Positions 1-64,000 of a stretch of DNA of 64,000 bases are shown piece by piece; positions within the stretch are counted from its first letter, which is position 1; every line of letters starts with the position of its first letter. A program made the position numbers and the translations under genes. Under the pieces are notes generated by a model, which saw only the letters and a program-made list of their open reading frames with translations, was not told where the DNA came from and did no database searches. This DNA is from Rhabditophanes sp. KR3021. Its lineage: Eukaryota > Nematoda > Chromadorea > Rhabditida > Alloionematidae. The DNA lies in NCBI GenBank assembly GCA_963281155.1, contig CAUJLY010000003.1, positions 1-64,000 on the forward strand. Direction: 5' to 3'.

Positions 1-1093
1 ATACAATTTATTAGTATTAAAATAGTTATTACAACTTCATATTTGCCAAAGACATGTACTAAGTAGCAAAACTTTTGCTGAGCTTTCTTTTATTTTGGAA
101 ATATAAAGAAACTGAAAAAAGAGGGTAATGCAATAAAATGAAACTGATAAATGTAGTCTGAACGAACACTTTTCAAAGATATTTCGTTAGATATATGACG
201 GATATATTCTTGGAAACTTCTATATTTATTTTTATTAAACTTGACACCAATAAATTTATCATCACCACAACCTCTATTGTTTTTTATCAAAAACGTTGTA
301 TATAACAACAACAATTATTTAACGGACAATCATTATTAAATGCCTTATTGCGGCTAAAGTTTATTGAGGATATTAATGGACGTCATGTTAATTAAAATTC
401 AAAATTAGATTAGTGCCTGAATTGACGTTGCGTCATCTCAATCAACTCTACCACCAATCTAATATTTGTTTTTTTATTGGTGTTTTATCAAGAAAATAAA
501 TAGCGAATTTTGCACGAAACCTGCATCAGCTCAGAATTAATAGGCAAAAAGCAAAAGTGTTGTTTTATAATTGATGAACACTCTTAAAAAGGACTCTTTC
601 TGATCTACCATTTGCATCAATACATAATTTATTAGTACCACACCAAAAATGATGCCACCTCATATTTTTATTCCATACAAAGCAAAATTAATGAGGCTAC
701 TATCTAAGTTTAGTTTTATAATAAATTATCACCGATCTTTCATTGAAAGCTATAAAAAGAGACTTGGAAATGGTATGGCCTATTTTTTAATAGCATCTGC
801 CAAATAGATAATTCATTTTGCCTACCATTTCAAAGTTTTATTCAAAAGAACATCTACATCTTATTCGTTGTATCACTTCATAAAACATTCTTATTTGCAG
901 CCAAAAGGATACTAAATTCCTCAAAAAGAGTCCCTAACTACTTCGGCAATACAACTTTACCTGTCAAGACAATCTTTTTAATTCAAAAGTTAACGCTGTT
1001 TTTGTATCAAATAGTGGTGCGACTCAGGAAAATATAAGGACGAACATTCATTTTACATCTGCTTGGCCTCTTGATGTAAGTTCTTTTTTTTAT
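1..1093. other. AT-rich stretch without a supported gene
   Basis: No reading frame with coding character was found on either strand. A 74-codon minus-strand frame near 90-314 has no recognisable motif and no splice context. The sequence is strongly AT-rich with A/T runs. Confidence 0.5.
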
Positions 1094-1619
1094 GAAAATT
1101 GATCATTGTTCTTTTCATTCTCATTGCAGTACTTTATGTCAGCAAATAATTCAACTGATTCTAATTCGTCTTTTGAAGCATATTTTCATACTCCATTAAC
1201 TTTTATACCAATTTTATGATAGCAATGATTTGAAACACCTTTAACAGATACATTGTATCTGAACTTCTTCGCAATTATTACATTAGGACATTTGTAAACA
1301 TTATATCCTGTTTTTCCTTTGTTACATAAATATGTTTTTCACCTAAAAGGACTTCCATGCACATTGTTGAATCTTTCATTGCTGAATCTTTCAAAATTCT
1401 ATTGTGTTCAAAAGCAAGATTTTTAAAATGTTTTTTGCAACTGCTGCCACCAATTTTAACGACATTCCTAAATAACCACTGCTAGTAATCATTTGTTTTT
1501 GTTGCTCCTTCTAAATACATTAATGCAGTATTATAGATTTCTGAACTAATTCGAATAACTTCCTTTGGTAAATCACCCAAACAAAAAGTTTGTTCAATAG
1601 CCCATTTGGAGTGTAGCAT
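1094..1619 (-). pseudogene. Decayed protein-coding gene of unknown family
   Basis: Reading the minus strand from an ATG at 1619 gives about 44 codons with coding-like composition (MLHSKWAIEQTFC...). An in-frame TAG follows, then the same frame continues for about 60 more codons (QWLFRNVVKIGGSSCKKHF...). The frame then shifts into another open stretch (YKCPNVIIAKKFRY...) with one TGA before a final stop near 1094. Three consecutive open segments that fit together only by passing two stops and one frameshift are the signature of a pseudogene. Cys and His residues occur in the last part (SNHCYHKIG), but I recognise no family. The unusual in-frame stops could also hide introns, but no splice sites fit. 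Confidence 0.5.
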
Positions 1620-1860
1620 AAAATTGTTTTTTTAAATTTTTAGAGAATAGAAGTAATTGCACAATTTGATATAAATATTGGAAATAAACTTTATTAATAG
1701 AATATATAAAAAACAAATAAATCACCTCCAATCAACTAGCCCTTTTCGATGGCGGCCGTCATGATTTTAGATATGAAATCTTTTGTCATTTAGGGTTGTT
1801 TCGGCATCCTTTTGAAGATTGTTTTTTCTTCGTCTAAAAATGAATGTACATACTTAACTT

Positions 1861-2010
1861 CCGATGATGGAGCTGAGTTTAGTTAAAGGTACGTTTATTC
1901 TTAATAAGATACAACAGAGAGTAGTCTGTTTATGTTTATAAAGCCGCAGCTTATATAAGACTTTGATTCGGTAGCTGCTTCTCTGTTCTTCTTGTTTCAT
2001 TATATTTATA
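1861..2010 (+). repeat. Dispersed 150-bp repeat, copy 1
   Basis: The stretch from CCGATGATGG to TTCATTATATTTATA is nearly identical, in the same orientation, to 17570-17719. Only a few substitutions and one small indel separate the copies, and similarity drops sharply at both ends. Both carry a TATATA-like box in the middle. The size and sharp edges suggest a small mobile element or a solo terminal repeat, but no target-site duplication is clear. Confidence 0.8.
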
Positions 2011-2850
2011 GGACTTTAAGATATAGAGTAATCTTATCATTTTATTAAATCACCATCCCTACTGCCTCTTTCAGCATTTAAAAAAATTGATCACAAAAGT
2101 CCAAGTTAATGGGTTCATGCTTTAAAATGAACTTGACGCTCCAGGATCAATATATCATGTTACTTCCATTAAAATTGTTCAACTTTAATTAGTGAAGAAA
2201 TTGTCTTAAAGGCAGTATATTCATAAGATTATACATTTGCCTAAACATTTGAATGTACCAAAGCACACTGAAGAATGGGTAAAAGAAGCTTCCTTATATA
2301 GTCATTATTAATCTATCAAAGTGCCTGTTGCAAAGATATTAATTAACAAAAGCGATGCCAATCTATTCCAATCTGCTTATTCTTCACATACATCCGATTG
2401 TCATCTGCCAAACTACACATTCTAAGCATTTTAAGCAATCAACTGTAGTAAATCTAATCTATTTTCACATGTCAAATATTAGCGTGGTGTGAATTGGCAT
2501 TTATAATTGAATAATAAGATGTGCTATTGCAAATTGCATCCAGTCCCAAATGCCTTGTTCTGAACTATCCATGGAAGCATTGTCTAATCAATCTACATCG
2601 TCCTCTCCGTCGAAAGTAGAATATCACTTAAACCTCTATTATATCTAACTTTTTCAGTTGGTGGTGTCTTTAATTGTATCATTGAATGTATTGACCAATT
2701 TATAATCAAAAATTGATTACGACATTTGCCTGAATATTGTTTGATTATTGAACACTTTGAATTTATATTTAAGAGTGACAACCAAAATAAGCTTTTATTT
2801 AGATAAGTTATTTCAATTATTAATTTTAATATACAATTATTATGTGTTCA
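2011..2850. other. Intergenic, no supported gene
   Basis: I found only short open frames. A short minus-strand stretch near 2490-2575 (MDSSEQGIWDWMQF...) reads like coding sequence but stops after about 25 codons and connects to nothing. Confidence 0.4.
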
Positions 2851-4624
2851 TTAAATGAAAACTTTGGAGAAATACCAATTTGATCTTGGCAATTTAATGT
2901 TTAGATTACTCCAGATATTTCTGCCTTTGTCAAAGGAGCGAATGTTGTCTAAAAAATATCCCCACTAAAATGATATGTGTTTCATTTTCAACAGATTTTG
3001 CACCGTGAGTAAAATTAGGCATGTCTCTAAATTGCTCCCATTTGTCATTTCTCACATTATTAACTTGTCGCGTTAAACGAGCCATTGAACCACCTCCCAA
3101 ACACGTTATTCTTTGATCACATGATGACATAGCTGTGCAATAAGCTTTCATTGGGATATCAGACAAAAAACTCCACTTTCCTTCTCTTCCATCAAATCTA
3201 AACAGTATATTTATTTACCAAGTTTACCCAATTACCTCTGGAACTTTTGAGACTTATAATCTCCAACAACGTAGATAGCTTCATCCACCTCAACTGAATC
3301 GTGATGACTGAAACTTCCCAGTAATTTTGGAGCATTGTACCATTTCATTTTTTCACAATCAAAGCTAAAAACTAATAAATGCAAAAGAATGTAACCCTTA
3401 CTATTCCACAATATCAATTGATTGGCTATTCAATCTACCACCAATTACATAAATCTGCTTTGAAACAAGGACAGACGAGTAGTTGTCTTTTCTAGAAGAC
3501 ATTCTAAATTCAGACACATCAGATACGTTCTTTTCTAAATCATACCTAAAATAGAATGTTATTCAGGCATCGAAATTGGGTGGCAAACTTTTCAACTTGT
3601 TCATTTTCTGCATCACCTAATACAAATACATAGTCTCCAATTTTTTCTGCACAGTGATCTACTTTTCCGATTGATAATTGTCCGATTCTTTTAACTGAAT
3701 TTTCCTGAATGTCTATTTCCACAATTGAATCAGTTTCGGCTTTTCCTCCAACTTAAAAAATATACATAACATCTGATTACTTTAAAACATACATAAGATC
3801 ATTTTTGAATACTTTGGCATTATAGAAGGATACTCTTTCCTAATTGTTTTCCTTGTTTTTTCCAAAGATAAGTGGCTAACTCAGGTATGTGGAAGAGTTG
3901 CGTGTGTTCACCCAAATAAGACTTTAGAATGCAAAAACTAATATTTGAGAAATCGAGTTGTTTAACTAAAGGTAGCCAATCTGATTTTCTGGTATCGAAA
4001 GCATACATCACCCACTGTCCTATTATTTCAAGAAGAACACCCTGATCTTTAGTCTTGATGAAGTCCCTGTTTAAAAGACTTAAAAAGTTGTCTCTGGAAA
4101 ATGTTCCGAATGCTTTAACAGTGCATAGCTTTTTCAAATTAGACCCAATTATTTGTCTGGTCAAATAATGTTGTTTTGCGAGTACTTTGTTTTTCGTCTT
4201 CTCAAACAAAGAACCGAGGTGGGAGGCGAATTGTCTGGAGAGTAACCAATTGTCTATTTGGAGCTAAAATTGCCAATTAACTAGAGTATTTATTATTTTA
4301 ACTTACTCTCAAATCATAGACCTGCAATGCAGCTTGCACTTTCATTATCGACACCATCTTGTCCCCATCGACTTTGAAATGAGTATCAAGATGAAGATAC
4401 TCATAGTAAACTTCAAAATCTTTTAACTTCATATTTGAATCTTTGAAATGTACTAAAAAATAAAAATGCAATAATGAAATGTGTAAGTTACCTTGTTTAG
4501 GATTTTCGCAAAATAAAAGATAAAATTTTTCGCTATGGCTAGCCAAAATCATCCTTGAAACGGGTAAAAATCCATCGTTGAATGGACTATTATATAACAA
4601 TAGTGAGGCGAATTGAAACCGCAT
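2851..4624 (-). CDS. BTB-BACK-kelch protein (Cullin-3 adaptor type), 8 exons, frameshift in last kelch repeat
   Basis: Proteins with this domain order usually bind Cullin-3 through BTB and recruit substrates through kelch repeats. Eight exons fit with consistent phases: 4492-4624, 4307-4452, 3881-4263, 3793-3839, 3589-3751, 3402-3545, 3236-3364 and 2851-3197. Exons 1-2 encode a divergent BTB fold (SRMILASHSEKFYLLF). Exon 3 encodes the BACK domain. Exons 4-8 encode kelch blades with GG signatures (ILFGGKAETD, IYVIGGRLN, ITCLGGGS). The frame as read stops at 2930. One extra G in the GGGG run at 2960-2963 would restore a last blade (FLDNIRSFDKGRNIW) ending at 2851. The break is either a recent mutation or a homopolymer sequencing error. 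The start at 4624 is the first ATG after a TTTCAG acceptor, so an upstream exon is possible. Confidence 0.8.
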
Positions 4625-4679
4625 GAATGGCTGAAACATAAATACGTATTTATATGCCTTTGAATAAAACAATTACAAA

Positions 4680-5420
4680 GCGAAAACAATACGGAATGGG
4701 GTCAATGTTTAAATATAATTTGGCTGTATAAAAAACAAAATAAGCGCGAATTTATTATGTTACAACCTTCCAAACTATTAAAAAGGCGTATGAAGATGTG
4801 TTAAGGGTGCATTCTTAATATTGACAGTCCTGCTTCTCACTCAAGTGATTCTCGCAACGAAATTTTTATTCAATTCAAAGAAATATGGTTTGCATCAAGT
4901 TTATTAAACAAAATTGGCCTTTTAGAGCAATGTTTCGTAACTAACACATTTATAATTGCGGTTTAAGTCAGTTTATATTACAAAACGGAAACTCATCATT
5001 TAAAATGTCATTCTAAAAGTTGCCTTCTTTTTTGACACAGTATTCAAATTGTAATATTGGCTACTTTTTAAGCAAAGATTTTGTTTAAACTTTAGTTTGT
5101 TGTAAATTGTTTGTGTGGATGAGATAGTTGCATATAATAAATGTGTTTTCATCATTTGAATGAAAAGTTTACAGTTACAATTGAAAGAGAATGGTAGAGC
5201 ATAAAAGTTTTATTCATGATACATATTTAGTGGTTAGAAAAATAAGATTTAAAAAGTAGGTAGACAATCATAATTATAATGTTTAAATAAGACTCGTTAA
5301 GCAGCTATAAAGTCGATTCAATAACTTGGAAAGAGCGATGTAAGCATTATAAGGATGACGTTTGCTTCTCAAATGGTGACATTCGGATGATTCGTTTCCA
5401 TTGCACGATAAATCAAAGTA
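4680..5420. other. Intergenic, no supported gene
   Basis: AT-rich sequence upstream of the kelch gene. No coding frame, repeat or structured RNA was seen. Confidence 0.4.
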
Positions 5421-5750
5421 CTATAACGACAGAAATAAGGAGATATTAGAATATAGAAAACATACATTTGTTTCTTCACCAAAAGATACTTTAAGAGATG
5501 CAAAAGACTTCATAGGCAATAAAGAATTCGACAAGGCATTTTGTCCATTAAACAACTTGCTTGACTCACTTAGATTTGGTGTGTTTCTAGCTTTCTGTAT
5601 AGATGCGTTGCTTGTATCGAAAGATACACGATATTGCTCCCTACTTCTTGCCAAATATCTGCTGATCGCAAACAAAATGGCAAGAATAATGATACAAAAT
5701 ACAGATGTTCCAACCAAACATTTACCATAAAGTATGAGGAGAGATGACAT
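5421..5750 (-). CDS. Small single-pass membrane protein, orphan
   Basis: An open frame of 109 codons runs from the ATG at 5750. It has a hydrophilic-to-hydrophobic N-terminus (MSSLLILYGKCLVG), one clear membrane span (SVFCIIILAILFAISRYLA) followed by basic residues, and then a Ser/Asn-rich tail of about 70 residues. I recognise no family. The opposite strand is open over the same bases, but without an ATG or a plausible membrane topology, so the minus strand is preferred. A longer upstream extension of the frame exists but reads as non-coding. No introns are needed. Confidence is limited because no homologue is known to me. Confidence 0.4.
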   Translation of the reverse strand: MSSLLILYGKCLVGTSVFCIIILAILFAISRYLARSREQYRVSFDTSNASIQKARNTPNLSESSKLFNGQNALSNSLLPMKSFASLKVSFGEETNVCFLYSNISLFLSL

Positions 5751-5759
5751 GTTAATGGT

Positions 5760-7310
5760 TAATGATGAAAAATCAACAAATGCATGCCTTTTTATAGTTT
5801 TTAGCTTAGCCCAAAAAGTGTTCAATTGGTAAGATCGCCTTGGATACAAATTTTGGCATAGGCAAGTAAGAGGCTTATTAATATTGGTATTGATACAAAA
5901 CACATTATTAGTGTATGCTTTCAAAATGTAGCTAGCAAATTTAACATAAAGAAGAATTAAATTTGATACTCTACTAATTTTGGTCTTGAATGGTTGTCGA
6001 AAGAAGTTCTGTCTTTACGATGCTTGAACAATATTTTGTGTTAGTGTAATACTTGAATATGAATGTAAGAGTTTATTAAAATAAAATGCCTTAATTTGTA
6101 TTTCAACACCTAAAAAGCATTCATAATAAGTAAAGACACGTTCCTAAAAGGCAGTATCAAATTGTTGCTTTTTATAAAATTTGTTTTCCCATTGTATAAT
6201 TATCTCTCTTTAAATGTGCAAAATATTCGGTTGTACCAGCATAGTTTAATAATTATGGATAAGACGGCAATTATTTTTTAATGATAGAATCAGCTCACAT
6301 TCTAATTGGAAAGATATTTATTAGGGAAAAGAAGTTTGTTTAGCTGTTAATTTTTGTGCCTCTAAATTTATACATATCGTTTAATTGCTTTTAGCTCAAG
6401 ATAAATCGCTACAAAAGAACGAATATCGTATAACACTAAATAATTCAAATTGGTGTGTTTATTTCATTTATGCGAGCATTTGTGTGCCAATTTTAATCAA
6501 GAAACATTGGCTCTTTTTCCAGATCTACTACTTACATATTTGCTATCCTACTTTATACACTGCCTTCCCATATTAACTTTGATCAGATATGAGGATGTTA
6601 AAGTAGAAACAGCTATGTTGTACGTATGTCCCAACACGTCACCTGGAACATCGAACAATTTAAGGTGAACTGATCTTTGTGGTCTTAAAGTCATAACACA
6701 CATCTAATCCGATTAACACCACATTCCCTCATATTGTCAATATATCTATTGTTATTCTTTATATCATATTCTTATCTTGTACCTTGTTATTTAGACCTAG
6801 ATAAGCTTATGGCAATATATATCATCTGTCATTAAAGACACAGTAAGTATATTGTAAAAAAGTAAGATAATCATCATTTAACATAATAAACTTGTCTTTC
6901 TTATCATTGTGTAAAGTAAAGAATGAATCATTGGATGTGCATGGGAATAGGACGTTTGGAGTTAAATGTCATACTATCGCAATAATATTACATTGAAAAT
7001 ATAATGAAAAATAGTGTTAAGAAGTATGGTGATGCTTTTATAAAAACTCTCTTTTAAAAAACTCCAAGTTAATGTATAGACCGAAATCCAAGCTATTTTT
7101 TCTTGTCTAGATAATAGTACATAGTGGATAAGTATGGCAAATTATTTTTGGTAATTAGAGATCTAAAATAGTGGCAAAGGGTGGATTGTATTCGAGAATA
7201 AGCAAGAAAATCAAGCTGTTCATTTTTTTGAAGGAAAAGAAGCTTATTAGAAATGTAGAATTTGACCAAATCATTGATATCTTTTCCTTGTTTGGTAGGG
7301 CAGCACGTTT
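5760..7310. other. Intergenic, no supported gene
   Basis: Only short AT-driven open frames are present (for example 6385-6668 plus, 7171-7356 plus). None has motifs, splice sites or a signal peptide that would support a gene. Confidence 0.4.
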
Positions 7311-7312
7311 AC

Positions 7313-7780
7313 TTATTCTTTTTTCAAAGAATAGACTAGGTACACAGCTCCAATAATTACCACAATAACAATAAGAGCAACAATAAACGCATTGACGCCA
7401 GACTTTTCTGTTTTCTGTTCCACAACTAGCATTGAAGCCATCGTAGTAGTAGAAATAGATTCTATTGTAGTAGTCTCCAATTACTTCTTAAAAATATTTC
7501 AATTCTCATAATACAAATAACTATCTGAGATTCCAAAAACAACTATTGAACCATGTTCCGAAATTCACCAACGAATATTTAACCATTCCAAAAATATTAA
7601 CAAAGCTTTAGTTACAGAATATTTGAGTAGTATGTAGAAACCTTGACGACAATATTAAAACAATACAATACTTCAACTTTATGTTTTATTATTGACGCTT
7701 TATAAAAGGCTTCTTCAATTACTATTCTACCAGTACTAAAAGTTGAATCAACAAACATGGGAAAAACATTCCCAGAATAT
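7313..7780 (-). pseudogene. Decayed extracellular protein with C-terminal membrane anchor
   Basis: The minus strand holds three open blocks in sequence. The first (STFSTGRIVIEEAFYKAS..., ending at a TAA) is followed by a frame-shifted second block (IFLEWLNIRW, a TGA, then ISEHGSIVVFGISDSYLYY). The last block is a Thr-rich stalk with one membrane span (VNAFIVALIVIVVIIGAVYL) and a short basic tail ending at 7313. The layout (beta-rich ectodomain, Thr/Ser stalk, single span) is common among nematode surface proteins, including CUB-like ones, but family membership is a guess. The stops and shift argue for a pseudogene. If only the last exon is real, a 43-codon ORF from the ATG at 7441 remains. 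Confidence 0.4.
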
Positions 7781-7989
7781 TAATTAACCATTTTTAAGAC
7801 TCTTTTAATCATCACCTCTGAACTATAAAAAGTCACAAACGGTATTTAGATATCTTTAATTTCGTTTTCATCAATTTATCACTTTTGTAAAGGAGTTGGA
7901 TACGTTGATAGATGCAGCGCACCTCGTACCTTCTAATATCCTTTTTCAAACAAAAAAGAATTTGTAGCCACATATAATATTTAAAAAAA

Positions 7990-10900
7990 GAAATTCCGTT
8001 TTAAAGCATTTTCTGTAGACACATCTTAATTCTATTCTGAATGTAAGTGTTAATGAATTGGATGCTCATATACATAGATACCATTCAATCATCACGAACA
8101 AATTAGATATGAAGGCGTTACTAATATGTCTACTGCATATTTATTTGGTATGATTTCATTACAACAAATAATTTGTATTATGAGAAAAAAGCAACTTTCT
8201 GTTTTAAAAGTTCAAAGAATTGTTTATAGTATACTCTGACAATCCGATTCTTTTATTAAAATCAGTACCAACTAATTATAAAAATAAATATAAATCCTAA
8301 CCAATTTGGTAGCAACAAAAAGAATTACGCTACGAAATCAGCTTTATTAAATGCAAAGAAAGACATGATATTTTCAAATGGAAACATATAGAAATAATGT
8401 CTCAATTAAGGAAGTAAAAACAATTATTTTTTTACAAATTAACAGTCAAATATACGTAAATTTATTCTGTGGCTAAATGCATTGCTCCAGTTCATCTCTT
8501 ATATTTGTAATTTGATCACAATGCTCGTTTCATTACTTAATTTTCCTCTTTAATGGTAATGCGACAACATGTTGATGCGTTTAGATTGGTTTCTTTAGTC
8601 AAACGACTTTTTAAAAATGCTCAATTAAAAGCTATTTTATTAATGTATTTTGAATTCTTTTTTGATTAAATATTACGTCCTAATTCATTGCTATATTAAT
8701 TTATCCAAAGTCCTCATCACTTTGAGTTAAACATTTAGAATTCATTACGATTTAATTCTAAGAACTCAATAATGCTCCTTCAATTTCAAATCTTTATTTA
8801 AATCAAGCCAACATACTCTAATTTTGGTAGATAACTTTTGGATATTTAGTTATTATTTATGCGTAATCTGGCAGTTTTCATAAATGGTCTTTCTATTAGC
8901 ATTACGATTTCAAATAAACTTTGTTTGCTGAAAGATTATTATGCAAAGTTATCTTGGAAAGCATTATTGAATTGCGTAAAACTTCAATTTCTTAATGCCA
9001 TTTTTGTAACATGCTAGCTTCAGTAAATTATTTTGACATTTTGGTTGGATTATTTGACATACTAATGTTGATTTTCAGGATTAAACTTCTGTACTTATTT
9101 CTTTCTTCATATTACATTTATACATATTTACATGGCATCCTAATACAGACGCAATTATTAATCTTCAATTTGCAACAGTTTCTTTCTTTTAATTTATTTT
9201 GCCTAAAACTATTTGCTTAATTCATTTTTTGAGTGGCCTAATTTATATGCTAAGTAAAAACATATTAATAAATGTAGTCAATTTTTACTTACCGTTTTAT
9301 TTTTTAAGCAATGTATTATTTGAATTCATAGAAAACAACTGCACGATTGCTGATTTAAGAGAACTAATTGCGTAGAATAAAGATATATCATATTGGGGCA
9401 ACTTTAACAAACGCACTGAGTTTTAATTCAAGAGACTTACTCAATTGGTATGCCAACTCTTGTATTATATCTGTGATATGTCACGAGTTCAATTTTATTG
9501 TGTATATCTTAGTCTAGTAGATTAATTTACTTGATAATGGTACTTGCATACATTTAATGCTCTAAATAAATATTAAATATAGAATTTGAATTTATAATTG
9601 CTTAATGGATTAAAGGGTTTCTTTGAAAATTGAACATTAAATTGCTCTTCAGTTGATTTAACACGCATTATGCATTGGTATGATTTTGCTTTTATTAAAT
9701 TTAAGAATATCCATCCACTTTTGCTTTCTAATGATTTCACAGGACTTTTCTTAATGACGATATGGATAAATGCTGCTCAAAATAAGTCTCCTGAAACTAT
9801 TTCGAAGATATATACAAAGTTTAATTAAAAATGACGTACTAATTATGCTAAGCGTACACTTCGTTTCTTAAATTGGTGGTTATTTGTACTAGAAATATTA
9901 TGTCTAAGCTTTCATCTTTTTACTTTGCAACCATAATTCGTTGATTCTGTGTGTATTTAAATTAATTATTTCTCATAATCTAGATGTATTTATTCAGTAA
10001 ATGTAAGTAAATTATTTATGCAACGCTATTACATTTTTTCCAAAATTGCTTTCTTCAATATCATAAATGCAGAGTCTGTTTTATAAGAAATATGTAATTT
10101 CAAATGGACATTACTTTAGTATCATATTGAGTAACAATTAAATGCATTGAATTTGGCTTCAGATTTTGCTTGATTGATTGATAACTTTGAACGTCTTTAG
10201 GTTGATTGATAACTATTTGGAAAATGATGTAGATATGGATTGTTGATTAAATATTATGGTCTAATTCATTGCTGGATTGAAAATTCGATTCGTCTATCAG
10301 TTGCCCATTTGGAATTCACCAAAGTTAAATGGTCAAACTTTTGCAATACTTCGCAAATTAAAGAAGTTAATCCAAAATACTTTAGTCTTATTTTGGCAAA
10401 TATTTTTCATTGCGTCATTGATGAAATTCATGTATAATGTTTCTATTATAAATCATGAATAGTCATCCTATTTCAGGTCACTTCAATGTTTGAATTTTAT
10501 TTGTTGAATATGAAATATGCTGAGTGAAACATGCAACAAATATTTTGAGCCTTGTAAATGAAGAAGTCTTGATTTCATTTTAAGTAAAGTAAATTATGTG
10601 CCGTGATTTGTAGACCTCAAACTTCCTACTTGGTATAACAACTTTTTTGCAATTTTGAATTTTGGTTTCAAGAATTTAAGTATGTGTCTATGTTTAGGAA
10701 CTAACTTTAATTATGCCTATGCATTGATTTTTGTTGGCATTTAAGTAGTTCTTATAATATGCATTTTAAGATTAATGTATATAATGGCTTATTTGAGAAT
10801 CTTTTTTCTTTTCTAAAAAATAAATGAAATGTGAGACTATTGGCGCTTACCTTTTAATTCTAATGCAGTTTAGTTCCAGTGTGGAGTGTTTTTTAAATTT

Positions 10901-12740
10901 AATTTGCATAACAATCGCTTGGCGTATGTATTCTTCGTTTAATATTGATTTCCATGCGATGTTTGTGCAGGTAACAAAAATGCAAGGCTTCATTTTTTTG
11001 CTCATTTTCTGTATTAATGGTATGCATAATTAGTGTAGCTCATTTCCGTATATATTAGCTAAGGACTGACTTAGTTTGCTTGCTCCTTTTAGCATTTCTT
11101 ATATTTAGTACATTATATATTATGAAATATGTCATTTTAATTCTTAATTGCATGTTGATGTTTGAATTTTTTCATTAATATTTGCTAATTAAATTGCTGT
11201 ACTGTTTCGTCAATGATTAAAGCAATTGTTCTGAATTTTGAAATTAAGAATATCAACACATTTTGCTGTCTTGATAAGGGCAATGCTTAGGAGGGCTACC
11301 AATATTAGTAAAGGTTTAAATGAATTATAAAAGTAATTGCTAGATAATTGGTACGTTGCATTGTTTAAAATAACTTTTGAATGAATCAGTTTATATCTTG
11401 CAGCAAGAAACTTATATTTTGATCTATGTCAAATAATACCCTCAATCTAAATTAACTTAAATGCACTTAATTCGACAGACATAATTCTCGATTGGTTAAA
11501 CGTGTACGAAACAACATCTTTCACACAGATTATATTATATACTTATGCATTATTTTTATGTTGCTTTAATAAAACTACTTTGTGCTGCAAATTATTCGCA
11601 ACAATCGATATCATTTGTATTGGCGAAATAAAGTATTTATCCTAACTGTTTGTGAAAGTGACATATCAAGGAATCTTTTGAAAAACCGGTATTAGGACAA
11701 TAATGTTTTGTGTGATTTTAAAACATTCCCGTTATTAAGAATCTTTAATAACAAAAAATAAAGAACCGTATCTTAGTAAAAATAGGATGTGAATTTCACA
11801 AAAAGGCATTCAAGATCTAATGGTTCATAAGATGTTTACAATCAAGTTAAAGTATCAAGAATGATTTGTCTAAGTTTGAGGATTGTACAAAGTTGTATTC
11901 TAATCATAATGCTTTTGATATAAAATGATACTTGTAATGAATTTGTATATAATATGATGTGATTATTAAATAAAGTTTTACAAGAAATAGAAAATAACGT
12001 TAAGAAGGTATTTATTTGAATTTTTACATTATTAGATATGATATTATATTAACGATGAAATTCTTGCCAGATCAGCGTTTAAACAACCTTTTATCTATAA
12101 CAATGAACACATTCAATTATCTTAATCATCAGAAAAACTATGGATGAAATAAATTTATGTTTATGTGGAAGGTTTTTAAATTTAAATGCAAATTTTATGT
12201 CCTTCTGTTGACACGTCACATTTTTTATACGCTATTGCATCATCATTTTAACAATTGCTTTAAGGATTTTAAAATTCAAAAAACTCTGAATTACAATCGT
12301 ACATGCATTTTGATTTATTTCAAAAAGATCGATCTGAAAGTCGCATGTTGAAAATATGTGTTTGCAGTTATTTTGATCCTAAACCTTCTTTATTTTTCAA
12401 TACTCCAAAAACGACATGTTTTATATTATATCGCTAGTGTTTCTACAAGTGAAGCTTATACAATTTAACTTCATTAATGTAAAATGTATAATATCAAGGA
12501 CATAAGTGTCCAAGCAAGAGATACAACATTTAAAATTTATTCTTGATCGTATCAAATTTAAGTTTATTTCAAGGAGAACAAAATGTGATAGTAGTTAAAA
12601 AAGATACACAAACTGGAAAATAAACATTTACTTAAATCATATAGATAACTTATTATTTTTGCACAATTGATACATGGCATATTAAAAATGATTAGAGTTT
12701 GTTATGTAAGAGTAACTATAAACTTCGATATAGGGTACTT
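7990..12740. other. Gene desert with diverged internal repeats
   Basis: No supported gene was found in nearly 5 kb. Short plus-strand frames (9011-9220, 10240-10462, 10824-11033, 12157-12351) are Phe/Ile/Tyr-rich and typical of AT-rich noncoding DNA. Some segments recur in diverged form: the block 'TTGATTAAATATTA..CTAATTCATTGCT' at about 8665 and 10240, and 'AAATTAAGAATATC' at about 9700 and 11240. Confidence 0.5.
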
Positions 12741-12745
12741 TAAAA

Positions 12746-12982
12746 TTAAAATAAATATGTGAGAGTAAGCTGCACCTTTAGCGAATTATCCACATCATCT
12801 ACATAGTCAGAAGCAGGGTCGTCCTGTCTCCTAGTAACAGATAAGTGGTTGACTAGAGATAAGTCAAAGGATTCAGTGACCAGTTTTCCACAAACATGTT
12901 TGATTAAGTTTGTTGGACTTTTCCCTGCCACGTCACCTAAGAATGCATTATCAAATGATGATTTGGTCAAAGTTGATTTCAA
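12746..12982 (-). CDS. Possible exon of an orphan gene
   Basis: The ATG at 12982 opens 78 codons of mixed composition (FDNAFLGDVAGKSPTNLIKH..., then an acidic stretch ASDYVDDVDNSLK). The local base composition is richer in G+C than the flanks, which is why I keep it. An upstream minus-strand frame at 13153-13341 (MTNKFNAIHDNICQ...) ends in a plausible donor and could be an earlier exon of the same gene, but the frames between them do not join cleanly. No domain is recognised. A single exon, a decayed gene or chance are all possible. Confidence 0.3.
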   Translation of the reverse strand: MKSTLTKSSFDNAFLGDVAGKSPTNLIKHVCGKLVTESFDLSLVNHLSVTRRQDDPASDYVDDVDNSLKVQLTLTYLF

Positions 12983-13409
12983 ATGTAGGAGGCATGTTGA
13001 ATATGCATAAAAGTGTAATTAATGCAAGTAGAAGTCTTGGAGTGGTAGGGGTTGAAGTGAGTACTCACAATGTGCTTGTCATATGTAAAATATGACGGTA
13101 TATATAGCATAAATCTGAATAATACACATAATATGATACAATGATGTAATAATTACAAGAATATAGCAAATTGCTTGTTTTTATCATTTGTATCGTCACT
13201 ATGCTTGCCAACTCTGGACTCAGTAGTTATGCCTTTCTGCTCTTGATCATCCACTCTTATAATGGTTCTATCATTCCCGCTTTGGAATGTATTGTCGCTT
13301 TGGCATATATTATCATGGATAGCGTTAAATTTGTTCGTCATTTCAATAGAGAACGAGCGAGGAAAATAGAAAAAAGCCTTTTTGGAAGGGTGGTTGACTG
13401 AAGATGGTT

Positions 13410-15380
13410 ATGAAAAATTGCTAAGCGAAGTAAAACCTGGGTCAAAACGGAAAAAACTAACTTAAAGAATCAAAATCAACGGAAAGTAGTTTATTAAACA
13501 AATCTGAATTTAAGTTAAAAACTGGCAATTGATGTATCAATTTCACAATTCAAGTATATTAAGAAATTTAAAGTATCTTAGGACGAGAAATATATGTATT
13601 AGCCAATAAAAACTCATATTTTTATGTGGAATATATTCGTTTATGATATGTATAAAATCATGTTTTTAATCATTGCTTTTTGACATCAAACCATTTTTAG
13701 CTTTTTATCAGATAGAAGGATTTTTATTAGAATGTGTGTGGAGATTCTGTTTAAAATACCACAAAAAACAAGATGTTTACAAGTATATTTATTTTATTAA
13801 TCCTTTATCTTAAAAGCGCATTGTTGGTGACATCTCCCTATGTCCTCTCACACCGATAAGTGCCATGAAGGGTACTGAAACACAATAACATCCTAACAGC
13901 ATTACAATTACATCGTCAACAAATATTGTTACGTTTGCAGAATGTAGAATTTATTTAAGATATGTCATTAAAATGCAAGCTTGTTAGCTTTAATGCCTCA
14001 TTTTTTACTTTCCTAAAAGTAAGTTTAATGCTATTAATAACTTCAACTTCTTGAAATGCGTGCTAAATACAAATAAAAAGTAAATTGCAATACAGTTAAT
14101 GCTTAGCTGTTTATTATGCTTAAGGATTTCAATTTGTTCGTTATTCTCAAATTAAATTTGCGTAACATGTTGGGTTAGTATTCATTTAACATTGCTAGTT
14201 TCTTGGAGCAGGATGCAAATTAGAAAAAACGGAATTTATTATGAATAATTGTATAATATTTATTGCTCTGCAACTAAATTGTTCCGATCAGACTGTAAAA
14301 TTCGATAATATAGGTTCATGTTGACAAATACAGTAATATTCACCTTCAGATGTTAACTTGATTTCATGCTCACTTTTTTTTGCGTGTTATGGTATGCAAA
14401 TTTCATTAATTCTTTTCGTGTATATCAGTTTAATGAAGATTTATGTTGATAAATGAATGTGTTAAATATATTTAAATATAAATTGGAATTGATAATTGTT
14501 TCTTTGATCATAATTTTAACTCTTTTGCCAATTATGTGAGTTAAATTTTTTTATTAAAAAATGCAGAAAACATTTTAAATAATTAGTATATACTTGCAAG
14601 AATGAAAGATTTAGGATTGCAGCTGGGCTATATATCTTGTAGAAAGGTAGATCTTCATTAAATCACAATGCAATATGCACGTTAAAATAGTGGACCACAA
14701 CAATTAATTCTTTCTATAATAAAGAAATTAACCGTTATAATGAAATATAATTAATTAAGTCTAATAAAGTAAAACGAATGGGTATTGAAATAGTAAAAAT
14801 AATGACTCTTTAGGCATTTTCGTCACTTACTAGATGAAACAGCGCATGTCTTGAGGAGAATAGGTGTAGTCAATCAGGCGTGTAATGTTGGGTTCAGATG
14901 TATTTGAAATATATGAGTAAAAAGATACTATTCGAAAGTAATTAAATCATCCATTTTTTCTTCCCTGATAATTGCCGTAACCTGATTATCATGTCGTACT
15001 TACTGGTATATTGTTGAATGTTACTAAAATTCAACTTAGAAGCTATGTTTATAATAACATTCAAATAATAAAGTGTGATTCATTTGAGGAATATTTAAAC
15101 ACACAAATTAGTAAGAAAAAGTATGTGAAAATGAAGACGAATCTAAAATAAGTATTCGAGGTATTTGACAACTGAAAGAGAAATTACTATCCATTAGTTA
15201 GTCAACGAAGAACTTTTGATGGAAAGTTCAAACTAATTATCACAAAATTAAGCAACAGAAAAGTAAAGTGATTATACTTTTTTCTATGATCAAATTCCAA
15301 ATTGTGGAGCTATTTTAGTTATGGAAGTTAGTCTAAATGATTAGTAAATGGTATGGAATTAAGATTGTTATTTTGGAAGT
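13410..15380. other. Intergenic, no supported gene
   Basis: Only short random open frames in AT-rich sequence. The stretch around 14000-14600 resembles the repeat-bearing desert at 8.5-11.4 kb in composition and short shared words. Confidence 0.4.
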
Positions 15381-15749
15381 TTAGGAATAATTGATGTTGG
15401 TTAAGATAAAGTTAATAAGACTCATAACACCTATTGATGGAATGTGGACTTTGAGGGTGGCTGATCTTTTAAGCGATTCTGAGTCGTGGGGAATGTTTTG
15501 GAAATTGGATTGAGGCATGTAACTGAGGACTTTGGGCATATATGTTTTGTGGATGTAGGAACGTCGAGGCAGTGTTCCGCGGAGATAGTAAAAGTTGTTC
15601 CTTCTTTGCCTGAGACGGTAATAGTAATGAATAGTTAGTACAAATAATAGCACAAAAATAGTGGTCAAGGGAAATATAAAAGGATTCAAGTCATTGATTT
15701 GGCTAATAATTCTGAGACCTCTTCCTTTATTATTCCAGAGCTACTTATT
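15381..15749 (-). CDS. Probable last exon of a small membrane protein, orphan
   Basis: The minus strand is open for about 120 codons and contains a strong membrane span (IFPLTTIFVLLFVLTIHYYY). A basic juxtamembrane segment (RLRQRRNN) and a Ser/Pro/basic tail (TLPRRSYIHKTYMPK, SLKRSATLKV) follow. There is no in-frame ATG before the span. A plausible acceptor (ATAAG or TAG near 15745) suggests a spliced upstream exon, probably with a signal sequence, which I could not locate. The charge pattern fits a type-I or type-III single-pass protein with a cytosolic tail. The family is unknown. Confidence 0.4.
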
Positions 15750-15835
15750 GTCGACATTCATAAGGAATAATGATTAGTAAAATTTGTAAGCAATGTGAAT
15801 GGTTAGTTTTTAGATGTGTTGGGCATCATTAACTA

Positions 15836-16085
15836 TATTCGACACGATTCAAAAAACTGGTGGCAACAAACATTTGGCTCTTTTGTCTGAAAGTGCCCTT
15901 AAATATGCAAATGTTCACGTCAATTTGGATAAAGATGCTGCTCATTCGATTGCGTTGACAAAGCTGTTCCTTTTCTGGTAGACTCGTTTATCGATTTATT
16001 GGTTCTTGTACTGAGAATTTCGAAGATGTTAGGAAGTTTAAGGATACATGCAAAGGACTCTGTTTATTATTATGTAAATATTTTG
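15836..16085 (+). pseudogene. Gene remnant of unknown family
   Basis: The plus strand encodes about 48 codons of good coding character (FDTIQKTGGNKHLALLSESA..., VHVNLDKDAAHSIAL) up to a TAG. A frame-shifted continuation follows (GRLVYRFIGSCTENFEDVR, FKDTCKGLC). There is no start codon and no splice sites that would join the pieces. It looks like the 3' part of a decayed gene. I do not recognise the protein. Confidence 0.4.
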
Positions 16086-16089
16086 TATG

Positions 16090-17569
16090 TATTTTATAAT
16101 GTGTCAAAATAAAATGATTATAAACATTTAAAACAAAGAAATCGACCCAGATTTATTTAAAACTATTAAAAAAGACGATTGAACAAGAAAGCTACACTAT
16201 TTAATGTACACATTATTTTTTGAGCAATATTTCTAAAATATATATTATTTGATAAAAACACTTTCATTGATTTAACTTTGCTTGGTTTCCCCATTACCTC
16301 CTTTATTAATCTCCAGCCGCAATTTTATGTTTGCCCCATGCATGGAAACATTTCGTGAATCTTTTAGATTCAAGACCTTTGATTATTATTAAATGGATCT
16401 TTATTCGAACTTAAATTTCTCACCCTCGAACATAATTCGCTAAAGTGAGGAGATACCAATGAGACAGTTTGTTGTTTTAGCTTCCGTAATTAATCATTCT
16501 TCTTGTAGTTATTCTTCCATTTTGCTTCTTAATGATTCGAAGAAGCATCGATATTAACTTCCATCAATTGCCATTGCACGAAATTATAAAACTCGACATG
16601 ACTATCGAATGGTGGCTTATATGACATAATGTGCATAACTGCTTTGCATACTGAAGCCAAACAATAAATAACAATTGTGGCTTACGGTATTATAAATATG
16701 TTTTGACTATTAAACAAGATAAAGCTGTATCGTATGTCTAAATCAAAACTGGGCAAGCAACTGAATCCTTCAGCAAAATTTCTGTCTTAATTCATGCGTC
16801 TGTCAAAAAGTTCCACAAGACACACGCTTAATATCCTAATTTACTTTCAATATTGAGTCATTTGTCAACGGTGCATCAGTTCACCACCTACAATTTTTGG
16901 ATATAAATAAGCTTCAAAGACAAATAATAATCTTGGTTTTAATCATTTTACAAAATACAATCAAAAGCGTTCGACATGACTTATTGAACAAGTTATTAAC
17001 TCTGTTTTACATATTAGCTGGGTTAGATTTGACGATATCAGAAAGCCTTTGCTTAATCTTAATGTGGCTTCTTCATGAGCTTTGAATGAAAATTGTAGAA
17101 ATGTCCTTGAATCATTTGCTGATTGTTCTTCTAACCCAATTTTTATCTTTTAATTCTTGAAGCAGTGTGCTTTCTACTTAAAGGGGAGCAATATCACAAT
17201 TTAGAAAGACTAGCACCAAGAATCAATCGGTCAAATAAAGGCAACACATTTAGTAAGTAAAATATGACACTTTTACTAAAGTGGTCACATATTTATCGTC
17301 ATCAATGATGCTATTCTTAAGTGAATCTTTAGATTAAACACTTTTAGAATAAGAATTAGAAAACTGAGAACTTACTTAATTTGCAAAATAGACAAATTAA
17401 ATGAATTAGTCATTTATTTGATGTTTAAAGATAGTTTATAGCAAGCGTGATTACCCCACGATTTACTTATAAACCAAATATATTTGTTTGAAGCTTTTAG
17501 ATATTGATACTTCCATTTAAAATTAACCGTTTCACAGTTAAGAACAGAAGTGTATATCTCTTGTAGCTC
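16090..17569. other. Intergenic, possible decayed coding traces
   Basis: Between 16900 and 17160 both strands hold short open pieces broken by several stops (minus strand: LQELKDKNWVRRTISK, AHEEATLRLSKGF). They could be relics of a mobile element or gene, but nothing can be named. Confidence 0.3.
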
Positions 17570-17719
17570 CCGATGATGGGGCTGAGTTTAGTTAAAGGTA
17601 CGTTTATTCTTAATAAGATACAACAAAGAGTAGTCTGTTTATGTTTATAAAGCCACAGCTTATATAGGCCTTCGATTCAGTAGCTGCTTCTTCGCTCTTC
17701 TTGTTTCATTCTATTTATA
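17570..17719 (+). repeat. Dispersed 150-bp repeat, copy 2
   Basis: Nearly identical to 1861-2010 in the same orientation, from CCGATGATGG to TTCATTCTATTTATA, with sharp loss of similarity outside. See copy 1. Confidence 0.8.
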
Positions 17720-18410
17720 ACTCCAGAGATTGATGTTAGTTTGGTAACCTGATTGATGTAAGTAATGTTACATCTAGATATTACTTGCACTAGCCATCAC
17801 ACTTTGGCTTTTTTTGCCAGAATAATATAGTTACACATTGTTGAAAGAATTGTGTGTTTATATTATTGATGTATTTACAAAATTGGACTTTTTTGTTGTG
17901 GTTGATCATATGAAAATTATGTTCGAAGCTAAGTGAAATCAAAGAATACCTGTTACTTTAAACACAATAACCAACGAAACAACAAAAATCCATAACCGAT
18001 AAGCAGAACATTTTTTCCTATAAATAGAATATATTATATGCAAATCGAAACTAAAATGTAGTCTAAATTTAAGATATACGAATTTTCAATATTCTTAATG
18101 ATACTTTTTAAAAACATATTCAATATTGTAATTGATCTTTAGAATATAACTTGCTGTAATATCAGAAAGGATGTTGCACATATTTAAATTAGTTTACAAA
18201 TAATGATAAACTAAAAAGTTTGTCGTACTTTTTAAATATTTTACAATCGGAACCTTTAGTTTCTCAAACATGAAGCAAAATCACCATCTCTTTGTGCATA
18301 TAATAGTTTGACAAATATACACATTTATGTATTCAAATTTGGGCAATTTTTGCAAGACTTAAACATGTTTTTATTGAAAACAACTAATCATCCTCTCTTT
18401 GCTATTTTAC
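17720..18410. other. Upstream region of the INCENP-like gene
   Basis: AT-rich, no coding frame. No obvious TATA box or trans-splice acceptor lies directly before the ATG at 18411. Confidence 0.4.
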
Positions 18411-19680
18411 ATGCCTCCTAAGTCTAAAAAGCCTGCCAAGATTACTTCTTCTAATCTATCTCAAAAAGAGAAATCATCCAATCCCTTCCTGCATCTGTTT
18501 GATGAAAATCCAGAGCAATATTTACCTTCCGGTGTAATTTCCTTCAAACAGTTTGTGCCTGATAAAGAAAGTCTCGACGAGATAAATTTGAATTTAGACA
18601 ATGTCTATAGTGTTTGTGTTGTGCCAAACTTATTGGAAGCTGTAATGAAAATGCTGGAACGTCGTGAAAGATTTAAAGTGGAAATGAGAAAAAGAGTTAA
18701 GGACTTTGAGGTAGACTATCTTATTAATTTGATTTTAATTAGTTTAGTTTCAAACAACTCCTGTGTGTGGTAACACTTCATCTAAGATAAGAAATTTGAT
18801 GGGTAAACTTCGCCTTCGCCTCAAATCTCCAATTAAACAAAAGGATAGTTGTCAAACTCATTTGCTATCACCAATCTTTTCCTCAAGAGACGAAACCATT
18901 ACTGTTTGCAATGAAGACACAGGTCCACAAGCGACTTCAACCCCTTTTGTCTATCAAGGTGACCGTGCAGACAAAGGCATGATTGGTAGATTTGGATCAC
19001 CTGGACTATGCTTAGACAAGATGGAATTATCTCCAAAAAAGTTAGTTTATAGAATATTTTTCACATTGTTAATTTTATGTATTTTTAGGACTAACGGTGA
19101 AAGCAATTCAAATCCACTGATTACTAAGCGCAAGAGTGATAAAATGATTCCGAGCTCCCCTACATCATTCGGATCTCCCGCACCTAAAGCAGTCAGAGTT
19201 GGAAAAACCGTCAACTTTTCCGAGATGGTGCCAAAGAAAAAAAGTCACTCACCCGTGATTCTGGAAGATGTTGAAGAAAACTTTCTGACTGTGGATGATG
19301 AAACTTCCCCGCTTGTATCTCTTATTATGGATGTTTCACATTCCAAGACACCGGCTGGTACAATTCAAAGTAGTTGTTCAGCAAAAACAATGATGTCCAA
19401 CTATGATATTGCTGACTTTAATGACGAAGATGAAACTGACTATGAAGATGCTCCTAAAAAGAAAATCCCTCAATGGGCTCAAATTAAAAATGTTCAAAAA
19501 GTTTTGGACAATCAATGCCAAACCAACGCGGACAGTATCTTCGGAGAGATCAGACCTCTTATCTTAACTGACCTTTGCAAAAGTTATGACGAGGATGTAA
19601 TTGACAACAACCAAACATCTTCCTCAGATTATCCACTGCACGGAAAAGCTATTTACCATATTCTGAACGACTATGATTGA
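18411..19680 (+). CDS. INCENP: INCENP-like chromosomal passenger complex subunit
   Basis: INCENP scaffolds the chromosomal passenger complex: its N-terminus binds Survivin and Borealin, and its C-terminal IN-box binds and activates Aurora B kinase. Three exons (18411-18710, 18748-19040, 19089-19680; introns 37 and 48 nt) give 394 residues. The IN-box is visible at about residues 320-360: KKIPQWAQ, then LDNQ, then DSIFGEIRPLILTDLC, matching the family pattern IPxWA...Q...IFG. The N-terminal 100 residues contain a helical segment (VVPNLLEAVMKMLERRERF) fitting the Survivin/Borealin-binding region. The middle is disordered, Ser/Pro/Lys-rich, with acidic patches. It is much shorter than vertebrate INCENP (about 900 residues), mainly because the long single-helix region is missing. 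The second donor is GTTAGT. It is the nearest upstream gene to the histone cluster. Confidence 0.8.
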
Positions 19681-20570
19681 ACGTTATTTTAACAAACTAC
19701 ACTGCACATGACAATTTTCAACGTAACATTTTTTAAATAAACTTTATTACAATTGTCTTTCTAATTATATCTATCCACAAAGTGTTTGTTTTGATCAATT
19801 TTTATATACAAAACCAAATAAGAGCATTCATGCTGTGATGCAAATAACTTGAGACACATAAACACTTTTATCAAATTTGTTTTTCATTAATACGTACAAT
19901 TGTGTTTTATTATTACCCTGTACATATTTAATATTGATGTTCTCAGTAACTAGATGTAGAATGGACTTAGAAATATGGAAATAGTCATTAATGCTTAACT
20001 AACAACTAGGTTTCATTATATATTATTTTCATTAACAGGAATTGTTCTTAGTGTGGTTTTAAAGTCTGTTGAGTTATAATTAATTTACTTACTAGTTTAT
20101 TCAGCTAATTTCATCCTTTTAAATATCTAACATAAAAAATGACTTTACTGCAATCAAAATATTTTAAATCTTATGCATATGTTTTAAAGCAGTTAAAGAA
20201 AGCATAATAATAGAAGACCCATCAATAATATAAGTAGATGCCTGTTTTGATTTATCCTAACCAAGTTTAAAAATCACTCTGTTTGCTAAATCTAGATGAT
20301 TTTTGAACAAATAATGCCTGAATATTATTACTTGTAAGTTATGAACTAATTTGATTAAATTAAAGAAGAGTTCTAAGTTTACGTGACTATTTTTTAAATG
20401 AAACTAAACTTTATTTATTTGTTATTTACCTGTTTTAGCATACGTTTTGTGTATATAAAATGTAAAGTTGAATGGCTGCACTGGTCTTGCTAGTACGTAA
20501 ATTAGGATGTGATATTGTATCCAAGAAACATGTTTAGACTAAAAGAAACATTTTATTTAAAAAATAGATT
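19681..20570. other. Intergenic between INCENP-like gene and H2B
   Basis: AT-rich 3' flanks of two convergent genes. No gene or structured element was seen before the H2B stem-loop. Confidence 0.5.
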
Positions 20571-20575
20571 TTGAT

Positions 20576-20591
20576 AGTCCTAAAGAGGACT
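20576..20591 (-). terminator. Histone 3' stem-loop of H2B
   Basis: A six-base-pair hairpin (AGTCCT, loop CTTT, AGGACT on the minus strand), flanked 5' by CAAC and 3' by ATCA, lies 45 bases after the H2B stop. It is the SLBP/U7-type 3' processing signal of replication-dependent histone mRNAs. Confidence 0.9.
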
Positions 20592-20635
20592 GTTGGGAAT
20601 GTATGAGATCAATTATGTCAGATTGTAAAGCCGAT

Positions 20636-21007
20636 TTACTTGGAGCTGGTGTACTTGGTGACAGCCTTTGTTCCTTCGGAAACAGCGTGCTTGGCCAACT
20701 CTCCTGGAAGAATAAGACGAACAGAAGTTTGAATTTCTCTGGATGAGATGGTGGACTTCTTGTTGTATTGGGCGAGTTTGGAAGCTTCTCCGGCGATTCT
20801 TTCGAAGACATCATTCACGAATGAGTTCATGATTGACATGGCCTTTGAAGAGACTCCAGTGTCTGGATGGACTTGCTTCAATACACGGTAGATGTAAGTG
20901 GAGTAAGATTCCTTTCTGGTCTTCCTTCTCTTCTTCTCTCCTCCAACACGGACGGTCTTGGTAGCTTTGACGGCTTTCTTTCCTTTAGCAGCGGGCTTTG
21001 GTGGCAT
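20636..21007 (-). CDS. H2B: Histone H2B
   Basis: This intronless gene encodes 123 residues, the usual length. The basic N-terminal tail ([19 protein letters not shown]) and the [11 protein letters not shown] basic patch precede the histone fold. The conserved [41 protein letters not shown] and C-terminal [10 protein letters not shown] are all intact, including the lysine normally ubiquitinated near the C-terminus (AVTKY). H2B pairs with H2A in the nucleosome core. It is divergently arranged with H2A, sharing a 319-bp promoter, and carries a 3' stem-loop rather than a poly(A) signal, as expected for a replication-dependent histone. Codons are clearly more G/C-rich than the surrounding DNA. Confidence 0.98.
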
Positions 21008-21326
21008 GATTGAATAAATGAATGTATAAATACAAGTGATATGGTCTAGCAAACGTGTTGTCTTTTATACAAAAAGTTGATGGTGATGGGTGGACCCTGC
21101 AACTTTCCCGCATTTACTGACCTAATACATCTGATTAGATAGACACACCCACAGCGGAAGGAAAAAATGGTGGCGATGGGGGATCACTACTTCTTTCCCG
21201 CATTTACTAACCTTTCTATACATGTGATTAGGTAGACACACCCACACCGAAAACAAAAAGTATAAAAGACATAGTCTGCGTGCATTTAGTATCGAGTTTA
21301 ACTCATACTTTACATTTATTCAAATC
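21008..21326. promoter_or_regulatory. Bidirectional H2B/H2A promoter with duplicated block
   Basis: Each side has a TATA box (TATAAAAG near 21070 on the minus strand and at 21261 on the plus strand). Between them a block of about 90 bp occurs twice in tandem: a GGTG/CGATGGG element, CTTTCCCGCATTTACT, an ATCTGATTAG/ATGTGATTAG element and AGACACACCCACA. These shared elements are candidate S-phase histone promoter sites. Confidence 0.75.
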
Positions 21327-21722
21327 ATGTCTGGTCGCGGAAAGGGAGGAAAAGCTAAGTCCACAGGAAAAGCCAAGTCAAGATCTAGCAGAGCTGGACT
21401 TCAATTCCCAGTTGGTCGTCTTCATCGTATGCTCAGAAAAGGAAACTACGCCGAGAGAGTTGGTGCCGGAGCTCCAGTTTACCTCGCCGCCGTTCTCGAG
21501 TACTTGGCTGCTGAAGTCCTTGAATTGGCCGGTAACGCTGCCCGTGATAACAAGAAGTCCAGAATCAACCCCAGACATCTTCAATTGGCCATCAGAAATG
21601 ACGAAGAGTTGAACAAACTCTTATCCGGAGTCACCATTGCTCAAGGTGGAGTTCTTCCAAACATCCAATCTGGACTTGTTCCAAAGAAAGGAGCCGAAAC
21701 CGCTGCTTCAACTGCCGAATAA
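21327..21722 (+). CDS. H2A: Histone H2A
   Basis: This intronless gene encodes 131 residues. The N-terminal tail [19 protein letters not shown], the [12 protein letters not shown] motif, the acidic-patch region ([19 protein letters not shown]), [17 protein letters not shown] and GGVLPNIQ are canonical. There is no SQ(E/D)phi tail, so it is not H2A.X. The sequence [11 protein letters not shown] differs slightly from the common NKKTRI(A/I)PRHLQ. It forms the H2A-H2B dimer with the product of the divergent neighbour. A 3' stem-loop at 21759-21774 replaces polyadenylation. Confidence 0.98.
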
Positions 21723-21758
21723 ATTATTTGACTAATTTAAACATTCTACATTCCCAAC

Positions 21759-21774
21759 AGTCCTCTTTAGGACT
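21759..21774 (+). terminator. Histone 3' stem-loop of H2A
   Basis: AGTCCT-CTTT-AGGACT hairpin 37 bases after the stop, preceded by CCAAC. It is identical to the H2B and H4 hairpins. Confidence 0.92.
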
Positions 21775-22099
21775 ATCATTTTACTTTCTTTGATCTCGTA
21801 TTAAATTATCATTTGCTTGAACGTAATAAATTGTTGACATCATCATTTATATTTTTAAACATATTTAACTAGATATTGCCAGGCAAGTACTGCTATGTGT
21901 GTACTTTTGTGTAAAAGTAAATTCTTTGGCGCGTAAAGCATCTACTTCCGCAACACACAAACATTTTTAGTATTTTACCATTAAATGTGTAGGCATTCCA
22001 AATGTGATTAGAATCAAAGAGGCATAATTGATAAAGAGAATATATTTATTATGAAGGCATAACGTCAAAAGAAAGAATAATTAAAGTAAGAACATTGAT

Positions 22100-22115
22100 A
22101 GCCCTAAAGAGGGCT
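22100..22115 (-). terminator. Histone 3' stem-loop of H3 (compensated variant)
   Basis: On the minus strand the hairpin reads AGCCCT-CTTT-AGGGCT. It differs from the other three hairpins at one position on each arm, changing a T-A pair to a C-G pair and so keeping the stem. Confidence 0.92.
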
Positions 22116-22162
22116 GGTGGGATAGAAGTGTGGTTTATGTACAAGCATAAGAGTGACAAGAA

Positions 22163-23144
<982 letters not shown>

Positions 23145-23183
23145 TTTAATTAACACAAACAATAAACATTTTAAATTCCCAAC

Positions 23184-23199
23184 AGTCCTCTTTAGGACT
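23184..23199 (+). terminator. Histone 3' stem-loop of H4
   Basis: AGTCCT-CTTT-AGGACT hairpin 40 bases after the stop, flanked by CAAC and ATCA, the same as for H2A and H2B. Confidence 0.92.
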
Positions 23200-23428
23200 A
23201 TCAATTACTCTTTCTTGTTATAAATATTGTTAAATAAATGATCTCTCATACATTTTCTTTTATCACTAACTTCATCTGAATTTGCATATGACGCTAAAAT
23301 ATATAGCAGATGATTGATTTGCATACATATTCAGTAATATAATATCCCAGATTCTTTTGAAAAGGATTAATTTGATAGTAAATTATTGTAAGATGTACAA
23401 CAAATGTGTTGTTGTTTGGTTGTTTTTT

Positions 23429-23520
23429 AGAGACCTTTTCAAGTCTCCTTCCAAAATTTGCTAACAGAATTCATGTAGAATCCTGAACGCATACTAACCT
23501 CAAACTGGGTTTTTTAAACC
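23429..23520 (-). ncRNA. Spliced-leader RNA gene, copy 1
   Basis: On the minus strand the RNA starts GGTTT, six A, CCCAGTTTGAG (22-nt leader, 23499-23520). It is followed at once by a splice donor GTTAGTATG. An Sm-protein site AATTTTGG lies at 23451-23458 and a terminal hairpin (GAGACTT...AAGGTCTC) at the 3' end. This is the architecture of a nematode SL RNA: leader exon, donor, Sm site, hairpin, about 92 nt. The leader starts like SL1 (GGTTTAA) and ends like SL1 (GTTTGAG), with an SL2-like ACCCAG in between. SL RNAs donate the leader to mRNA 5' ends by trans-splicing. Confidence 0.93.
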
Positions 23521-23600
23521 GTCTTAGTCCCCTTTTACCAGCCTTTTATACACACATATGCGACAATCGGAAGTAGGACTTTGCGCTGCGTAGTTGAATA
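23521..23600 (-). promoter_or_regulatory. SL RNA promoter (proximal element plus TATA box)
   Basis: Upstream of copy 1 a TATAAAAGG sits about 30 bases before the leader, and a conserved element CCTACTTCCGATTGTC sits about 50-65 bases before it. The same pair precedes the other SL copies (with small changes). The position and conservation fit a snRNA-type proximal sequence element. Confidence 0.75.
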
Positions 23601-23671
23601 ATGTACACATTTATGTAAATGAAATATTCTTTTATATAAAAACAAATACTTCTTCTTTTTTATATTTTATT

Positions 23672-23763
23672 AGAGACCTTTGCAAGTCTCATTCCAAAAT
23701 TTGCTAACAGAATTCATGTAGAATCCTGAACGCATACTAACCTCAAACTGGGTTTTTTAAACC
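23672..23763 (-). ncRNA. Spliced-leader RNA gene, copy 2
   Basis: Same 92-nt unit as copy 1, with identical leader, donor GTTAGT, Sm site and terminal hairpin (GAGACTTGCAAAGGTCTC). It lies 243 bases upstream of copy 1 on the same strand. Its spacer with copy 1 is nearly identical to that between copies 4 and 5 at 39.7-39.85 kb. Confidence 0.92.
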
Positions 23764-23849
23764 GTCTTAGTCTCATTTTGCCAGCCTTTTATACACACAT
23801 ATGTGACAATTGGAAGTAGGCTTTACGCTGGGTAGTTGAATAATGCATA

Positions 23850-25044
23850 CACACATTTAAACGAACCTTTATACCCCATTTATTACGTGACTACTTCTTT
23901 TTAATACAAATTCATTAACAAAGTTTGTTTTAAAATGTGTTAAACAAATTGCCATATATTTCAAAAGGCATGAATGAATAAATAAATGATATCAGAAAAT
24001 GTCCTATTTATAATTTGTATTGTTTAGCATTTAAAGCAATTCCATATCCAGAATATAATTCTTTGGAAATGTTTAAAATGTTTGCATTTACTTTACAAAC
24101 ATTACAGATGAGGGTTGTTTCATTGTAGCGCTTACTTTGGATGTGGTATCCTAAGTATCATCATAGTAGCCAAGACATATTCAAATAACTATTACGTTTT
24201 AAATAACGTTTGGAATCTTTCAAAATCACTCCCAACACATTAAAACTAATTCCCAACACTTTAAACCAATTCAAAATGGTTATAAATTAATGTCCACGGC
24301 TTATACAATAACTCGCATTCTTTCTTAATCCCCACTAACACGTTACAAATAGTTTGCCGCACTTTTATTTTTAAAAGTGGCCAAAAGGTGTATATAGGAA
24401 ACACCTTCTCGCCATATATCAAAAAAGTGTATACTCATTTTTGAGGTTATTACTGTAGCCTTTGAACAACATAAATCGTTTCTATGATCATTGAGTTGTT
24501 TTGAAACTTCACTTAATTTGTTAAAATAGCCTATATGAGGATTAAAAAATGGGTTGGCTAATAAAAGTCTGGCTAACCATATGCCTGAGAAAAGTTGATA
24601 CCTGCCAAACTGGCGCTCTTGTTCTGTACAATCTCCTTGATTGATTATTTTGTGATGTATGTTTTTTATTAAAAATAACTCTTGTCCGGCTATTTAGGAG
24701 TAAACAATGTAGAAAGGAAACTTCAATAATTAATAATATTGTATCTAGACGTAAACTCATCCTTTTTTCTTAAGAAGAATTTTTCGGTTTTAACTGTCTT
24801 TACTTCCTGTTATTTGTTTAAGGAAGAACAGTAAAAGAGGTAAGAAAAGGAATGTGTATAATTAAAAAATTTATTATCAATGCCAATTATAGAAATATTA
24901 ATATAAAAGGATAGTAACATTTTTTTTAATAACTATTATTTAGTTTCATGTCTAAACAACGGAAAGAAAAATGTGTTGGAACCATAATTGTGTGATTACA
25001 ACGCAGGTATACATCATATCCGAGACATTTGATAATTGACAACC
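23850..25044. other. Intergenic, no supported gene
   Basis: AT-rich. An open minus-strand frame at 24542-24760 has no motif or start context. Nothing else was seen. Confidence 0.4.
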
Positions 25045-25647
25045 CTAATCTTCACGCCAGGCGTTTTCTTTCCTTATCTAAAAATGAATCAATTGAATTA
25101 TTTAAATGAATGAAAAAAGTTATTTCAAATGACCTGTTCCTCTTCTTCAGCAGTAAAGTTATTACGAATGTTGAAGATACGTTGAATCTCATCTCATGAT
25201 TTACCTTTGATCGTGTTTGCAACAGTATTGCAGGTAACATCCAGAAGACCTTTAATGCCAAGATAATTGGCGGCTAAGATAAGTTCAAAGAGGGTTCCTT
25301 GTTCAACCTTTAAAAATTCAGCGTCCCATGACGGGATATCGTCAGTTCTCTTTTCTCTTGCTTCGCCTTCATCGTGATGTAGTGGATCATTTTTGTGGAA
25401 GTTACACCAAGTGATGACAAGCTTGAGTATATTTGAGTTGCAGTTAGGTAGTACTATGGGATCTTTACTGTTCATATCTTCTAATTGAGTGTCGATTCCA
25501 TCACCTAAATGAGATTGTTTTCAAAATTTGTTTTTTCTAATAATTACCGGTTAAAAAGCCAGAAAGAAATTCAGATTGCTTGACTACATCATAATCAAGA
25601 TCAAATTTTTCGTTGTCGCCAGAGAGAACGGAAAGCGTGTGAGCCAT
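25045..25647 (-). pseudogene. skr: Skp1-related gene interrupted by one in-frame TGA
   Basis: Skp1 links F-box proteins to Cullin-1 in SCF ubiquitin ligases. Three exons (25505 boundary: 25548-25647, 25134-25504, 25045-25077) encode a full-length Skp1-like protein. The N-terminal BTB/POZ-type fold, WCNFHKNDP, the acidic linker region, [40 protein letters not shown] and then DEIQRIFNIRNNFTAEEEEQ and IRKENAWRED are clear. Between GKS and DEIQ, where the family has a Pro or Ala codon, the sequence has TGA (25194-25196). Everything after it stays in frame. Truncation there would remove the helices that bind F-box proteins. A recent nonsense mutation is the simplest reading. Confidence 0.85.
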
Positions 25648-25939
25648 CTTTTTGTTAAAAGTAAGTTTAACTAAAAATATAAAGAGTTAAGACACCCCCA
25701 AACAATGTCCAAAATCAATGATAAAAATGTAAGTGTAATGACTTTGCATAGGCACACATCTTCTGCCAAATACTCATTTACTATATAAAATAACAATAAC
25801 CAATACAGTCAAAACCACAATACTGTTTAATGAAGACTTTATAAGCGATCAAATTATATGGGACCTTTACGATAACAGTTATCACCAGTCGAATAAAAAG
25901 GCATGTAAACATTTATGTGATCGTTCTGACAATAATTGT

Positions 25940-26360
25940 TTTATTGCCTTAGCATACATTTTTTATAGAATCTTTTCGTTATACAATCATCTCTTTGATA
26001 TAATATTAACACATACTTTCTAATAATTAACAAGGTAATAAATATGATGATACCACTTAGAAACATCAATGCATAATAGACTGTAAACTACACATTCACA
26101 ATTTCTTTAATTCTTCTTATAAAAATTGAACCTAGTATTATTAATATTGTCAATCCAATATAAATAAATAAAGTTCTTGATGATTCATAAAATTTTTTCA
26201 TTTTCAAAGCTAACACACCTTCAAATAGTTCCAAAAGCAAATTTCGAACATTCATTACTTATTTCACGTATAGTTTCAAGGAGTCTTACAATGTGATCAT
26301 TTGAATTGTTGAGATTGTCAAAAAAATAATTAAATGAGCAAGCTGAGTTTGTTAGTGTTT
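25940..26360 (-). pseudogene. Decayed membrane protein gene
   Basis: The minus strand reads SFNYFFDNLNNSNDH... and IVRLLETIREISNECSKFA up to a TGA. A shifted frame then gives a membrane span (TLFIYIGLTILIILGSIFI), an in-frame TAG, a second span (ALMFLSGIIIFITLLIIRK) and a basic Cys-containing tail. Two hydrophobic helices in one frame separated by a stop, plus a frame change, indicate a broken gene. Family unknown. Confidence 0.4.
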
Positions 26361-26719
26361 AAGTACAAGTGAATATTACGTAACAGATGATGCATATCTA
26401 AAATGTATGTAGCAATCTTTTTTGCGGATTACTAATTTTAGTAGGAATACGGAAATGGATAGATACACGAAACTAGAGATAACGGACATTATTTTTAATA
26501 TTGATCAAAGTTCTATAATTACAAAGTATTAAATGAATATAATTATCACAGTTTAAATGAAGAACTATGACGTTTTGTTTTTTTCTTTTACAGACAGTGT
26601 CATTTAATGTAAAATAACCCTTTATAACTGGATCATCAAAACAATCCACCCATTAATTCATATTAACTCGTATTTACAAAAACACTATCTATTTTTATAA
26701 CCCACTCATTTTCGGAATG

Positions 26720-27340
26720 CTATTTTCTTGGTGATGATGGTAAAAATGAAACAATTGTTTGAATAAGATTTTGACATAACTGAGGAAGTTCCCTTCCACC
26801 ATCTACATTTAAACCAGATAAGTTAGGGAAATGGTGTCGTATTAATATGCTGAACATGCTTATTTGATTTATGTAGTATTTTGAAAGATCTGGCAATGAA
26901 GCACTTTTGACTTTATTTCCTTAATACTAGATAATATTTTTAGCAGTATACTTGAACACATTCCACTAAAACTTTCAGGAATATCACACGAAAATTGGCA
27001 TAAATAAAAGTCTAAAGGCTCAATATGTTTAGCTCTTTTCCTGAAATATGTAGAATAGGGATAATTAATTTTAAAGTTTACTGAATATACACAGTTATGT
27101 TAAGTTTATTGATACAACTCCAATGAGATTCAGGAATTTCTTTCATTACTTTGTCAAAATCATCTATTGTTTTGATGGTAGTGTATCTGACTTTAAAACT
27201 GTACTCTAAAATAGATGTATAATCGTCAAGATTAAATGTTAAATAATGTTGCTTGCCCAGAGGCTCAATGTCATGAGCATTAAAATTATTTGTTAAGTTA
27301 AAACAATAATTTGATATATAAAGATAATATCACTATATTT
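26720..27340 (-). CDS. F-box/LRR-like orphan, partial gene (5' end not found)
   Basis: Three exons join in phase on the minus strand: from about 27340 to 27082, 26952-27040, and 26720-26929 trimmed to start at 26919 (introns 41 and 32 nt). They encode about 165 residues with a repeated leucine/isoleucine pattern (SHWSCINKLNITVYI, HFPNLSGLNVDGG, LIQTIVSFLPSSP). This resembles the C-terminal part of nematode F-box-associated or LRR-like proteins such as the fragment at 63.2-63.9 kb. No ATG lies in frame at the 5' end, and the S28 gene's last exon begins only 120 bases further upstream. The gene is therefore probably truncated or decayed. The function cannot be given. Confidence 0.45.
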
Positions 27341-27457
27341 GAATATGCATCAAGTATATTTGCTTATTTACACGATGTAGTAGTATTGAAATTTATTCAA
27401 ATAAACAATTCAACTACTATAAATTTAATAATTAAACTTTGAAAAGATTCGCATTTA

Positions 27458-30150
27458 TTAATAAAACAAAAATGCAATAGCAGTTGATAAGGCAAGCATT
27501 GATAGTGAAATAGTTGAGGAGGCTCCCATACTTCTTGCAACATATTTTGTAACTTGACCTTGAATGAATGTTCTAGCATTTGCAAGACCAGTTGGTTCAT
27601 TTTTATACGTTGGATACATCTAAATTAATAAATGGAATTGAAATTTATTACTGTTAAGGTGATGACGTATACATCTCAATATGTCTTATTTATTATATAT
27701 GTAGTTATATTGGTATAATAAGCCAGTTATCTTATTAACTTTTTGTTTGTCCTTTGCTCACGTGTCTCTATCCTATTTACCCATCGACCTCATGGGCTAC
27801 CTTATGAAGGTTCCACCGAGGTGGTGTCTTGCTACTACACAGTCACTGGAGGAAGAAGTTTATATTCTACCAACACCCAAAACAGGAGAGTCAAGATTGG
27901 AAGTCACAAACTAACTGAGGATTTGCTAACCCAGCAATGTAGTAGAGCCAAGATAGTTATGGGAAGGACCAGGAAAGGAAGATACGACGTCGCATGCCTG
28001 CAGATAAATGGAATGAAAAAAATATGAGGGTTCACAGAATGGTTGCTGGCACCTTTCTCTCCGACCCAGAGAACAAGCCACATGTAGACCATAATAATGG
28101 CAGGAAAAGGGTAATCAAGTTGGAAACTTGAGATGGATCACATCTTCTGAAAACGCGACGTATGCAGTTCGAAAAAGAGTATACAAATGCAGCCTAAGTT
28201 GGAGATTGTGGGAGTCTACAGATCCATGGTGGAAGCAGGCAAATCATTACTTGGTAACTATGTGAATAATGGTAAGATGATTGGTAAATATTGTGCAGGC
28301 ATGTTTATGCTGGGTTTAGATGGAAATTTTGCTAACTCTTTTCGCTGCATTTGCCTTAGTTAACTATTTTTGTTTTAATTTTTTGTATTAATAAATGCGT
28401 AACTAACATCTCCACAATGTCCGATTCCTTCAATTAGAATTGAGTATGTTTGAGTGGCAGTGTTGTTAATTCTTGGTACTGAACGAGTCCATTCATCTAA
28501 ACTTCCGGTAGGCAAAACAACATATGTTCCATTGTAATTACTAGCTCCAAAATATGTCTTTCCTCTTTCGACGGCGCTATTGATGTAATCAATGCTTACT
28601 GTTGAATCGAACATGTCAGTGCACATATCGATATAGTAGTTTAATGGAATAATTGATCCAAAAATATTTCTTCCTTGATCTGTTGTTTGCAAAAAGCCAA
28701 TTCCCATATTTTTATTTGCACAGCATAAAGCCATCCATCCTCTTGCTTCTAAAGCTGAGTTAGTAGTTAAATTCCAGTCAGTTACGCTGAGTTGTTTAAT
28801 AGTACCCCAATAGTCATTGTATATTGGAGCACCTTTTGGAACTCCGTAAAAAGCATTATACCAATCATTTAAAGCTTGGAGTCTAAAAATTGGATCAGGA
28901 TTTTTGTTGTCAATCATAGTCATGACTTTGCAAAGACCTGCCACGGATAAACCGTTTTCTGTGTTCTTATTTTGTCCATCGAATGTATACTATTAATAAT
29001 AAAATTAATTGACCAAAATGAATGTAATACCTGAATGACTGATTGGAAAATTCCAAACATTCCACTCAAGAAGTTTGTAATATCAAGTTGGGTAGATTTA
29101 TCAGCCAAAGGTGGTTGAATATTGAAAACCTTAGTCAATTTATTTCTTCCATCAAAAGAAAGAGATAATTGTTGAAGTTGAATGAATGATGCATTGACAG
29201 CATTATAACAATCCATGCTTGTTGTTTTAACAGAATCTTGGACACCCTGTGCATACCCAAAGTAATCAGTCTAAAAATTGGGTTTAGTCAAATAAATGTT
29301 ATACTTACTTGTACTTTTACAATAGCACTAGAACAAATACCTCCAGCAAAAAGATTTGCATATCTTTCCATTGCTACTGAAAATAAGAATGTGTTAACAT
29401 ACTCAAAACATACATATTGCTACATTAAATATTATTTAAACTTGCCCGCACACAAAGCTCCAGGATAAGAACCTAAAACATGAAATAAATGTCAGATATA
29501 TTTTAATTTACCTCCAAAGAGAATCCATTTCGGATTAGAAAACTTTTTGCTAGTTTCTGTAACAAAGACAGCCATGTCTTCTAGTGCTTGTTCAGGAGTC
29601 AAATATTGCAAATTTGGAAAAGATAAACTTCCAGTAGTATTAAATGGTTGAGAAGGTCCAAAGAATCTGTGTTCTAGTTGGTATAATTGAGCTGATTGGT
29701 TTTTGCCCATCACAACCCATTGATAATCGTCGTTTATTAATTTAGCCTCGGCCATTCCTTCCCCTCCGAGCATCAAAAAAATGACACTTTGTCCATCAGT
29801 TTTATTGAAATAGATTGAATTCGATTGAATTCTCTACGAAAATATTTAACTATATAAAAAAAGTTTACCTGAGACCATGTTCTAGTATCACTACTATTAA
29901 AGTGATCAACCTTTTGTGTAATCCAATCTTCTTTTATATTTGGGTAAGAAGGTGGGTTGGCAGCTTCTTGAGCTTCCTTTTGAAGCAAAGCATCTAGCCC
30001 ATGAATATTAGCATAATGGATTCTTTCGTGATGATTGAAAAAGGAATTTCTTGTGGATCTTCCAAACAAAAATGGAGGCAATAAATTAGTTTGTCCAAAG
30101 ACCTGAATTAAAGCAGAAACTAAAAAAGTGAAGGTAACCAAGTATTGCAT
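27458..30150 (-). CDS. S28 serine carboxypeptidase (lysosomal Pro-X carboxypeptidase / thymus-specific serine protease family), probably secreted and lipid-anchored
   Basis: S28 peptidases cleave C-terminal residues or dipeptides next to proline in lysosomes or outside the cell. Seven exons (29869-30150, 29512-29833, 29446-29472, 29309-29376, 29031-29270, 28408-28989, 27458-27619) give 560 residues. Seen: signal peptide (MQYLVTFTFLVSALIQVFGQ), EHRFFGPSQPF, nucleophile motif GGSYPG, GFLQTTDQG, catalytic Asp in LPTGSLDEW and His in GHCGD. Exon 7 completes the family's HC(A/G)DMYP motif and adds a C-terminal helix and a hydrophobic end (ISLSMLALSTAIAFLFY) like a GPI signal. Intron 3 appears to be GC-AG (GCGG|GCAAGT). 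The last intron (27620-28407) is 788 nt and contains an antisense endonuclease pseudogene. All triad residues are intact. Confidence 0.9.
27743..28363 (+). pseudogene. NUMOD4-HNH-NUMOD1 homing-type endonuclease, decayed, inside S28 intron
   Basis: Opposite to the host gene, this stretch (about 45% G+C against under 30% around it) encodes three modules in order. First is a NUMOD4-like region (YYTVTGG, LYSTNTQ, GRYDVACLQINGMKK). Second is an HNH core (RVHRMVAGTFLSDPENKPHVDHNNG, then NLRWITSSENA). Third is a NUMOD1/helix-turn-helix end (IVGVYRSMVEAGKSLLGN, KMIGKYCAG). The modules lie in three different frames: shifts occur in an A-run near 28018, near 28115 and near 28190. Such endonucleases are typical of phages, large DNA viruses, bacteria and organelles, where they promote their own spread. 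They are unusual in animal nuclear genomes. It could be horizontal transfer, old virus DNA, or contamination, but its position between two clean S28 exons argues against contamination. Confidence 0.8.
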
Positions 30151-30409
30151 GATTACTTCTTTTTTAAATGGCAGTGGTAATGTCAAGTGTTAAGAATAAG
30201 TATGCATGCTTATCACTAAGACGCGTCATATTCACTGATAAGATAGTACAATTTTTGTTAATTATGTAAAGTGTCTTTAAATACTGATATCATTTATATA
30301 AGCACTCATTTATATCAATCATTTTACGAGTATATAGAAAAGTAAAACCTTGTACATTGTTTGTAACAAATAAAAAATTAAACAGATAGCAATGTTTCAT
30401 ATTTATAAA
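30151..30409. promoter_or_regulatory. Upstream region of the S28 gene
   Basis: Contains inverted GATAAG/CTTATC-type words (TTATCACTAAG and CACTGATAAG around 30208-30245). Paired GATA sites are typical of nematode intestinal promoters, so gut expression is possible. This is inference from motif alone. Confidence 0.35.
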
Positions 30410-31113
30410 TCAAATTTAGATGGTTTATTAACAAAATTATTAGCATTAGAATGTCCAGATTCAATTAATTTTCTGTACTTCAAACGTTTAGACTATTCAT
30501 AAAAGTTGATAAAACGAAACCGATTGAAACTAATGTAAAAAGAACTGTTTTGCATTAAAAGCTTGTTTCTGATCCATATACTCTACATGGTATATATCAA
30601 CTTTCCCCATAGAAGCATAAGCTGCGTCTAGATTTAATCGGAGACAAACATTTATTGATGCTATTAACAATATAATAAAGCAATAAAGAATAATTCTGCC
30701 CATTGAAAAATACTAAATAAATTTAATTTGTTTGTGAGTAAGAAATACCTACTTTGTCATATTTCAAAAAATGAGAGCACAAAATGTGTTGAGTGCAAGT
30801 AATGAGCAATTAAAGCATAAATAAGTGATTATAATTGCATTAAATGATATATATCTTTAGAATCCATTCATTATTAGGAATTTCTTGAGAAAATGCTCTA
30901 ACCAAATTGATAAATCTTGTAGAAATTGTGTTCCATATAAAATAAGTAGTATTAGACAATTATTTATAAACAACATTACATAAAACCGGCAGAATATGTA
31001 CCACATTTTTGTACTATTCTTACGAATGTAAAGAAAAGGAAGAGATTTTGTAAGATTGTTGAAATAGTGCTCCATAGAAGGAGGAAGACATCATCGAAAT
31101 AATCAGAAACCAT
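30410..31113 (-). pseudogene. 7TM chemoreceptor-like pseudogene (array member on minus strand)
   Basis: From the ATG at 31113 the sequence reads MVSDYFDDVFLLLW, ISTILQNLFLFFTFVRI, matching the start of the two intact receptors (NYLDDIII..W, IS..LQT.FFFF). The frame breaks after about 40 codons. Later pieces still match the family: TM4 block (SMGRIILYCFIILLIAS), KVDIYHVEYM and RKLIES. At least two frameshifts or stops separate them. It is on the opposite strand to the rest of the array. Confidence 0.75.
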
Positions 31114-31135
31114 TGTTAAACAAAATTATCAGTAC

Positions 31136-31540
31136 TAATAATATGTAATATTATCATGGGCAAAACAAACAGCTGCATGTATATAGCCTCTCATAATACG
31201 TCCAGATTTTCTAGCTAAATATTAAATGACAATGCCTCTTTGATACCGGATGTTTTCGGATGACCTTTAAGAGTTTCTAGACTAAGATATTCATGTGGGG
31301 TCGTACTTCGTTTATAAGTTTTTAAATACTTAGCTTTTTTGGACCACCTTCAATACCAACCCAATAAATATCTTTTAAATGACTAAGAGTTTGTTATAAT
31401 CCAGTCATATCAGCTAATTTTTGTGGTCTTTTGTAAGTAGGTGTTACAATATTTATTAAAGCATCGTGTTTCTTTGAACCATCGCTAAATTATATTTTTG
31501 GTTGGTTAGTGCAAATGTTTCCTCATTTGCGTTTCTGAAA
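31136..31540 (-). pseudogene. GT43 beta-1,3-glucuronosyltransferase pseudogene
   Basis: The minus strand carries IVTPTYKRPQKLADMTGL, TLSHLKDIYWVGIE, then (other frame) TPHEYLSLETLKG, SGIKEALSF and AAVCFAHDNITYY. These follow the order of the GT43 core (TPTYKR...QLADLTRL...TL...LHWI; ...G...RN.AL; ...FADDDNTY). GT43 enzymes add glucuronic acid in glycosaminoglycan linker synthesis. Several stops and shifts are present, and the metal-binding DDD motif has become AHDN, so it cannot be active. Confidence 0.75.
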
Positions 31541-31989
31541 TTCACGAATAGACATTTCTAATTTTTAACCTTGCAACATGATAAATAACCCACAAAATGC
31601 ACTTAAAATAATAAAGTAGAGATAAACCATCTCTGAAATGGCTTCTTACCAACCACAATTCTTTAAGAGGAAGCCTGGTTTCAAAAGCAGTTTGCCACAT
31701 TTCTGCATTTACATTTCATTAATTAACATCACCATTTTTATTCATTTCAATGTTTACGTTATCGCTTTCTTTAACTCTTGTTTTTATCTAATTATTGGTT
31801 TCGTTTTGGAATCTTGTGTTAAGACATAGCTTTCAAAAGCTGTACATTTTTATCATCAGGTTATTAAGATGGGCGGTGTTTTTTGTGTTCTAAAGTGAAA
31901 ATAAAGTTAAAGAAAGTTATTAAAAACCTTATCACTTTGTACCGTGATCTATTAATATGTTCTTTAATTCCCTGGAAGGCCGAACTTTC

Positions 31990-32060
31990 AATTTTACCAA
32001 ACCAATAAGACAAGACTTTTTAGCTTTTTATTATAAATCAAAAAAGCATACCAAGAAATG
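31990..32060 (+). pseudogene. Chemoreceptor last-exon remnant
   Basis: AAGACTTTTTAGCTTTTTATTATAAATCAAAAAAG-like sequence matches the start of exon 3 of the intact receptor genes (ACTTTTTATC.TTTTATTTTAAATCAAAAAAG). It is followed by the same flank as the other units. The rest of this copy is too decayed to trace. Confidence 0.55.
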
Positions 32061-32261
32061 AATGGTTAAATGGCATACATACTTATTTGAATAAATCAAT
32101 TCTTTAAAAAGTTTCTCATACTTTAATTTGCTAGAAGTTTATAAATAATTTCAGAAATACATATTAAGATTTTCTGTAAATTTGTAATCTTTCATAAAAG
32201 AAATTAAATAACATTATATCAGCTAAAGAGAAAACTAATAAAAAGGACAGGGAAACGTTGA

Positions 32262-32450
32262 CTAATTCAACAAAACCATTTGCTGATACATCCGAAACAC
32301 GAATGCTATTATAAAGTTATTTGAATATAAATTACTAATCGTTCCATCCGTAAACATGCTTTTGAAATTATTCGTAGTTTAATTATATTATTAAGTTATG
32401 ATGTTCAGAAGATTTATCCATGTCACGGAAGAAGTAATAAATATTGGTAA
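32262..32450 (+). repeat. Receptor-array flank repeat, copy 1
   Basis: A block containing ACACGAATGCTATTA, ATTACTAATC.TT, ACATGCTTTTGAAATTATTCGT..TTTAATTA and ATGATGTTCAGAAGATTT recurs at about 34017-34195, 35270-35460 and 36940-37090, each time 3' of a receptor copy. Together with the genes it defines the duplicated unit. Confidence 0.7.
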
Positions 32451-32794
32451 AGTAATTTCTCACGCATAAAATAAAGTTATTACGAATACATTTAGTGCAA
32501 CAAAATATTGCATGACATAATGACTAACAAATATTTCTCATTCACAAAGCACATCAAATAATGCATATTTAGCTACAAATTTAAGGTAAAGAAACATTGT
32601 TTTTGAAAAAGTCAAACTTCTACTTATTTTATAATTGCTTTAGTTGTAAGTGTTTTAACATTAAGACTACGTTGTTGTGGACGATAGAAACGTTTCAGAG
32701 TAAAAAGGTTTTTATTGGCAGCGCTTAATATTTATCATTTCCGATCCGAAATCAAAGAAAATACTGGATAATTTCATCTTTTTTTAATTTAGTG

Positions 32795-33820
32795 ATGTTA
32801 TCCAATTATCTAGATGATATAATAATTTGTTGTTGGGGACTTATTTCAAACTCATTACAAACTCTTTTCTTTTTCTTTATATCTAAAAAAATTATTCAAA
32901 ATAATAGAGCATACCACACGGGATTTTATGCAATTTTAATATTTAATTATTCCTTAACTACATTGTATTTTTGGTGGGATTTTATTATGGTAAGACTAGT
33001 AAATTTCAGTGTCTTGGCTGAGATACGAAATATACCATGGATTGCAGAAGTTGATTTGTCCTTTGAAGCAGCATTAATTGCATATTTGTGCCTGAATTGT
33101 GCTATGATAGCAACTAATCGCTATTTCGCCTTGCATTATGCTTTAAAATACAATCAAGTGAGTTATAAATTAATATTCTCCAAATTTAATATATTTTAGT
33201 ACTTTTCAATTAAAAAAATAGTGGTGTATTGCCTTATTTTATTATTATTGGGATTGACAACAATAATTCTGCGCTGGAATTTACCTGCTGATTTTTTATT
33301 AGTGGATGGGAAAAAAAATATTTATCATCCCAATTATATTAATCAATCTCAAGTCTTGTCTGCTAGAATCATGCAAACATCATATGCTTCGTTAAGTTTT
33401 TTCTTATCCACAAACTTGAACTTACAGAGCATTTTAAAATTCAGAAAATTAGTCAAATCAAATACATTTAGTGAAGAAAAGAAAAAAAATGAGAAAATAT
33501 TAATTTGTTACGCAACATTACAAAATATATGTATTTTCATTTTCATTTCAATTTATGTCGGTAGATTGGTAATTTCAACCATACCTGGATCCAAACCTTT
33601 CAAATTCGGAACAGAGAATTTGACTAATTATATGGCATCTTTGCTTTCATATAACGACGCCTATTTCCTACTTATTTTTAAGTAAGTTTTTGATAAAATT
33701 ATTTTTAAACAAACTATTTTTAGTAAAACAGTAAGAAATGACTTTTTATCTTTTTATTTTAAATCAAAAAAGAAGGTGAATAACTCAATTGCTAAAAGAC
33801 TTACTCCGTCTCTTGTTTAA
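32795..33820 (+). CDS. 7TM chemoreceptor-like protein A (nematode serpentine receptor)
   Basis: Three exons (32795-33157, 33200-33681, 33724-33820) encode 313 residues, the usual size of nematode chemoreceptors. Several hydrophobic helices are visible, starting with LISNSLQTLFFFFI and including the end of TM3 with NRYFALHYALKY (DRY-like). Other marks are a long second extracellular loop (KKNIYHPNY), a basic third cytoplasmic loop (FRKLVKS, SEEKKKNEK), and a C-terminus rich in Lys/Ser. Family assignment within the Srg/Srx/Srv-type receptors is uncertain. A splice-acceptor-like TTTTTAATTTAG lies just two bases before the ATG, as if the mRNA were trans-spliced. Gene B (35743) is a close paralogue with the same intron positions. 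Confidence 0.75.
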
Positions 33821-33829
33821 TGAAATGTT

Positions 33830-34955
33830 ATTGCTTATTTATTTAAATAAATCTTTTTTTAATATTATAATTAATTTGGCTGATAAATATTTTGAATCCA
33901 AAGAGGTTTATGTTCAGAAGTTTATGAATAAATTTATATTTTCGGAAACAGTAACATTTTTTGTGTGAGTTTGTTTTTTGATAAAAATTAAATAACATAC
34001 TATCCGTGTAAGAAGGAAAAATTGACTCTATTAATAAAACATATTTGTTCCTGGTATATAAACACATGTGCCATTAAAAGTTTTTTGAAAATGTCTAGTC
34101 TCTTTGAATCCGAAAACGTGCTTTTGAAAATATTCGGGGGTTAAATAAAAAATATTTAAAGTGCGATGTTCAGGAGATTTGTCGATGTAATAAACATTGT
34201 TTATAATGAATCTTTATTACATAAAAAAGTTATATTGAGTTGAATAAATTTATTGTTGAAAAAATATGAGAAAGTAAACAATTTAAATAATTTCTTCAGG
34301 AACTAATCAAAGGGTCAATTATTTCGAATGATTCATTAAGAATAATAAGATTATTAAATAAATTTCTTTAACATCAACAAAAGCTTTGTTCATAAATGAA
34401 CTTGTCTCATCTTTTATAGTTTCTTACATTTTGTTATTCAACTTCCATATTTGTGGTAAAGATATTACGAATATAAGTACAGGAAGACTGCGTATAAGAT
34501 TCTTTACAATAGTTGAAGAGTTATCTACATTTTTATTATAAAATAATGTTTAAATTGAATTAGTTATTTTTGAACATTATTTAATTTTTCGAAGAATGAA
34601 ATCAAATTATTGCATAATTGCATATTCCTTAAACTGGCATTCTTCCAAAACAATATTAAGTCTCGAGGGCAGAGGGTTTAAGGTCAAAAATCTTGACTTT
34701 CCAGACTTGCTCTGCGAATGTGCATTAAAATAAACTTTCGAAAAAGTGAGTTTAATGACATAGTCCAAAATATAAGAGTACAAATAACCTACTTGAAGGA
34801 ACAACTAATAGTGTAGAATCACAAAGAGTCAAAAAAGCTTGCATTAATCAAAACTCTTATGCAGAAAAGGAAAGGCTCATTTGAGTAGGGATAGGTCACC
34901 TGTAAGGCGATGATAAAGAAAAGAACTTTCGAAATATGTATTTGGTATCTGGTGA
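33830..34955. other. Receptor-array spacer with flank repeat
   Basis: Holds the second copy of the flank repeat (about 34017-34195) and otherwise AT-rich sequence. Minus-strand frames at 33843-34067 and 34607-34804 have no support. Confidence 0.5.
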
Positions 34956-34974
34956 TAAAGTTAATTATGCAAAA

Positions 34975-35070
34975 CACTTTTCAGCAGATCAGTAAGAGAA
35001 GACGTCATGGCATTTTATTCTGGATAGTACTGTTAGATAGCTAACTCCCTCCCTTGTTTAACAATACTTA
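34975..35070 (+). pseudogene. Chemoreceptor last-exon remnant
   Basis: TTTTCAGCAGATCAGTAAGAG..GACGTCATGGCATTTTATTCTGGAT and the ending CTCCCTCCCTTGTTTAA match the acceptor and exon 3 of receptor B (CAGCAAAACAGTAAGACAGGAC..., ending TTGTTTAA). Upstream exons are gone. Confidence 0.65.
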
Positions 35071-35742
35071 ATAAAAGTTTTGATTTTTACAAAGTTGATA
35101 AATATTTTTAATTCCTCAACATGTGAGTTCAAAAGCTTTCAAATACACTTAAATTTTTGGAAACAATAAGATTTTTTCTAAATTTGTTATTTTTTATGAA
35201 AATTTAAATAATCCAGCGTCCGTTCAACACTTAAAATAATAAATAATTCAACGAAAAATTACCTGATTAAACAAAAACTTTTTTCTTCCTTGTATTTTAA
35301 ACACGCATGCTACTAAAATGTTTTTTTCAATTAATTACTAATCTTTTCCCATTCAAAGACTTACCTGTGAAATTATTCGTGACTTAATTAAAAATATTAA
35401 ATTATGATGTTTAGAAGATTTATTCATGTCACGGAAGACGTGATAAACATTGTTAAAGTACTTCCTGCTTCTTGAAATTAAAAGTTATCAAAAAAATATT
35501 TAGTACAAAGCTTATTTCAAAGGATTGCATAACAAAATTGCCAGTGAATGTTTTTCATTTACAAAGCACATTAAATTAAGTATATGAGGCTATAAATTAA
35601 ATAAACATTATTAATTAAAACCTGAAGTTTTATTTTAGAATGATTTCAACTGAAATTGTTTTAATCAAACTTATCATCAATGTTTCTATGTTTAAATGAA
35701 ATTTGTGCATATTTTAATATTTAAGTTTTTATTAATTTAGGG

Positions 35743-36767
35743 ATGATATCTAATTATCTAGACGATATAATTATTAGTTCTTGGGGTTTTATTTCAACCT
35801 TATTACAAACTATTTTCTTCTTCTTCGTATTCAAAAGGTTTATTAAAAAGGATAAAGCTTATCATACCGGATTTAACACAATTTTACTATTTAACTATTG
35901 TTTAACAACTTTATTTTTTTGGTGGGATTTTATTGTAGTAAGAGGTGTCAATTTTGGTATTTACGATATCAGAGATATTTTATGGTTGCCTGAAGTGGAT
36001 ATTTCCATTGAAACATCATTAGTTGCATATTTAAGTTTCAATTGCTCATTATTAGCTATCAATCGTTATTTCGCTTTGCATTTTCCTTTGAAATACAATG
36101 ATGTAAGTAATGAGTTGGCATTTTACAAACCTAATAATTTTAGTACTTTTCAATTAACAAAATAGTGATTTATTGTCTCATTTTATTGTTCATATCGGCA
36201 GCGCAAATATGCACGCGGCTTGAATTGGTTGCTGATTATATGTTAGTTATTGGCAAAGAAAATATTTATCATATGAATTATACAACTCAATCCCAACTGG
36301 CACCATCCAGAATTGTGCTAGCATCATATGCTGTAATAAGCTTTGTAGTCTCCACTTTTTTGAATTATAAAAATATTTTAAAATTCAGAAAATTGATCAA
36401 ATCAAATGCATTTAGTGAAGAAAAGAAAAGAACTGAGAAAATATTAATCATTTATTCAGCATTGCAAAATTTATGCGTTATCATTTTCGTTATCTTGTAT
36501 ATGACTAGATTGATACTGTCTCTTGTACCTGGAGCCAAAGTTTTTACATTTGGAACTGAGAACATATTTGTTTATATAGGATCTCTACTTTCGTACAACG
36601 ACGTCTATTTTATACTAACTTTTAAGTAAGTCATTGTTTAAATTATTTTATCAACTTTTTTCAGCAAAACAGTAAGACAGGACTTTCTAGCATTTTATTT
36701 TGGATCAAAAAAGAACGTTAATAATAGTAGTACAATGATCAAACGCATCACACCTTCTATTGTTTAA
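35743..36767 (+). CDS. 7TM chemoreceptor-like protein B
   Basis: Three exons (35743-36102, 36144-36625, 36665-36767; introns 41 and 39 nt) encode 314 residues. Exon 2 has exactly the length of exon 2 in receptor A, and the introns are at the same places. Shared landmarks: ISNYLDD start, FFWWDFIVVRGVNF, NRYFALHFPLKYN at the TM3 end, ENIYHMNYTTQSQ, FRKLIKSNAFSEEKKR, LVPGAKVFTFGTEN and SLLSYNDVYF before the last helix. The ATG follows TTATTAATTTAG by two bases, as in gene A. Multiple membrane helices and tandem duplication fit a chemosensory role, but the ligand is unknown. Confidence 0.75.
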
Positions 36768-36779
36768 TAATAAACAAAT

Positions 36780-37848
36780 TTTAAAAGCTTATAAACATTT
36801 CGAATTCCTAGAAAGTCATGTTAAAGAGTTTATAATTAACTTATGTTTTCAGGAACCGTACGACTTTTTTTGTCGTACATTTTTAAAATAACACAACATC
36901 TAATAAGATGGAAAATGATAGTGCAGGGAAAAGTTGATTGATTCAATAAAATATATTTTTTCCTGGTAACACGCATGTTATAGTTTTTGAATAAATTACT
37001 AATCTCTTCCAACCGGACATGTTTTTGAAATTATCGTGACTTAATTAAACATGATATTCAGGACATTTTTCATTGTAGCAGAAGATGTGAGATGCATTGT
37101 TAAATTACTTTGAAGCATAAAAATAAAAGTATTATTTAGTACAATAGTCAAAAGATTTAAAAGAGAATGACTAACGAATGTTTTAATTTTGAAAACATAC
37201 AACACTGATTAAATAACGTATTTTTTATCTTATATTGTTACTAATTATCTGATGACATTATCTTAATATTCAGAGTAACTTAGCAATAGTTTTGCGAACT
37301 CTTTTTATTAGCCAAAATCATTAAGAAAAATTAATTATATTTTGAAAGATTTTGCAATTTTGTGAAGGGATAATTTTTCTCAACAATAGACCTTACGATT
37401 AGCATAATTTGTGGGAAATGTAACATAATGAAGCTTTTTTTACCTATCAAAACAGTGCAAAAGAGTTGGGAATATTAAGCATCTAAAAACAACTAAATAT
37501 TTTATTTAAAATCTCTTTCACATGTAATTTAACTTGAATGATTCATTTATAATAAAAACGAGGTTATCAAATAAATTTCTTTAACATAAAAAGCTTTCTT
37601 CATAAATTAATCACCACCTCATCTTTTGTAGTTTTTTCTCATTTTGATATTGCATTCTGCATATTTGCCGTTTTTGATAAAAGTATCACGAATAGTAAGT
37701 ACTAGAAATTTATGAAATTGCATGTGTGATTCTTTAGAAAATTGTCTGCATTATATTATAAAAAAGTATTCAAATTGGATTATTTTCAATCTGAAATCAA
37801 ATAAACGTACAATTACGTAATCATTTCATATTTAAGTGATCATTAATT
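36780..37848. other. Receptor-array spacer with flank repeat
   Basis: Contains the flank repeat copy at about 36940-37090 and AT-rich sequence up to the next broken receptor copy. Confidence 0.5.
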
Positions 37849-38131
37849 TCGGGAGGATATCTAATTATCTAGATGACGTAATTTTTTATCTTGGGGTTCA
37901 TTACAAATCATTTTCTTCTTTTTTGTATTCAAAAAAATTATTCAGGAAGATAATGCGTATCATGAAGGATTTGATGCAATTTTATTTTCTAACTATCTTT
38001 TTAATCACATTCTTTTTCGGTGGGTTTTCGGCACCAAACGACTTATATGTTTCGATGTTTTATCAAATTCGGAGCCTATCTTGGATTCCATTTATTGGCA
38101 GATTCACTTGGGCAGAAGAATATAAATACTG
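37849..38131 (+). pseudogene. Truncated chemoreceptor pseudogene
   Basis: ISNYLDDVIF, then frame-shifted FFFVFKKIIQEDNAYHEGFDA and FSNYLFNHILFRWVF, follow the first exon of receptors A and B. The ATG and the upstream splice-acceptor-like sequence are lost, and at least two frameshifts occur. Similarity ends near 38130. Confidence 0.7.
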
Positions 38132-38479
38132 AGATTAACAATCCTATAACATCATGATATTAAGTATGCTTTATTAAGGATAATAAGAGCAAATGTTGAG
38201 TCTACCACATAATAATGACGTGTGAACGCATCAATACTTAAAAATGTCATTAAACTAAGAAATTATCTTTTTTGAAATGAAAAGGTTTATTGGAATATTT
38301 CCAAAACTTACATGCAACAACCAATGAAATTAGTAATAAAAAATCTTGCTGTCTTTTTTGAATAACCGTTATCTTGATCACAAAGAACCTTGAAAATAAT
38401 TTAATTGCAATCAAAAAATGTTATTAAAAATTGAAGCAAATTGGTGTTTAACAAAAATAAGAGTTGCTCAATGAGATTC

Positions 38480-38990
38480 ATCCAAATTGGTCCTTATTCA
38501 TATCACGGTCCGGCTACAATTTCATAAATGAACTAGCCTATAGGGGAAGGAGACTTTGGTAAGCCTTATCTTTAATAAAGATAATTTTACCTACAATCTA
38601 TTTAGGTGACCAAGTTGAAGAATACACGTCCGGTTGAGAGAGCAGGAAATGGTACAATTATGAATAAGAATGATTTTGTTTAATTAGGAGATATGCAGAA
38701 GGAATATAATTAATATTATTGAAAACAAGGAATTCGGGGCAAAGGCTAAGAGATAAGCTACAATTTTAAATAATGGTTCTGTTAGCTCTAAAGAAATATT
38801 GATAAAGCATTTTAAACACGATCGTGATTTCGGAAATCCTACGATTCTTAATTTAGAGAGTGCCAATCAAGGGTCTATTGTATATTATATGCTGGATGTT
38901 CCGGCAGTTATTTTCTTATCTTTAGGCCTCACTATTTATGGAACTGTAATCGTTATTAAATTTTGTATTCAAAGTTGTAGAAAATGTCAT
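38480..38990 (+). pseudogene. ugt: UDP-glycosyltransferase (UGT) pseudogene, C-terminal part
   Basis: UGTs conjugate sugars to lipophilic compounds in the ER. Recognisable pieces in family order are: donor-site SGYNFINELAYRG (family HGGYNS..E....G), GDQ followed by KNTRPVERAGNGTIMNKNDF, ENKEFGAKAKR, then a long clean C-terminus. That C-terminus includes LIKHFKHDRDFG, SIVYYMLDVPAVIF and the ER membrane anchor LSLGLTIYGTVIVIKF. Pieces are separated by frameshifts and stops; a short intron-like segment (38554-38604) precedes the GDQ block. The open frame runs directly into truncated H4 sequence at about 38973, showing a recombination junction. Confidence 0.8.
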
Positions 38991-39105
38991 TCGTGATGCT
39001 GTCGCCTATTGTGAACATGCAAAAGAAAGACCGTTACTGCCATGCATGTTGTCTATGCACTAAAGAGACAAGGAAAAACTCCTTACGGATTCAGAGGTTA
39101 ACACA
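38973..39105 (+). pseudogene. Truncated histone H4 pseudogene
   Basis: From GAAAATGTCATTCGTGA onward the sequence matches the last third of the H4 gene (residues about 64-103) and its 3' UTR. One base is missing in CATGC(T)AAAAGAAAG, which shifts the frame. A histone stem-loop (GGTCCT-CTTT-AGGACT) follows at 39126-39141 and the UTR words match those after 23144. Confidence 0.9.
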
Positions 39106-39367
39106 AACATTTTATACTCTCAACGGTCCTCTTTAGGACTGTCAATTATTCTTTTTCGTTATTAATGTTGTTTAAATAAATGATCTCTAGTAAATATATG
39201 TTTCAATTTTTTATATTTTTATCAACTTGGATATATAATATTTAATGAAGCAGTAATGAGTTGTGTAGCTTGTCATTAGTAAAATTTAAATAATCGCTTT
39301 TAAATGCGCAAATGTGACAATAAAAATGACTGAAGTAATTTGATAAGTCTGTTTAGATTTGTTTATT

Positions 39368-39459
39368 AGAGACCTTTTCAAATCTCATTCCAAAATTTGC
39401 TAACAGAATTCTTATAGAATACTGAACGCATACTAACCTCAAACTGGGTTTTTTAAACC
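39368..39459 (-). ncRNA. Spliced-leader RNA gene, copy 3
   Basis: Leader identical to copy 1, donor GTTAGT, Sm site AATTTTGG. The 3' hairpin is weakened (GAGATTT...AGGTCTC) and the middle has TATTCTATAAG changes. TATA box and a diverged proximal element (CACTTCCGATGATC) are present upstream. Confidence 0.88.
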
Positions 39460-39607
39460 GTTTTAGTCTCTTTTTGTTCGTCTTTTATATGCTCTAGTGT
39501 GATCATCGGAAGTGGAACTTTGCAGTGAGTAGTTGAATAATTTACTTTTAAAAGGGATTTCTATTGTAAAAGGCGACAATTATTTACTCTTTTTAAATAT
39601 TTTTATT

Positions 39608-39699
39608 AAAGATCTTTTCAAATCTCATTCCAAAATTTGCTAACAGAATTCATATAGAATCCTGAACGCATACTAACCTCAAACTGGGTTTTTTAAACC
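39608..39699 (-). ncRNA. Spliced-leader RNA gene, copy 4
   Basis: Identical leader and Sm site. The 3' hairpin is altered on both arms (GAGATTTGAAAAGATC). It lies 240 bases from copy 3 and 243 from copy 5. Upstream TATAAAAG is present; the proximal element reads CCTACTTTCTATTGTC. Confidence 0.88.
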
Positions 39700-39850
39700 G
39701 TCTTAGTCTCATTTTACCAGTCTTTTATACACACATATGTGACAATAGAAAGTAGGACTTTGCGCTGCGTAGTTGAATAATGTACACATTTATGTAAATG
39801 AAATATTCTTTTATATAAAAACAAATACTTCTTCTTTTTTATATTTTATT

Positions 39851-39942
39851 AGAGACCTTTGCAAGTCTCATTCCAAAATTTGCTAACAGAATTCATGTAG
39901 AATCCTGAACGCATACTAACCTCAAACTGGGTTTTTTAAACC
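39851..39942 (-). ncRNA. Spliced-leader RNA gene, copy 5
   Basis: Leader, donor, Sm site and hairpin are the same as copy 2 in the cluster at 23.4-23.8 kb. Its downstream spacer (39760-39850) is nearly identical to 23580-23671, which proves a recent segmental duplication of the SL units. Confidence 0.93.
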
Positions 39943-40321
39943 GTCTTAGTCCCCTTTTACCAGCCTTTTATACACACATATGCGACAATCGGAAGTAGGG
40001 CAAAGGTGCTTTTTACAAACAATGCTCTAAATTTATATAAATGTTCAGGTAAAAAACAAGTAATGTATAAGCTCACATTAACAAGTTTCCATAATATCTG
40101 GGTCTTTTTATTGATGTTTTGAATAAATATGTAATTTATACTTAACAGAACGAATATGCAAATATAATCTTATTCAATTCACCATTTATTTATATTTCTT
40201 AAAGATATTCATTTAAAATAGTTGACATATTGCCTACAAATAGGTTAATTTATACTTTGTTTTTGTTCAATCACTGGCATTTAGAGGTGGTGGTGAAAAC
40301 AAACTTTTGAAGGTAACCTAC

Positions 40322-40468
40322 TTAAAATATATATTTTATTAATTTAACTTTGGAGGCTGCAATCTTAGAAATGGCACCGTTTGTCTTAGTATCTACTAAA
40401 TATGGTGCTTCTTCAAAAAATTGATAAACCTTTTTTGTAGCTGTAATTTTTTTATTCAAAAATGACAT
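40322..40468 (-). CDS. Possible 48-residue ORF or exon, orphan
   Basis: The ATG at 40468 opens 48 codons (MSFLNKKITATKKVYQFFE..., then LVDTKTNGAISKIAASKVK). Amino-acid composition is more protein-like than the surrounding AT-driven frames. There is no signal peptide or known motif. It could be an exon or chance. Confidence 0.25.
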   Translation of the reverse strand: MSFLNKKITATKKVYQFFEEAPYLVDTKTNGAISKIAASKVKLIKYIF

Positions 40469-42066
40469 TAAGAGTTGCAGAAACATATTTTTTGTAACAA
40501 ACTGTCTTAATTAGCAAGAAAGATAAGTTTTAAAAAGTTGTGTAATACTGCACGACTGACCGTTCTATATTAATGGGTCAATTAAATTATTGTTTTGAGA
40601 AGAATCATGATGAGTAATTTTAAATAGTCAGTTCCCAGAGATGTGTTAAATTAATCTCCAAATTGTATTGGCTTGATGTCAACGGCATACTAAGAAAATC
40701 AGTTATTGTGTAAATATGTACAACAATCCACTTAATTAATTTGTAGTTTCAAAAAGCAAAAGTCTTTGCAGAATCAGAATCAAGTTGATCAAATTTATAA
40801 TCGAAAAACTGTGTTTTGCCCAAGTTTGGAAATAAACTATTCTCATATCTTTCACCAATACAAAGTACCTTTCCAACCCCAAAGTACATTAGTTAACAAA
40901 ATAAATATTTCAATTGTTTATATACTTCGTCACATCTTATCATTAACAATTGAATCTTCTGAATCAAAAATGATCTCTATCTTATTTTAAATAATATTCA
41001 AATATACATACACTTTTTTCCAACCATTTAATGCAACTCCGTACCACATATTCTCAAACAAAAATTGCGTGCCAACATTATTAAACAACGTAATTTAAAG
41101 TAATTTAAAAATCAAATTACACTGAAGCTTTGCCCATAAGGAATTCTGCTTTTATTTAAAATGCCAAGACTAATGCTTGTAAAAGATGTCATTATCTGAC
41201 TTGAAAATTGGTTGCTTATTTTATTTACCTGACAAGATATCATTCCTTGATTGAGTTATTTTAGATATGCTTTGGAAAGGGTTCCGAGTATAAGATTTAC
41301 CAACGTATCAATATAAATAAGGGGCAAACTCATTTGGTTGTTTATAAATCGACACTAAAAAAGTTATTTGTTTACCTGTCACTTCGCTCACCAAATAAGG
41401 AAAGAGTTTTCCATTTCAGCGGCAAAATTGTTTACTTGATGTCAAATATATAGTTTCGTGTAAAATAAAGTCAAGATGATAATAGTGATTAAATCAAATT
41501 TAGAATCTGCAAGTTTAACAATAAATATGAATAAATTTATTTCATTATAGAAACTCAAAATTTGTTGCTTCAATTAGGTAGTAGATTATGCACAACTTAA
41601 TATTAGAATAATTGTTTATAATTAAATAAATGTGCCAAGCAGTTTAAGGTCGACTTTAAAATAAGTAAAAGTCATTCTTGTTCCCTTAATATAAGATTCA
41701 ATGAAAAGACAGCTTTTGAAACAGCTGTATCAATGTAATCTGACAAAAGAATAAAAGACAAAAAGGGAGTTTTCTTTCGACTGTCTTTAATCTAGATTAT
41801 ATCGTTCGTCTAAACTATGTTTAAGACAAGAAACATGAGAATCACTTTGTTCATTAAAATTACATCCCCGAAATAAACGGCAAAAAAGATTCACAAATTG
41901 GTTAACAACAAACCACAATAGAATAGTATTAAATGATTAACGTTTATTTTTTATAGAATGACTTCACCAATAATTACATTTTATCATATTAACAGATTTG
42001 TTGAACAAACACCTAAAATACTATATCATATTTACTCAACATACATTCCTTTATAATTTGATAACA

Positions 42067-42201
42067 ATGCGTATTTTGTTTGATTTACTGATAAATACGA
42101 TCGGAGGTTTGTGGTGTGTCATTTACATACATCTATCTGTCCAATTAGAAGCTCAAAATTGCGAATCAAGCCCAAATGAATGGTCTGAATTTAGGAAATG
42201 A
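42067..42201 (+). CDS. Possible small secreted peptide or first exon
   Basis: The ATG at 42067 opens 44 codons beginning with a signal-like hydrophobic segment (MRILFDLLINTIGGLWCVIY) and ending in a polar tail (CESSPNEWSEFRK). It may be complete or the first exon of a gene. No family is known to me. Confidence 0.3.
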   Translation: MRILFDLLINTIGGLWCVIYIHLSVQLEAQNCESSPNEWSEFRK

Positions 42202-42402
42202 TTCTCATAAGTGAATGACACTAATTGCTCATACCAAATCAATCATAAATAGTTGTAATTTAACATTTTTATTTAAAAAAAAGGAAAAGATTCAATAGAA
42301 GTGACTTATTAAAAGAATTCACCAACATAAAAAGATAACAAAATATGATTTCTTAGATCATTAATATACCTAAACTTCATATACTGGTAGGAAAAGTTTA
42401 TT

Positions 42403-44463
42403 TCATGGTGGAGAAATAGGTATAGCTCCATTGCCATTCGTCCGCACAACAACTTTCTTCCGCTTTTGATTCTTGGACCAAAGCTCATGACAGTCTTGGT
42501 TTCTGGGAAACTTTGGTGGTTCAATTGTCCTGGGGTCGATATTAATTAGCCAGGGATGGTTGCATACTTCATCTGCGGATAACCTTTTCTTAGGATCAAG
42601 TGTCAACATGGCATCTAAAAGGTCGAGTGCTCCAGCTGGTATACTGAACATTGTTTATAATTAAAACTTAGAAATAAAATGACTTACTCTTTAAAATGCT
42701 CTTTCACGATTCTAGAATAATGCTTTTTGTATTTGAAATTTTTGTACAAGCTTAGTTTGATAACATCTGGCCAATTGGCTTCACAAGGAGTCCCACAAAC
42801 TTTCGAAATTGCTTCCAACTGAACAAGCTCTGTATTACCAGCAAAGACAGGCTTTCTAATAAACATCTCCGGCAAAATACAACCTAATGACCAACAGTCA
42901 ATCTTTTCATCATAATTCTCAGACCCAAGTAGCAATTCAGGAGGTCTGTACCATAAAGTGATAACACGATTAGTGTACAAACGACTTTGAGCTCTATCAT
43001 AAAAACGAGCCAAACCGAAGTCAGCAAGTTTGATTTCTCCTCTATTATTGAACAAAATGTTGGAGCCCTTGATGTCACGGTGGAGAAATTTCCGTTTATG
43101 GCAGTACCTCAAACCCTCAGCCAGTTGTTTCATAAAAGAAGCCACCTGAAGCTCAGTAAATGCCTCCATATCTGAGTCTAATAGTCCAACTAAATCATGG
43201 TCCAAGTATTCAAACACAAGATAAAAGGAATGAATATTTTCCCGATCATCATTCCTTTCTCTTGACGTTCTTCCTTTCTCATTGCTTTCTTGTTTTTTTT
43301 TTCTCCGAAATTACCGATCTATTTGTCACTATATCCATTAGTCGGACAACGTTTTTGTGGTCCAGCTGGCGTAGGATAATAATTTCGCGGATTGCAGTGA
43401 TTGGAAAACCTTCTTTTTTCATTTTCTAACCGGACTCTTTTCAGGGCAACTTCTTGGCCAGTTGAAAGCTGAGTCGCTTTGAAAACAAACCCGTAGGTAC
43501 CTTCGCCCACTTGCTTTTCGATTTTGTAGTTGTTTTCCGTATCCATGCCCCAATCTCTACTCGTTATTGTTGTCACACGGTGATCATAGATAATTGGACG
43601 CTCTTTTAGTTTGCGTGAGGGTGGTGGAGGCGGAAGGTCCTCTATTTCCATTGGCGAAAGACTACGATCATGGCCTGGAGGTGGCGGTGGTGGAGGCGAT
43701 ATTGCTGTTAAACCGGCGATTGGCTTGAATCCAGAAGGCAGGGGATGATTCACCACTACCTGCTTGCACATCGATGGAGGAGGCGGCGGTGGAGGTGGAA
43801 TGCTGAAAACATTATTTGCTGAATCTTGTCTTGCCACCTGTGGCTTTGAAGCATTACTCTTATACTATAATTTTTTATTATTTACAAATTAAACACCCAA
43901 CTAACCCTGGGCGGAGTGACTGGAGATAGAGAAGAATCTGTACTTGACACATCTTCCTTAATAACTTTGGACGTGCTCTTGTAAAGGGGAGCTTTTTTCT
44001 TGTCTGAACTTCTGGAACGTTTCCTTCTGACTTTGGAAGAGGACTTTCTTTCTCTAGAACGAGTTCTAGATGAGATCTGCTTTGAGATTTCACCACCCAA
44101 AGTCCCCTCCTTCTTGATGGTATGAATGTCGTCGGCAGAGGAAATTGGACTAGTTGAAATATCAATTCTCGAAAAACGACCACCTTTCTCCACTTTGCCC
44201 ACTTTCTTTTCATAGGAACGGGATCTGGAGTTGCATGAACGATCCCTTCGCCCATCGTACTTACGACCGTTGCGGCCATTATCCCGATGACGTGATCTTC
44301 TATCTGGAGAATGGTCCCGTTTACTCCTAAAAGTAGCTAATAACAATTACAACAAATGCATCACTTACCTTTTATGTTTGTGCTCCCTTCGTTCCCGATC
44401 GCTACGTCTATGATCCCGTGAAGGAGAATCATATCTTCTTTTGCTGCCTCTATCAGGCGACAT
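42403..44463 (-). CDS. cdk-12: CDK12/CDK13-type transcription kinase, 5 exons, one-base frameshift before PITAIRE
   Basis: CDK12 with cyclin K phosphorylates Ser2 of the RNA polymerase II tail. Exons: 44369-44463, 43916-44336, 43315-43864, 42688-43277, 42403-42643. N-terminus is an RS/basic region typical of the family ([29 protein letters not shown]) followed by poly-Pro tracts. Kinase landmarks: [96 protein letters not shown], and the family-specific DCHELWSK tail. After ENEK the sequence has one A too many (A6 at 43414-43419), shifting the frame just before [10 protein letters not shown]. With it corrected, all phases fit and the protein is 631 residues. An assembly error is likely because nothing else is damaged. 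Confidence 0.9.
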
Positions 44464-45197
44464 TTCAAAAATTAAACTATTTTAACACCAAATATATTAA
44501 TATATAAATATTCAAAACAACAACTTTACAAATATGCACCAATTTTAGCGAATGGCATTTAAAGTTTCAACTCAACAAAGAGATCTTAAAAACAGGCTTT
44601 CAATTCGAGAAGATAAGTGGAACAGTGTCTACTCTCTTCGTTGGAAACAACGGTGTGTGTGGTGATGTAAGAGTAGTAGTAGTGTACTTCTTAGTAGTAA
44701 TACACATACACACAACAAACAATGCGGCAGACAATTTGATGATAAACGTGGTGGATTGTTGTTGGTGGCAGCTTTTGTTATTATTTACATTTACAAATTA
44801 TACTAAATATGTGTATATTATAAACATTCTCAATTATCACCATTCTAATGCTCTATTCTTTTGCTATCAACTCGCGTGGACTTAAATTGACGTTTTACGA
44901 CCTCTTATCACCAATCCCTGTATATTTATTTGCTTTTATATCTTCTATTAACATGCTTTATCTTTAGACTAATCAAATATAACTAATTATTAAACCAATT
45001 GCAATTAGTTGACTTGAAACATTCTGGAAACTTCTACAAATTAAATCAATTCTCTCAAGACGAAATAGATGTTGTAGTACCTTCTCGAACATTCAAACAA
45101 TTGGCTTGTGTAACTTTTTGAATTAAATCAACACACATCTCTCTTGCCGACTGTTTTTTTGGATTATTTATACTGGTATATTTTTAAATATTATATC
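44464..45197. promoter_or_regulatory. Divergent intergenic region between cdk-12 and orphan acidic gene
   Basis: No gene. Contains GTAGTAGTAGT and ACACACAACAAACAA simple stretches. The plus frame 44625-44885 is a chance ORF made of these. It presumably holds both promoters. Confidence 0.4.
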
Positions 45198-46059
45198 ATG
45201 CCAATCAGTTTTGAACCTTTCCCAATTTACACTAATACTAAGGGGTATCTTGACATGATGATTCCAGATGTTAGTGATGATATGGCTACTACCACTAATA
45301 GGCGTATTGGAATCAAACGCAAAAGAGTAAGTTTCAAAATAATATTCAAGTATACTATTTATTTTTATGTTCATTTAGGAAGGATTGTATTACGAGATGG
45401 GGCCTTCTCCCAAAAGATTTCACCTAGAAGAGGAGCCATCTACAAGCACAGCTATTATCCCACTACACTACCGCCATACAAACAATAATGAAGAATGCGA
45501 GGATATGGAAGTTGAGGGAGAATATCGGAATTTGTTCGATAAGGCGAACTTTGGTCCAAGGGTAACAACCTTTGCAATACCCGAGTATGTGAATATTGGG
45601 AACGTCAAAGGACACGAACTTGTTTTAACCCACCAAATAGTCCCAAGATTTTATGCAGACGGTGGGAAAGACAGGGAAAACTCCTCAGACACCGAGGAAG
45701 AAGAACTTGACACCTGGAACTTTCATCCAATGGCAGGAAGAATCAACGAAATCGCAAATGATGGAGAGGCAGTGAAGGCCACCGCCTATACAGTTGAGGA
45801 CGGGACCTGTGACAAGTATCGACAAAACTCAAATCAGGAACAGACAAAGTGTGGTCAATACAGTGTTGTTGAGTTAGCAGAAGATGGTAGTGACCTTTAC
45901 ACACACCCAACAAACATGTTTCCTTACACATCAACCTTACCACCGCAAACAGGGCATACAGGTCCACTTATTGAAGAATTAAGTGAGGAGGAGGTTGAGT
46001 CGATGGTCGAGGACGACTATACTAGCTTCAATTGTGAAATGGAGGTTGATCAACCCTAA
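45198..46059 (+). CDS. Orphan acidic protein, 269 residues
   Basis: Two exons (45198-45326, 45379-46059; intron 52 nt) join in phase. The N-terminal part has a basic segment (RRIGIKRKREG) like a nuclear localisation signal, followed by an acidic, Glu/Asp-rich and otherwise low-complexity protein (EECEDMEVEGEYRNLF, SSDTEEEELDTWNFHPMAG, IEELSEEEVESMVEDDY). A conserved-looking core, FGPRVTTFAIPEYVN and HELVLTHQIVPRFY, is not known to me. Codon use and G+C are those of real genes here. A nuclear regulatory role is a guess from composition only. Confidence 0.7.
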
Positions 46060-47919
46060 TCATTCCAAACAAAGCCCTCGGCACCACATATCCTAATCTT
46101 TTTTATATTCATCTCAATTAATTACACATCCTAATAAATATTTTTTTAAATAATTATAAAACACGCTTCACATTAACACATCTCTTAAATATATTTATTT
46201 GATCTCCATCCAACTTGTTTTCTTCTCATTCTTTTAAAAGACACACACACAAAATTGGTGTGCATATTGTATGATATTTATTTTTCTATTCTTATTAATT
46301 TATATAGATACGGATATTATAACCTATTAAGAATTAAAATGATATAAAACGTTGTATATATGTATGGTAAATGAATTTCTTTGTGTGTATATATTTGTTG
46401 TATATCGACTGATTACTTTATATAGTAATAAGAATGCGTATGCATACTAAAATTTAGTTGGTTGGATTAATTAAAAGCTTGGTAAAATCTTTTGTCTTGA
46501 TCGAGATTAAGAAGTAATCTCAGGTGGAGATGATGATATCAAAACTGGTAGCAATTTTTGTGTAGATAATTATAAATTGTTGTATAATGACACACACACA
46601 ATTTAGCTTGCTTACCCGTTTCGAAAGAAGACAGATAGTCCAGAGGAGTGATTTCTTCTTTTTTCTTTCTAGTCTTTTGTTCGTGTGAATGATTGTTTAA
46701 AAAAAATGGAAGGTCCAAATGTCTGTGAAAGATTCATTCAATGAATATATATATTTAAGAAGAATTTAGTGACACAAAAGTGTTGGGCATCATAAATATC
46801 TATATATATGTGTATATGTTTAAATATACAATACTGATCATCGTCCCTACTAACGTTTGTAAGACGACGAGACCATTGGTGACAATAAAAATGATTTGAG
46901 CCTGTATATTTATACTTTTTGTCAATCATAAAACTACAACACGATGAAGACATGGTGGTAGATGACGATTTTATTCTATATCTACCTTGCTTATATGTAG
47001 TACATACTAACTTTTTTGAATACTTATTTAAAACTATTTTTTATATTAATTCTAGACTTTATTTATGACATTGTCTTTTGTTTGTATTCAGATGTAAATG
47101 CATTTCATAAATTAATATACTTTTCAAGATATATATTTTTTCACGAGTACTTTTCTTCGCAAAAATGACATCTGGCGATATTCGATAAAAGTTTACGTAT
47201 ATTATGTCTATTTGAATGTCTTTTTATTATGTATGTGATTTGTGAAGAGACATATATAGTATTAAAAAGTCGCCAGTATAAGTAAGTACAGTCATTACAC
47301 CTTTGTGATGTTTCCTTTCACTTTCATGTATATTGATAGTATAACTTAAATTGGCGTTGATTTGTTTGAAAAAATAGATGTGTGCATTCGGATTGAATAG
47401 GATATAACCATCCTTTTATTCCCATCTGCGACGACACATTCACATATATCTCCATAAAAGATGTAGGAATTTGGATGATTTGGGAATGAGCATTGTGTGT
47501 GTTGATTGTACAGCCTACGCTGTCACGCACAACAATTTGTCTAGACTTGTCATGGTCCTCTTTCTCTTTTTAAACTATTTTTAATATATCTATTTATCTA
47601 ATGTTTCAACACAATCTCTTTATTCCATACTAGTTTTGATCAACCAAAAAATATATATTCAAATGTCTCCTTACTTTGAATGATCTTTTAAAGTATGAAT
47701 AAGTAAAGTAAAATACAACGTAATAAGTAGTAATGTTAAATAAATACTTTCCAACCGCATTTATTGATAATGAATTAATGTACTTTTTTATCATGTTTCG
47801 AATTGTTAATTATGTGACGAGTCAAGAATAATAAACACCCTTTAATCTTGTTTCTACTTCCTTTTTAGTTATTTTGTCTATGCAATTTGGCTCTGACAGA
47901 GGGTATCGTTTCATCCATC
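46060..47919. other. Intergenic, no supported gene
   Basis: AT-rich with simple stretches (ACACACAC, TATATATA). Minus-strand frames at 46738-46953 and 47324-47530 lack support. A splice-acceptor-like CTTTTTAG at 47861-47868 precedes the casein kinase start. Confidence 0.45.
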
Positions 47920-49799
47920 ATGGATTTACTTCATGCCTCAAACTCAGAGGTCATTCTAGATCATAGATACAAATTAATACGCAAAATCGGCCAAGGCTCA
48001 TTTGGAGACATCATCTTGGGAATTTGCCTGAAAACGAATGAAGAAGTTGCCATAAAGATGGAATCTCTCAACGCCAAACACCCCCAATTAATATATGAAA
48101 GCCGGGTAATTCGTCTGTTTAAAGGAGGCACAGGCTTTCCACGAATCCACCACGTCACTAGAAACTCGACTCATTCAGCGATGGTCTTAGATTTGTTAGG
48201 ACCTTCCCTAGAAGACTTATTCAATTTTTGTGGACGTAGGTTTTCTTTGAAAACTGTTCTTATGCTTTCATTCCAAATGTTGGACCGTCTTGAATACATT
48301 CACCAAAAGGATATGATTCATCGTGATATCAAGGTAACAAATTACGCCTCCTACTACAATATTTATAAATGTCGTTTCCTTTATAGCCTGAAAACTTTCT
48401 AATGGGACACCAGTCAAATTGCAACAAAGTATATTTGATAGATTTCGGCCTTTCAAAAAGGTTTCGAGACCAAAACATTTCGCATATTCCTTATAGAAAT
48501 GACAAAAACTTAATAGGAACAGCAAGATATGCTTCGATTAACGCTCATGTTGGAATTGAGCAAAGTCGGAGAGATGACTTGGAATCGCTCGGTAATTAAA
48601 AAACAAAATCTAAATATTTATTCAATTAGTCAGCATAAGTCTTCTTAACAACGAATATCACTCAAACAAGATGTCAGGCACTGCACATCCTCACTCTATT
48701 GAGCGACTAGACGTCTACCCTAGAGCTTTTCCATCATCTCAGATCCTCATCTGATCTTCCCATTAATATTAACTCCACATTTTCTGCCAACCTTGAAGGG
48801 GACTGAGAAGCTTGGAATGGACACTTTTGGCCGGACCATTCCTAGTCTCGTTCATTCTACTCACTTTCTCTTCAACAAATCCACATTCTTTAGAACAGAC
48901 TCGTAGACCTGTAAGAGTTTACCAATCCTTTCACCTCTTTTTGATTCGCCAACCTACTAATTTCCTTCCTTGAACATGCAGTGGTTGTTAACAATATCAT
49001 CTGCGTTTCCTGGATCCAACAGAAAATATCCCTAAGCTTTGTATTGATAGGATGTAGTTGTCCAGTCACACCAAACTTTGTCCCCCTATTTAAAGCCACT
49101 CAAATTCAGCCTATCCCTGCATAATTCCTAACAAGCCCGAAGTAATGTGTCAATAGCTAATCTCGACCATTACTACCCAATCATTACAATAAACTTCTTT
49201 AGGACATTCTTTCTCTTACTCATGAGGTTCCAGGGAAGTTCATTGCTACATTTGAGATGACATTTATCGCAATTGAATGTAGGCTTTTTGAATTTAATAA
49301 CAGCGTCTTTTGCGATTCAAAAAATATTGTTTAAAAAGAAACCTCTGATATATAGTTTGCATCGAATGTAAATTGTAGTATGCAATATTTAATTTGAAAT
49401 ATTTAGGGTATGTGTTATTGTATTTTAATAAAGGTTCATTGCCATGGCAAGGAATGATTTCTACTACTAAACAACAAAAATATGAAAAAATATTGGAGAA
49501 GGTAAATTTGGATTTAGTTGATTGGTTGTGTTGTTTATGTTGTGTGTTTGAGTATTATATTTGATCTATTGTTGCTTTAGAAAAGGTCAACCCCAATCGA
49601 AATTCTCTGCGCAAACTCACCCCAAGAATTTTTAATCTTCCTCAAAAGCGCAAGAGACCTCGGATTCAGCAACGAACCAGCTTACAATCAGTACAAGCGC
49701 CTCTTCTACCGTCTCTTCACCAGCCTCACTTTTTCACTGGACTACCATTTTGATTGGAGCATGAAATACCACAATACTCGCGTCATTCATGATCAGTAA
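47920..49799 (+). CDS. Casein kinase 1 (CK1 alpha-like) serine/threonine kinase
   Basis: CK1 kinases phosphorylate primed or acidic Ser/Thr sites in Wnt, clock and other pathways. Four exons (47920-48333, 48387-48591, 49407-49501, 49581-49799) encode 310 residues, about one kinase domain. Visible: [72 protein letters not shown] and [20 protein letters not shown] (CK1 signature), SLPWQGM and KYEKILEKK with STPIEILC. These are closest to CK1 alpha. The long C-terminal tail of delta/epsilon forms is absent. Intron 2 is 815 nt against 53 and 79 nt for the others, and contains an antisense retroelement-like relic. The start is the first in-frame ATG; an upstream acceptor at 47868 fits trans-splicing or a missed exon. 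Confidence 0.9.
48629..49270 (-). pseudogene. Reverse-transcriptase-like retroelement relic inside the CK1 intron
   Basis: Opposite to the host gene, relatively GC-rich sequence reads (with several stops and shifts) [28 protein letters not shown], then NADDIV and, one frame over, [18 protein letters not shown]. The block ADDI(V)LL preceded by a Gly- and Gln-rich turn region resembles the (Y/F)xDD catalytic loop of non-LTR retrotransposon reverse transcriptases (YADDIVLLA). It looks like a piece of a LINE-type element. The assignment rests on this one motif. Confidence 0.5.
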
Positions 49800-49804
49800 T
49801 TGGA

Positions 49805-50311
49805 AAAATAAGTGTGTCTGTCCAATCTTTATAAAGAGCTTTCTTTTTTCATCATTCTTCTAAATTACATACAACAAGCCTGTCTACTTTTAAACTTCAA
49901 TTTGTTTCCATGAATCTCGATTCAATTTAGTTTGTTTGTTTATTAATTTATTATTATGATAGTTCAATAATAGCAATAACAAATGTAGTTATTCTTAAAC
50001 AATCAAACCCGTTCTCTTATGTCTTTCTTTTTTTTTAAATATATCATTTATTTGAATAAGTATGTATTTACTTTTATGAACTAAATGCATGTACTCTTTA
50101 AATGTAAACATTTATCACTTTTGTTAATTCACTTATAAAATGGTTTTAAGTTTAATTATTTTTACTCTTATGGTCTAAGGAGGCGGAAATAAAAAAAGGA
50201 GGTTTCAATATTTTAACCAAATGATTCAATCTCATTTAATCCATTTCCTAAGATATTCCGTAAAGGGGTGTGTATTTTATGAATCATTTACTTCTCACTT
50301 TCCATCCAAAG
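49805..50311. other. Intergenic, no supported gene
   Basis: CK1 3' flank and upstream region of the small secreted gene. No coding signal. Confidence 0.4.
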
Positions 50312-50638
50312 ATGCGTCTAGCTTTTAGTCTTTTCCTTGTTTCGACTTTGTTGTTCAGTCAATTATCAACAGCTCATCAAGACAACAAACATCCTAGAAC
50401 ACTAATGCCCTCATTCTCTTCTTTGATTCCAAGACTTCGCATGAAAGGACCTATTTCCACAAAATACTACCAACCCAATCCCAAAAGAAGTTCCTTTTCC
50501 TACAGAAATTTGAGAAATGTCTTTTATCCCACCAAATATTATTCAAACAAAATGGATGAATCTGCTATTGCTTCCAGGCTTGGCCTCCAAAACATCCCCC
50601 CACACATGTCATTATGTCAACGTCTTGGATATTGTTGA
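50312..50638 (+). CDS. Small secreted protein, orphan
   Basis: The ATG at 50312 opens 108 codons without an intron. Residues 1-21 form a signal peptide (MRLAFSLFLVSTLLFSQLSTA). The mature part is basic and Tyr/Ser/Pro-rich (STKYYQPNPKRSSFSYRNLR, FYPTKYYSNKM) and ends MSLCQRLGYC with two Cys spaced by six residues, possibly a small disulfide loop. Dibasic sites are few (only one KR), so a classical neuropeptide precursor is possible but not well supported. An in-frame ATG at 50279 would add 11 residues and spoil the signal peptide, so the later start is chosen. Confidence 0.6.
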   Translation: MRLAFSLFLVSTLLFSQLSTAHQDNKHPRTLMPSFSSLIPRLRMKGPISTKYYQPNPKRSSFSYRNLRNVFYPTKYYSNKMDESAIASRLGLQNIPPHMSLCQRLGYC

Positions 50639-50835
50639 AGGTTCTTTCAAAATAAATAAATAACTCTTTTTCTCATAAATTGTCATGATCTGTGCTTGTT
50701 ATATTTAATAAATTAATTGCAACTTCACACATTCTTTTTGTATGATGTTTGTTTTGGTTGCCATGACAACGCAATTTGTTGATGGTTATTAAAAGTAAAC
50801 CACAAAGAATTGCTTATTTCTTAGAAAATCTATTT

Positions 50836-51251
50836 ATGACAGATAATAATACAACAAACATTCAAATATGTTTTATCAACACAGATGCTTTTCCCCTCCC
50901 AGGCTATTTAACTGTAAGCCTTTGGGTTTGCATCACTATCTTATTTATTTTGTGCAGAATAGCTATTTGTTTAAATGTAAGTTGGTAGAAGCAATTAAAT
51001 ATAAATGAGGATTGCAGGAAAATGTATTTGAATCACTTCCTGATTCTGAAACGGATTATTATAGTTGCGATTGTACTTGCATAAATGATGTCTGTTTTTG
51101 CGACAGTTGCAGTTTAAGATCATGTATACACAAAAGGATGAACTTAAATTGGAAGGACCAACTAGACAAATGGTTCTCATTAGAATGTCTCAGACCTGCT
51201 TTCAGAGGAACTCCTGCTTATAGTACAGATTTGTTATGTTGCACTCGTTAA
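50836..51251 (+). CDS. Small single-pass, Cys-rich membrane protein, orphan
   Basis: Two exons (50836-50976, 51018-51251; intron 41 nt) join in phase and give 124 residues. An in-frame ATG at 50779 would add 19. A membrane span (LTVSLWVCITILFILCRIA) follows a short N-terminal segment with a glycosylation-like NNTT. After it comes a Cys-rich cluster: CDCTCINDVCFCDSCSLRSC (seven Cys in 20 residues) and a C-terminal CC. The cluster resembles a small metal-binding or palmitoylated region rather than a known domain. Orphan. Confidence 0.55.
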
Positions 51252-51595
51252 TGAATGCAAACTATCCCTAAATACTCAAACTTTGTTATTTAATAAAATT
51301 GTCAACTATTTTTTGACACTTAATTTAATTTGATTGATATGCACTCCACATCACTATTTAATATTTTACTCCTGTTATGCTATGCCATAAGTGTGGAATA
51401 ATTTTTTTGTAATATTTAAGACTTACTGATTAAAATAATAAATGATGTTTAAAGTGTTACATGAATGAAATTTAGAGTGGATTGTAAAGTAGCAAGCGAA
51501 ATTTTTAAGTAGCAGATGGATTAATTTATTATATTACTTTTTGTTAAATAAATACAAATAATTATTAGTTAGGGTAAATGATATATAATGTCTTT

Positions 51596-54260
51596 TTATT
51601 CCAAATCCTCTTCTTTCTTTTTTTCTACTAATTCTTTTTGAATTGAAAGTGTAGGTTTAATTGTGGTAGTAGTCAATGGTTTATTTAATTCTTTTGGATG
51701 TCCTGTTTCGATTGAGATGTCTCGACATAACTTTTCTACACTCTCCTCGCATTTATTACACGACACTCGACAATTCTCGTACATAAACTGTTTTCTAGAA
51801 GAGCACAAGCCATGCTCAGACCAAAATTTGCACGAAACATGTCTATCAACACAACCTTTGGCATCGGCTATTTTGGTAGGAGAACAATCGCCACACGATC
51901 TTCGGCAATATCTATGCATGTAAGGCAAATTAGAATCACACTCCCCAATCGCGGCCCAAATTGAACAACAAGGATCATGGTTAAGGCAAATCAAGGCAGA
52001 AACGGACACATTTGCTTGAGGAATTAAATTATCAATATCGGTCTAAATTGATTAATTATCAATAATTTAATTAAAACGTACCATTGAATTATCCTCGATT
52101 GCATCGTTTCTGTGTCTGTTTCTGGTCACAAATTGATTATTGAAGTTTTGTTGAGGGCCCATTGGACCAGCCATTTGTCTAGGCACACATCTTCCATTAA
52201 AGCAATTTCCACCGAAACAAACATCAAAACCTTCAAAGCCTTGACACATTCCACCTAACTTCACTTTCGAAACACAATGAGCATATCCGCGTGTGTCGCA
52301 GAAAAGATATTGCGACCCACAATTTGGATTATTCGGTGAACACATAGGTCTGGGAGCATAACTGTATAAATTATCACTAAAAGAAGTCGAGTATATACAT
52401 AAAATAAGTTATAAATAATAAAAAGTTACGTGTACGCATTACTCAAACCATCTCTATTTAAAATGGGAAAGGGCCTCATGGGAGAGGTAGAGAAGTGTTG
52501 AAAGTTACTGCATTGAGGCATATCTCTTGGATAGTCATGTTCTCTCTGAAAACGATTTTGGTGGCTTAACCTCCAATTTTCCCAAACCAAATCAACAAAT
52601 GCGTGGTGGTTAAAGAAGATTGGGTCGTTGGCTGATGTGCTGATTGGTTCGAAATCTCCTCCGCAGAACAAATGGATCGAGGCGTGCGAGTATTCCAGAG
52701 CTCCGAAGAATGACGCAACTGGGCAACCTCCCAATGGAGCAGTGTATGCCAAGAAATTTTCAACGTGGTTTGCGGCCAAAGCATTATTGATGTTGTTTTC
52801 AGTAAACAAATGACCTTTTCTTCCTAGATTTCTTTGCAATGAAGCATGTCCTTACAAAGATAACATTAATTAACAATATTTGACAATATTTAATTGGGAA
52901 GTAGAGTAAATAGGATATATCTTTAATAAAATTTGAAATAATTCCTTACCTTCAAGTGTATGCCAGTTAGCAAAAGGTCCGTTAACAACCCAGCCTCTAA
53001 AATATTCCAAAGTAAATTATTTAGGTTAAATAAATAAAGCTCTTCCAATCAACTTCAATAATAAAACAAATTCATGCTTAGCTTAAACCTTTTAAGTATA
53101 TAGAAAATTTAGTCAACTCAACAAAAATGAATGAACCTTCAGATGTAAGTTTATTTCAACTTACTTAATTTATCTATTTAATGCATCTATTTTAGGTTCA
53201 AAATGTTTCCATATACGTTGAGATTATTGCCTTTAAAGTGGCAACTATGGGAGACCGAATTAGACAGTATGTCACGGGTAATAAGGACACTTTTGGCATT
53301 CCAAACCTCCAACAATGTCTAATTATATAATCAGACAAAAAATGTTAAGGACATTCAATTGGGAGGAGGTTGTTGAGGAAAGTGGTGAGAATGGAGATGA
53401 AAGTAGTGGTGAATCTTATGATATTGAAAGCAGTGAGAATTTTTGGGAAGGAATTAAGTGAGTGTCAAAGTAGGGAAATACTATTTAAAATAATCTCATT
53501 TAATGACTTTTTGTCGATTGTTTCAAGACATTGACATTTTCTTACCCGATTCCAGCCTCGCCGTAAAATAAACTTGAAAATATGATTGAGTCTGCGGGAT
53601 TTGGCAAATAATTGTCCAGCACTGAATCCCAATAAGGAATTGAAAGACTAGGATCAATTAACTTCATTGTGATTTCAGCTCGCTTCAAATACTCCCTATG
53701 CCATCCGCTGAAAGCTGGACCACTGTGTCCTGAATTTTGGATCTGAACAAAAGTAATCATAATTAATGTGACAACAAACATACTCCTCTATGTTGAGCAG
53801 CAATTCTATCATATTCTCCTGAATTCTTCATATGTCTGAGAACATTAAAGTATCTATTTCTTTCATTGTCATTTAATTGTCTAATTTCTCGGCGATAAGA
53901 TTTCGGCAGCAAAGATCCGTTGTTTAAAGTACATTGCCCGTTCGGTCCAATTCTTCCCCTGAAATAGGGACATAGACATTGTAGCGACATACATCCCTGA
54001 GGAATAGGTTCAAAGGGCCTTGGGATGGTTCCTTGCATTCCTTGAGGTTGGAAAGTTCCAGGTGGAGAGACAATAGTATTTCTTTCTATTTGCTGCCTCC
54101 GATTGATGGCTTGTCTAGCATTTCGATCCCAATTATGCAATCTATTGCATATATGTCTCTGATCAAAAGGCGCTCCTTGGCACTGCTGAAAGTTTCTCCT
54201 TTGCCCAAATTGTTGTGAATTGATAATAATAGGAAAAAATAATAATAAAATGAACTTCAT
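51596..54260 (-). CDS. tyr: Tyrosinase (type-3 copper oxidase) with two ShKT domains
   Basis: Nematode tyrosinases are secreted phenol oxidases linked to cuticle or eggshell hardening. Six exons (53784-54260, 53546-53742, 52950-52996, 52430-52850, 52082-52376, 51596-52042) encode 627 residues. Signal peptide [15 protein letters not shown]. Copper site A: His in [17 protein letters not shown] and GWHREYL. Site B: EYSHASIH and [16 protein letters not shown]. Then comes a Cys-rich linker ([24 protein letters not shown]) and two six-Cys ShKT modules ([13 protein letters not shown]...C..SCGDC and [12 protein letters not shown]...CRVSCNKC). It ends in a Thr/Lys/Glu-rich tail. All copper ligands are present. 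Intron 2 (52997-53545) is 549 nt and holds a spliced-looking antisense ORF; other introns are 37-99 nt. Confidence 0.9.
53128..53462 (+). CDS. Nested antisense ORF in tyrosinase intron 2, spliced-looking, orphan
   Basis: Within the tyrosinase intron but on the other strand, an ATG at 53128 starts MNEPSD, then a clean 49-nt intron (GTAAGT...TTTTAG). It continues [35 protein letters not shown] up to a TAA near 53328. One frame over, an acidic ORF ([18 protein letters not shown]..., FWEGIK) ends at 53462. The two parts would make one protein of about 105 residues if one frameshift or a missed junction lies near 53320. No domain is recognised. It may be a live small gene or a recent pseudogene. 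Confidence 0.45.
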
Positions 54261-55573
54261 GATAAGTAAATGTTGCAACTGCTTGTATGATTGAATGGAA
54301 GCTAATTGAACTTATATACAAATGTCAAATACACCTTAACTATCAATGAACAATAAAAAGGTCGTGAAGCGCAACGATTAACTTGTATACATTTAAAAAC
54401 AAACTTTCTCTGTGCATTTACCAAAATACAGGTATAAATTGTTGTGTCCGACCATCTTCCTCATACATTTTTTGTTCTTCTTATTTACTTCCAGATTCCA
54501 TTTATTTATTATGTTTAATGACGTTAGTAGTATATTTTTGGTAGGTTCAAGAAATGTTTATTGACATGTAAAAAACAACATGATACACTTATTAACTAAG
54601 CATAATAAGAAATAATTTTTGATTGCTTCATGATCATTCAACTTTTATTATACAGAGGAAGCTTGTTTCTTTCCATTAATCAAATGTAAAACTTTCTCGA
54701 ATTCCAAATGTTCAATTGTAATCCAAAAAGTTTGAATGCTTACCGAAGTGGGTGCTGTTTCAAGAGGCTTTCATCGCGTTTATTAATGCACACCAACGTC
54801 TACAAACTAGTTTAGAAAGTAAAATTTATTAAAAAATGAAAATGTCACGTATGTCAACGTTGCTGCAAGATTAATCAAAAACATATCTGCCAACAAATAA
54901 AATATATTGACAATCTCAAAATGATATATCTTTTAATAAACAATTAAAAACATAACAAATATTTTTTAAACCTTATAACAGTTGGAAAGCATATTTTGTA
55001 ACAACATTCATCAATGTATAACCATCAGTATGTTGTTATTACCATCATCCTCACCCACACACGTAACATATGGTGGTGTCAATACAACTATCAGACATCT
55101 TTTTGATTAAGCTTCTCACATTAGAACGGGAACATTTAATATTTGATAACAAAAGTTTCGAGAGCGGAGATAAGTTATATAGACAACATTCGATATCAAT
55201 ATATATATCTTTATTATACACCCTTCCGTTTAAAAATCAACATTACAACTGAGAGGTTCGATTCAATTTTAAATTAGCTTTCAAAATAGGGGGTTTTGGG
55301 TGGGAGCCTGGATGGCCAATTTCATTCATAATAAGTTTCATTTAGTAATGGTGAATGAATATATGTGTAGTATATTTATTATATACACTAACAATTTATT
55401 TGGTCTTACACTTTAAGCACACCCTCAACAATATATGTAGTATACAGATAATACGTTTTCCCTCTTTTATTTGTCTCTGCCTTTTGATCGCACTGATTAG
55501 ATATAGCTTTTCAAAAATTGATCGGCAGATATACTTAATTTGATTTGTTTTAGCGTTACTTTCCAAATCAACG
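54261..55573. other. Intergenic between divergent tyrosinase and coronin
   Basis: AT-rich, no gene. A splice-acceptor-like TTTGTTTTAG ends at 55553, 21 bases before the coronin ATG, and may be a trans-splice site. Confidence 0.5.
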
Positions 55574-58500
55574 ATGAGTTTTGTGAGGCAATCTAAGTAC
55601 AGACATGTCTTTTGCAAGCCATTAAAACACGATGCCTGTATGTCCGACATTAAGGTGACTGAAGTTTCATGGGATTCTTTATTTTGCGCTGTCAATCCTA
55701 AATTTGTTGCTTTTGTGACAAGAGGAAGTGGAGGGCCATTTCTAGTAGTTCCAGTCACAAAAATCGGCCGAATTGACAAGGATTATCCTTATGTTGATGC
55801 TCACCGTGCTCCATGCCTTGAAATTGCCTGGTCTCCATTCAATGACAATGTTATTGCTAGTTGCAGTGAAGACACTACTTGCAAAGGTATTTTATTAACT
55901 AAAAACTAGACAATGGCTAATAATTTAAAACGTATTCAATGGGCCCACAACCAGACAAGTCTTTAATAACCATCTCACCCACTTTCTTTTTCTTCTCTGG
56001 CTCCATGTAGCTAACAAATTGTAGGGAAGTTTTGCCTGAAGCAGAATTAGTGACTCCATCGCAAAGAGCATCAATCAGAATCCATTCCATGTTCTCGCCA
56101 ATTTCTCTGGAGGGTAGGTCTTTTGATGATAGTTAATGGTTTCCCTGCCTTCACCAACATATGGAAGACCCTTTCTTTTAGCTTGAAGACGCATCCCACT
56201 TGACATCAAACTTGTAGCAAAATCTACGTACACCCATCCTTGCTAGAGTAACCCATTAAGTAATATTGGCTGAGTCCCGTTTCTTAATCCTTTCAATGAC
56301 CTTTTTAGAGTATCTTCATTTACACCTTTTAAAAAGATGACATGCACCCTTTTAATTTGAATGCAACTTGGCCTGTCGTCCAGAATCTCGGTTAGTCCAT
56401 CACTTCGACACCACATTCAATTCTGTCAAATTGATTGGCTATTTCGATGAGATCAATCTTGGCTTGAGTGTGACTGTTGTTTCGTCTTGAGGTGGGACTT
56501 GAATAGGAAGCAGTACACACCTAAGTGATTTCAATATGGCAAAGAAGTCGTCTTTAAAATGAGCAGACACTCCAACACTCAATCAAATTGTGTAACTGTA
56601 TTGTATTTTGTTTGCCGGCAATTATCTATTCATCCCTTCACACCCAAAAATAAAATATCCAAACTCATTATAATATAGTCCAGTAGGATCCAGATATTTT
56701 TTGAATTTAACTAACGACTCACCTTTTGTTTCGTTGGGTTGTGTGGGTAGTTGGGGAAGACTCTTAACTTGTATATTCTTCCATGGGACGGTCTTAAAGA
56801 TTAATTGAATTCAAAGAACCGTATCTTTGACCTTGGGATGTTTTTTGACACTACCCGCCATAACTTGTTGCACCTCATCAGATTTGATGTTAACATAAAC
56901 AGAACCTCCACCGAAATTGACCTCTTTGTAGAGGTTGTATTGAAGAAAGAAAAACCCCTTCTCTGTAGTTGATCAACTTCCCTACCATCGCCTAAAATAA
57001 ATTAGACACAATATTAATAGATTGCTAACTAAAATATTAAATAATTTATACTATGCATATTTAAACTTTCACTTAAGTTTGGTTAATTCCTCAAAATGGT
57101 CTAACTAGAACTTTGTCTGAACCAGTCGTTGAATTGACTGGCCATCAAAAAAGAGTCAATTCATTGGTTTGGCATCCTACGGCAAATAATATTTTGCTTA
57201 CGGCTGGAGGTGAAAATAAATTACTGTTGTGGAATGTTGGTAAGTTGGGAATGAATATTTAATTAGTAGTATTCGATTCCAATTCTAGGAACTGGAGAAG
57301 CTCTTCTCGAAATAGATGGCCATCCTGATCAAATCTTTTCGATGTCCTTCAATTACGATGGGTCCCAATTTGTTACGGCTTGCAAAGATAAGAAATTGAG
57401 AATTTTCGATTCTCATTCTGGAGACATGGTGGCTGAAGGAATGGGGCATGAAGGTAAGGTTATGCATAGAAATGAAGCGAAATCTAGTTTGCATCTAAAT
57501 ACGATCTGTGATAGCATTGCCTAACTCAATTGTGGGGGCAAGGTTAAATTTGCATTGAAAGATCTATTAGTTTTCATCATCAACACAATTAAAATAAATT
57601 CTTTTGTAGGTGTGAAGCCTCAACGAGCAATTTTCTTAAAAGATGGAAAGGTCTTTTCGACTGGATTCACCAAACGTAGTGAACGTTTATATGCTTTACG
57701 CGACCCCTCAGACTTATCAACTCCAATCGTTCAAGAAGAACTTGACACTAGTAATGCTGTTCTTTTCCCAATGTACGACGAAGACACCAACCTACTTTGG
57801 CTAGTTGGGAAGGGAGATTGTGCGATGAGGTATTATGAAATTAATGAAGACAAGCCTTACGTTCATTACATTAATACTTACACCACTTCTGAACCACAAA
57901 GAGCTGTCGGCTTTCAAAGCAAAAGAGCGTTGTCTTACTCTGAAAACGAAACTGCCAGACTTTACAAGTTAACTACAAAGGGAGTAGTTGATGTGCTCCA
58001 ATTTTTCGTACCAAGAAAATCCGACCTCTTTCAACCAGACCTCTATCCCGACACCCGATCCTTGATTCCTGCCCTGACGGCAGAACAATTTGCCGAAGGA
58101 AAGAATAGCAACCCGGTGTTGTGTGTAGTCAATCCAAATGCGGCTGAAGCTGCCAAACCTAAAATACAAGTAGCTAAGAAAGCTAATATTTTGAGTCAAT
58201 TGCCTCCACAAGTCAACACACAACTCAATTCTCCCCCTCCCCAATCATCTCCTCAACCTTCTCCAGCCATCCAACAACCACCGAGAAAGGCTCCTGTCAT
58301 TGAGGATGACATGGGAATAGTTCGTCCTAGTTCTGAACAGTCTTCTAGACCTGCATCAAGACCCGCTTCGAGGCGGGAAAGCACGCCACCGAGAGCTGCG
58401 ACTCCACCTCGCGGATTTACCACTCCTCTACATAAAACTCAAGTAATCTACTGGGGGGCAAAAGTATAAAAAGAGGCTATAAAAGATAGGTGTGACTAAA

Positions 58501-59936
58501 ATTTAGTCATCATAACTTCTTTCTTAGAGCAACAAAATATATCTAGAATAGACAAACAAGCATAAATATGTATGACTAAAATTGAGTAAGAATAGCATCT
58601 TTAAGTCCAAACATCTCTCTACCCAAACTTGGCCAATCACTTTACAATTAGGAGGGGAGAGGATGTCGAGTTTGTTGATGGAGCATTTGCCATGATCATC
58701 TTTTTACCTACTTTTCAAAATACTTAGTCAATGTATATTCTAAATGCTCTGTCGATTCTTTTGTAGATACTTCATTTTGAGGGTAATAGCTTGGCACTTA
58801 CAACCATCTTCATTCTTTGTGTCCTTGATTTCCTCCATTCTTCCTTGTTTCTTGGAGAGAAGACGACTTTTGTTAACATGAAGCCTGGATCGGAAGGAGT
58901 GTTCCTTGATTCGAGTGTGAAGATGTGGCTTTGTTGGATCAGGGTCGAGGTGACCTACGTAATAAATGTTTTGATAAAACCACCCAAAGTCCACTGATCG
59001 AAAGCTTATCCATGCTTCTGATGAGGTAGTGATGAATTACCCAATAATTGGTTCAAATAACATCCAATTGCTTGACTTGGTCGCGAGTCAGTAGATTAAG
59101 GAACTTACAACTTTCCATACCCATTTCAAGATCATTTAGTCCTGAAGGAGGATACATTTTTCGATTGCAGAGGCAATACCAGCTTCTTAATCAAATTCTA
59201 ACCATTTGACTTGGACATGACTTACCGGGTCGGTCTTGTAATAACCACACATTCGACTCCAGTTCGGTGGTAGAAGACTTCCTTCGGCTTTCTAGGCACC
59301 AGTACGTTCTTTCTCTTTCGGCCATATTAACTAAACTGCCCGTAAATTAGATGGTGTTTAACCTAAAATAGTATGATAGATCCACGAACAACTCAAATAA
59401 AAAGAAGAGAAAGAGGCATTAGTTAGGGTAAAATAAGAATGAAATGACAAAACATCGATAGGGATGTTATACACAAGTTGTGAAGTAACATTATCTTGAG
59501 CCAAAGTAGTCGGTGAGTTAAATGTTAAACACCACAAAATACAGATAGGAAAATTGGTGATAAAGATAATTTAAATGTCCAAATAATTACTAATACACGA
59601 GGTAACTAGGTCAAACTAAAACCAAGAGGCGATCACGACGGCGGCTCCGACCTGACTCCTGGCCAAAAAAGAGCTGCAGCTGAACTTGAAAAGATCAAAC
59701 GAAATCAAAGAGAACCCGAAGAAGAGATGGAAGCGCCTCCATCAAGAAATAGTAGTCGAATGACTCCACGTGGAAGTATTTCATCCCAATCCTCCGAAAT
59801 GCCACCAACAACTGCCGAAGAAATGTACATGGAAATGCAGAAACTAAAACAAGTTTTAAGATTGCATGAACGCAGAATTAGATTGTTAGAGGACCAATTG
59901 AATGACTTCGCAATGGCAAATACTTATGGTCTTTGA
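55574..59936 (+). CDS. cor-1: Coronin (actin-binding WD40 protein)
   Basis: Coronins bind F-actin and Arp2/3 and act in cell motility and endocytosis. Five exons (55574-55886, 57078-57239, 57289-57453, 57610-58442, 59610-59936) encode 599 residues with consistent phases. N-terminus [15 protein letters not shown] is the coronin signature. WD40 blades follow ([53 protein letters not shown]). Then come [17 protein letters not shown] and the C-terminal extension with [18 protein letters not shown] Pro/Ser/Arg-rich linker leads to a terminal coiled coil ([23 protein letters not shown]) for oligomerisation. The introns of 1191 and 1167 nt each contain an antisense decayed ORF; the other two are 49 and 156 nt. 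Confidence 0.95.
55933..57000 (-). pseudogene. Decayed foreign-looking gene inside coronin intron 1
   Basis: The minus strand of this intron is clearly more G+C-rich than its edges and stays open in long pieces over about 340 codons, broken by at least four stops and two frameshifts. Typical pieces are [91 protein letters not shown] and [19 protein letters not shown]. No splice sites join them. I recognise no cellular protein family. It could be an old virus-derived insertion or a mobile-element gene; that is inference from composition, nesting and decay only. Confidence 0.5.
58600..59335 (-). pseudogene. Second decayed antisense gene, inside coronin intron 4
   Basis: From an ATG at about 59326 the minus strand reads [33 protein letters not shown], then (after a frame change) [32 protein letters not shown]. 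Another stretch gives [24 protein letters not shown] and [20 protein letters not shown]+C is higher than in the flanks. Three open segments in order, with stops between, suggest a single decayed gene of about 200-250 codons. The family is unknown to me. It is opposite to the host gene, like the other intronic insertions. Confidence 0.45.
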
Positions 59937-60122
59937 GTCTTGTTTTGCCGTAGAAAAATAAAGCTCTTTATCATATAAAAATAAAGTTATTTTTATCATT
60001 TTAAGCCATTTATAGATGTATTAAAAAAAGATGGTTGATTCAAGATTTTATAAAAGAATAAAAAAATTATTATTGAAAGATCCACTAACATTACTATTGA
60101 TAAATAATTATGTTTTTTATAT

Positions 60123-60988
60123 CTAATCTGACTTGGATTTTCCCTTCTTGACAACATTCTTCCCCTGGCATTCATTATGAATGTTGATCAAGTCCAAATC
60201 AAGGATGCAATTTTCCTACAAACTAAATAAAATAAACGAAAAGCAACTTACTTCAGAGAATACATAAGGCACGGCTCTTTTGTTGTGTACGAGTGGTCTT
60301 CTGTTAATATCGGCCCCACCTTTGAAGACAGAAATAGTTGGGAGCTGTTTAGAAGTAGCACCAGGATTGACTCTAAATCTCTCAGCCTCCTTTGGATACA
60401 TTCCTAAGTCGATTTTAGCAAACTTCATGTTGGGCAGAGAGAAACGTTCGCTCAGTTTTGAAAAGACTGGAGTCAGGTGCCGGCATTCTGGAGACCAAGT
60501 GGTGTAGAATTGTACAATCCACACCGTATTAGTGTTTTCCTTGATTTTTTTGTATAAATCCTCTCCGTGGAAGTAGGTAACTTTGTCTGATTCCGCATAA
60601 ACAGGCATCGGGAATACAAAGGTAACTATTAGCATCGCAGTCACAAACATTATGCCGTACAAAGGATCAGCTCTGATAAACAGAAAACTATTGGCTGTTT
60701 TTGTGAAGGTAAATACTGTTTCAAGGTAATGGAGATAGTTGGTGGCTTTACGTCCTCTCCAGAGAATTACAACGGCCAGGAATATGAGTATTTCATGTTC
60801 TCTCTACATAAATCAATTAAGTGTTTTCAAAAGATTGAACTTACTGTGTCTAGAGATTGGTTGTCGAGTGAATATAATTGTTCGGAGATGAGAGGAACTG
60901 ATTTAGATACCATAAAACTTAAAGCCAATAAAGAATTTGCAATATGGTGGAATGTAAGAAAATTCTTCAATTCATCAAACTTGACCAT
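60123..60988 (-). CDS. tmx2: Thioredoxin-related transmembrane protein 2 (TMX2)
   Basis: TMX2 is an ER membrane protein with a non-canonical thioredoxin domain, linked to redox sensing and calcium handling. Three exons (60845-60988, 60252-60803, 60123-60215; introns 41 and 36 nt) give 262 residues. The N-terminal half is hydrophobic with family landmarks (REHEILIFLAVVILWRGRKA, KTANSFLFIRADP, MFVTAMLIVTFVFPMPVY). The thioredoxin fold follows: VWIVQFYTTWSPECRHLTPVF, FAKIDLGMYPKEAERFRV, QLPTISVFKGG, RRPLVHNKRAVPYVFSEEN. The active-site motif is SPEC: the first Cys of CxxC is Ser, as in known TMX2 (SNDC). The C-terminus is Lys-rich (KKGKSKSD). It is divergent to CD2BP2, 291 bp apart. Confidence 0.92.
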
Positions 60989-61279
60989 GATTGGTTAGAG
61001 GGCCAAAGATTGAATGAACTGGACCAATGTAGAGTAATCTATGCCAAGACGTGTACAAGACACTTCTTTCCAATGTTATTTTCTTAAGAAGAAAGGTGAG
61101 AGAGTATTTAGGAAATACTTTGATGGTAGATGTAAATTTTGAATGAATAATGTGACATTATATTACGTAGGTAATAAAGTTCTTGTACTTACCCATTTTG
61201 TCGTTAAATTAATAAATAGATTTGCTCGCATTTTGATCTCTCATTGATTCTGATAACAGGTATTTATTTATAGAACGAC

Positions 61280-62345
61280 ATGTCTAAGAAGCATTTGCGC
61301 TTTGTCGATGAAACAGATGATGATAGGCTTGCTTGGAAAAGGCATAAAGAAGAAGTCCTTGAGCAGAAAAGTGCAGGGGAGGAAGAGTCTTTAGATGACA
61401 GGCAAAAGAGGCACACAATGGATAGTGATGAGGAGGAAGAGGAAGAATATAAGAAGTTGAACATGAATGTGGTAAGCAACTAACTTGCATTTTGTTTATT
61501 TTAATACATTTGCTTAAGGTTAAAGGTCAAGAAGCGGCAACGATTGATATGGATGGGACTACCAAAATCACTCCATTCAACATGAAAGAAGACGAAGAAG
61601 ATGGTGATTTTGATCATTATGGAAACTTCATTCGTCGAAAAGATGAGGGCTCATTTCAAGACAAATGGCTCGAAACGGTCGATTGGAAAGCAATTAAAGA
61701 AAATGAGGCGAAAGGAAGCAATTTGGATATTGTACAGTTTTTATATATCTAACTTTTAATTTAATTTGTTTTAAGGCTGAAGACCAAATTATAGAACCCC
61801 TGACAGGGGGAGAGAAAGCAACTATATACAAGGAACTTTTGGGGTTAATTACACCAAAAGAATCACTTGACGTCGCTCTAAAAAGATTAAATAATACTAA
61901 AAAATTATCTTCGGCAGAGGAACGAAAGTTAAGATGGGCTGCAAAGAAAGAGGGCAGAGAGTATAAAGATGAGAGAATCATCAAAATTGAAACTCTGTCT
62001 GGCTTGGCTGGAAAGCTTTTGGACGATGGCAATACAGAAGCATACCAGTTGACTTATGAAAAAATTTCGGATCTGATAAAAGAGTTTGGACGGAAGGATG
62101 AGGAGGCTTTCGATATGTTCGGAGATGGGAGCGTGGCAGACTTAGCTACACCCATTGTGCTCGCACAGGAAATTAAGTGGGAATTGAAGGATGCTGATTC
62201 AGAAAAAGTCAAGGGACCTTACACGACTAAAGAAATGATGGAGATGCAAGAGAAAAATGAATTTAAAAGTGGTGCAAGTTGCAGAAAAACTGGAAGTGAA
62301 TCTTTCTTCAGTGTTGGTCGTATGGATTTTGAATTGTATGAATAA
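61280..62345 (+). CDS. CD2BP2: CD2BP2 / U5-52K homologue with C-terminal GYF domain
   Basis: CD2BP2 (U5-52K) is a U5 snRNP assembly factor; its GYF domain binds proline-rich ligands. Three exons (61280-61471, 61519-61731, 61776-62345) give 324 residues. The start KKHLRFVDETDD and the acidic segment (MDSDEEEEEEYKKL) match the family, as do TKITPFNMKEDEEDGDFD, GNFIRRKDEGSFQDKWL, SGLAGKLLDDGNTEAY and YQLTYEKISDLI. The GYF domain covers the last 60 residues (IKWELKDADSEKVKGPYT, MMEMQEKNEFKSGASCRK, FFSVGRMDFELY). Both introns end in TTAAG. A splice-acceptor-like TTTATAG lies seven bases upstream of the ATG, consistent with SL trans-splicing. Confidence 0.95.
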
Positions 62346-62900
62346 TTTATATTTTGATTAAATGAATTTAACCTTTTAATTGTCAAGCTTGTGATTTAAT
62401 AAACATTTTTTTTAACATCTGAGTTTTATACATTTATTGGGTAAAGGAAGAAACTAGATATGTATGAAAGGGTAATATATTTGCTTGTGAGATCAAATTG
62501 TAAAGATAATAAATAAAGTTTTAAGGAAATACAAATAACACCCAAACAAAAATGAATTAAAACAAGTAGGGCTTAGACGGAAAGAAAACTTTAAAGCGAA
62601 TTTCAGTTTATGTTTGCATGATATTACAATTCGACCAATTATCAGATAATTATCTAATTTATTTTGAATGAAACAAATTTAGACAGTGAATTTCTTTTGT
62701 CTTCTTATTATTTAAAATGTATGTATGCATATTGAACTAGAACTGAGGATCACTCTCAGCCCTAATTAGACAACAAACATAAAGTTTTATCAAAACAAGA
62801 GTGATGATTTAATAAATATACGTATAAAAATATAATAAACATTAATTCAAATGTAAATGTAACAATGCAATAAACCTCTATAGTCCATTGCATAGTTCTA
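62346..62900. other. Intergenic, no supported gene
   Basis: CD2BP2 3' flank with AATAAA-type signals, then AT-rich sequence up to the SL RNA promoter. A CTACTTCCGATTTTC element at about 62899 begins that promoter. Confidence 0.45.
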
Positions 62901-62953
62901 CTTCCGATTTTCACATCTGGGCGTATAAAATAACAAATAAAGCAGACTAAGAC

Positions 62954-63045
62954 GGTTTAAAAAACCCAGTTTGAGGTTAGTATGCATTCAGGATTCTAAA
63001 GAATCTTGTTGGCAAATTTTGGAATGAGATTGGAAACAATGTCTA
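62954..63045 (+). ncRNA. Spliced-leader RNA gene, copy 6 (diverged body)
   Basis: The leader is identical to the other copies (62954-62975), followed by donor GTTAGTATG and Sm site AATTTTGG. The body differs: CATTCAGGATTCTAAAGAATCTTG in the middle and a weakened 3' hairpin (GAGATTGGAAACAATGTC). Upstream are CTACTTCCGATTTTC and a TATAAAATA box at about -25 to -30. It is isolated and on the plus strand. Confidence 0.85.
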
Positions 63046-63230
63046 ATAAAAATTGCAATAAATGATTTTAACAAAGATTATAAAATGTTGCTATAAACGA
63101 ATAAAACATCAGAGCATTTATTTGAGTAATAAGTTACATTCGAAGTATTTAAAAATGAATAAAAAGATAATTTTATAAATTTAGCATTGTTGTTCAAAAA
63201 ATGTAATGAGAATATTACTTTTAAATTGAT

Positions 63231-63985
63231 TTAATAACTTGTAAAATCAGATATTTGATATAGCTTGCAAAATAAATCCAAATCATTATAAGTATTATAG
63301 TACACAACACACCGTAAGTCCCAATCATCTGTAGAATAAAAGAAACGTTGTTTCGATTTGACTAAATGTTCAGTGTTGCCCTGACAATCATTTTTAAATT
63401 TCATACTTGGCTTTCCTAATGGTTTGTATTTCAATTCACACATATAGCATTTGACAATGTAAAGACGCAATGACGGTGGTAGATTAAAGTTGATTTTAAC
63501 AAGGCAATTGTGAATTATAATTTGGAGATTATTAAAAACTGCAAAAAAGTTGTTGTCCAATTCAAACTTAGAATCTCGAATTTCAATACTTTCCAAATTT
63601 GGACAGTGAATTGCTAATGAATTATTGTTTGTTCCAATAAAGCCTTTACCTGAAACCAAATGTAAGATTTCGACTGTTTTTGGTAATTGAGAAAGAAATT
63701 CCTCGACATATTAATGAATTTTTTTATTGAAACCATTAAATCCGATATCTTTTAACGTAATTTCTTTTAAGCTTGTTACACGTTTTAAGTTTAAGCTTCC
63801 AATATAAATGCTGCTTTGTTCAATGTATGCTAAACTTACACTTAATTTTTTAATGCTTAAATAGATTTGTTGAATTGTTTTACTGCTTTGTTCCTTATAA
63901 CTAGTTTTTATTCTAACACAAAAGTATTATTTCTTTTTTAAAATCCACACTTAAATGATGTGATTCATCTGCAAACATATTTTAT
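63231..63985 (-). pseudogene. LRR/F-box-associated-like gene, disrupted, near window edge
   Basis: The minus strand reads one long frame from about 63925 to 63231. It is rich in Leu/Ile repeats: SIKKLSVSLAYIEQSSIYIG, LKRVTSLKEITLKDIGFNG, a TAA at about 63713, then YVEEFLSQLPKTVEILHL, NSLAIHCPNLESIEIRDS, NLQIIIHNCLVKINFN, LPPSLRLYIVKCYM. The regular L.SL..I.I pattern fits the C-terminal LRR-like region of nematode F-box proteins. Upstream, MFADESHHLSVDFKKEIILL joins only through a frameshift. The last part (QRFFYSTDDWDLRCVVYY) is intact. The in-frame TAA and shift suggest a pseudogene; a short unrecognised intron cannot be excluded. Confidence 0.5.
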
Positions 63986-64000
63986 ATGTTCTCCACCTTG

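Follow-up and report, generated by a model that had tools for sequence, protein, structure and literature searches.

Shintrons of mirusviruses carry HNH or GIY-YIG endonuclease genes within GT-AG introns that have no group I or group II character (PMC12768974, doi 10.1038/s41564-025-02190-6). The passages of that report dealing with these introns describe them as the first spliceosomal introns in which such endonucleases were observed, and introns of this kind did not receive a name until 2025, when they were described in viruses known through environmental genomes (PMC12768974). Introners, i.e., transposons that generate introns, are a further comparison (PMC12768974, PMC9169325), and the origin of new introns is a long-standing question. 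NUMOD4 and HNH_3 domains also occur in eukaryotic records of arbuscular mycorrhizal fungi (Gigaspora, Diversispora, and others), with two units in the proteins of Gigaspora and Diversispora. The phage enzyme I-HmuI resides in a self-splicing group I intron. A literature search, with preprints and most subscription papers outside its scope, found no report of homing-endonuclease spliceosomal introns in an animal.

This study followed up a stretch of 64,000 nt (the window) from the nematode Rhabditophanes sp. KR3021 (R. diutinus; contig CAUJLY010000003.1, positions 1 to 64,000), in which an intron contains an HNH endonuclease relic that has sibling copies elsewhere in the genome. The mirusvirus shintron is the closest known system. 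As in shintrons, the window intron and its sibling introns contain a homing-type endonuclease gene, their predicted borders are GT-AG, and Rfam at gathering score detected no family, and no group I or group II structure, at 12 loci including the window intron (degenerate introns could escape this search). Unlike shintrons, which the cited passages place in one viral gene module, the R. diutinus family lies in many unrelated genes of an animal nuclear genome; it is antisense to its hosts, while the same passages give no strand for the nested genes; and one subfamily is fused to a thioredoxin domain. In anatomy, the family thus looks like an animal-nucleus counterpart of the shintron. It resembles introners in that similar introns occur in unrelated genes and in that the homology of the youngest copies stops at the donor, and it differs from them in carrying an endonuclease gene, in the absence of terminal inverted repeats of at least 14 nt at the ends of the four introns searched, and in that some copies leave a whole normal intron length. 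With I-HmuI (PDB 1U3E), the sole PDB sequence match at E<=1 (E=9.2e-9), it shares the NUMOD4-HNH unit, the VDH and later NL of the HNH motif being aligned, but it lies in putative spliceosomal introns and has one to three tandem units.

An HNH relic in the last intron of an S28 peptidase gene

The last intron of the S28 peptidase gene (27620..28407, minus strand) is 788 nt long and runs from GTTAGT to TTTAG, with GT-AG borders. The ORF of the exon 5' of it (28375..28989, minus strand; the exon proper ends at 28408) matches Pfam PF05577 with E=1.4e-33, and the final exon (MYPTYKNEPTG..., 27458..27619, minus strand) follows from the reading frame and from paralogues. The two exons join at HCGD|MYP, and the S28 paralogue L071 is continuous across this join. 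The lengths of four further introns of the gene, with boundaries set by hand, are 41, 38, 39, and 35 nt; an exon may lie within a fifth stretch, of 86 nt. Introns in two S28 paralogues measure 41-44 nt. These results bear out the sequence-only reading that the intron far exceeds neighbours of about 40 nt and that its flanking exons join exactly at the family motif, and it reads as a real GT-AG intron of an animal gene.

On the plus strand, i.e., antisense to the S28 gene, the intron contains a broken HNH endonuclease relic in three frames. The first frame of the HNH core (VHRMVAGTFLSDPENKPHVDHNNG, 27946..28131, plus strand) matches a family profile with E=2.5e-11 (27946-28128) and sibling L040 in tblastn with E=1.1e-15, and the second frame (NLRWITSSENATY, 28098..28265, plus strand) matches the profile with E=5.3e-7 (28098-28262). 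The third frame holds NUMOD1-like remains (28151..28363, plus strand) whose profile match is E=0.67 only (28151-28360), weaker than the chance match of another ORF of the window (0.17), and whose DNA is 73% identical to C2:6148592; within it lies the C-terminal motif YAGFRWKFC followed by a stop (28306..28335, plus strand), comparable to HAGFRWKFG in sibling L041. Possible, broken NUMOD4 remains (RLEVTN..GFANP, 27860..27945, plus strand) were recognised by eye, with no profile match. The profile was built from other copies and from viral-contig and database proteins, with the window left out, and was run on 2007 ORFs of the window; in 20 shuffles its maximum was 4.0 bits. Pfam alone, run on the four relic pieces with E up to 1, gave no match. 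As sequence assignments, the HNH core is therefore firm and the NUMOD1 part likely, because its C-terminal motif is common to sibling copies, while the NUMOD4 part is seen only by eye. Of the antisense NUMOD4-HNH-NUMOD1 protein in three frames that had been proposed, the core is confirmed by the profile in two of three pieces, and the flanking modules stand at these lower grades. The proposed rise in G+C was also found: it is 0.41-0.45 across 27750-28349 and 0.23-0.40 in the remaining 300-base windows of 24000-32000. The intron DNA resembles three other HNH places in the genome at 66-73%.

The relic is preceded by a copy of a dispersed repeat of about 185 nt (TGTTAAAGG...GGGAACA, 27652..27830, plus strand; BLAST match 27650-27806, right end approximate), which is separated from the acceptor boundary by a 32-nt residue outside all repeats detected (27620..27651, minus strand). 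At the other end, an AATAAA signal (28390..28395, plus strand) lies 12 nt from the intron donor boundary, and an 11-nt residue (GTTAGTTACGC, 28397..28407, minus strand) carries the 5' splice site at that boundary. Removal of the copy leaves 32+11=43 nt, a normal intron size. An 11-nt repeat found at both intron ends (ATTAATAAATG) was rejected as a candidate target-site duplication, as it would leave an intron of only 24 nt. The TGTTAAAGG repeat also stands directly upstream of the HNH relic at C3:3074935 (L043), and elsewhere it occurs solo or in inverted pairs, e.g., about 2 kb apart at C1:2256753 and 2258590 and at C1:3037768 and 3039601; a solo copy at L008 has a 5-nt CAAAT duplication, noted by eye. 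An identity as an LTR was rejected, the inverted pairs on C1 favouring a DNA transposon end, which the repeat probably is.

Dispersal and chromosomal distribution of the family

Pfam finds 28 HNH_3 matches in the genome, on all six contigs, and three NUMOD4 matches, all above their cut-offs. The protein at C5:533129, which at 466 aa is the longest open HNH ORF, gives 77 genome matches at E<=0.01; no nameable gene has this ORF in an intron. When HNH matches within 2.5 kb are merged, with the window included, about 68 clusters result (C1 13, C2 23, C3 14, C4 14, C5 3, C6 1). Seven of the 68 are supported solely by matches with E 0.001-0.01, and the search itself gives lower bounds. Altogether 54 of the 68 clusters were inspected, namely, 45 loci, the window, and eight later loci. 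Many copies are broken, and several frames are open (L054, 250 aa; L056, 165 aa; L066, 190 aa).

From the contig order, C6 would be Chr6, an X-like chromosome described as syntenic to the S. ratti X (PMC10676810). C6 (11.2 Mb) holds one of the 68 clusters (P=7.6e-8 by length), a deficit that is also marked against RVT_1, with 12 of 37 matches on C6 (Fisher 9.3e-6); other families are common there as well (DDE_3, 4 of 8; DUF1280, 14 of 29). In nematodes, germline activity of the X chromosome is often low, so the near absence of the family from C6 would fit insertion into germline-active genes.

At L058 (C5:531000-538000), on the small sixth chromosome, the longest HNH ORF lies between a DDE_3 transposase ORF and a DUF1280 ORF, and in the UniRef protein A0AC35TSL3 the two genes, HNH and DUF1280, seem to be joined into one. 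Six of the 29 DUF1280 matches in the genome are on C5, in addition to the 14 on C6, and many lie in long ORFs; DUF1280 may be a separate mobile family.

The genome also has scattered GIY-YIG domains, at 14 places on C1-C4 (loci including L155-L160) and at none on C6. Three of the four GIY-YIG places tested also match a LEM-3-like GIY-YIG profile, below its cut-off, and the match at C3:396736 is probably an ordinary host gene. At L160, both flanking ORFs look by eye like one opposite-strand WDR20-like gene (weak Pfam propeller match, E=0.014), and at L157 an SMP_LBD exon lies opposite the GIY-YIG domain; no clear host was seen at L155, L156, L158, and L159. At L043:3-330 (C3:3072502 on), a GIY-YIG-like relic (MYHIGETVDIKNGKTRQ), recognised by eye and with no Pfam match, is antisense to a cadherin gene that also hosts an HNH relic.

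Strand and host genes

The Pfam search covered 33 loci with 60 ORFs, of which 59 lie on the strand opposite to the HNH gene and one on the same strand. An opposite-strand domain (E<=0.001) was found at 26 of the 33 loci, above the Pfam cut-off at 25 and below it at L067; L059, L022, L017, L066, L050, L036, and L070 had no host match. None of 31 same-strand ORFs (30 from 30 control loci and the one of L066) had a Pfam domain, a control weakened by the fact that these ORFs were fewer per locus and shorter (35-134 aa). A rounded codon-usage score of at least 10 was reached by an opposite-strand ORF at 31 of 45 loci, and a same-strand ORF outside HNH reached this score at four (L014, L041, L058, and L066), two of these ORFs overlapping opposite-strand exons and one being the DUF1280 ORF beside the C5 copy. 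Of the eight later loci, four have an opposite-strand ORF that attains 10. Their same-strand ORFs include a low-complexity one in L167, with a score of 36, and one in L162, with 9.9, which by eye is the element's own thioredoxin tail.

At seven loci, Pfam places pieces of one gene on both sides of the HNH element: SepSecS (L015, 2-262|263-388), myosin tail (L068), DHX helicase (L011, one side below cut-off), cadherin (L038), FERM_N|FERM_M (L023), FMRP KH (L027), and PIG-N (L033, one side below cut-off). By eye, further genes lie on both sides, which we take to be UBE2/RAD6 (L052), glycogen phosphorylase (L060), beta-mannosidase (L036), acyl-CoA thioesterase (L042), a PPTC7-like phosphatase (L065), an LCLAT1-like gene (L054), a Kv channel (L040), ZIP (L041), cadherin (L043), EHD (L163), and presumably calpain (L047, with a 57-nt end piece only). 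Loci with a one-sided match could have a neighbouring gene rather than a host. Two Na/K-ATPase-like genes (L014 and L161) each have an antisense HNH copy nearby.

Element ends and putative splice sites

Putative donor sites were assigned in the window and 13 siblings, and putative acceptors at 11 of these 14 loci, the choice being made by a model or by eye from the reading frame and the host protein. For L056 and L065, a model fixed the donors before alignment; the donor of L054 and several acceptors were placed by eye. Read in the HNH sense, the 3' end has a recurrent order, in which a motif such as HGFKWQY or HAGFRWKF is followed by some tens of bases, often with AATAAA, and then by the host donor site. 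L056 and L065 are 88.6% alike and L054 and L056 78%, and the homology of all three stops 0 nt from the donor boundary, beyond which lie unrelated exons of three different host genes. Likewise, L052, L050, and L026 have similar introns in different genes, the likeness not extending into exons. On the acceptor side, L056 shares sequence with L065, L060, and L014 from 3-7 nt inward and contains repeats of about 33 nt, of which L065 has more; in L065, homology begins 9 nt from the acceptor (a 29-nt match to L054). For L026, the acceptor and donor distances are 20 and 2 nt by BLAST and about 2-4 and 2 nt by eye.

A donor-flush end as a universal rule was rejected, since donor distances in other siblings reach 65 nt (7 nt in L043 and L042, 16 in L033, 17 in L038, 21-38 in L015, and 65 in L027), and in L036 no homology end was found within 150 nt of the donor. 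Removal of the element leaves 33 nt in L052, 45 in L043, 53-64 in L023, and 66 in L033; eight ordinary introns measured 35-44 nt. No target motif was seen by eye in the exon flanks.

Relatives, divergence, and the thioredoxin subfamily

The C5:533129 protein is 98% identical to a UniRef entry of Rhabditophanes sp. KR3021. The named ones among its 31 database matches belong to a viral metagenome (P0019), six glomeromycete fungi, and the worm itself, which supplies the sole named animal protein. Together with the phage enzyme as only PDB match, this agrees with the earlier view that the relic is of a type foreign to animals and familiar from phages, bacteria, and viruses. A scan of genome contigs with the C5 protein gave no relative, viral contigs contained 260 confirmed stretches with relatives, of which 80 were kept, and the environmental protein P0002 as query gave 96 database matches. 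A FastTree phylogeny of 364 HNH units was built, units with fewer than 75 aligned residues (48 of 226) being omitted. In it, 17 R. diutinus C-terminal units and the UniRef entry group with the environmental proteins P0002 and P0039 (support 0.87), which have a build similar to that of the R. diutinus proteins. A clade of eight (0.87) unites the internal units of L058, L053, and L049 with two units from viral contigs and two environmental ones, and two L019 units and one L030 unit are placed elsewhere; the fungal proteins are not nearest to the R. diutinus family. This tree is weak, because the domains are short, and unstable, because a smaller first tree (178 tips) differed, placing L026, L052, and L011 with P0017 (0.85) and not in the main clade. 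L019 (C5:465546-466378) has two HNH units on the small chromosome, outside the main family, and possibly represents a separate arrival.

For recent pairs, NG86 dN/dS values were 0.188/0.210 (L054-L056), 0.067/0.062 (L056-L065), and 0.189/0.213 (L054-L065), with ratios of 0.90, 1.08, and 0.89, respectively. Older pairs gave 0.354/1.212 (L054-L029), 0.360/1.229 (L056-L029), 0.354/0.908 (L054-L066), and 0.275/0.695 (L029-L066), with ratios of 0.29-0.40, and L058 against L054 and L056 gave 0.33 and 0.39. YN00 agrees for L054-L056 (0.86) and not for L054-L065, where it gave 0.50 (90 codons) rather than 1. Because recent copies diverge near-neutrally and older ones under constraint, the family reads as a mobile one that includes dead copies.

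One subfamily is distinguished by a PDI-like thioredoxin domain (24.2 bits in Pfam, where the cut-off is 23.5), with the domain or a tail of it before NUMOD4 in L054, L056, L033, L066, and L162; the evidence is Pfam in L054 and DNA likeness or inspection by eye in the other four. The CxxC active site is altered to CPNS in L054 and CPHA in L056 (by eye). An intron within the thioredoxin part is common to L054 and L056, which argues for copying from DNA or an unspliced transcript and not from mRNA. As a database query, the thioredoxin-HNH protein of L054 found seven environmental proteins.

Discussion

We consider it somewhat more probable than the contrary that the window contains a dead copy of a mobile NUMOD4-HNH-NUMOD1 family that sits antisense inside spliceosomal introns and is a working equivalent of shintrons. 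The dispersal of the family, its antisense position between host-gene parts, and the donor-flush ends of the youngest copies can be read from the DNA itself, as can near-neutral decay against older constraint and the retention of element introns in copies. The HNH gene would be expressed from its own strand, and its enzyme would nick or cut genes that are active in the germline and mostly autosomal, at their splice donors or next to them, where the element would be copied in by repair, at the DNA level. The insert would be tolerated because host splicing removes it, which would work only with the HNH gene antisense and its AATAAA end beside the donor site; the inserted copy would then decay while the lineage survives through the next jump. 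Expression, cutting, target choice, repair copying, and the splicing of element introns are thus the steps that we infer, and antisense survivors could arise from selection alone. As one of about 68 clusters, most of the tested ones adjoining or lying within an opposite-strand gene, the S28 copy most likely arose by spread within the genome and not by a transfer event of its own. The foreign HNH type proposed from sequence alone is upheld, and a separate transfer into the S28 gene is unlikely.

That the element brings both splice sites and creates an intron upon insertion into an exon, the mobile unit then being an intron with an antisense endonuclease gene, is possible, though we hold it only tentatively. 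L056, L065, and L026 leave too little for the 35-44 nt of the eight measured introns, a FERM paralogue in L029 is a single ORF across the L023 insertion position, and none of the three S28 paralogues compared has an intron exactly at HCGD|MYP, the third, on C6, having none at or near it. However, L071 has an intron six codons upstream of that site and L073 one five nt upstream, so sliding is possible; residues of whole-intron size remain in the window, L052, L043, L023, and L033; and the ends of L015, L027, and L038 are not sharp. An ordinary transposon that inserts at random, with only antisense intronic copies surviving as sense copies would bring a poly(A) signal and splice sites, is less likely still. 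Intronic repeats of other elements are known to be biased towards the antisense strand, and the window copy and several siblings have an AATAAA close to their 3' end, but intergenic copies should then dominate, introns of about 40 nt making up by our own estimate about a tenth of the genome, whereas 26 of 33 loci lie beside or within an opposite-strand gene. The donor-flush youngest copies and the near absence from C6, where RVT_1, DDE_3, and DUF1280 are common, also speak against it.

We give very little credence to endonuclease genes domesticated and kept by the host as nested genes: open frames persist in L054, L056, and L066, and YN00 gives 0.50 for L054-L065, yet NG86 ratios are near 1 in recent pairs, many copies are broken, and the copies lie in unrelated genes. 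Equally improbable is a single horizontal insertion into the S28 intron, perhaps from a large DNA virus, as the sequence-only reading had suggested. The HNH type is foreign to animals, P0019 is named as viral metagenome, many viral contigs encode relatives, and two viral-contig units are among those that cluster with the internal units of L058, L053, and L049; nevertheless, the sibling copies in about 68 clusters refute a single event, and environmental proteins, not viral contigs, form the sister group of the main clade of C-terminal units. As a source of the family, a virus is no more than a possibility.

With the family almost absent from the X-like chromosome, a link to germline expression can be put to the test, and a free-living nematode with a chromosome-level genome would permit cleavage tests, RNA-seq, and population surveys. 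More speculatively, and in our view rather doubtfully, animal spliceosomal introns may themselves be mobile units, in which an antisense homing endonuclease opens genic sites and the element supplies the splice sites, HNH and GIY-YIG occurring side by side as in mirusviruses and hinting at a past exchange between viruses of the nucleus and a worm lineage. If this were true, introns would multiply as self-propelled parasites.
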